Part shown: positions 1-32,117 of the stretch, one piece after another
How positions within the stretch are numbered: the stretch's first letter is position 1
How the letters are laid out: the number at the start of each line of letters is the position of its first letter
Virus record (IMG/VR): IMGVR_UViG_3300034954_000087
Location: 1-32,117 of that record
DNA from: a virus
DNA: 32,117 bases
Reading direction: 5' to 3' (one strand)
Program-made: the position numbers and the translations under genes
Notes under the pieces: generated by a model
Seen by the model: only the letters and a program-made list of their open reading frames with translations
Database searches by the model: none
What the model was told of the DNA's origin: nothing

Positions 1-6
1 GGGGTC

Positions 7-30
7 TGTGCAGGTTCTATGACTGTCACA
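7..30 (-). repeat. Stop-codon inverted repeat, copy A
   Basis: Imperfect inverted repeat. On the plus strand the left arm is TGTGCAGGTT and the right arm is GACTGTCACA. It overlaps the TGA stop (26-28) of the ParB-like gene. It belongs to a family with the copies at 2357, 3347, 3835 and 5137. The bases 1-6 (GGGGTC) next to it resemble the terminator arm next to copy B, so a terminator probably continues beyond the left edge. Confidence 0.6.
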
Positions 31-1123
31 TGTTAAAGACTTTCTCTAGACTCTGAGCGGTTTCCTCATCCTCTCGCATAGATTCTTGCCAATTATCTCG
101 ATAAGATCTCTTGTCTTTACAATAGTCTGAATGTGTCTGACGTTTGTTGCACTCACCTTTGACATATTTGTCAACGTGAAGAAGAACAAAACCTTCAGTA
201 ATTTCTGACTGATAGTTTGCCTTCAAAATACAACCACCCAACCAATCAGGAGGGTTGTCATTTTTCCTTGCTTTCCAACCATCAAGGAACAAAGTTACAG
301 CATTAAACTTACCATCTTCAGGATCGTGATTTGTCCTGTCGTTAGTAACTTTATAGATGAACTCTTCGACCTTTGCAAGTTTATCAGCATCTTTACAATA
401 CTTGTAATAAGATGCAAGTAGTGGTGATAGAATTACATTAGGAAGTGCAATTTTACGACCACGATTGTCGTTAGTAAGTACACCTTCCAACCAAATGATA
501 GCATCTTTTAGTTGATCTGCTAGGACAACAGCAGAGTAGTGATCACTAACCGCACCACGCTTAAACTTATCTGGCCAGACCAGATTTGCAGCGTATTCAT
601 GAGGCATAGGACTCAGCAGTTCTTCACTAGTAACGCTGATACCTTTGGGACGCAATACAGAACGATAGGCACCATACATACGGTCCTTCGCTTTCTCCAC
701 GTCATATTTTGAGTCAAACCAACTATAAGCAGCAATCAATTCTTCCCAAGAATTAACATCAACTGTGAGCAGTAGAAAATTCTTAGGACGAGTCAATTCG
801 TTAGCAAGTAGACTCCACCATGCACGACGACCGTGACCATCGGCAAGGATTTCTTCCCCTACTTTGAATGTTTTACTAGCATCAGTAGGGTGTTCAAATT
901 CGGTTGCAATTCTTGCAGACCAAATAACTTTATGGTTAGGAGATGGAGTAGACATTTTGTCCTTAAATGTCTTGTCCTCGATTCTCAGATCTTCGTGACG
1001 TTGAATCGGATGTGTCTCCAGTGCCTTGTAAGTTTCCCAATCGCAATTACGAGGAGAAAACTCACGATCGCCCCAATCCATTTCAGTAGATTCCATGGGC
1101 ATGAAAGGAATTTGAAGTGTCAT
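26..1123 (-). CDS. ParB/DGQHR-like domain protein
   Basis: A 365-aa soluble protein. Residues 88-103 read VGEEILADGHGRRAWW. The DGHGRR core (95-100) resembles the ligand-binding motif of ParB-like N-terminal domains and of the DGQHR family found in DNA-modification loci. The remainder (about 105-365) is mostly helical with many Trp and Lys and I do not recognise it; the last 30 residues are highly charged. There is no partition partner or parS-like site nearby, so chromosome or plasmid segregation is unlikely. It is the last gene after two methyltransferase-like genes, which suggests a DNA-modification or nuclease role (inference). It has its own sigma70-like promoter (1167-1195). The start is the first ATG; no clear Shine-Dalgarno site is seen. 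The stop codon lies in inverted repeat copy A. Confidence 0.7.
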   Translation of the reverse strand: MTLQIPFMPMESTEMDWGDREFSPRNCDWETYKALETHPIQRHEDLRIEDKTFKDKMSTPSPNHKVIWSARIATEFEHPTDASKTFKVGEEILADGHGRRAWWSLLANELTRPKNFLLLTVDVNSWEELIAAYSWFDSKYDVEKAKDRMYGAYRSVLRPKGISVTSEELLSPMPHEYAANLVWPDKFKRGAVSDHYSAVVLADQLKDAIIWLEGVLTNDNRGRKIALPNVILSPLLASYYKYCKDADKLAKVEEFIYKVTNDRTNHDPEDGKFNAVTLFLDGWKARKNDNPPDWLGGCILKANYQSEITEGFVLLHVDKYVKGECNKRQTHSDYCKDKRSYRDNWQESMREDEETAQSLEKVFNM

Positions 1124-1166
1124 ATAAAAGTATTGATTAGATTGTAAGTGTAGTTGTATTGAGTGT

Positions 1167-1195
1167 ATTGTACAGCATTATGTATACAATGTCAA
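1167..1195 (-). promoter_or_regulatory. Sigma70-type promoter for the ParB-like gene
   Basis: On the minus strand the -35 box is TTGACA (1190-1195), the spacer is exactly 17 bases and the -10 box is TACAAT (1167-1172). It overlaps the last codons of the upstream methyltransferase-like gene. Transcription would start near 1160, about 35 bases before the ParB-like start codon. With 11 of 12 consensus matches it should be read by host RNA polymerase, as expected for an early gene. Confidence 0.7.
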
Positions 1196-1695
1196 TGAGA
1201 TAAATCAGGTGAATATGAAAACTTAATATCACCTTTATAGTTTCGTTGTGTATGCACCGCAGCAAGTTGAAACCCTAGTTGAGGCCAAGGATTCTTAGGT
1301 GTGGGCACATTATATATCTCTTTAAGAGCAAATCCTGCCTGTCTCATGTCACGAATACGACGTTTTGTGGTGTAGTGATTGATAGTTGTGAGGTAGACAA
1401 TGTTATCAGCAATAACCATACCATGTGCTAGGAATTGTTGCATCTTAGACCATGGAGGATTAGTGATAATCCAATCAACCTTTTTCTGATATTGAAGAAA
1501 GTCTCTACCTTCACCAAGTTCACACCAATCGTGATCACCTTCAGGATAATTATCATAGAAAGCACCTTCACCACGACAGGGATCTAGGATCCTGCCAGTA
1601 GGATTGAAATGCTCAATAATTTCCTTTGCCAGATATTCTGGCGTCATTACAATATCCTTTTCAGGAGTATTTTTTGGGGGACAAAATGCTCTCAT
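1192..1695 (-). CDS. Small N6-adenine methyltransferase-like protein
   Basis: A 167-aa protein with a SAM-binding motif I, LDPCRGEGAF (37-46), and a catalytic motif IV, NPPW (79-82), in the order I then IV. The spacing fits a class I SAM-dependent methyltransferase; NPPW is the form seen in N6-adenine and N5-glutamine enzymes. It is short and has almost no room for a target-recognition domain, so it may be a minimal DNA methylase, may need a partner, or may act on another substrate. The start ATG overlaps the stop of the upstream gene (ATGA, 1692-1695), which implies translational coupling. It is the third gene of the modification cassette and is followed by the ParB-like gene. Confidence 0.75.
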   Translation of the reverse strand: MRAFCPPKNTPEKDIVMTPEYLAKEIIEHFNPTGRILDPCRGEGAFYDNYPEGDHDWCELGEGRDFLQYQKKVDWIITNPPWSKMQQFLAHGMVIADNIVYLTTINHYTTKRRIRDMRQAGFALKEIYNVPTPKNPWPQLGFQLAAVHTQRNYKGDIKFSYSPDLSH

Positions 1696-2300
1696 TTGTT
1701 GAACTTACGGCGTGAAGAATCGATAGTGATGTTAAGATCAGTCTTATTATAGTGTACACCAGAAGCAATCAATTCGTCAAGTTTTAGTGAACATTGAACA
1801 CGACGTTGCTTCTTACTATCTACTTTGGGATTGATAGTAAACAATGCTTCTTCGCATTGCACTTGTTTTTGAAAACTATCCCGAACAGATTTGGTGTCTT
1901 TCTGTGCATCTGGACCGTGTGGAATTGTTTTCACAAAATCTACAAATGATTCTACCAGTTGATAGTCCATTTTACCCCAAAGCATAGAATAGTCCTTTGG
2001 TTGAATAAAGAACTCATATTGTGTATGAAATACTTTTGTTTTACCCACTTGATTATAACAACCGATAATCAATCTATAATCTCTGTGTTGCATCATGCGT
2101 AAGAGATCTGAACAACAAATAGTATTACCACCAGTGGTTTTAATACTAGCATCATATTCTACCTTCAAACCTTTTGCAAGATCGAAAGGAGAAGTATAAC
2201 CATTTGCCTTTAGTTTGTCATATTCTTTCTTAGACAATCCAGTGCGTTCACGAGTAACAATGTCTTCGTATTTGTTACCGTGTTGTTGAACCTCTGCCAT
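1692..2300 (-). CDS. Unrecognised protein, possibly a restriction-type nuclease
   Basis: A 202-aa protein between two methyltransferase-like genes. I do not firmly recognise it. Residues 38-54 (SPFDLAKGLKVEYDASI then K) combine a PFDL strand, an EYD triplet and a following Ile-Lys-Thr-Thr-Gly, loosely like the active-site strands of PD-(D/E)XK nucleases, but the middle acidic residue of the classical E-x-K is replaced by Ser. The C-terminal third is rich in Lys and Gln. I chose the ATG at 2300; a TTG 15 codons upstream (2345) keeps the frame open and is an alternative start. It sits 63 bases after the upstream methylase gene and is coupled to the next gene by ATGA. A restriction or anti-host nuclease role is inferred from position and weak motif similarity only. 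Confidence 0.55.
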   Translation of the reverse strand: MAEVQQHGNKYEDIVTRERTGLSKKEYDKLKANGYTSPFDLAKGLKVEYDASIKTTGGNTICCSDLLRMMQHRDYRLIIGCYNQVGKTKVFHTQYEFFIQPKDYSMLWGKMDYQLVESFVDFVKTIPHGPDAQKDTKSVRDSFQKQVQCEEALFTINPKVDSKKQRRVQCSLKLDELIASGVHYNKTDLNITIDSSRRKFNK

Positions 2301-2356
2301 TGGTTTGTTTGATTTGATCTTAATATAATTGAAAAACTGTCCCAAGTCAAGGGAGT

Positions 2357-2381
2357 TGTGACACTACATCAACTGGTCCAC
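2357..2381. repeat. Stop-codon inverted repeat, copy E
   Basis: A degenerate member of the family: TGTGACACTA and AACTGGTCCAC arms on the plus strand. It overlaps the TAG stop (2364-2366) of the DNA methyltransferase. Its orientation looks reversed relative to copies A-D, but the element is nearly palindromic, so strand is uncertain. No terminator hairpin follows it. Confidence 0.4.
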
Positions 2382-3206
2382 TCTTTTATTGATTAGTTCA
2401 TCATAATCATCATGTAATTCACACCCAAGATAATGCCTATCAAGTGATTTTGCAACCGCAGCAGTAGTTCCAGATCCCATGAATGGGTCAAGAATAATAT
2501 CACCTTTTTCACTACCTGCCAAGATGGGAGAAACAATTAGTTCAGTAGGATAGACAGCAAAATGAGCACCTTTGTAAGGTTTAGTTTTCACCTCCCACAC
2601 TGACTTTTTGCGCTTTAATTGATTACCATCAACAGTGGGCACCTTAATACTATCCACATCAAAATAATAGTTCTGACTCTTACTGAGCAAGAAAATATAT
2701 TCATGTGATTTTGTACATCTATCCCTGACACTTTCGGGCATTGGATTAGGTTTAGACCAAATAATATCTTGACGTAAATACCATCCATCTTTCCTCAATG
2801 CAAATGCTAACATCCAAGGAATACCAATCAAATCTTTCTCTTTATATCCTTTGAGTTTGTTACCTCGTCTAGGATTCTTTTGTGGTAGATCTTGATTAGT
2901 TGTTGCTACTGATTGTTTAGGTAATGCCTGTCCTTTACCACCTCGATAGTTATAATAACTATCACCAATATTAACCCAGAGAGTTCCATCATCTGTGAGA
3001 CAATCACGAACGCCACGAAATACTTCCACTAACTGTTCAATGAACTCTTCAGGTGATTCTTCTAGACCTATTTGATCATCTTCATTGCCATAATCACGCA
3101 GACCATAATAAGGAGGAGATGTCACACACATCCTTGCTTTACTACCAGATTGTGCAATTTGTTGTAGTGTGTCACGACAATCACCAAACAAAACTTTATC
3201 TTTCAT
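2364..3206 (-). CDS. DNA methyltransferase, beta class (N4-cytosine or N6-adenine)
   Basis: A 280-aa site-specific DNA methylase. The catalytic motif IV TSPPY (29-33) comes first and the SAM-binding motif I DPFMGSGTT (240-248) comes last, the permuted order of beta-class enzymes. The variable region between (about 80-200) would read the target site; it includes DIIWSKPNPMPES, common to this family. The Ser-Pro-Pro-Tyr form is typical of N4-cytosine methylases but also occurs in some N6-adenine enzymes, so the methylated base is not certain. The length is normal and no motif is missing, so it looks active. It is first in a four-gene cassette and has a sigma70-like promoter at 3312-3340. It may protect phage DNA from host restriction, or pair with the nuclease-like protein downstream (inference). 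Confidence 0.9.
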   Translation of the reverse strand: MKDKVLFGDCRDTLQQIAQSGSKARMCVTSPPYYGLRDYGNEDDQIGLEESPEEFIEQLVEVFRGVRDCLTDDGTLWVNIGDSYYNYRGGKGQALPKQSVATTNQDLPQKNPRRGNKLKGYKEKDLIGIPWMLAFALRKDGWYLRQDIIWSKPNPMPESVRDRCTKSHEYIFLLSKSQNYYFDVDSIKVPTVDGNQLKRKKSVWEVKTKPYKGAHFAVYPTELIVSPILAGSEKGDIILDPFMGSGTTAAVAKSLDRHYLGCELHDDYDELINKRVDQLM

Positions 3207-3265
3207 TATGGATTTTTCGATGATAGGTGGAGGAAAACAAAACAGAGGTTCAACTTAAAGAGCAT
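3206..3265 (-). CDS. Possible 19-aa leader peptide
   Basis: A short open frame in the leader of the methyltransferase mRNA. It encodes a hydrophobic 19-residue peptide (starting MLFKLNLCFVF) and ends in TAATG, so its stop overlaps the methylase start by one base. A small GGGT/ACCC hairpin lies just upstream (about 3277-3290). It could couple or regulate methylase translation. There is no independent evidence that it is translated. Confidence 0.2.
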   Translation of the reverse strand: MLFKLNLCFVFLHLSSKNP

Positions 3266-3311
3266 TTTCCACTGGGGTCGCTCACCCGTGCCTGTTTGTT
3301 TTCCTATTATT

Positions 3312-3340
3312 ATAATAGTATAAAAAAAGACCCCTGTCAA
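3312..3340 (-). promoter_or_regulatory. Sigma70-type promoter for the modification cassette
   Basis: On the minus strand the -35 box is a perfect TTGACA (3335-3340), the spacer is 17 bases and the -10 box is TATTAT (3312-3317). The -35 box forms the loop of the terminator at 3321-3347. Transcription should start near 3305, leaving a leader of about 100 bases before the methyltransferase. Confidence 0.6.
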
Positions 3341-3347
3341 GGAGTCT
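3321..3347 (-). terminator. Intrinsic terminator of the small-gene operon
   Basis: On the minus strand, AGACTCC pairs with GGGGTCT (seven pairs, one G-T) around a TTGACA loop, followed by a run of T. It lies 8 bases after the stop of the last small gene (3356). It overlaps the promoter for the next operon, so it separates the two units. Confidence 0.7.
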
Positions 3348-3371
3348 GTGCCAGTTTATGCAGGTGTCACA
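3347..3371 (-). repeat. Stop-codon inverted repeat, copy B
   Basis: Plus-strand arms TGTGCCAGTT and AGGTGTCACA. It covers the last codons and the TAA stop (3356-3358) of the 51-aa gene. It directly abuts the terminator at 3321-3347. Confidence 0.6.
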
Positions 3372-3511
3372 TCCCACTCATCGGTGGGGACAACTGTTTT
3401 AATTACATGTTCAACATTGTCAATCCCATATACAATAACGGATTGTGTAGATGTAAATCCGTTTACTTTTTTCTGTCGCCTCCATGATACACGCCAGCGA
3501 TCATTTTCCAT
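3356..3511 (-). CDS. Small hypothetical protein (51 aa)
   Basis: Encodes a 51-aa protein beginning MENDRWRVSWRRQKK. It is basic at the N-terminus, followed by beta-like SVIVYGIDNVEHVIK and the acidic end VVPTDEWDVTPA. I do not recognise the family. The start overlaps the end of the upstream gene by 11 bases, as elsewhere in this operon. It is the last gene of the operon: repeat copy B covers its stop and the terminator follows. Confidence 0.6.
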   Translation of the reverse strand: MENDRWRVSWRRQKKVNGFTSTQSVIVYGIDNVEHVIKTVVPTDEWDVTPA

Positions 3512-3644
3512 ATACAAGATCCTGAATAACAGCATCTTCAGTTCCTAGGACATCACTGACCCAAGAATCTTCTTCAACTTGAATTGCATCATTCTCATCA
3601 TAAGAGAGATTGAAGTCTTCATTCCACATACTGACCGAATCCAT
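3501..3644 (-). CDS. Small acidic hypothetical protein (47 aa)
   Basis: A 47-aa, strongly acidic protein beginning MDSVSMWNEDFNLSY. It overlaps the upstream 58-aa gene by 26 bases and the downstream gene by 11 bases in different frames. No domain is recognised. Support comes from the tight overlap with genes on both sides and the lack of another plausible frame in the gap. Confidence 0.5.
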   Translation of the reverse strand: MDSVSMWNEDFNLSYDENDAIQVEEDSWVSDVLGTEDAVIQDLVYGK

Positions 3645-3795
3645 TGTTTTGAGATTTGAGTGCGTCACGTTTCCAATTACGCAACTGTGTACGTTTTTTC
3701 TTGAGTCTAATCAGTTCTTCATCGCTGTATGCGACTTCACCGCGTTCACCTTTCTTGATTACTTTGTTCAATAGGCGGATTTCTTTTTCCAACAT
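3619..3795 (-). CDS. Small basic hypothetical protein (58 aa)
   Basis: A 58-aa, Lys/Arg-rich, probably helical protein starting MLEKEIRLLNKVIKKGERGE and containing a basic run (LKKKRTQLRNWKRD, 31-44). The composition would allow nucleic-acid binding, but no domain is recognised. It lies 58 bases after the stop of the Sm-like gene; the spacer contains repeat copy C. It overlaps the next gene by 26 bases. Confidence 0.55.
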   Translation of the reverse strand: MLEKEIRLLNKVIKKGERGEVAYSDEELIRLKKKRTQLRNWKRDALKSQNNGFGQYVE

Positions 3796-3834
3796 GATTA
3801 TGATTGCATATAAATTGGGTCAATGGGGATTTAG

Positions 3835-3858
3835 TGTGCAGGTTTGTCAACCGTCACA
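3835..3858 (-). repeat. Stop-codon inverted repeat, copy C
   Basis: The best-paired copy: plus-strand arms TGTGCAGGTT and AACCGTCACA around TGTC. It overlaps the TGA stop (3854-3856) of the 99-aa gene. The minus strand reads GGTTGACAAACC in the centre, so a TTGACA lies in the middle here. No terminator follows; the next gene starts 40 bases later. Confidence 0.6.
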
Positions 3859-4153
3859 GGATCAGTTGCTTTTTAGGAGTGATGACCTCTGGACGGTTGA
3901 ACATCTTATTATACTGTGATTCTAGATCTGGAGCAAGTTTAGTCACATACATGACAAACTGTTTGCTGATAGTAAGATTTTTCTCAGCAGGATCTTGGAG
4001 GGGAGCAAACGGCATGAAACCGATTTGCGTTCCTTCTTGATTGGTAGGAACTGCAACGATTGCATCACAAAAAGTGATACTATCAGCAGTTTCCTCAATA
4101 ACATCAGCAACGACATTCTCGCCGCTGATGAATCGAATACATTGAATAGTCAT
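3854..4153 (-). CDS. Conserved cyanophage protein, possible Sm-like fold
   Basis: A 99-aa protein: MTIQCIRFISGENVVADVIEE at the N-terminus, then a beta-rich stretch with DSITFCDAIVAVPTNQEG, GFMPFAP (46-52) and a charged C-terminus. The pattern (short strand, SGENVVADV, ITFCDAIVAV) resembles the Sm/SH3-like small beta barrels of cyanophage hypothetical proteins, but this is a pattern impression, not a domain match. Its start overlaps the stop of the 64-aa gene (ATGA). The stop lies in repeat copy C. Confidence 0.7.
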   Translation of the reverse strand: MTIQCIRFISGENVVADVIEETADSITFCDAIVAVPTNQEGTQIGFMPFAPLQDPAEKNLTISKQFVMYVTKLAPDLESQYNKMFNRPEVITPKKQLIL

Positions 4154-4344
4154 CGATAAAGTTCTGTCAGGTGTAATTTGTCAACGATTGCTTCTACCTC
4201 TTTCATTTTAGCGAGATAGACATCGGTTTCAATAAGTTTATCACCATAATACCTTTTTTGCAAGTCTGAAACATACAAAAAAAGAGCATCTTTTAGGATC
4301 ATTTTTTCGTCCTTGTCAAGGATTGCTGAGTGGAGTCCGATCAT
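4150..4344 (-). CDS. Small hypothetical protein (64 aa)
   Basis: A 64-aa, predicted helical protein (starts MIGLHSAILDKDEKMILKDA) with heptad-like spacing in its C-terminal half (LAKMKEVEAIVDKLHL). Its start overlaps the stop of the 58-aa gene by one base (TAATG) and its stop overlaps the next start (ATGA). Function unknown. Confidence 0.65.
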   Translation of the reverse strand: MIGLHSAILDKDEKMILKDALFLYVSDLQKRYYGDKLIETDVYLAKMKEVEAIVDKLHLTELYR

Positions 4345-4520
4345 TAGTGGCGGCGCAAAGTTTTGAGATAGTTCAAAACATACTCACGAATGTACATCAA
4401 CTCATGATAGCATTGCTGCTCATGAGCATTTGCTCTAAGAGTCGGATCAGGTTCAATAACTGACTCGATAAAAATATCAAGTCCTCTATTGAACTTGTCG
4501 TCTTGAGATTCGTTGTGCAT
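4344..4520 (-). CDS. Small hypothetical protein (58 aa)
   Basis: A 58-aa protein starting MHNESQDDKFNRGLDIFIES and ending YLKTLRRH. It is helical with an EPDPTLRANAHEQQCYHEL segment. The gap between neighbours is fully coding in this frame and the stop overlaps the next start as TAATG. Function unknown. Confidence 0.6.
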   Translation of the reverse strand: MHNESQDDKFNRGLDIFIESVIEPDPTLRANAHEQQCYHELMYIREYVLNYLKTLRRH

Positions 4521-4525
4521 GTAAC

Positions 4526-4627
4526 TTAGTATTGAACTGTGTAATCGAGGTCGTAGTCTACCTCAGTTGCATCATCAAACTCTACTTCTTCAGGAAGATT
4601 TTCGTTTTCAGATCCATCCATCATCAT
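4526..4627 (-). CDS. Small acidic protein, start uncertain
   Basis: An acidic frame ending EVDYDLDYTVQY. The nearest start after the upstream 64-aa gene is a triple ATG at 4627-4619, giving 31-33 aa and a short overlap with that gene. The same frame stays open to an ATG at 4780 (84 aa), which would lie almost wholly on top of the 64-aa gene. I prefer the short form because genes in this operon overlap only slightly. Confidence 0.35.
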   Translation of the reverse strand: MMMDGSENENLPEEVEFDDATEVDYDLDYTVQY

Positions 4628-4802
4628 CAAGTTGTGAGTCGAAGTTTCTGGGTCGTTTGTTGTTTTTGGATTGGTAGGATTCATGTGAGTCTTCTCCCCA
4701 GTTTGTTCGATTGGTGCCACCTTTTTGTCGCTTATCTCGGATGGATTTTCCTGGCGAGTAATATCCTCGCTCATTGCCACCGCGCCGAAATGTCTTGCCC
4801 AT
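4608..4802 (-). CDS. Small basic hypothetical protein (64 aa)
   Basis: A 64-aa protein starting MGKTFRRGGNERGYYSPG, rich in Arg, Lys, Gly and Asn and ending in an acidic DDDGW tail. Short MGKTFRR-type proteins are common among T4-like cyanophages (recalled from general knowledge, not searched). Probably disordered; the basic part could bind nucleic acid. It competes with the 84-aa open frame at 4526-4780 for the same DNA. Confidence 0.55.
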   Translation of the reverse strand: MGKTFRRGGNERGYYSPGKSIRDKRQKGGTNRTNWGEDSHESYQSKNNKRPRNFDSQLDDDGWI

Positions 4803-4856
4803 TGTTTAGTTTGTATGAAAACAAAAGTGAACTACTACAGTTATATATGTGAAAGA

Positions 4857-5072
4857 TTAGTGGTCAGAACTGTTGTAAATACTACGAAGTTCTTCGTCTT
4901 CATCAGTATTTGGAGCAGGATAAACCTGCACTCCAAGTTCTTCAAAACAATAACCTACACCCTTCAAAAAGTCTTGAGTTTTCTCAACAACTTCCTGTAG
5001 CATTGTAGCATCAAATTCTTTAGTTGTAACAGTTTGGTCCTCATCAGTGCAGATGAGAGTGAACTGAGGCAT
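4857..5072 (-). CDS. Small conserved acidic protein (71 aa)
   Basis: A 71-aa acidic protein starting MPQFTLICTDEDQTVTTKEF, followed by a helix (LQEVVEKTQDFLKGVGY, 25-41) and an acidic tail. Similar beta-strand-then-helix small proteins occur in cyanophage operons; no function is known to me. It is the first gene after the composite terminator/promoter at 5102-5136, so it opens the small-gene operon. Confidence 0.65.
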   Translation of the reverse strand: MPQFTLICTDEDQTVTTKEFDATMLQEVVEKTQDFLKGVGYCFEELGVQVYPAPNTDEDEELRSIYNSSDH

Positions 5073-5101
5073 CGGACTGGTCTCTTAATTGAATACCTTG
5101 T

Positions 5102-5130
5102 TATTATAGCATAAAAAAAGGGGGTGCCAT
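5102..5130 (-). promoter_or_regulatory. Sigma70-type promoter of the small-gene operon
   Basis: On the minus strand the -10 box is a perfect TATAAT (5102-5107) preceded by TGC, an extended -10. Seventeen bases upstream is ATGGCA (5125-5130), 4 of 6 matches to TTGACA. As in the 3312-3347 module, the -35 region sits in the terminator hairpin. The transcript would start near 5095, about 20 bases before the 71-aa gene. Confidence 0.6.
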
Positions 5131-5136
5131 ACCCCC
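5113..5136 (-). terminator. Intrinsic terminator after the 2OG oxygenase gene
   Basis: On the minus strand GGGGGT pairs with ACCCCC around a five-base ATGGC loop, followed by seven T. It lies about 17 bases after the stop of the 197-aa gene (5153). Confidence 0.85.
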
Positions 5137-5171
5137 TGTGCCAGTTTGTAAGTCAACCCCGAACTGTCACA
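5137..5171 (-). repeat. Stop-codon inverted repeat, copy D
   Basis: Plus-strand arms TGTGCCAGTT and GAACTGTCACA with a 14-base spacer, longer than in the other copies. It covers the last codons and the TGA stop (5153-5155) of the oxygenase-like gene. The terminator stem begins at the adjacent base. Confidence 0.6.
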
Positions 5172-5746
5172 TTCCAAGCGATTGAAAATCTATCGCCATC
5201 ACAGTAAAAAGGTTCTGTTCCATGTTCTAAGTATGGTGGGAAAAGAAGACCCCAACCTTCTTTGGGTTCTACGTCTACATTAGGATAACTAAACTCACCA
5301 ACACGTCTAGCGTAAGCAGGATCCATGAGAACTAATTGACCTTCACGTTCATCACGCAATTCTTTATCAGGGACAGTCAACCAAAGTACACCACATACAT
5401 CTGCGCCAGGATGATTATGCATAGCAGAATAATCACCTTTACTCATGCACATACCCCAACAATTAACATCCACGGTTACTGGTAGAGGATAACCTTTTAG
5501 ATGATGATAATACTTACTGGAAACATTAAGTATTAAATTTTTTAATTTCTTTGACCAATCGCAATCTAAATTAGCAAGATCATCACGAGTGTGATGAGAT
5601 GTTGCACCTCTAATAGAATACGGTGTCTCTTCATAATTGATGCTTCTTTCATGATCTAGATGATTTCTTAGTGTTGCTAAGAGTTCATCATCATCTACAC
5701 CAAATTCATAGACAGGAACACTAAACAAATTATGTATTTGTGCCAT
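5153..5746 (-). CDS. 2OG-Fe(II) oxygenase-like protein (197 aa)
   Basis: A double-stranded beta-helix protein like the TIGR02466 group of putative 2-oxoglutarate/Fe(II) oxygenases. Candidate metal ligands are H110 and H112 in HNHPGADVCGVLWL and H175 in LEHGTEPFY; an Arg in GDRFSIAWNV (about 186) could bind 2-oxoglutarate. HxH rather than HxD is typical of this subgroup. The substrate is unknown. It lies between the fibre genes and the small-gene operon, behind an extended -10 promoter (5770-5778), and ends at a clear terminator, so it is probably transcribed alone. One of three oxygenase-like genes in the window. Confidence 0.75.
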   Translation of the reverse strand: MAQIHNLFSVPVYEFGVDDDELLATLRNHLDHERSINYEETPYSIRGATSHHTRDDLANLDCDWSKKLKNLILNVSSKYYHHLKGYPLPVTVDVNCWGMCMSKGDYSAMHNHPGADVCGVLWLTVPDKELRDEREGQLVLMDPAYARRVGEFSYPNVDVEPKEGWGLLFPPYLEHGTEPFYCDGDRFSIAWNVTVRG

Positions 5747-5769
5747 AATAAATCAATGATTACATACTA

Positions 5770-5778
5770 ATTATAACA
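5770..5778 (-). promoter_or_regulatory. Extended -10 promoter for the 197-aa oxygenase gene
   Basis: The minus strand reads TGTTATAAT, a perfect -10 hexamer with an upstream TG. No good -35 box is seen 17 bases away. It lies in the 41-base gap between the fibre-assembly-like gene and the oxygenase-like gene. Confidence 0.45.
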
Positions 5779-5787
5779 CATAGAGAA

Positions 5788-6216
5788 TTAAGATTCTCCA
5801 GGATTTTCTGTTCCGTTAACATTATCAAATTCCCATCCACCACCTTCGTAATTTTCAACGTTCTCAGGTTTAGGATACTTAGTCTTAATTGCTTCAATTT
5901 GAGCAAGCATATTGGTTGCAGATGTACCAATATCTACTCCACTTTCTTTAATTGCTTTGAGTGCTTTCCAAATTGCACCAAGTTGAGGATCGGTGCGAGG
6001 ATAGAATTGTTTACGAACTCCCTGATATGAAAAATCAAGTTGTGAATCTCCATGGACATCAGGATGAGGAAGTTGCTCAACATATAAAGTCCACTCTTCA
6101 TCAGTCAGTGGACGTGTTTTGCCAACACCCTCAGAGTGCATCACATTTTCAGGACCACCTAATTTTTCTCTGTAATATGCTTCTTTGTCAGCAAAGGATA
6201 CTTTTCTAAGTTTCAT
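5788..6216 (-). CDS. Putative tail-fibre assembly/associated protein (142 aa)
   Basis: A 142-aa protein starting MKLRKVSFADKEAYYREKLG. The C-terminal half holds RKQFYPRTDPQLGAIWKALK, then a helical stretch ending in YPKPENVENYEGGGWEF. The YPxxxxQLxxIWxAL pattern resembles short phage proteins encoded next to tail fibres that act as fibre chaperones (XkdW-like). I set the start at the ATG at 6216 because the longer open frame (to 6588) would overlap most of the last fibre gene. It follows the 330-aa fibre gene by 34 bases, which supports a role in assembling that fibre. Confidence 0.6.
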   Translation of the reverse strand: MKLRKVSFADKEAYYREKLGGPENVMHSEGVGKTRPLTDEEWTLYVEQLPHPDVHGDSQLDFSYQGVRKQFYPRTDPQLGAIWKALKAIKESGVDIGTSATNMLAQIEAIKTKYPKPENVENYEGGGWEFDNVNGTENPGES

Positions 6217-6250
6217 GTTTCTAAAAGTGTAAGGTGTTCGATATAAAGAA

Positions 6251-7243
6251 TTAGTTGTAGTCGCCGTATCCGTTGGGGTATTGATCACCCTCATATCCAC
6301 CAATACCATATACTGTAATATTAGAGTGGATACCTTGTCCAACATTTCGAGAACTAGGGTTATAGTATAACCTAAATCCACGAATCGGGAATACGGAACC
6401 ATTTTGAGGAGAGTTATTTCCTCCGTTCCAACCTCCACCACCAGAGATATTAGCGCCGCCGCCACCTTCTTGAACTTGAGCACCACCACCATTCCAGTGA
6501 TAAGACCAATAGTGACCACTATTGTCATGTGGATTAGTGTGCATCCACATTGTAAACGAGTGATGTGACTCACCGTTTGCAGCACCACGATAACTAGACC
6601 AAGAGTTTAGATATATCTGAGATGCACCATTCTGGTTACCACCATAGTTACCATCATTTGATGCATACAATTCCATATTGTAGTAATAATTACCACCAGA
6701 TGAAAGGTTATTGGCAGCATCCCACCAACGAAGATACCAGTAGGTATCGTTTGAGTTGTTCTCGAAGAAACTGAAGTGAATTTCATAACCCCAGTATTTT
6801 TGTCTGGCATTACTTGATGCCTGACCCCAGCGAATATCAACACTACTTACAGATTCCTGAATGGTTCTGTGAGCGATCATCTGTCTACCACCAACAGCGT
6901 GCCATCCTGCTTGAGAACCTTCGCCGTTGTTTTTCATGTAGTTTTCCAACACATCATCAGTTGTGTTGTATCTCATGTTCGCCATGTTCTGAGGAGAACC
7001 AGGACGTTGAGATCTTGTTCCTACCTCAATACCACCAGAGGAATCAGCATTAACCCATGCAGATCCATTCCACTGAAGTACTTGATCTGCCGAAGGCGAT
7101 CCCGCTGTGACGTTGGTGAGGTCGTTTAGCGCAAGTGCTGGATTAGGTGCGGTTGTCTGTGTTGTGCCGTCGTTAAAGACGAGACCACCAGTACCAACAT
7201 TCACCGTAGTTGCGTTTGCTGTTCCTACATTAAGTGTTGACAT
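6251..7243 (-). CDS. Putative tail-fibre / receptor-binding protein (330 aa)
   Basis: A 330-aa protein. Residues 1-30 repeat NVGT units (NVGTANATTVNVGTGGLVF), then comes DLTNVTAGSPSADQVLQWNG (about 42-61), a linker motif widespread in marine phage fibres. The C-terminal 200 residues are very rich in Gly, Asn, Trp, Tyr and Ser, including poly-Gly stretches (QEGGGGANISGGGGWNGG), as in glycine-rich fibre tips. This is consistent with host-surface binding. It is the most distal fibre gene, has a perfect late promoter (7269-7276) and an AGAGGAA Shine-Dalgarno, and is followed by a likely assembly protein, as is common for a receptor-binding tip. Confidence 0.65.
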   Translation of the reverse strand: MSTLNVGTANATTVNVGTGGLVFNDGTTQTTAPNPALALNDLTNVTAGSPSADQVLQWNGSAWVNADSSGGIEVGTRSQRPGSPQNMANMRYNTTDDVLENYMKNNGEGSQAGWHAVGGRQMIAHRTIQESVSSVDIRWGQASSNARQKYWGYEIHFSFFENNSNDTYWYLRWWDAANNLSSGGNYYYNMELYASNDGNYGGNQNGASQIYLNSWSSYRGAANGESHHSFTMWMHTNPHDNSGHYWSYHWNGGGAQVQEGGGGANISGGGGWNGGNNSPQNGSVFPIRGFRLYYNPSSRNVGQGIHSNITVYGIGGYEGDQYPNGYGDYN

Positions 7244-7268
7244 GCTTGGTTGTTCCTCTAGTCTCTGT

Positions 7269-7276
7269 TATTTATA
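7269..7276 (-). promoter_or_regulatory. T4-type late promoter (TATAAATA)
   Basis: Perfect TATAAATA on the minus strand, 26 bases upstream of the 330-aa fibre gene. A weaker copy, GATAAATA, lies at 7288-7295. Such boxes are read by host polymerase with a phage gp55-type sigma factor. Confidence 0.75.
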
Positions 7277-7293
7277 TTCACTAATTCTATTTA

Positions 7294-8232
7294 TCACTGT
7301 GCGATTTCGTAGACAGCAATTGAACTGACTGATGCCATGTCCTGACTATCTCTGTCATTGATATACAGTGTATAAGAAGACTGATTGCCACTCCATGAAG
7401 CGGTTCCACCTACACTAATATCCATTCTTTGACCAGCACCAGGATTTGTTGGTGTGAGCATCCATGATGTCACCATTATATGTCCAGAATTGTTACCACC
7501 ATCAAAAACAGTTACATTACTGTTATTAGAATTAGTGTTAGGTTGGAGGTTAGCAGCAGCAGCGCCGTTAATTCTGAAACCAAAACTGACAACGTGAGAA
7601 CATGAATGAGCTATATGTGCCTCCAAAACAATTTTAGAATTGCTTCTTTTAGGCACAAATGTAATATCTAATCCTTGAACTTTTGCACCACCATCAGTAA
7701 TATCATTTGTATTAGTAATAGTATGCCTAACACTTGATTGATCAAATTTCATCTGGATGACATCACCAGGCATAACTAAATCCTCTTTATATGCAAGAGG
7801 TTTCGTATCATCAATTAGTGTGAGACTTGCACCATTCTCAATGGTAAGAGTTTTTGTATTGGCAACTGTAAGATCACCATGATGGAAACCATGTGTGAAC
7901 TTTTCGTCACCATTTGCAGTAGGTCCAACAGTAGCATCTTCAGTAAGATTGACACCATTAGTTCTAATTATCGCATCATTACCTACAGAAGGACCACCAC
8001 CAGCAACTTCAGTCCAACCAGCACTACCAGTTCCATCATCTGCCTTATAAATTTCAGCAGAGTCGGTATCAGTATTAAATCTAATTGTACCTACAGATAC
8101 ACCAGTAGGTCGATTTGCCTGCGTTCCTGCGGGAACTCGCAAAACACTATTTTGATTCAAAAAACTTAATGTCGTCAGAATCGCATTAGTGGTATCAGCA
8201 ATCTGGTTATCACTAATTCTTTTAATTGCCAT
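7294..8232 (-). CDS. Putative tail-fibre / virion structural protein (312 aa)
   Basis: A 312-aa protein. It begins MAIKRISDNQIADTTNAIL, continues with GTQANRPTGVSVGTIRFNTD (about 36-55) and a SAEIYKADDGTGSAGWTEV segment; this GTxxxRPxxxxxGxIRFNTD...WxxV pattern recurs in fibre-like proteins of marine phages. The C-terminal half (about 130-312) reads as a beta-rich domain (KIVLEAHIAHSCSHVVSFGF; SSYTLYINDRDSQ). I infer a trimeric fibre or fibre-attached structural protein. It has a late promoter and an AGGTAAAG ribosome-binding site, and lies between the 1319-aa protein and the 330-aa fibre. Confidence 0.65.
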   Translation of the reverse strand: MAIKRISDNQIADTTNAILTTLSFLNQNSVLRVPAGTQANRPTGVSVGTIRFNTDTDSAEIYKADDGTGSAGWTEVAGGGPSVGNDAIIRTNGVNLTEDATVGPTANGDEKFTHGFHHGDLTVANTKTLTIENGASLTLIDDTKPLAYKEDLVMPGDVIQMKFDQSSVRHTITNTNDITDGGAKVQGLDITFVPKRSNSKIVLEAHIAHSCSHVVSFGFRINGAAAANLQPNTNSNNSNVTVFDGGNNSGHIMVTSWMLTPTNPGAGQRMDISVGGTASWSGNQSSYTLYINDRDSQDMASVSSIAVYEIAQ

Positions 8233-8262
8233 CTTTACCTACTATTAGTATGTCTCCTGATA

Positions 8263-8270
8263 TATTTATA
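8263..8270 (-). promoter_or_regulatory. T4-type late promoter (TATAAATA)
   Basis: Perfect TATAAATA on the minus strand in the 41-base gap upstream of the 312-aa gene, 31 bases before its ATG. Confidence 0.75.
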
Positions 8271-8273
8271 GTA

Positions 8274-11200
8274 TCAGATAGGCAACTCAAGAATATGAAC
8301 TGTGTCAGTAGATTGAGGAGCGTCACCAGATGCAAACACTACGTTAGCACCGTTAGAATCTACAGTGTAGTTTGTGCCTGCAATCTGTGCAACACCGTTG
8401 AGGAATACTAACAGAGAATCATCACTGTGTTGAATACCACCCGTATATGTTGTAACTGCAAATGTCAGTGTAGATCCATCTCCAGTATATGTCTTAGTGA
8501 TATACTTATCAGAACCTACAACACCACGACCTGTGCCAACAACATCACCATCGATTCTAACAGAACCGTCTACATTGATCCTGTAACTAGCATTAGGAGC
8601 AGTACCAATACCAATCCGTGTGTTGCCGTTGTTAGGATCAATATTGATATCCCCAGTATCCGTAAGACCAAATTCGTACCAAGTCGCACCGTGGTATATC
8701 CAACCAAGCGACTTGCCAGGTGACCAGTTGATGTTATAAACAAGATCGCCATCAGCAGGTGTATCGTATCCTGTGATATTAGTAAAACTTGGTTGTCCTG
8801 CAACTTCGGGTGCCAATAAGGTTTGCTTGATAACTGTACCGTCTTGGTTATTATAGGTGATCTTCTTAGCAAGAATGTTATTTGTAAAGGAAGATTGTCC
8901 TTGGAAAGTAACTGGACCTGCAAAGATAGATTCTAACTGGTTAGATGCACCACCAATGACGGTAAGTTTATCGGTAAGAACCAACTCAGAGAATGTTTCA
9001 ATGGTTGTATTTTCCTCACCAATAACATTTAGTTGTGCAATATCTTCGTTAGTAATCTGACCTGTAACTGGGTTGATAACTTGGTTACCAATAAACAGGT
9101 CACCGTTAGAGTTAAGACCAGAATAGAAAGCAACACCTGCTTCTTCCTTAATAGACTGAGAGAACTTAATCTGATCAGCAGATAATGTCTCTACCTGTGT
9201 TTGAGGGAACGCAGTTGAATAGTTACCTGGTCCGAAACCAAGATATTCAAACGTATGGTTACCAGATCTCAAGATTGAGTGTCTTCTAAACTCTACATTA
9301 ATAGGTGCAACTGAACCATCATTGTTTTCACGGATGTTAATCTTTCTTGTTTCTTCATCACCTGCACGAGCAGTAAGTTCAATACTTGATAACTCAGCAT
9401 TAACAGAGTCATAGTTTGGTGTTGTGCCAGGTTGTGTCCAACCAGTGTCAGCTAACAAGAACTGAATTGCTTCCTTAGTGATGGATCTCTTTGGATCTTT
9501 ATTGGGTGTAGGTGTAGCACCATCAGTCGAATATACTAAACCGATAGTTTCATTGTCAGCGACGGATATCGCAGCAGTAGGGTCAGCAACAGGGTTGTCT
9601 CTGTCAAACGTAGGATAGACTTCGTTGACGTTTTGACTGAACTTCCTGTCATTGAAGTTACTTGTGCTAGGTGTAATAGATGCACATAGGAGTGTAATGT
9701 AGTAAATTCCATCTTTAACGCCTCTCTCAAATTCTTGAACAACTTCAATATCGTAGATGTAGAATGCTTTCGATAAGTTGTAACTGGTTGCATCACTATT
9801 CAGAGGTTGCATTACATAACCACTGATAGGATCTCTAGGCAGAGGATTAGTCTTATCTTTATCAATCACATAGCGAACACGCCATGTTCTATCTTGTAAG
9901 TCCCTAGGGTCAGGAATCCTCTTAATGAAAGTTGTAGGAGTAAAGTTTACGTTGTTGTATTGTGTATTAGTTGTAATTGCAGAGTAAATGCTATTGTCGT
10001 TAGAATCTACATTGAGATACCAACCACCAACAGAACCAGCAATACCATTAATTGTATATAATTCAGGGTCATATTGAATTGGAGATCCTGCTTCACCAGG
10101 AGAAATACCAGATACACTAGGACCGTAAGGTGTAATCTTAGCAGTTTGAACTGCCGCTACAGTTTGACCTTGAGCAACTAACAAACAATTCAATTTATCA
10201 GGAATTGCAGTTGCTCCCGTGCCATCTTGTCTTGCACCAACTGTGAAACCCTGAACTCTATTTGTTGGAGGAGATGCTTCAACAGTATAACCATAAAGGT
10301 ACAATCTAGTTCCAGGAGTTTGACCTTGACCAGCAAGTGCAGCGTTAACAACTTTAGTTCTTTGAATGTCAATGTTCACCCAGTTAATAGATGTTTCTTC
10401 ACCGAAGATGACGTTACCATTAACTGTGCCTGTGTTAGTTGCACTTAGGGTTACAACTCTAGTGTTTGTGTTGACATTACTAACAGTTGCACCGCCACCA
10501 AGATTTTCACCAGTAACAGGCATACCCTGAATAACACCGTTCACCGATCCATCATCAGCAAGAGTAATAGTTGCTTGCCCAGTTGTACCAGTTGCAGTAG
10601 TTGAAATAGTATTAAGTGATTTAGGTGGAATAACATGAGTCAGCGCACCTGCTTTATCTTTAGAGAATGCTTTTGCTTTGAAACCAGCAGATCTAAGAGC
10701 AGTATTACCAAAGTTAGAGTTAGAGTTAGTAATCGACATGTCACCACCGCTCAATGCAATGAAGTGACCAGCATATCCAACAGCGAACACCGAAACTGCC
10801 TGAATGAATGAGTCATTACTACACTTAATGTGCTCATGACCCCATCCTTTGCGATACTCAGCAAAACCATCTAAGTGAGCACCATCACCAGCAGTTGCAA
10901 CGTCATAGTTTCCAGTAGAAGCATTATATCTTACGAATGCTCTATCATCTTTCTGGAGAGATAGACCAGTAAACTGTGCAACAACCATCGATTTGAAACC
11001 AGTTGCCTTAGAACCGTTTGCGTGCATACCGTTCATACCCCATACACTTCTCAGTGACAGGTTGAACGCATATGGAGATGCAGAGTCAACAGTATCAATC
11101 TCAGTTTTTACTGTGATATTTGATCCGACTGCGTTACCTGATGGTTCGGATCCCATTTGGTAAGTAAAGACGTTACCAGATGCGGATGTGACTGTGAAAG

Positions 11201-12233
11201 ATCCGTTGTAAATTCCTGCATCAGCCTCGGATTGCGCTCCAGTTGATCCAGTAACACCACTAACGTTAATGTTAACGCCAACGGAAAATCCATGGTCTCT
11301 GGGGTTATCAAACTCGTCAACAGTAACTGCCGTTGCTGTCTGACCATTTCTTGTGATCTGAAGGACTCTGTATTCATCGGAAATAGGACCAACAATACGA
11401 TTTTCTTCTACCCTTGCCTGAATCTGGTCCTGTGCAGGATCTCCAGATGTATCAGGAATTGTAGCAAATGCTTTCGATACTTTCTGATAATAAATCTCCA
11501 GATCAGTTCTTTCCAGAATATTGGAGATAGCAGAGTAATCGTTATTAGGAACTGTATTGTTGGAAATTAGAGTTGACAATGGATTCAAACCATCTGCAAA
11601 CTCAAAACAAGTCAATCTATGGTGAGAGAACTTAGGTGCAATAGTTTCAGTAGAGTCTGGTTTGAAATATACACCTTCTTCAGCACCATCAAAGAAAGAG
11701 AATTGCCAGAAATATGTACCACCAGTTACCTTAAAGATAGCAGTGCGAGGGGGAACCTGTGCTTCAGTGTTGATACCCTTTGCTGCATATGTCGTAGGAT
11801 ATGGGACATACTTAGGAATGATCTTTGTTCGACGGAGATCAGTTCCAACCAGAGAACAACCTCTAGGAACAATGATTCCACCTTCAACAGAATTATACTT
11901 ATATAATACGTTATTTGGTGAGGTAATATCTAAGTTTGAGTTCTCATCAATAGGAGCAACGTTTGTATAAAGAACGTCACCAGGTCTATTATCTACAACA
12001 TACTCTGCAGGGTAGAGCATGATAGAGAATGCGTCAAATTCGTCATTACTCAGACCAACACGATAAGAGAATCGTGCTACTTCAAGAAATGCTCTTTGAA
12101 TAGTCTTAAAGGGTCGCAACGCCGAGTTACCCCTGTTATCAATAGCATCAGATGCATCAAAATCATCAGGGTTGACGTAAATAATACGTCCCGTGCGGGA
12201 CGTAATAATGTTCTTAAGTCTAGTTAGAGCCAT
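8274..12233 (-). CDS. Large virion structural / tail-fibre-like protein (1319 aa)
   Basis: The longest gene in the window. The N-terminus (MALTRLKNIITSRTGRIIYV, then NSALRPFKTIQRAFLEVARF) and a GGIIVPRGCSLVGTDLRRTK segment at about 118-137 resemble the starts of right-handed beta-helix or pectin-lyase-like phage fibre proteins. The middle holds repeated immunoglobulin-like or beta-sandwich stretches. A final domain (about 1270-1319; DDSLLVFLNGVAQ, YTVDSNGANVVFASG) is shared by many phage fibre proteins. Consistent with a long fibre or baseplate-attached adsorption protein; no enzyme motif seen. A CATAAATA late promoter lies 20 bases upstream. Confidence 0.7.
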   Translation of the reverse strand: MALTRLKNIITSRTGRIIYVNPDDFDASDAIDNRGNSALRPFKTIQRAFLEVARFSYRVGLSNDEFDAFSIMLYPAEYVVDNRPGDVLYTNVAPIDENSNLDITSPNNVLYKYNSVEGGIIVPRGCSLVGTDLRRTKIIPKYVPYPTTYAAKGINTEAQVPPRTAIFKVTGGTYFWQFSFFDGAEEGVYFKPDSTETIAPKFSHHRLTCFEFADGLNPLSTLISNNTVPNNDYSAISNILERTDLEIYYQKVSKAFATIPDTSGDPAQDQIQARVEENRIVGPISDEYRVLQITRNGQTATAVTVDEFDNPRDHGFSVGVNINVSGVTGSTGAQSEADAGIYNGSFTVTSASGNVFTYQMGSEPSGNAVGSNITVKTEIDTVDSASPYAFNLSLRSVWGMNGMHANGSKATGFKSMVVAQFTGLSLQKDDRAFVRYNASTGNYDVATAGDGAHLDGFAEYRKGWGHEHIKCSNDSFIQAVSVFAVGYAGHFIALSGGDMSITNSNSNFGNTALRSAGFKAKAFSKDKAGALTHVIPPKSLNTISTTATGTTGQATITLADDGSVNGVIQGMPVTGENLGGGATVSNVNTNTRVVTLSATNTGTVNGNVIFGEETSINWVNIDIQRTKVVNAALAGQGQTPGTRLYLYGYTVEASPPTNRVQGFTVGARQDGTGATAIPDKLNCLLVAQGQTVAAVQTAKITPYGPSVSGISPGEAGSPIQYDPELYTINGIAGSVGGWYLNVDSNDNSIYSAITTNTQYNNVNFTPTTFIKRIPDPRDLQDRTWRVRYVIDKDKTNPLPRDPISGYVMQPLNSDATSYNLSKAFYIYDIEVVQEFERGVKDGIYYITLLCASITPSTSNFNDRKFSQNVNEVYPTFDRDNPVADPTAAISVADNETIGLVYSTDGATPTPNKDPKRSITKEAIQFLLADTGWTQPGTTPNYDSVNAELSSIELTARAGDEETRKINIRENNDGSVAPINVEFRRHSILRSGNHTFEYLGFGPGNYSTAFPQTQVETLSADQIKFSQSIKEEAGVAFYSGLNSNGDLFIGNQVINPVTGQITNEDIAQLNVIGEENTTIETFSELVLTDKLTVIGGASNQLESIFAGPVTFQGQSSFTNNILAKKITYNNQDGTVIKQTLLAPEVAGQPSFTNITGYDTPADGDLVYNINWSPGKSLGWIYHGATWYEFGLTDTGDINIDPNNGNTRIGIGTAPNASYRINVDGSVRIDGDVVGTGRGVVGSDKYITKTYTGDGSTLTFAVTTYTGGIQHSDDSLLVFLNGVAQIAGTNYTVDSNGANVVFASGDAPQSTDTVHILELPI

Positions 12234-12253
12234 TTCTTAAGCTGCTTTTTGAT

Positions 12254-12261
12254 TATTTATG
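12254..12261 (-). promoter_or_regulatory. T4-type late promoter variant (CATAAATA)
   Basis: CATAAATA (7 of 8 matches) on the minus strand in the 35-base gap upstream of the 1319-aa gene. Confidence 0.6.
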
Positions 12262-12268
12262 GGAACTA

Positions 12269-13750
12269 TTAGGAGGCGACTGGGTTGTAAACTCTTACAC
12301 CCAAAAGATCGCTGGTATCTTCAAAACCAACAGCAGTAAATGCATTGTTGGCAGTAGCACTAACAGCGAGGATTCTTTCGCCAGGACCAACAACAATTGA
12401 AGTGTGACTGTCAGTTGTGTTGGCAGTGAGATTCTTACCATCTACGATAAGATTCTGTGCTTCGGATGCTGCCTGTGCTACAGCAACGCTGCTAACAGTT
12501 ACAGTTGATCTAGTAGCACCATTAAGTTTAGGATTATCTAAGAAAGTATTTGTTCCTGCAAATTCAGGTGATCCTTCATCTAAAATAACATATAAAGTAG
12601 TTCCTGAATAAGAACGAACATAACCATATGCACCCGCATCTTGAGCAGTCACTGTATAAGTAGTGCCATCTTCGGTGAAGGTATCGGTAGAGTTTGCCCA
12701 AGTTCCAGAAATACTATAAGCAAAGAACGAGGTAAAAGTATAACTCGTATTCGCATTAATATTAGCTTGAGTGCCACCATACTCGGAATTAGCAGCAGTT
12801 CCAGTAGTTCCTTCATAGTAATACAACTGAGTAGGAGTTGTGTTTCCACCAAATGCATACTGTACATATGCACCACTTGAACCTGCTGTGCCGTTAGTAG
12901 TTTTGCCAGTAGTAAATTCTACACCTTCATCACCACTACTTGCGATTCCGTCAGGACCCCACTCACCGTTAATAGTTTCCGAAAGTTTGAAAACCTTACT
13001 TGCCATAGAACTATCAGCAACATTGAAACGATATGTTCTATCGTCAAAAAATTGTAACTGATTTCCTGCACCGTAGTATTCATATGTTCCACCAGAAGTA
13101 GTGGTAGAAAATACAAAATTATTTTCTGCTGTTGCAATACCACCAGTAGAAATAGTTCCAGAACCACTACCTGTGCTAAGAGAATCACCAGCATCTAATG
13201 CACCGCTACCTCCCGATCCACCACCAGTTCCTGCAATTACATCAGGACCGACTCTAACAACAGCAGTTGAATTTGATTCGTTAGGGATAATTTCATAAAC
13301 CAGAACACTGGTTGTATTCGGAGCAGTTCCGACTGAAAGAGTATCACCAACAACAATGTCAGTTCCTGTAACACTCTCAAGTGCGATAGTTCTCGTTGAA
13401 ACTGCTTTTACAAAATACTCAACGAAAGCAGGTTGAGTATATGATTCAAACTTTAATGATTTCTCACCATCATCAGATGTAAATACCTGACCAGGATTAA
13501 AGTCGTCTTCAGTAAAAGCAGTATTTACTGTAAATTTATATCTACTAATTACGTCACCCTTGTGCAACTTATACGTCGATGCATCAAGAGTTAATTTTTG
13601 ATCATAATCTTTTAGAGCAAGATCATATGTCGATGCAGTTCCATCGTTAGCAATTTTAACTGCTACACTAGCACTTCTATCGGGGGGAGCAGAATATAAA
13701 ACTGATCCTGTAGTTGGTTTTACTTGTCCTAAAATACCTTGGTTTGCCAT
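12269..13750 (-). CDS. Virion structural protein, fibre region (493 aa)
   Basis: A 493-aa protein beginning MANQGILGQVKPTTGSVLYS with LKDYDQKLTLDASTYKLHKG at about 46-65. This start is typical of a cyanophage structural protein family of unknown detailed role. A Gly/Ser linker (about 176-205: GTGGGSGGSGALDAGDSLST and onward) separates a beta-rich N-terminal part from a Tyr/Thr/Gly-rich middle. The C-terminal domain (about 425-493) ends FEDTSDLLGVRVYNPVAS. It lies 9 bases after the 440-aa gene without its own late promoter, so both are probably on one transcript. I infer a fibre or baseplate-appendage component. Confidence 0.65.
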   Translation of the reverse strand: MANQGILGQVKPTTGSVLYSAPPDRSASVAVKIANDGTASTYDLALKDYDQKLTLDASTYKLHKGDVISRYKFTVNTAFTEDDFNPGQVFTSDDGEKSLKFESYTQPAFVEYFVKAVSTRTIALESVTGTDIVVGDTLSVGTAPNTTSVLVYEIIPNESNSTAVVRVGPDVIAGTGGGSGGSGALDAGDSLSTGSGSGTISTGGIATAENNFVFSTTTSGGTYEYYGAGNQLQFFDDRTYRFNVADSSMASKVFKLSETINGEWGPDGIASSGDEGVEFTTGKTTNGTAGSSGAYVQYAFGGNTTPTQLYYYEGTTGTAANSEYGGTQANINANTSYTFTSFFAYSISGTWANSTDTFTEDGTTYTVTAQDAGAYGYVRSYSGTTLYVILDEGSPEFAGTNTFLDNPKLNGATRSTVTVSSVAVAQAASEAQNLIVDGKNLTANTTDSHTSIVVGPGERILAVSATANNAFTAVGFEDTSDLLGVRVYNPVAS

Positions 13751-13759
13751 TGTTAAAAG

Positions 13760-15082
13760 TTAGAATCCTGCGTAGAAAAATTGTTGTAGTCTCAAACGAC
13801 CTGTGAGATGTTCTGCATCAATACCAGCACCAAATCTAACATCTTCTAACGTTACGTTATCGGTAGAAAGAAGAGTAGCATCAGCATCAGGGAACTTGAT
13901 AACCCTGTCTTCAGTGATATTGTCAATCGAGAAAGTAACTGATCCAACCTGAGTCGCAACAGCATTTACAACTTTTGGTTGTACAAAACTCTTTTGCGTA
14001 AGTGTTTGAAGTGCAGATTCGGTAACAAAAATACTTGTTCCACCACTATTTAGATCATTAGCAGGAGGGAACTTGACAATCTCAGTTGCCTGAGTAAGTT
14101 GATTATCAAGATTTATAGTTACCTTTTTAGTATTGTCAGTAGAATCTTGGAGAAGCAGAGATTCAATAACCTTGTTACTTAATGTTTGAGTAGAATCTGT
14201 GCCAACCAGAGTGAGACTTTGATCAGGTACAGTAATAACCCTATTTGATGTAAGTGCATCAGTGTTAAACTGTGCCCAATTTGTAGCATCCTCAGGGTTT
14301 GCAGCAAGTTTTAAGTTAACAAGAGTTTTAGTTAACAGTTTTTGTTCTGCTTTTGTATCAATCAGTGTTGATGATGTAGCAGTTGGTTCTGCTGTTGTAG
14401 TAACAGTTCCAGCGTCAGGTAAGAAATAAGAACGACGTGTATCTTGTGTTACAGGCCAATTGATCTGGAAAATTGCTTCTTCATCACCATCGGTGATAAC
14501 TAAGTTATCTTCATCAATTAGAATTGTTTTATTTCTCAGAGTTTGTTGAGTGTCATCACCAACAATTGTTGTGCCATTACCAGAAGTAATAGCGGGTAAT
14601 GTAAAGATACGAGTTGAAGTTCCCGTTCCAACATTACTAACCTCAAATCGTGCTTTAGGTCCCTGAGCATCTTCCAAGATGAAAGTTTGATCAGAGATAA
14701 CAAAGTTACCCGTTACTTTAACCGCACCTGTGCCTTTTGGCGAGAAAACAATGTCAACGTTTGATGCGACATCATCAATGGCAGTAAAGTAAAGTGATTT
14801 ACTAGTTGCCGAGTTTACGAGGGAAGTAAAGTAGTAACCGCTAGTGCCAAAAGAAAGACCTAACTGATCGTAAGCATTCTGGTATAATCCAGTGTTACGG
14901 TCCAAGTCAAAACAAAGTCCAGGAGCAGACTTTGTACCCTGTGCAACTCCTTTATGAAGTTGATTGACTTTTGCTTTTCTGTTTGGAATTAGAGGATCAG
15001 ATACAACAACTGGGAGAATTGCTTCTCCCGACAGATTCGCATCTGAGATTGTATCCAACTGAGAAATTTTACGGGTTCCCAC
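13760..15082 (-). CDS. Putative tail-fibre protein with repeats (440 aa)
   Basis: A 440-aa protein starting from GTG (MGTRKISQLDTISDANLSGE). It contains degenerate repeats of two kinds: TQQTLRNKTI, TQTLSNKVIE, LQTLTQKSFV and EQKLLTKTLV; and RIFTLPAI, RSYFLPDAGT, RVITVPDQSLTLVG, RVIKFPDADATLLS. Such TLTNKTI and ITxPDxxxTLVG repeats are typical of phage fibre shafts. Near the N-terminus, GLCFDLDRNTGLYQNAYDQL (55-74) resembles another shared fibre module. It opens the fibre block with a perfect late promoter (15110-15117). Together with the genes down to 6251 it probably builds the adsorption apparatus. Confidence 0.65.
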   Translation of the reverse strand: MGTRKISQLDTISDANLSGEAILPVVVSDPLIPNRKAKVNQLHKGVAQGTKSAPGLCFDLDRNTGLYQNAYDQLGLSFGTSGYYFTSLVNSATSKSLYFTAIDDVASNVDIVFSPKGTGAVKVTGNFVISDQTFILEDAQGPKARFEVSNVGTGTSTRIFTLPAITSGNGTTIVGDDTQQTLRNKTILIDEDNLVITDGDEEAIFQINWPVTQDTRRSYFLPDAGTVTTTAEPTATSSTLIDTKAEQKLLTKTLVNLKLAANPEDATNWAQFNTDALTSNRVITVPDQSLTLVGTDSTQTLSNKVIESLLLQDSTDNTKKVTINLDNQLTQATEIVKFPPANDLNSGGTSIFVTESALQTLTQKSFVQPKVVNAVATQVGSVTFSIDNITEDRVIKFPDADATLLSTDNVTLEDVRFGAGIDAEHLTGRLRLQQFFYAGF

Positions 15083-15108
15083 GAATAATCACACGATTTG
15101 CTACAAGT

Positions 15109-15255
15109 TTATTTATAAGGATACAATTCATTGTATCTGAGGAACCTCCGCGCTGAAGGTTTTACTTCAAGAGATTCACATGTGGCGAGATAAGATTCCC
15201 ACTCTTCTTGTAAATCTTCAGGAATCTCTGGTTTTTCTGATGACAATGTATCCAT
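15109..15255 (-). CDS. Small hypothetical protein (48 aa)
   Basis: A 48-aa frame starting MDTLSSEKPEIPEDLQEEWE and ending YNELYPYK. It is acidic then basic, predicted helical. It overlaps the upstream 63-aa gene by 38 bases in another frame and fills an otherwise empty stretch. Its last codons (TAT AAA TAA) are the late promoter of the next gene. I do not recognise it. Confidence 0.5.
   Translation of the reverse strand: MDTLSSEKPEIPEDLQEEWESYLATCESLEVKPSARRFLRYNELYPYK
15110..15117 (-). promoter_or_regulatory. T4-type late promoter (TATAAATA)
   Basis: Perfect TATAAATA on the minus strand, 27 bases before the GTG start of the 440-aa fibre gene. It coincides with the stop of the 48-aa gene and marks the change from small genes to structural genes. 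Confidence 0.75.
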
Positions 15256-15409
15256 CTTCTTTATTTGGAACGTCATGATGCGTAACGACTTCGTATGTGA
15301 CTTTACTAACGTCCCATTCGAGTTTGTCCATTGCGTCTTGTAATTCGAGAACTAATATCAAAGCGTGACTTAATTTCCTCTTTGCATATTTACTATTTAC
15401 CAACCCCAT
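15218..15409 (-). CDS. Small hypothetical protein (63 aa)
   Basis: A 63-aa protein (starts MGLVNSKYAKRKLSHALILV). A helix (HALILVLELQDAMDKLEW) is followed by a beta-like TYEVVTHHDV and GYIVIRKTRDS. Its start overlaps the upstream 52-aa gene by 17 bases. Not recognised. Confidence 0.55.
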   Translation of the reverse strand: MGLVNSKYAKRKLSHALILVLELQDAMDKLEWDVSKVTYEVVTHHDVPNKEDGYIVIRKTRDS

Positions 15410-15551
15410 AATCGGGTGCCTTTAATTCTAACTTACGAATGTCATCGTGAAGTCGTTTAGTTGCGTGCAATTTTTCAATTGCTGCTTTTGCTTCAGGAGT
15501 TTCTTCCCACTCCCAAGTGTCACTACCGATAGTCTTTGATTTCTTTGTCAT
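15393..15551 (-). CDS. Small hypothetical protein (52 aa)
   Basis: A 52-aa helical, charged protein starting MTKKSKTIGSDTWEWEETPE. It is coupled to the oxygenase gene upstream by an ATGA overlap (15548-15551) and overlaps the next gene by 17 bases. Function unknown; the frame is the only open one across the gap. Confidence 0.55.
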   Translation of the reverse strand: MTKKSKTIGSDTWEWEETPEAKAAIEKLHATKRLHDDIRKLELKAPDYGVGK

Positions 15552-16222
15552 CGATGTTGTCCTGGTTGAGGTTGTCTAGGTTGAGGTTGCTGCCTTTGAG
15601 TTGGCATATGATCAAGGAACAGAGTGAATGAATAACGACCCCACCCATTTTCATAAGCAGCATCAGTATCCATCTTAATAGGATTGACCTGATGACGGTA
15701 CTGTCCAGGAAATAGGATAGCACAGTTGTTAGCAGTTTCAAACTTTACATCAGGAAAATCTGTAAAACTAAATTCACCACCTGTAAACTTTTTAGGTTCT
15801 TTCCAGACCCAGATGCACATTGTAGCAACATCTAGATCTCGATGAGGTTTGTAATAATCTTTATCTTCATAATAAGACACTAGGAATCCAGTCATCTGAG
15901 GAGCAAACTCATTGAAGAAATAGTTTGAGTCATGCTGAAAGACTTTTGGTCCGAAAATACCAGACGTAAATCTGCCAATAGGAGACTTCGCTTGAGTATA
16001 CACATGTTGTAAAAAGAATCCACCATTCTTTTTCATGGATTTGCCACTTGCATTTAGAGCACTGGCAGTTTCATTAGCATCTTCAAAGAAAACTTCTTTG
16101 CTTTTCTGATAAAAATCTAGTTCATCATAAATTAACTGCAACTCTTTATCTGTATACAGATTTTCCACATACACATATGGAAGAGGTGCGTTATACGATG
16201 TAACTTTCGCGTTTGGATTCAT
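15548..16222 (-). CDS. 2OG-Fe(II) oxygenase, prolyl-4-hydroxylase-like (224 aa)
   Basis: A non-heme iron dioxygenase-like protein. The metal triad is visible as H127 and D129 in YKPHRDLDVAT and H177 in GQYRHQVNPI; R196 in GRYSFTLFL is the likely 2-oxoglutarate ligand. GGEFSF (about 151-156) is the conserved strand between them. The C-terminus (about 207-224) is an odd Pro/Gln/Arg-rich tail (QRQQPQPRQPQPGQ). Substrate unknown; in this family it can be protein, small molecule or nucleic acid. It follows the tRNA cluster and precedes the fibre genes. The length is normal and all key residues are present, so it is probably active. Confidence 0.85.
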   Translation of the reverse strand: MNPNAKVTSYNAPLPYVYVENLYTDKELQLIYDELDFYQKSKEVFFEDANETASALNASGKSMKKNGGFFLQHVYTQAKSPIGRFTSGIFGPKVFQHDSNYFFNEFAPQMTGFLVSYYEDKDYYKPHRDLDVATMCIWVWKEPKKFTGGEFSFTDFPDVKFETANNCAILFPGQYRHQVNPIKMDTDAAYENGWGRYSFTLFLDHMPTQRQQPQPRQPQPGQHR

Positions 16223-16257
16223 GATTTGTTCAGAGATACCTATAATAATTTAGGTGA

Positions 16258-16329
16258 CTCCCCAGATAGGATTTGAACCTATGACCAATCGATTAACAGT
16301 CGATAGCTCTGCCGCTGAGCTACTGAGGA
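16258..16329 (-). tRNA. tRNA-Asn (GUU)
   Basis: A 72-base cloverleaf with GTT in the loop CTGTTAA, a seven-pair acceptor stem including one G-U, and a GTTCAAATC T-loop region. CCA is not encoded. Confidence 0.95.
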
Positions 16330-16376
16330 TTGTGAGGGGGCGCTGCTTCTAAATGCAGATCTATTGTACTCCCCCA

Positions 16377-16449
16377 TGGAGAATAGGAGACTCGAACTCC
16401 TGACATCCTGCTTGCAAAGCAGGCGCTCTACCAACTGAGCTAATTCCCC
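16377..16449 (-). tRNA. tRNA-Ala (UGC)
   Basis: A 73-base cloverleaf with TGC in the loop TTTGCAA, a CCTGC/GCAGG anticodon stem, a seven-pair acceptor stem with one G-U, and A73. CCA is not encoded. It lies 47 bases from tRNA-Asn. Confidence 0.95.
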
Positions 16450-16661
16450 TGTGGTAAGTGGGTTTGGGTGGAGGGATTACTTCATACCCTCAAGTTATGG
16501 GAATCGCTAAAGCGAAAATTAGTACATAACAACAATGGTTCCCTTGGTTCGGGTTCACTTCCTTTAGGGAAGGCGAGTACCACCTCTAACCATTTACATT
16601 ACTCCGCCTAATTCCAACAGAGTTATTCAGTCACACCCTATGAGAGATCGTCATCTCTCAA
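16450..16661 (-). other. 212-base non-coding stretch with hairpins between tRNA-Thr and tRNA-Ala
   Basis: No credible open frame on either strand. It holds three short perfect hairpins: 16641-16660 (8-bp stem, TGAGAGAT, four-base loop), 16558-16572 (CTTCC/GGAAG, five-base loop) and 16504-16515 (TCGC/GCGA, four-base loop). TGGTT (about 16535) and AACCA (about 16587) could close a larger fold. It may be a structured RNA, a decayed tRNA gene or only processing spacers in a long tRNA precursor. No T-run follows the hairpins, so they are not typical terminators. Confidence 0.35.
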
Positions 16662-16735
16662 AGCCACACATCGGACTTGAACCGATGACCTACGGTTTAC
16701 AAAACCGTTGCTCTATCCAACTGAGCTAGAGTGGC
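16662..16735 (-). tRNA. tRNA-Thr (UGU)
   Basis: A 74-base cloverleaf with TGT in the loop TTTGTAA, an ACGGT/ACCGT anticodon stem and an ATCGG/CCGAT T-stem. The acceptor stem has one T-T mismatch (pair 6-67). Its first 23 bases are also the end of the small protein gene at 16713-16925. Confidence 0.9.
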
Positions 16736-16925
16736 GTTCCTCTTTTGAGGTTTTGAAGTAGAGTTTATAATACCTCTGCTTCATCTCATCTATTATAGCA
16801 TTATCTTCGTCAAATGCCATATATTTAGTGAGTTGGTAACATCCTTCTAACTCAGAGATAAGTCGAAGAATGTTAACAGATTTACGAGGTAATCCCCCGT
16901 GTGTCCAGTGAGAATGATCATTCAT
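16713..16925 (-). CDS. Small hypothetical protein overlapping tRNA-Thr (70 aa)
   Basis: A 70-aa protein starting MNDHSHWTHGGLPRKSVNIL, helical in the middle (LRLISELEGCYQLTKYMAFD). I chose the ATG at 16925, which overlaps the stop of the upstream gene (ATGA), over an in-frame ATG at 16940. The last residues (HSSSVG) and the TAG stop are read from the first 23 bases of tRNA-Thr. If the tRNA is cut out by RNase P the mRNA loses its stop codon. The natural end may once have been elsewhere. Function unknown. Confidence 0.5.
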   Translation of the reverse strand: MNDHSHWTHGGLPRKSVNILRLISELEGCYQLTKYMAFDEDNAIIDEMKQRYYKLYFKTSKEERHSSSVG

Positions 16926-17101
16926 TGACGAAGAGGCCAAGGACCAAAGTAATCTTCTTTATCTAGTTCCAAATATTGATACAGTGCAATATGTAGATGC
17001 CAGTAACGAAGATACCAATCAGCAATCAAACCATACATCGGAAGTTCGTGATAATCGTTTTCATTCTGATGAAGCATTTGAATCAATTCAGACTTTTCCA
17101 T
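16922..17101 (-). CDS. Small hypothetical protein (59 aa)
   Basis: A 59-aa protein starting MEKSELIQMLHQNENDYHEL and ending DYFGPWPLRQ, rich in Tyr, Leu and Trp; not recognised. It lies downstream of tRNA-Leu and is coupled to the next gene by ATGA. No Shine-Dalgarno site is visible. The start codon lies in the loop of a long-range 12-bp inverted repeat (17050-17120), which might control its translation. Confidence 0.5.
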   Translation of the reverse strand: MEKSELIQMLHQNENDYHELPMYGLIADWYLRYWHLHIALYQYLELDKEDYFGPWPLRQ

Positions 17102-17120
17102 AAAAATAAAAACGATTATC
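17050..17120 (-). repeat. 12-bp perfect inverted repeat around a start codon
   Basis: GATAATCGTTTT at 17050-17061 is the exact reverse complement of AAAACGATTATC at 17109-17120. In the minus-strand mRNA the 5' arm lies in the leader and the 3' arm in codons of the 59-aa gene, with the ATG (17099-17101) in the 47-base loop. It may act as an RNA switch or stability element. Confidence 0.55.
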
Positions 17121-17170
17121 TAACAAAGGGACAACCCGACCAGAGCAAGTTTTAAGTCGTTTCGGGACCA

Positions 17171-17255
17171 TAGGAGCAGGGGGACTTGAACCCCCACGAC
17201 CTTAACGGTCAACAGATTTTAAGTCTGGTGCGTCTACCTATTCCGCCACGCTCCC
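17171..17255 (-). tRNA. tRNA-Leu (UAA)
   Basis: An 85-base class II tRNA with TAA in the loop CTTAAAA, a long variable arm (TGACCGTTAAGGTC region) and a GGGGG/CCCCC T-stem. A G-U pair closes the acceptor stem (1-72) and A73 follows. CCA is not encoded. Its first 18 bases overlap the end of the 54-aa gene. Confidence 0.95.
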
Positions 17256-17402
17256 ATCATAAGTTGGAGGATGAAAGTTACAGTATTCATTGAAAGTAAT
17301 TTTCATTTCTTTCAATGATAGATTACAATGCTCTGCTGCTTTTGGCAAGTTCCACTTAGCAGACCATAACATTTCCATTGCTTGACGTGTTTCAGGTCGC
17401 AT
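17238..17402 (-). CDS. Small HTH-like hypothetical protein overlapping tRNA-Leu (54 aa)
   Basis: A 54-aa protein (starts MRPETRQAMEMLWSAKWNLP). The middle, NLPKAAEHCNLSLKEMKITF (18-37), looks like a helix-turn-helix: A-A-x-x-C-x-L-S followed by a second helix. It could be a small DNA-binding regulator, but the match is by pattern only. It overlaps the upstream gene by 11 bases. Its last codons and TAG stop are the first 18 bases of tRNA-Leu. Confidence 0.55.
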   Translation of the reverse strand: MRPETRQAMEMLWSAKWNLPKAAEHCNLSLKEMKITFNEYCNFHPPTYDGSVAE

Positions 17403-17610
17403 TGTCCTCCATAAATTGTTTTTGAAATTCTTCTACCTGATTTTGAATCTCCTCAGGAATTGGAGAAATTTCGTTTACTGGAACCATCATAGCAGACTTT
17501 CCGTCTGGACGGGTAATTTTCCAACAAACATGTTGCGTTTCAGTAAGATCCATGAGAAAATCAAAATGATCTTCTGCTTGACGTAGCGTAACTCCAATAG
17601 GTCCGATCAT
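17392..17610 (-). CDS. Small hypothetical protein, weakly Phd/YefM-like (72 aa)
   Basis: A 72-aa acidic protein (starts MIGPIGVTLRQAEDHFDFLM). VTLRQAEDHFDFLMDLTE, then VCWKITRPDGK and SAMMVPVNEI, follow the order seen in Phd/YefM antitoxins (helix with a conserved aromatic, beta hairpin, then Val-rich strand and acidic residue). No toxin-like gene is adjacent, so this may be chance or a reused fold. The start is the ATG overlapping the upstream stop (ATGA at 17607-17610); a start 5 codons upstream is less likely. Confidence 0.55.
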   Translation of the reverse strand: MIGPIGVTLRQAEDHFDFLMDLTETQHVCWKITRPDGKSAMMVPVNEISPIPEEIQNQVEEFQKQFMEDNAT

Positions 17611-17801
17611 TGTGCAGCAAAACAATAGGTAATCATATCAGGATCTAGGATATCCTGAATTTCGTTTACAGTTTCAGAAAAACCTTCAGCACCTTCATTA
17701 TCCCATTTCCAGTTTACGGTCTTATCATAACCTTCATCATCCACGATGTTGATTGACCTTCTGGAAAAATTTACGAAGACGTGTGCGAGATTGGTGCTCA
17801 T
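17607..17801 (-). CDS. Small hypothetical protein (64 aa)
   Basis: A 64-aa acidic protein starting MSTNLAHVFVNFSRRSINIV, then DEGYDKTVNWKWDNEGAEGF and a helical FSETVNEIQDIL. Beta-rich then helical; family unknown to me. It is the first gene behind the strong sigma70-like promoter at 17824-17852 and is coupled to the next gene. Confidence 0.6.
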   Translation of the reverse strand: MSTNLAHVFVNFSRRSINIVDDEGYDKTVNWKWDNEGAEGFSETVNEIQDILDPDMITYCFAAQ

Positions 17802-17823
17802 GTGAACTCCTGACTACCTATGT

Positions 17824-17852
17824 AGTATAGCAGGATAGGGCACCCCTGTCAA
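17824..17852 (-). promoter_or_regulatory. Strong sigma70-type promoter of the small-gene/tRNA operon
   Basis: On the minus strand the -35 box is TTGACA (17847-17852), the spacer is 17 bases and the -10 box is TATACT (17824-17829) preceded by TGC (extended -10). It starts right after the gp5 stop and 22 bases before the first small gene. It shares the string CTTGACAGGGGT with the promoter at 3312-3340. It should transcribe the small genes and the tRNA genes together. Confidence 0.75.
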
Positions 17853-17853
17853 G

Positions 17854-20421
17854 TCAATTCAGGAAGATTGATTTACCAGTGATCGTGCAGATGCCTTCAG
17901 CAGAGAGGATCATACCCAGACCCGCTTTTATTGTAACTGCTGTGGTTGCACTCATGAAGATAAAACCAGCAAGAACTTTTACCGTATATGTACCTGTATT
18001 GACAGTAGCAACGTATCCTGTTGCACCACAATTCAATGAATAAGGACCAAGTGGGTTAGCAATAGTATACCTAGGAATAGCATCAGCAGATAAACCAGGT
18101 GTCATAACCGTTTCAACAGAACCACCAACAAATCTACGAATACCAGTCATCGCCTTAGGAAGAGGAGACGGTGGTGTGTTAATCATCTCAACCAAGTGAG
18201 GTGTAACAATTTCGATAGAGTTATCACCACTAAGAATCATCTCTGCTGCTGAGCAAGATTGCTGACTACAGGAGTTCTCAAACATACTACCAGTAATTTT
18301 AGTAGATGTAGATGCTAAGTTTGCTTCAGCACCTTGTAACTCGAACTTAGCACCAACAACGTTTACATCAACATCAGATCCAAACCTGAGAGTATGTTTC
18401 TGAACGTTTTCACTTTTCTTTTCACCTTTTTTATCTACAACTTTCGGAGATCCTTCAGCACCAAGGAAGAAACCACCACCAACTTCAATGTGACAATCTC
18501 CAGTGACTTTAAGGAAGTAATCACCTTCGACATTGACTACCTTATCACCATCAACTGCTGAACATTCATCGCCATGAACTTCTTTTGTTGATGTTCCGTT
18601 GTAAGTTGTGTGATCAGCATACAAAGTTCCATTCTGACCTTTGCCACTGTTCTGCTTCTTCATGTATGCTTGAACTTGCTTCTCCTCTTCTTCAGGATCT
18701 AAACCAGTTCCGCCCTGTTCAGCATTTTTCTTACGAATTTCAGTTCTTGCTTTATGTTCTGCTGCTTCAGCTTGGTTTACCGCAACCGAAGTTGTAGTTG
18801 TTCCACTAGCAGTCTTTTTGATACTTGCTCTCCTACCAGGAGTGCCAACAAACATTTCATAAGAACCATCAATGAATGTCTTTGCGGCAGTCAAATATGG
18901 ATCTGCTTCATTGAAGATACTATCTAACAGACCACCACTATCATTACTACCACCACAAGATCCTCTACTCCTTCCTCTAATTTTATTAATTTCTTCTAAC
19001 TCTTCAGGTGTACAATGTGTTACACCAAAAAGAGGATACCAACCAACAGTATCTTTACCACCGTCAGCAGAACGATTACAACCACTACCAATAAACTTAA
19101 TGAAAAGTGCAATCAAACCAGTGATGCTAGTGATACCCTTCTTAAGAAGATCGGTTCCTGCTTCAAAGATTTCGCTACCTGCTTGCCATGCTTCAATAAT
19201 CTCTTGTGCTTTACCAACACCATCAACGATACCTTTTACTGTATCAACGATCTGAAGAACATTATCAAGAAGTTTCTGAACCTGACAGATAACACTGTCG
19301 ATAGTTGCCTGAACACCCTGAAGAACAAATGCTGCTTTATCAATCAATCCATCTAAGAAACTCTCTACAAAACCAAGAATAGTTCCAACAGGATCATTGA
19401 TAAATCCAATGATTTGAGAATCAATATTACAAAGAGAACTGAGGATTGTAGATACTGCCTGTTGAATGACGGTAAACACAACGAAAGGAGCACCAGTTGC
19501 ACCACCAAGAAGATTAACAAGTTCTAACTGTTCTGCTAAGTTAGCGAGTGATTGACGAATAGCAGAAACAACCTGAGTAAATACAGATCCCAAGAAGTTT
19601 TGGACCTTTGCCATCAATGCTTTTGCAGAGACAATCTTACCAGTGACAACATCCATGAAATCACCATCTTCTGCACGAACCAAAGTTCCTGCATGATCAG
19701 CAAGATCTTCCAGAAGATAAGATAACTTATACTCTAATGTTTTCCAAGGACCACCTACACCATTAGCAGCAGGAATTGGTTTTTCTGGTTGTCTAGGTTT
19801 AGTGGGATTACCACCACTACCAGCTAATCTAGTTCCAATACTTCCTGGTCCAGTTCCACCAAGTTGGGCGGACTCTTGCCCATTAGCACTTTTTTGATTG
19901 GGAAGTACAACTGTGTTGTCTTCTTTTGGTCTGTTATAACCTTCTTCTTTTGTTCTTGCCATGCTGGCGTTAGGTGCGCCAGGATGCATAGTTTGAAGGT
20001 TTACACCCAATCCAGGTTCTACCATCTCACCTGTAAAAGCAAACTGTTTTTTCTCTTTGCTTTCACCAGACTTTTTGATACGCAGAACACCAATGACAAT
20101 AGGCATCTGTGCAGATTCTCCATCCATGAAGAATCCCATGACGATTGCACCAGGTTGTAGTTGACCAGCAGATTCACCTTGCTGATCATTACCAGGTTGT
20201 GATGTGTGCTGCATCACAGTTGCCCAAGGCAGACTCTCTGTAGGAAGATCTGCCGTTGTGCCACCCCTTACGTTTGTATAGTATCCGAGAACTCTAACCT
20301 TGACTCTACCTAAAGCCATAGGGTCTTCGTTATCTTCTACTTCACCAACCCACCAGAAAAATCCGTCTTTACCGACGAAGTTTACTGTAGGTTCATTAAT
20401 AATACCATCAATTGTAGGCAT
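17854..20421 (-). CDS. 5: Baseplate hub / needle protein gp5
   Basis: An 855-aa counterpart of T4 gp5. Residues about 20-115 form the OB-fold (GFFWWVGEVEDNEDPMALGRVKVRVLG, read in two parts; then GAIVMGFFMDGESAQMPIVI). Residues about 125-235 are Pro/Gly/Asn-rich. The middle (about 250-480) is helical and hydrophobic with repeated amphipathic segments. From about 610 the repetitive VHGDECSAVDGDKVVNVEGD and later strands form the C-terminal beta-helix needle. I see no T4-type lysozyme catalytic stretch between OB-fold and needle; the helical insert replaces it. The length exceeds T4 gp5 (575 aa). A late promoter (20445-20452) precedes it. Confidence 0.85.
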   Translation of the reverse strand: MPTIDGIINEPTVNFVGKDGFFWWVGEVEDNEDPMALGRVKVRVLGYYTNVRGGTTADLPTESLPWATVMQHTSQPGNDQQGESAGQLQPGAIVMGFFMDGESAQMPIVIGVLRIKKSGESKEKKQFAFTGEMVEPGLGVNLQTMHPGAPNASMARTKEEGYNRPKEDNTVVLPNQKSANGQESAQLGGTGPGSIGTRLAGSGGNPTKPRQPEKPIPAANGVGGPWKTLEYKLSYLLEDLADHAGTLVRAEDGDFMDVVTGKIVSAKALMAKVQNFLGSVFTQVVSAIRQSLANLAEQLELVNLLGGATGAPFVVFTVIQQAVSTILSSLCNIDSQIIGFINDPVGTILGFVESFLDGLIDKAAFVLQGVQATIDSVICQVQKLLDNVLQIVDTVKGIVDGVGKAQEIIEAWQAGSEIFEAGTDLLKKGITSITGLIALFIKFIGSGCNRSADGGKDTVGWYPLFGVTHCTPEELEEINKIRGRSRGSCGGSNDSGGLLDSIFNEADPYLTAAKTFIDGSYEMFVGTPGRRASIKKTASGTTTTSVAVNQAEAAEHKARTEIRKKNAEQGGTGLDPEEEEKQVQAYMKKQNSGKGQNGTLYADHTTYNGTSTKEVHGDECSAVDGDKVVNVEGDYFLKVTGDCHIEVGGGFFLGAEGSPKVVDKKGEKKSENVQKHTLRFGSDVDVNVVGAKFELQGAEANLASTSTKITGSMFENSCSQQSCSAAEMILSGDNSIEIVTPHLVEMINTPPSPLPKAMTGIRRFVGGSVETVMTPGLSADAIPRYTIANPLGPYSLNCGATGYVATVNTGTYTVKVLAGFIFMSATTAVTIKAGLGMILSAEGICTITGKSIFLN

Positions 20422-20443
20422 CTTATACTTTAATCCTTACGAT

Positions 20444-21115
20444 TTATTTATTAAGGTATCCATTTTCCTCTAACCATTCACGGGTCATAGGTGTTGGTTC
20501 GTAATCAGTCCACATAGTTTTACGAGCACAAGATTCAAGTGCTTCTTGAGTCATATTCTCAGTTTTACCTGCCCAAGTTGCCTCTGCTTCCCATGGTTGT
20601 GCATGAGGTGGATATGTGCGCTTGACCAATTCTTTCCAGATCATAGGAACATCTTCTTCATTCCTAATGATTGCAATCATATTATTCTTAATAGTTCCTG
20701 CCATACAGTCTTGAGCGGCGTGCCATCCCTCATGTCTTACAACACTCATAAGAACATGTGGACGATGCACATATGTTCTATTGAGATAGAAGTGATTACT
20801 GACAGTATGATATACACCACGATGTCCTGCTGGAAAATACTTCTCATCAGCAAGATGAACATCTACACCAATCTGTGTAAAAGCAACCATGATTTTATCA
20901 AATTCATCGGAAACATAATCCCAATCAGAGTCGGGAAATGCTGCACGAAGATCACCTGAAGAATAAATTCTTTCTACTCCATCTGTACATTCTTTGAGCA
21001 ACATACAACCCATAGCATCCATGGTATAGTATCCTTTTGTAGGTTCTGCATTGACTGACATACCATGTGCCATGCCAAACATCAGTCCTGCAAAAATTGC
21101 ATTCCTAAGTTTCAT
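20444..21115 (-). CDS. Secreted HExxH metalloprotease-like protein (223 aa)
   Basis: A 223-aa protein with a signal peptide (basic MKLRNAIF, hydrophobic AGLMFGMAHGMSV, likely cleavage after NAE at about 24). The zinc motif HEGWH (128-132) stands in VVRHEGWHAAQDC; the third ligand could be E176 or E178 (PWEAEATWAG). There are several Cys residues (32, 38, 137 and one near 197), which fits an exported, disulfide-bonded protein. It would act in the periplasm or at the cell surface; the substrate is unknown. The start overlaps the stop of the upstream oxygenase-like gene (ATGA) and it precedes gp5. Metallopeptidases of this kind occur in cyanophages, but none has a role I can name. Confidence 0.7.
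   Translation of the reverse strand: MKLRNAIFAGLMFGMAHGMSVNAEPTKGYYTMDAMGCMLLKECTDGVERIYSSGDLRAAFPDSDWDYVSDEFDKIMVAFTQIGVDVHLADEKYFPAGHRGVYHTVSNHFYLNRTYVHRPHVLMSVVRHEGWHAAQDCMAGTIKNNMIAIIRNEEDVPMIWKELVKRTYPPHAQPWEAEATWAGKTENMTQEALESCARKTMWTDYEPTPMTREWLEENGYLNK
20445..20452 (-). promoter_or_regulatory. T4-type late promoter variant (AATAAATA) for gp5
   Basis: AATAAATA (7 of 8 matches) on the minus strand, overlapping the metalloprotease stop and 23 bases before the gp5 start. Confidence 0.6.
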
Positions 21116-21660
21116 CGATTTGCTCCTGAAAAATACGCTTTAGTTTCTGGTTCACCCATAATATTGAAGGATACGATTACTCGTTCTTTATCACTTTTAT
21201 TCATCGGACCTTCGTGAAGAAGATATGAAGGGAAGATAACTAAATCTCCTTCTTTCACAAAAGGTTGATATTCCATTAAATCTCCAGTTGCAGGATCATT
21301 AAACGGTGAGTAAAATTTTGTCGCTTCGTGTAGATTTGAATCGAATTCAACATATAATACTGCTGAAAAACCTACTGCACCGTGTTGATGAACGGGATGA
21401 TGATCATACTTTCTTGCTCTTTCACACCAGGCGTTTGATATAACTACTGGACATGGATAAGTTTGTTGAAAGTCTGCAACTTCTTCACTTACACAGTCAC
21501 TCAGTTCATCCAAATATGGAGGGACTTCGATGTCTCTTTTATAAGACATGAAGTCAGTATACTCTCCATTAGGGAGTTTGTCAACTAAAGTTTTTTTACG
21601 ATTTTTCCAGTCCCTAATTGAATAGTGTAATAAAGGAACTTCAAAAATAGGAAACAGCAT
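21112..21660 (-). CDS. 2OG-Fe(II) oxygenase-like protein (182 aa)
   Basis: A double-stranded beta-helix protein like the TIGR02466 group. Candidate ligands are H91 and H93 in HQHGAVGFSAVLYVEF and H149 in SYLLHEGPMN; the Arg in KERVIVSFNI (about 159) fits the 2-oxoglutarate contact. The GDLVIFPSYLLHEG strand (about 137-150) is characteristic. The substrate is unknown. It lies between tRNA-Val and the metalloprotease and is coupled to the latter. Confidence 0.75.
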   Translation of the reverse strand: MLFPIFEVPLLHYSIRDWKNRKKTLVDKLPNGEYTDFMSYKRDIEVPPYLDELSDCVSEEVADFQQTYPCPVVISNAWCERARKYDHHPVHQHGAVGFSAVLYVEFDSNLHEATKFYSPFNDPATGDLMEYQPFVKEGDLVIFPSYLLHEGPMNKSDKERVIVSFNIMGEPETKAYFSGANR

Positions 21661-21673
21661 AGTACTTATATAA

Positions 21674-21745
21674 TGGGCGAAGAGGGGATCGAACCCCCGA
21701 CCGACTCGGTGTAAACGAGTAGCTCTACCGCTGAGCTATTCGCCC
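21674..21745 (-). tRNA. tRNA-Val (UAC)
   Basis: A 72-base cloverleaf with TAC in the loop TTTACAC, an ACTCG/CGAGT anticodon stem and a GGGCGAA/TTCGCCC acceptor stem (perfect), then A73. CCA is not encoded. It lies 13 bases after the CpeT-like gene. Confidence 0.95.
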
Positions 21746-21758
21746 GATGAAAGAGGAT

Positions 21759-22214
21759 TTACATCCTCGTAAAACGATATAGTTCTGTAGATCCCCATAC
21801 CATTTCACCAGTCTCTAAATCTATTCCTCGGTCACAAGTATGTAGTTTGTCACCATAACAATGAATTTCAGAGATAACTTTATCACCTCGATAACCGATG
21901 CAATTATCACCAGCGAGACAACCGTGCCATGCATCACCATCGAACGTAAAGATCATATCACAATCTTCGTGTCTTGTCCAGTCTAAGTGATAATTTTGCA
22001 TGACATATTCCGTATCGGATAATCTTAGAAGTTTATGATTCTTTTTCCGATACGGATCATTGGGTCCGTCTGCCCTTTTGTAATTCATCGATTGAAATCC
22101 TTCCTCATGGCGTTGCCATAGAATTTCTACGGATACCCATTCGGTAGGATTTGATTGTGCTTGATGTCTATTTGTCCAGTGTCCTAAAATGTAATCCTCA
22201 AGGTCAATCTTCAT
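21759..22214 (-). CDS. cpeT: CpeT-type phycobiliprotein lyase-like protein
   Basis: A 151-aa member of the CpeT/CpcT family, T-type lyases that attach or chaperone bilins on phycobiliproteins. The key signs are the spacing of FDGDAWHGCLAGDNCIGYRG (89-108) and the C-terminal EMVWGSTELYRFTR (138-151), matching the VWGxxxxYxF signature. The family is usually about 190-200 aa; this one is shorter, as in cyanophage homologues. It is a host-derived auxiliary gene and may keep light harvesting going, or change it, during infection (inference). It overlaps the preceding 75-aa gene by 11 bases and is followed by tRNA-Val. Confidence 0.85.
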   Translation of the reverse strand: MKIDLEDYILGHWTNRHQAQSNPTEWVSVEILWQRHEEGFQSMNYKRADGPNDPYRKKNHKLLRLSDTEYVMQNYHLDWTRHEDCDMIFTFDGDAWHGCLAGDNCIGYRGDKVISEIHCYGDKLHTCDRGIDLETGEMVWGSTELYRFTRM

Positions 22215-22431
22215 AAACTAAGCATTCGGGTTCCGAAGGATTTTGGTCACAGTACAGTTCTAGGTATGTAGGATCATGATGATCACCTGCTTCAATCTCT
22301 TTTTTGTGATGATCTACATACTCTTCCAGTTCGCGAAGTTCTTCTTCGACGTGACGACGCATTTGGGGATTTGTTGTAGGATCTTGAAGGATTTCTTTGT
22401 CGTGTTGAATGTGCTTTTCTACGCTTTCCAT
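22204..22431 (-). CDS. Conserved cyanophage small protein (75 aa)
   Basis: A 75-aa acidic, His-rich helical protein (starts MESVEKHIQHDKEILQDP; middle EELRELEEYVDHHKKEIEAG) ending CDQNPSEPECLVYED. Two Cys in the tail could form a disulfide. I recall similar proteins from other T4-like cyanophages but no assigned function. It has a late promoter variant 28 bases upstream and overlaps the CpeT gene, so CpeT may be expressed late with it. Confidence 0.7.
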   Translation of the reverse strand: MESVEKHIQHDKEILQDPTTNPQMRRHVEEELRELEEYVDHHKKEIEAGDHHDPTYLELYCDQNPSEPECLVYED

Positions 22432-22458
22432 ATGTTGTGTGTTGGAGCGATACGTTAC

Positions 22459-22466
22459 TATTTATT
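22459..22466 (-). promoter_or_regulatory. T4-type late promoter variant (AATAAATA)
   Basis: AATAAATA on the minus strand, overlapping the gp27 stop (22465) and 28 bases before the 75-aa gene. Confidence 0.55.
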
Positions 22467-23835
22467 ATACAGTGGAATCTTTTAAAAGCAACAACTCTGT
22501 TGTCAATTCAGAACCAACCACTTGGTGAGATACACTAGCGATTACATATCTGCCACTATATTTTTTATCAATGTTCATCTTACTGTTTTTCTTGTAAGTT
22601 CCAGGAATGACGACCTTGATACCAGCACCAGCATATAGATCTAAATTACCAGGAATCTTGATCTGTAATTTGAAATTTTTAAAACTCTCAATACGCATCC
22701 ATTGATACGCTTGAAGTTCTACTAATTCTTCATACTGCTTTGATTGTTGCTCAGCATTGAATTTTTCATCAAAGTTCTGGTTTGGTAGTGCAGTATAGCG
22801 TACTCTTTTTGGATAGTCAACCATTGCTTGAACTGATTGATCCATCTGTGTAAGAGGATTCTTAGCAGTTTTTGATCCTAGGTGTGACATTTTACCCCAT
22901 AGATCTTTCAACTTATAGCGATATGCATCAATAGATAAGTCTGTGCTTAAACCCATTTTAGAGTTGGATACAGTTACTGGATCAAATCCAATACTAAATC
23001 CAGACCATGCACCGTGGCGTAATCCATTTAAGAAATTCTTCTCGTTTGGAAATACGAGTGTAGAAATCTTGAATTGATCGGCATCACCTTCATCAGAGTT
23101 TTGAGTTGCATAAACATAAGTATATAATTTTGCCTCACCAGTATTCAAGTTTGTTTTATCTTCTTTTTGTTTGTTTACATCATCAATCAATTTATCAATT
23201 GATTTGAAGTGATACCCAAGGGAGTTCTCATAAAATACAAATCCATTCTGGAGTGTACCACCTTTCTTTGCTTTTCTAACTGATCTCTGTGCTAACCAGT
23301 AGATACAATCAAATGCTCTCCAATTTGGGGCAATAAACTGTTGTTTGTTTATGGTTTCTTCTAAGAAAAGTTTTTTCTTAGTTTGTAAGTATCTCTTATC
23401 CAGTAAGATTTTTTTAATAATCGAAGATGCTTCGAGATCGCCAGAAAAGATTTGCTGACTGTTCCCAAACACGTTTGTCACTTCGTTTTTAAAGAACTCA
23501 TTTGAAGCACAATTAATAATGTAAGTATCTGAGTTATTAAAACGAGATCTTGATTCGATTTCATAAGCTCTCATGTAAAACGTTTTGTCCATGATAGAAC
23601 CTACGAGTTGAATTCTAAACAACTCAGATCCAGTCATAAGACCTAGAAAACCCCCACTATCAGCGAGGATAATCTTTGCTTCCATGGTTGCTGAGGTTAT
23701 ACTCTCATAAATTTCAATACCACTGATGTAGTCACCAATATCAGAATTGCCATCACTGTTTTGTAATTTTTTACCATCACGATAAACAGTTACTTTGACT
23801 TCAACGTCACCCGTTTGTGTCCTTTGGATAGTCAT
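22465..23835 (-). CDS. 27: Baseplate hub protein gp27-like
   Basis: A 456-aa counterpart of T4 gp27 (391 aa), the trimeric ring that holds the gp5 needle. Typical signs are the N-terminal VKVTVYRDGKKLQ, the ISGIEIYESITSATMEAKII (39-58) beta-stretch and the tube-like repeats with LFRIQLVGS and KTFYMRAYEIESRSRF. The C-terminus carries NLDLYAGAGIKVVIPGTYKK and GRYVIASVSHQV (about 420-440), the second barrel common to hub proteins. One base separates its start from the stop of the 936-aa gene, so they are co-translated. Its place between the tape-measure-like genes and gp5 fits the hub. Confidence 0.75.
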   Translation of the reverse strand: MTIQRTQTGDVEVKVTVYRDGKKLQNSDGNSDIGDYISGIEIYESITSATMEAKIILADSGGFLGLMTGSELFRIQLVGSIMDKTFYMRAYEIESRSRFNNSDTYIINCASNEFFKNEVTNVFGNSQQIFSGDLEASSIIKKILLDKRYLQTKKKLFLEETINKQQFIAPNWRAFDCIYWLAQRSVRKAKKGGTLQNGFVFYENSLGYHFKSIDKLIDDVNKQKEDKTNLNTGEAKLYTYVYATQNSDEGDADQFKISTLVFPNEKNFLNGLRHGAWSGFSIGFDPVTVSNSKMGLSTDLSIDAYRYKLKDLWGKMSHLGSKTAKNPLTQMDQSVQAMVDYPKRVRYTALPNQNFDEKFNAEQQSKQYEELVELQAYQWMRIESFKNFKLQIKIPGNLDLYAGAGIKVVIPGTYKKNSKMNIDKKYSGRYVIASVSHQVVGSELTTELLLLKDSTV

Positions 23836-23836
23836 A

Positions 23837-26647
23837 TCAGAGCAAACCTCTCAAAGTATTAGCCATTGAATTGAAACTTGATGCAGAACCCTTTCTAGTA
23901 GAACTACCACCACCTCCACCAGTAGGCATAAGTTTTGGAGATGGTGATCCTTTTGCCATTACTTGTGTAATCGCTTGCTTTGCAGCAGCGATTGCGCTAG
24001 CGTTCATACCGTTTTGTTGAGCAATTGCTTCTATAGCAGTATTTAATAGTGATGATGACTTTTCTTTTACAGTTCTCTGTGCTTCATTTCTTTGTTCTGT
24101 CTGTTGAACTAATTCCGAATTACTATTACCGATATCCGCTAAACCTGCTCTCTTTGCAGGCAGTATATTCATAGGAGAAACAGGAAGAACCTGTTGTTCA
24201 TTAGTTCTTTCTGTTACTGTAGATCCATCAGATCTTCTACCAGCTCCATCTGCATTGTCAGTTGCAATAGTTCCAGTGCTAACTCCTGTCATATCAGGTA
24301 CACCAGCAGCAGAAGGATTCGTCTTTCCATAAGCAATAGAACCTGGTCCAACAAACCAACCAAAGAAGTTGTTTGGCATGTTTTTCTTTCTTCTAACATC
24401 ACCTTTATCAAATCTTGGTCTCTCATTACCACCCATAAAGTCAGTTCTACCACCAACAAAATTGGCAGCATTCTTCTGAAGTGTTTTATTTTCTAACGCT
24501 TGAGCGACACGTTTCATATATGCAACAGATGTTCCTGATGCATGAGCAGCAGACTGAGCATCAGTAATACTATGCCATTCTTTATTGGGAATATTTTTTC
24601 TGCCTGGTCTTGGGAACTTCCATGTGGGTTCGTATTGACCTTTTGCTAGCAGAAGTTTTCTAATATCTTTTTCACCACCAGCATAAACACCAGACTTTGC
24701 TCTGTTATAAACTGATTGTGCAACGTCTGCCCATCCTTGAGGATCGCCATCCTCTGTTCCAGCAACAGCAGCAAGAGTCCAGAAAGGTGATCCCCTAGTT
24801 CCTTGTCTCTCTACAACCGATGTTCCTGCTCTTGCGCCACCCTTGTTAGGTTCAGAAGTGCTACTAGGTGCTGGCGGCGATGAACCATTTCCAGCACCAT
24901 CAAAGTCAAATCTATTTCCAGTCAAAGCATCTGCAAGACCTAATAAGGGATTCCATTGTGGTCTAGCATCTGAACCATCTTTACCATGTACTCCTGAAGG
25001 ATCCTTTGATGTAGTTGGACCCATTTGGGATTTGATCATATTACGGATCTTATTACCACCCGTATTTTTCTGATCTCCAGCATACAACCTATTCAAATCC
25101 CAACGGTAATGAGTTCCATTGTTTCTATGATACCAGTTTGGAAAGTCTCTATACTCTTCAGAGTGTGTTCTAACTCTCTTGTCAGTAATATCAGAACTCT
25201 TCCATCCCCATGCAGTAGCGATTGCTGCTGCTTCCTTTGCCATACCCTTCCATTGGGTTGATGTAATTGCTTGAGAACCCCAACTCTTATAATTCTCCTC
25301 ACTAGAGGTAGACATACCAGCAACACCAATTGCTGCAGATGTTCTCTTATCTCTACCATAAGTGTGGTGAGGAATTCCAGTTTGTCCAAACTTTGCTCTA
25401 CGAACTGGTTGACCACTAGAAGGAATATAAGTGTGATATCCATGTCCTTTGTAAAAATTGGTGCCATCACGATTTCCTGCACTCCAGTGTAAGAAAATTT
25501 TCTTTTTGTCGTTGGCACCCTGTGTAGCGTCATTTGCCTTGACCGCTTTCAGATAGTCTCCACCAACTGCCATTCCAGGTACATTATAACCAAGACTCTT
25601 TGCTTCACCAAGTCTTTTCTTGGTTAAGTTTGGTTGCGTTTTTGTTCCAGGAGTATTAAAAGGAACGACGAAAGCTCCCCCATTTGCCTTTCTAGCAACG
25701 TACTCAGTTCCATGTCCGATGAACGAAGTGGATCTCCCTCCATCCAATGAAACTCTATATCCCGATTGTGGTCCACTAATCCATCCTCCATTGGAAAGTT
25801 TGGGTGGTTTCTTAACATTACCACCCTGTGATTTTCCTTCAGGTTTGTCATTTGGATCTGGTTGTCCACCCGACCCATCAGCATTGAAGGATTCATAGAG
25901 TTTATATCCTCCGTATGCAACACCTGCTATTAGTCCTAGGGCTCCAGCTCTACCTAAGAGTCCCCTTCGACCTCTCACAAGGTTATTATACAGGAAAACT
26001 AGGACATTGCCAAAGTCTGTAATTAATCTAGTAGGATTACTCAACCAACGCAGACCAAGCATTAGTGTTCCTAATCCTGTTAGTCCTTGTACAAGTCCTC
26101 CAACTTTTTCCCAAGGACTTGATTCATCAGAAAATAAGGTGTATAATCCCTCAATAGTATTGACTACACCAAATTTTGCTACATCAAAAATAAATTTACC
26201 AATCTTTGCCATTGCGCCGAGAATATTCTCGACTTTCTTTTGGTTTTCAGGATTTGATAACCACTCCATTGCAGGAATGATGATGGCAGCTTTTAATAAA
26301 CCACCAAGCATATTCATCAAACCTTCCCACATATTGCCAACACCCTTGGCAACACCCGCAATCGCCCCTACAATATTACTTTTCTGTTTAGTAAAATATT
26401 TTGGTTCAAACTTCGGAGCATTTTTCTTTTCTGCTTCTAACTCCAGAAGTTGTATACTTTTAAGACTTGCAGTTATTGCTGCAATAGAATTTAAAGTTGC
26501 TCCTAAATTATTAACTGCTTGTGTATTAGTATTAATACTATTAGTTAATTCTGCTGTCTCAGGATTGGCTGCAGAAGAAACACTTGCTGACTTCACACCA
26601 ACAAACTTGTAAAAATTAATCTTTGTAGATTTTTGTATAGTTGCCAT
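23837..26647 (-). CDS. Tape-measure-like hub protein with two cell-wall hydrolase domains (936 aa)
   Basis: The N-terminal about 230 residues are hydrophobic/helical and share TGLGTLMLGLRWLSNPTRLI (about 186-205) with the 858-aa paralogue upstream. After a Gly/Pro linker comes an amidase (PGRP/Amidase_2-like) domain, about 380-525: H387 (LHWSAG), Y404-H405 (YHTYI), H495 (RTHSEEY) and D517 (RWDL) fit the Zn ligands and catalytic site. A second domain at about 620-745 looks like SleB/Hydrolase_2 (TLAAVAGTEDGDPQGWADVA, then VYNRAKSGVYAG), with E631 as the likely acid. The tail (about 850-936) is Ala/Ser/Gly-rich. It probably digests host peptidoglycan on DNA entry. It starts at once after the 858-aa stop. 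Confidence 0.75.
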   Translation of the reverse strand: MATIQKSTKINFYKFVGVKSASVSSAANPETAELTNSINTNTQAVNNLGATLNSIAAITASLKSIQLLELEAEKKNAPKFEPKYFTKQKSNIVGAIAGVAKGVGNMWEGLMNMLGGLLKAAIIIPAMEWLSNPENQKKVENILGAMAKIGKFIFDVAKFGVVNTIEGLYTLFSDESSPWEKVGGLVQGLTGLGTLMLGLRWLSNPTRLITDFGNVLVFLYNNLVRGRRGLLGRAGALGLIAGVAYGGYKLYESFNADGSGGQPDPNDKPEGKSQGGNVKKPPKLSNGGWISGPQSGYRVSLDGGRSTSFIGHGTEYVARKANGGAFVVPFNTPGTKTQPNLTKKRLGEAKSLGYNVPGMAVGGDYLKAVKANDATQGANDKKKIFLHWSAGNRDGTNFYKGHGYHTYIPSSGQPVRRAKFGQTGIPHHTYGRDKRTSAAIGVAGMSTSSEENYKSWGSQAITSTQWKGMAKEAAAIATAWGWKSSDITDKRVRTHSEEYRDFPNWYHRNNGTHYRWDLNRLYAGDQKNTGGNKIRNMIKSQMGPTTSKDPSGVHGKDGSDARPQWNPLLGLADALTGNRFDFDGAGNGSSPPAPSSTSEPNKGGARAGTSVVERQGTRGSPFWTLAAVAGTEDGDPQGWADVAQSVYNRAKSGVYAGGEKDIRKLLLAKGQYEPTWKFPRPGRKNIPNKEWHSITDAQSAAHASGTSVAYMKRVAQALENKTLQKNAANFVGGRTDFMGGNERPRFDKGDVRRKKNMPNNFFGWFVGPGSIAYGKTNPSAAGVPDMTGVSTGTIATDNADGAGRRSDGSTVTERTNEQQVLPVSPMNILPAKRAGLADIGNSNSELVQQTEQRNEAQRTVKEKSSSLLNTAIEAIAQQNGMNASAIAAAKQAITQVMAKGSPSPKLMPTGGGGGSSTRKGSASSFNSMANTLRGLL

Positions 26648-29224
26648 TTACTGTTGTCTTTGTGTCAGTGCAGTAGTAACGCCAGTTACAATGGGTTGTG
26701 AATTATTTATGGGCACTGCTGTAGGAATAGGAACAAGTTTGTCAATAATCATAGGTACAGGAACAAATTCTAATACCTGTTGCATAGCATATTGTGCAGA
26801 GAATGATTGTTCTCCACTCAACATCTGTTTACCACTATCAACAGCACCACTGATCATTTCTGGTTGAACACCCAAGGTAGATGCAATTTCATTAGTTGCA
26901 CCACCGACCATTGACTTAAATATACCCGACATTCCGAATTGATCAGCAAGATTATTAACCATATCCATAGGATTAAATCCGCCGCTCAAAAATCCTCCTG
27001 CCATCTGTCCTAAACCAGGATTGATCATACCAAGACCTGTGCTTAGAGCACCACCAAAGTTACCACCCAACAATGAACTACCAATCTGACCAAGTGGACC
27101 CTGCATAAAGTTACTAAATGCACCAGTGATAGAACCCATTCCAGGAATCATCCCCAGTGCAGACATAGGATTGCCCCCAGCAAACATGTTGATGCCTGCC
27201 ATGATAGGAGCAGCACCAGGAATAAATGATGCAGCAGTTTGAACAAGAGGATTACTTGCAACCTTGCTGACTACATTCTTAACACCACTGAATGCTTTCT
27301 TAGCACCCTTTACAATACCACCAATGAACATTGGTTGTTCCGCATTAGGATCAGTGCTAGATTCACCATCGTTACGTTGATCTTCTTCATTCTTATTACC
27401 CGTAATGAAATTGATGATTTCACCAATATTAGGTAACTTAGATAAGATATTATCAATACCATCTTTTAATCCTCTTGCTCCAACCTTATCAACAACTGCT
27501 TCTTCACCTTCTTGCAGTTGAGGAACAAAGTCACGAACAAACATATATCCGTCCATGAGCATTGATAAGACGCTCGTAGCACCACCTGTAGCAAGACCGA
27601 ATACATCTAAGATACCAGAAGTACCTTCAATCAATGCACCAATAGAGTCACCTGATGCAGCACGTTCATAAGCAAATGCAAGGTTTACAAGACCACCAAC
27701 AACAGGTAAAATCGCTGCTGCTCTTTTTCCTAACTTACTACCCGCTTGTGCAATATCACCAAAACTACCAATACCTTTCTTCTTAAGAATCTCCAGTCCC
27801 TTGTCTATGCCAGGAATCTTCATCAGAAGATCCATCAATGCTTGTCCAATCTGTGCTGCTTTCTTACCAATCGGTTCGATGATTGGTCTTAAAGGTTCAA
27901 TGACTTTCTGCAACACAAAGTTCTTTGTGCCAGTCGCCATTTTATTGAAGAATGCCTTTCCTCCGTCAGCAACCCAATTAGTAGCTGCCTTAAATTTATC
28001 TCCAGCAGCAGATGCCCAACTTTGTCCTTTAGCAGCAATTGCTTCACCCGCTTTAACAGTATTTTCCCAACCTGCTTTAGCTGCTTTCGATAAGTTAGTA
28101 TATTGTTCACCTGCCCATGCAGGTAATCCTTTTAATCCTCTATGAAGTTGTCCAAGACCACTCTTTGCTAGATCAACACCAGCATCAAATGTACCAGTAA
28201 GAAAATTTCCAAGTCGTTGTAATCTACTTGGTTTTGGTGGTTTTATTGGTTTTAATTTAAGTCTCTTCCACGCCTTCAGTGCTTTTGCTGCATCACCACC
28301 AGAATTTGATAATGCATTAGCATATGCTCTCGCAGCATCATCACCATACTCTGCAAGAATCTTCTTATATTGTTTTGCTGCTGCTTCACCAAACTGATCA
28401 GCAACAGTAGATGCCTTTACTCTACCTCTAGGACCATCTAAATCGGGATCTGCTCCAGATGGATTTGTTTGTGTAGGTTTTGTTCTTGGGGGATCACCAT
28501 CACCCCTAGGTTTTGTTCTAGGAGGTTTATCTCCTGCACCACCAAGTAAATCAACCAGTCCTAAAATATCAGTAATAAGACTGAATGGATTCATCAGGTA
28601 CTTTAACCCGATGATACCTGTCATCAGTGTGCCAAGACCACCTAACTTCGTTAGGAAGTCACCTTCTGGGTCTACTAATGCACTAAATCCGTCTAGAATA
28701 TTCTGGGTGAATCCTGATGCCCAACCAAATAGTTTATCAAATACGAATTGTGCTTTTTCTAAAAATGTTACGAGTTTAGTTATATTTTCTTCGTCACTAA
28801 ACCACTCCAAGGTTTCTTTGGTAATGGCAAACAAACCAATATTCATTAATATGTTGCCAAGGGGTTGTAAAAAACTACTAACCCACCCAAAAGGACTGTT
28901 TTTCTTTCCTACTAGTTTCTTTGTTTTAGTTTTTCCTTGTGAGGTTACCTTCCCCTTTTTAACTTTATTAAGTTCTTGTGCCTCTTCGGCAGCAGCGTCT
29001 GCTTCTCTCTGTTTTCTACGACGCTCTAGTATCGCCCTTTTCTTATCATCTTTGATACGCAGAAGAGCGATCTTTTCAAGATCTGAAACAACTACACCAA
29101 TGCTACTTACAGTACTTCCTAATCTATTAAATGCAAGCGTTTGTGTTCTAGCTGCAGTGACTGCCGAAGAAGCAGTCTTTGCTCCTCCAGGATTTACAAA
29201 TTTGTATGTTTGTAGTTTAGCCAC
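26648..29224 (-). CDS. Tape-measure / hub protein, gp29-like (858 aa)
   Basis: A long helical, Ala/Gly-rich protein. After MAKLQTYKFVNPGGAKTASS, a charged coiled-coil stretch (about 45-105: LLRIKDDKKRAILERRRKQR) and hydrophobic helices, GLGTLMTGIIGLKYLMNPFS (about 194-213) matches the 936-aa paralogue. Pro/Lys linkers at about 230-260 and 350-480 separate further helical segments. The C-terminal third is repetitive hydrophobic Gly/Met/Leu. Position and style suggest the T4 gp29 tape measure (590 aa), longer here. The GTG start (29222-29224) overlaps the end of the frameshift frame by 8 bases. No enzyme motif seen. Confidence 0.65.
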   Translation of the reverse strand: MAKLQTYKFVNPGGAKTASSAVTAARTQTLAFNRLGSTVSSIGVVVSDLEKIALLRIKDDKKRAILERRRKQREADAAAEEAQELNKVKKGKVTSQGKTKTKKLVGKKNSPFGWVSSFLQPLGNILMNIGLFAITKETLEWFSDEENITKLVTFLEKAQFVFDKLFGWASGFTQNILDGFSALVDPEGDFLTKLGGLGTLMTGIIGLKYLMNPFSLITDILGLVDLLGGAGDKPPRTKPRGDGDPPRTKPTQTNPSGADPDLDGPRGRVKASTVADQFGEAAAKQYKKILAEYGDDAARAYANALSNSGGDAAKALKAWKRLKLKPIKPPKPSRLQRLGNFLTGTFDAGVDLAKSGLGQLHRGLKGLPAWAGEQYTNLSKAAKAGWENTVKAGEAIAAKGQSWASAAGDKFKAATNWVADGGKAFFNKMATGTKNFVLQKVIEPLRPIIEPIGKKAAQIGQALMDLLMKIPGIDKGLEILKKKGIGSFGDIAQAGSKLGKRAAAILPVVGGLVNLAFAYERAASGDSIGALIEGTSGILDVFGLATGGATSVLSMLMDGYMFVRDFVPQLQEGEEAVVDKVGARGLKDGIDNILSKLPNIGEIINFITGNKNEEDQRNDGESSTDPNAEQPMFIGGIVKGAKKAFSGVKNVVSKVASNPLVQTAASFIPGAAPIMAGINMFAGGNPMSALGMIPGMGSITGAFSNFMQGPLGQIGSSLLGGNFGGALSTGLGMINPGLGQMAGGFLSGGFNPMDMVNNLADQFGMSGIFKSMVGGATNEIASTLGVQPEMISGAVDSGKQMLSGEQSFSAQYAMQQVLEFVPVPMIIDKLVPIPTAVPINNSQPIVTGVTTALTQRQQ
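26704..26711 (-). promoter_or_regulatory. Possible late promoter inside the 858-aa gene
   Basis: CATAAATA (7 of 8) on the minus strand near the end of the 858-aa gene, 57 bases before the 936-aa gene start. It is inside coding sequence, so a chance match is possible. Confidence 0.35.
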
Positions 29225-29411
29225 CTTTTGCTTGTTGCTCCTTCATTCTACGTTCTTCCTCTTTTAGGAATGCCACCAGCATATTCACATAGATTTCCTT
29301 TTCCCATGGCATCAGATTATCGATATGTTCGATATTCCATTTATGATGATGCATCAGTGAAAAGTTACCTTCATAGTAAGAACGGAGATTCTGGTGAAGA
29401 AGGGCTATGCG
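29217..29411 (-). CDS. Tail-assembly-chaperone-like extension, -1 frame of the gp26-like gene
   Basis: An open frame without its own start that continues the gp26-like protein after a -1 shift. It begins RIALLHQNLRSYYEGNF, then MHHHKWNIEHIDNLMPWEKE and ends EEERRMKEQQAKGG (64 residues after the shared Phe-Phe). The MHHHKW...MPWE pattern looks like the short W-containing extensions made by frameshifting in tail-chaperone genes. With the shift the product is about 299 aa. The only in-frame ATG (29352-29354) would give 45 aa, so independent translation is less attractive. The end overlaps the 858-aa GTG start by 8 bases. It may play the role of T4 gp51, the hub assembly catalyst (inference). Confidence 0.65.
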   Translation of the reverse strand, partial: RIALLHQNLRSYYEGNFSLMHHHKWNIEHIDNLMPWEKEIYVNMLVAFLKEEERRMKEQQAKGG

Positions 29412-30115
29412 AAAAAACTCGCTAGACCTTCAAGTTTGATTTCATTTTCCTTTCCTGTATTAGGATTGGTTACTTTTAAGGTATGAGACAACTTGGGCAT
29501 AGTTTCAAAGAACTTTTGAATTTCTCCAAACTGCTTGCTATTCAGTTGTTCAAACCATTCAGTCAATTCTTGCTTGGAAAGATCCTTGCAATCATAGATT
29601 TGATTTTCATCAGCAATTGTTTTTACACAAGATGCTGCCATATCAAAGACTTGCTGAAGTTGATCACCATCTTCTTGGAAATTCATCTTAACAAAGGTAT
29701 TCAAGTCAGGATAACCCATCGTAAGAATAACAGTGTCATCTAATTTGATTTCTGGTTTGTGACCTCGGGTTTTCTTTACTTTGATTTCATCCAAAGGAAT
29801 AGAAACCTTGACTTCAGTCTCCTCATCATCAGGACATACTACATTCACTTCAACATTTTCACCTACAGACTTGGTGCGAATTTGTAAGAATACATATTCA
29901 ATATCAAATGTTGACAGTGTTCTGACATCACTAATGTCAGTACATGCTTTGATGATTTCACTAATCGCGTTAACGATATCTTCTTGCTCACCCGTTTCAG
30001 TTGCGAGGAGAAGAAGTTTTTCTTCTTTTACTAGAAATGGTCTGTAAGTGACTGTTCTATTATCAGAAGGCAACTTCAATTTGTACTTAGGTACAGTTAG
30101 CTTGGGTAATGCCAT
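29405..30115 (-). CDS. 26: Baseplate hub subunit, gp26 family (236 aa)
   Basis: A 236-aa protein of the T4_baseplate family (T4 gp26 is 208 aa). It begins MALPKLTVPKYKLKLPSDNR followed by the signature YRPFLVKEEKLLLLATETGE (24-43). The N-terminal part is a beta/helix domain; the C-terminal helices end LEGLASFFA. A perfect late promoter (30143-30150) precedes it. The stop overlaps a slippery TTTTTTC, from which the ribosome can pass into the -1 frame. Two products, long and short, are therefore predicted, as for lambda G and GT. Confidence 0.85.
   Translation of the reverse strand: MALPKLTVPKYKLKLPSDNRTVTYRPFLVKEEKLLLLATETGEQEDIVNAISEIIKACTDISDVRTLSTFDIEYVFLQIRTKSVGENVEVNVVCPDDEETEVKVSIPLDEIKVKKTRGHKPEIKLDDTVILTMGYPDLNTFVKMNFQEDGDQLQQVFDMAASCVKTIADENQIYDCKDLSKQELTEWFEQLNSKQFGEIQKFFETMPKLSHTLKVTNPNTGKENEIKLEGLASFFA
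29411..29417 (-). other. -1 ribosomal frameshift site (T TTT TTC)
   Basis: Minus-strand slippery heptamer T TTT TTC in the correct phase: codons AGT TTT TTC GCA TAG in frame zero become TTT TTT CGC in the -1 frame. A GAAGG Shine-Dalgarno-like box lies 9 bases upstream. A CCTTC/GAAGG stem could form starting 7 bases downstream. All three fit known bacterial -1 signals. Confidence 0.7.
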
Positions 30116-30142
30116 GAAATTTATATTTCAATTCAGTAATTT

Positions 30143-30150
30143 TATTTATA
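30143..30150 (-). promoter_or_regulatory. T4-type late promoter (TATAAATA) for gp26 and hub genes
   Basis: Perfect TATAAATA on the minus strand in the 39-base gap, 28 bases before the gp26-like ATG. It would drive gp26, the extension, both tape-measure-like genes and gp27. Confidence 0.75.
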
Positions 30151-30154
30151 GTCG

Positions 30155-30958
30155 TTATAGAATCAGGCTAGCAAGGACATCTACGTTGTTAGAACTTGAA
30201 GTATCAGAATAACTATCGCTGCTGGCGGGAAGAGTTACCCTTCCAAGAACACCAGGATCATCAAACTTATCTGCAGTATAGAATCTATATCTCTCATAGT
30301 AGAAACCAATGGTCATAGTCATGATCTTTGCTTTCTGGTTATCGAGTTGAACAGAACCAATATTATATGGGAAAGCGTTTTGAATTTCCCAACATGCAGT
30401 GAGTTGATACTTTCTTGCCAAAAGCAATTGATTTGCCATACCAGATTCTCTGATAGCACGAATCATTTTAGGATCTGTGACTGCTAAGTCACCTCCACCA
30501 CGTTCCCATTTATATACCATAATAAAGGGACATGTATAATCAGTATAGTAGCGAGTATATTGTTCACTGTCAGGTGCCATCGCTGTGGTCCACCTTTCAA
30601 AGAAATTTCTATTGTACTGTGATCTAGGAACCTTAAAGGTCATATTGATCTGACTATATGCTGTATTAGTAGCATATTTGAATCCAGAACCAACATTTTG
30701 AATCTGACCTGTAGTAATCTGTTTACTAGGAAGTTGAATAGAATCACAATAGTAATCTAATTGCCAATTCAAATCAGTTGATTCGACCTGCATAGTTCTA
30801 TCGCTAACAGCAGAACCACCCTGTCGTAACATAGCAGGTGTAGCAATTCTCACAGAATATAAATTCTGCATTGCAGGAGAATTATCCTTACCCTTGCTAA
30901 GAGAAATAAATTCCTGTAGGGAGTTATATCTAGCTGCTTGTGGATTTGGAATGCCCAT
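30155..30958 (-). CDS. 54: Baseplate tail-tube initiator, gp54-like (267 aa)
   Basis: A 267-aa tube-fold protein. Its order is the T4 gp19/gp54 type: MQVESTDLNWQLDYYCDSIQ then LPSKQI (about 51-77), INMTFKVPRSQYNRNFFERW (104-123), YKLTAC/CWEIQNAFPYNIGSVQLDN (about 184-210) and KIMTMTIGFYYERYRFY (about 212-228). The gp19 tail tube is similar in fold, but the neighbouring gp48 and gp4 favour gp54, the protein on which the tube starts. T4 gp54 is 320 aa, so this is shorter. Its start overlaps the gp4 stop by one base (TAATG). Confidence 0.7.
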   Translation of the reverse strand: MGIPNPQAARYNSLQEFISLSKGKDNSPAMQNLYSVRIATPAMLRQGGSAVSDRTMQVESTDLNWQLDYYCDSIQLPSKQITTGQIQNVGSGFKYATNTAYSQINMTFKVPRSQYNRNFFERWTTAMAPDSEQYTRYYTDYTCPFIMVYKWERGGGDLAVTDPKMIRAIRESGMANQLLLARKYQLTACWEIQNAFPYNIGSVQLDNQKAKIMTMTIGFYYERYRFYTADKFDDPGVLGRVTLPASSDSYSDTSSSNNVDVLASLIL

Positions 30959-31377
30959 TAGACTTTAAGTTCCTTTTCGGTGATTAACATAAACTCCCAA
31001 CCATTGTCTACACAAAATTCAGTTGCTGCTTTCCACTTTGCTTGATTGACACTCCAAGTGACAACCTCATTAATATATCGCTTTGTCATCCGTTTCTGTG
31101 TTTTTGGTTCTTTAGTTTGTTTATAAGGTTTTACTTCGACCAAGTATTTCCTTTTTCCAATCTTGACATAGAAATCTGGAAAATATCTATGCCTTTTTCC
31201 ATCAACAGGTGAGATGTAAGGTATGATTATCTCTTCACTTCCCCATTCTTTCACGGTTGGTGTAATATCACACCATTTCATAAATTTATACTCCCAGGAT
31301 GACCTGTAAATCACGTTGGATGGGTCTCCTTTATACTTTTGAGGGAAGGATGGACGATACTTACCTTGATATCTCAT
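30958..31377 (-). CDS. 4: Head completion protein gp4
   Basis: A 139-aa counterpart of T4 gp4 (gp50/gp65, 150 aa). The start MRYQGKYRPSFPQKYKGDPS and YRSSWEYKFMKWCD (24-37) are near-diagnostic. It also keeps a PD-(D/E)XK nuclease core: P67-D68 in YFPDFYV and E81-x-K83 in LVEVKPY. It acts late in head maturation, before tail joining. A weak late box (CCTAAATA, 31399-31406) lies upstream. Its start codon sits inside the late promoter for the divergent gp48 gene. Confidence 0.9.
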   Translation of the reverse strand: MRYQGKYRPSFPQKYKGDPSNVIYRSSWEYKFMKWCDITPTVKEWGSEEIIIPYISPVDGKRHRYFPDFYVKIGKRKYLVEVKPYKQTKEPKTQKRMTKRYINEVVTWSVNQAKWKAATEFCVDNGWEFMLITEKELKV

Positions 31378-31382
31378 AAATA
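31375..31382 (+). promoter_or_regulatory. T4-type late promoter variant (CATAAATA) for gp48
   Basis: CATAAATA on the plus strand, overlapping the gp4 ATG (31375-31377, minus strand). It is 31 bases before the gp48 TTG. Only 36 bases separate the two divergent genes. Confidence 0.6.
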
Positions 31383-31413
31383 CATAGAGGTCACATAGTA
31401 TTTAGGTAGAAAA

Positions 31414-32117
31414 TTGGCATCCAACTTTAGATACCCATTAAGAGCACCTGTGGCAGGTGGCAGCGGGGAGGGCAGAGATGCACCCACCGAAGCCATTGAC
31501 TATGTAATGTTCCATAGACAGGTTATCAAGTATGATGATCAAAGTAGTAACTACTATGGATTGAACATGCCTGATAATAAAGTGCAGTTAAAACCCGATA
31601 AGGATCGGGTATATATTGCCATGCCTAGTACTCTTTCGACGAATTATGCGCCAGCATATCGTCAAACAGATCTTGGTGTAGCAGGTATGGCACTTGCTGA
31701 AGGACAAGTTGGTGCTGCTGATGGAGATCTTGCAAGTATTGCAACAACAATTCAAGAAGCAGCAGGAAAAGCACTTCCAGAATTTACTCAGGGTGCTTTT
31801 GCACAAGCAGCATCTGGTGCTTCGCAGTTCTTAGGTTTAGCAGGATCATTCAATGCTAATGATATTGTTCAGTTGACAAAGGGTAAGGTTTTCAACCCAT
31901 ATACTGAGCAAATGTTCTCTAACATGACATTTAGAACACACTCGTTCAACTTTAAGATGTTTGCTAGAGATGCAAAGGAAGCAGATGAAATTGCTAAGAT
32001 CATTGCTTACTTAAAACAGGGTGCTTTACCTAAATATGGAGCAGAGAAGAAAGCAAGATTCTTTGAAGTTCCTGAAAAATTCAATATTAAGTTTGTCCGT
32101 ATGCAACCTAACGGATT
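31414..32117 (+). CDS. 48: Baseplate tail-tube cap, gp48-like (partial, 5' part)
   Basis: Only plus-strand gene, cut by the window end after 234 codons (T4 gp48 is 364 aa). The frame begins after a stop at 31396 and has no ATG; a TTG at 31414 with AGGTAGA 5 bases upstream is the best start. The translation begins LASNFRYPLRAPVAGGSGEG (first residue read as Met). The middle is Ala-rich; FNPYTEQMFSNMTFRTHSFN followed by FKMFARDAKEADEIAKIIAY is a hallmark of T4 gp48 and its relatives. It caps the hub together with gp54. Confidence 0.85.
   Translation, partial: MASNFRYPLRAPVAGGSGEGRDAPTEAIDYVMFHRQVIKYDDQSSNYYGLNMPDNKVQLKPDKDRVYIAMPSTLSTNYAPAYRQTDLGVAGMALAEGQVGAADGDLASIATTIQEAAGKALPEFTQGAFAQAASGASQFLGLAGSFNANDIVQLTKGKVFNPYTEQMFSNMTFRTHSFNFKMFARDAKEADEIAKIIAYLKQGALPKYGAEKKARFFEVPEKFNIKFVRMQPNG

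Follow-up and report, generated by a model that had tools for sequence, protein, structure and literature searches.

Frameshifting between genes G and T is described as widely conserved in long-tailed phages 'except T4' (Atkins et al. 2016, PMC5009743). For T4-like phages, one citing paper (PMC12846349) credits Vladimirov et al. 2022 with poly-T −1 signals in their TAC-N genes, and another (PMC10885494) credits the same study with a short gene together with a fused gene in some of these phages. That study (Vladimirov, Gautam and Davidson 2022, Virology 566:9-15), represented here by the papers that cite it, deals with T4-like tail assembly chaperones. An open-access literature search on cyanophage frameshifting found no paper describing in cyanophages the locus presented here.

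This locus lies in a virus sequence from IMG/VR (record IMGVR_UViG_3300034954_000087). The whole stretch analysed, 32,117 nt in length, is called the window below. The following features were located in it.

29405..30115, minus strand: gp26-like gene, 236 aa, the short form (TAC-N, the 'G' form), assigned from the ORF, Pfam, PHROGs and an AlphaFold model
29411..29417, minus strand: slippery heptamer T_TTT_TTC, invariant in 133/133 distinct close relatives
29405..29407, minus strand: TAG, where the short form ends in the zero frame, one codon beyond the heptamer
29217..29411, minus strand: −1 frame extension of 64 codons plus TAA (TAC-C, the 'T' domain; phrog_634)
29217..29354, minus strand: possible stand-alone gp51 of ~45 aa from an internal ATG at 29354; the equivalent ATG is annotated as the gp51 start in relatives
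29427..29431, minus strand: GAAGG, a Shine-Dalgarno-like box 9 nt upstream of the slippery site and a probable stimulator
29368..29403, minus strand: possible weak stem CCUUC/GAAGG, with 7 nt separating it from the heptamer

On the minus strand, the 3' end of the gp26-like ORF reads CTA GCG AGT TTT TTC GCA TAG. The heptamer (29417-29411) lies in the phase required for a two-tRNA −1 slip, and GCA is the single sense codon between it and the zero-frame TAG. From 29411 the −1 frame runs CGC ATA GCC CTT and onward to a TAA ending at 29217. A first-pass annotation of this DNA had described the end of the gp26-like gene with its in-phase heptamer, a 64-codon −1 frame with no start of its own at its beginning that reaches the next gene, and a GAAGG box upstream. 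Sequence and coordinates agreed with this description: the earliest ATG within the extension is codon 20 (29354), the next gene begins with GTG at 29224 and overlaps the extension by 8 nt, and the box occupies 29431-29427. Directly upstream of the gp26-like gene lies a tail-tube-like gene (phrog_45). The next gene (858 aa), taken for the tape measure in the first-pass annotation, carries the PHROGs annotation 'endolysin', and a Pfam search with it returned no match, neither source pointing to a tape-measure role. The AT-rich window contains 7 copies of TTTTTTC, against 12.8 expected from shuffles. Since TTTTTTC alone is not rare in the window, the case for frameshifting rests on conservation.

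Both parts of the locus belong to known phage protein families. The gp26-like protein matched Pfam PF12322 (T4_baseplate, the T4 gp26 family; E=4.8e-77) and phrog_150, baseplate hub (E=2.7e-89), and the extension matched phrog_634, 'baseplate hub assembly catalyst', that is gp51 (E=1.6e-30). The extension was contained in 547 phage records, mostly of Synechococcus and Prochlorococcus phages, and most of these matches begin at the first residue after the shift. Top identity to the phage-record relatives was 94% for the extension and 78% for gp26. A Pfam match of the extension to HaeIII (E 0.021) fell below the cut-off and was dismissed as chance. An AlphaFold model of the window gp26, built with 58 relatives, reached a pLDDT of 86.6. 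VIA-align placed the HK97 tail assembly chaperone 2ob9 first, with a modest Z of 7.0 (rmsd 4.3, 83 residues) and a match that covers residues 1-86 only. It was followed by yqbN (3klu, Z 6.1), which we take to be a prophage protein of the same kind as the phage tail assembly chaperones, a PICI-like element protein (Z 3.9) and unrelated rows (Z 2.2). Foldseek alone against the PDB gave no significant match for the gp26 model (HK97 TAC at rank 9, E 2.2), and PDB sequence searches with the gp26 profile and with T4 gp51 found no relatives. These matches of the predicted fold are consistent with gp26 being TAC-N.

Conservation of the junction was followed through two sets of relatives. Two IMG/VR scans yielded a first set of 160 loci, 133 of them distinct with complete reading frames. 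TTTTTTCG was present at the same place in 160/160 loci, and the extension lay in the −1 frame in 159/159 loci where it was detected; the one remaining locus ends just past the junction. A further scan with gp26 of Sinorhizobium phage phiN3 added 78 loci, of which 47 were distinct with a complete junction. Among these distant loci the site was TTTTTTC in 39/47 and TTTTTTT in 8/47, and the −1 extension was open in 47/47. The zero-frame stop lay 0, 1, 2, 3 or 8 codons past the heptamer, while the register from heptamer to extension was constant. Among named phages, KVP40, nt-1, Marzo, IG49, Desulfovibrio phage SRB7757 and S-PM2 carry TTTTTTC, phiM9 carries TTTTTTG, and pf16, phiN3 and Melnitz-2 carry T7. 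The alignment across relatives proposed in the first-pass annotation thereby bore out its expectation, with TTTTTTC and both frames kept in 133/133 near relatives and T6C or T7 in 47/47 distant ones.

The heptamer codons are under selection at the nucleotide level. In the 133 distinct sequences, only two of the 81 residue-conserved degenerate codon columns had zero synonymous variation, and both were the heptamer Phe codons TTT TTC. TTC is the minor Phe codon in these genes (28%). The codon ahead of the two was AGT, TCT, GCT, AAT or GGT, so that the residue varied and the final T was constant. A T run is present in all relatives, and T7 in some, as would suit a −1 product that arises during transcription, by RNA polymerase slipping on the T6 run, and not from the ribosome. 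Against this origin, the near relatives retain the C after T6 in 133/133 cases even though Phe is more often encoded by TTT, and the Shine-Dalgarno-like enrichment upstream of the site, given below, fits ribosomal stimulation. Strong transcriptional slippage in bacteria also usually requires longer runs. We consider a polymerase origin of the −1 product extremely improbable.

The extension is conserved as coding sequence from its first codon. Residues R1, L9, N16 and F17 were invariant across the 133 distinct loci, and H6 and Y12 were nearly so. Before codon 17, variation at codon positions 1, 2 and 3 was 0.32, 0.28 and 0.55, respectively. No ATG, GTG or TTG occurred in the −1 frame between the last stop and the shift point in any of the 133 loci. 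As read from these sequences, the extension cannot be initiated independently in the window's clade. Within the extension, the earliest candidate start was codon 20 in 62/133 loci and lay elsewhere between codons 2 and 34 in the rest.

These results bear on the existing annotation, in which there is no fusion and gp51 has a gene of its own, translated either from an internal start (ATG 29354 in the window) or by reinitiation after the gp26 stop. It is so annotated in Syn33, S-PM2 and others, and Syn33 gp51 begins at the internal ATG equivalent to 29354. An ATG overlaps the gp26 stop in KVP40, nt-1, Marzo and the Sinorhizobium phages phiN3 and phiM9, where gp51 could be made separately. In Synechococcus phage S-SCSM1 the heptamer is intact, but ~11 extra nt follow the stop and the extension lies in +1; fusion by −1 slippage cannot occur there unless the sequence is wrong. 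On the other side, the 19 codons ahead of ATG 29354 show protein-level conservation and offer no possible start in the window's clade, and internal initiation leaves the absolute synonymous constraint on the heptamer codons unexplained. The heptamer register is also kept where the gp26 stop moves by 3-8 codons, and T4 gp51 is naturally a fusion. We consider it highly unlikely that gp51 is made solely as a separate product. Annotating gp51 from the codon-20 ATG drops 19 conserved codons and, taken as the main product, is probably a mis-annotation. Earlier authors noted that cyanophage gp51 is without the first ~200 residues of T4 gp51 (PMC3037559). Frameshifting accounts for these missing residues.

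A combination of routes was also considered, in which the frameshift fusion is accompanied by a free T domain translated from an internal or overlapping start. The window has its ATG at codon 20, and the overlapping ATG of KVP40, nt-1 and Marzo stands beside an intact heptamer. Conversely, the near-clade internal ATG comes after the conserved first 19 codons of the extension, and the earliest start of other relatives falls anywhere from codon 2 to codon 34. We regard this combination as rather unlikely.

Programmed −1 frameshifting, the preferred reading, was then considered together with possible stimulators near the site. The Glu codon in the upstream box was GAG in 109/133 relatives, compared with 28% elsewhere in the same genes; the nominal p-value of 1e-38 for this enrichment overstates it, as the sequences are related. 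GAGGG forms the box in most relatives, and the window has the rarer GAAGG. The mean energy of the anti-Shine-Dalgarno duplex at the box was −6.72 kcal/mol, compared with −5.49 kcal/mol for synonymous shuffles and −1.66 kcal/mol for other windows of the same genes. These values suggest that the Shine-Dalgarno-like box probably stimulates slippage. The first-pass annotation had also pointed to a 5-bp stem 7 nt past the heptamer. The stem is present in the window (arms 29403-29399 and 29372-29368; fold −10.8 kcal/mol, z −1.63 against dinucleotide shuffles), but comparison within the near clade gave it no support, with downstream structure not above the synonymous-codon expectation (mean z −0.41). 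A downstream pseudoknot or stem as a general stimulator was rejected for the window's clade on this basis. A clade at 50-58% identity differed, with clear extra structure just past the site (mean z −2.82 against synonymous codons). The hairpin GGUCC-AUAU-GGACC, ~10 nt downstream, is under selection in this clade and accounts for part of this structure. All 5 bp were paired in 27/56 distinct sequences and in 0 when the arms were slid by 1-3, and the hairpin shows compensatory third-position changes.

In the mechanism we propose, most ribosomes would halt at TAG and release the 236-aa gp26 (TAC-N). Some ribosomes, probably slowed by the box 9 nt upstream of the site, would slip back one base with two tRNA-Phe on T_TTT_TTC and translate 64 more codons. 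The product would be a 299-aa gp26-gp51 fusion (TAC-NC). If the two forms act like lambda gpG/gpGT, the N-terminal part common to both may bind the tape measure, the C-terminal domain may recruit the tail tube protein, and both chaperone forms would leave before the tail is completed. The analysis established the site, the frames, their conservation, the selection on the heptamer codons, the coding conservation of the start-less stretch of the extension and the homology with T4 gp26/gp51; that ribosomes slip here, how often they do so, that the box stimulates them and what the products bind are inferred. It is very probable that programmed −1 frameshifting yields TAC-N (gp26) and TAC-NC (gp26-51) as in lambda G/GT. 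The first-pass annotation had proposed the same gp26-gp51 fusion by analogy with lambda, and it is the best-supported reading of a locus in which the heptamer and both frames are conserved.

Comparison with T4 places the two products in one family. T4 gp51 (249 aa) matched PF12322 over residues 1-201 (E=3.9e-52) and the extension family phrog_634 over residues 147-246 (E=1.2e-23), and T4 gp26 and gp51 share 20% identity over 161 columns. T4 gp51 is thus a gp26 paralogue with the same C-terminal extension, and the link to T4 gp51 drawn in the first-pass annotation was borne out, as was its statement that T4 uses separate genes 26 and 51. No slippery site was present at the end of T4 gp26. T4 appears to devote one gene to each form, the short one being gp26 and the long one gp51, whereas the phage of the window would obtain both from a single gene by frameshifting. 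Vladimirov and colleagues reportedly regard T4 genes 26 and 51 as the two forms and find frameshifting kept in several T4-like groups.

Other phages depart from the T-run site. Ackermannviridae have A_ATT_TTC or G_GTT_TTC in place of the heptamer and a conserved open −1 extension, and in Aglimvirinae, within this family, an ATG overlaps the stop. We tentatively suggest a series among T4-like and Ackermann-type phages for making the same two proteins. It would run from frameshifting only (cyanophages, including the window), through a frameshift site with an overlapping ATG (KVP40, Marzo and the Sinorhizobium phages) and an overlapping ATG, or perhaps a start at AUU, where a good slippery site is missing (Ackermannviridae), to duplicated genes (T4). 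Stimulators in this series would be lineage-specific, either an SD-like box or a selected downstream hairpin, and in some lineages initiation may truly have replaced frameshifting.

These findings have consequences for annotation and for the study of recoding. They suggest that many cyanophage gp51 entries in databases are wrong at the N-terminus, the protein being the C-terminal part of a gp26 fusion. The view of gp26 and gp51 as tail assembly chaperones, and not baseplate hub parts, gains support. Hundreds of cyanophage sequences carry the T6C site uniformly, and they form a natural data set with which −1 frameshifting can be studied in cyanobacterial hosts.

Herein, our findings reveal a locus that resembles several known systems. 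Lambda gpG/gpGT combines a short product with a low-level −1 frameshift fusion (PMC5009743), as is predicted for this locus, which differs from lambda in its contractile T4-type tail and its slippery heptamer. HK97 2ob9 is the best structural match of predicted gp26 residues 1-84, at 8% identity, and gp26 adds an unmatched C-terminal part. T4 gp26 belongs to the same Pfam family and T4 gp51 combines a gp26-like domain with the same extension, but in T4 genes 26 and 51 are two separate genes on opposite strands. The closest counterparts are the T4-like chaperones of Vladimirov et al., with the same kind of locus (T4 gp26/gp51) and poly-T −1 signals as cited, and as far as the citing papers allow judging there is no essential difference from them. 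The frameshifted gp26/gp51 arrangement is real and very strongly conserved, but, going by those citations, it has already been published in kind for T4-like phages.

Two large genes with PHROG matches follow gp51, the -1 extension of the gp26-like gene:

26648-29224, minus strand: large gene after gp51
23837-26647, minus strand: second large gene after gp51

The PHROG families matched overlap each other and are labelled endolysin or unknown, and no Pfam domains were found in these genes. Either might be the tape measure, the gene expected after a frameshifted tail assembly chaperone. The tail-gene region also contains metabolic genes of host origin:

21759-22214, 21112-21660 and 15548-16222, all minus strand: one CpeT-like antenna protein and two 2OG-Fe(II) oxygenases

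In Ackermannviridae, the T6 run of the slippery heptamer (T_TTT_TTC) was absent:

L169:2139-2190, L170 and L192-L195: gp26 3' end, ATT TTC or GTT TTC

Downstream of gp26, a -1 extension with MPWH was conserved; its annotation is frequently missing. Aglimvirinae have TAATG at the gp26 end. Kuttervirus and Taipeivirus have TAATT there, so their extension might be translated either by initiation at AUU or through weak slippage.

Synechococcus phage S-SCSM1 retained an unbroken heptamer with gp51 displaced:

L179:2205-2245: gp26/gp51 junction

Approximately 11 additional nt 3' of the gp26 stop shifted gp51 to the +1 frame, reflecting either natural loss of frameshifting or an assembly error.

An RNA hairpin lies 3' of the heptamer:

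L100-L159, 10-24 nt past the heptamer: GGUCC AUAU GGACC type

This hairpin was under selection only in the 50-58% identity clade (L100-L159). S-PM2 carries a different stem of approximately 13 bp at that place.
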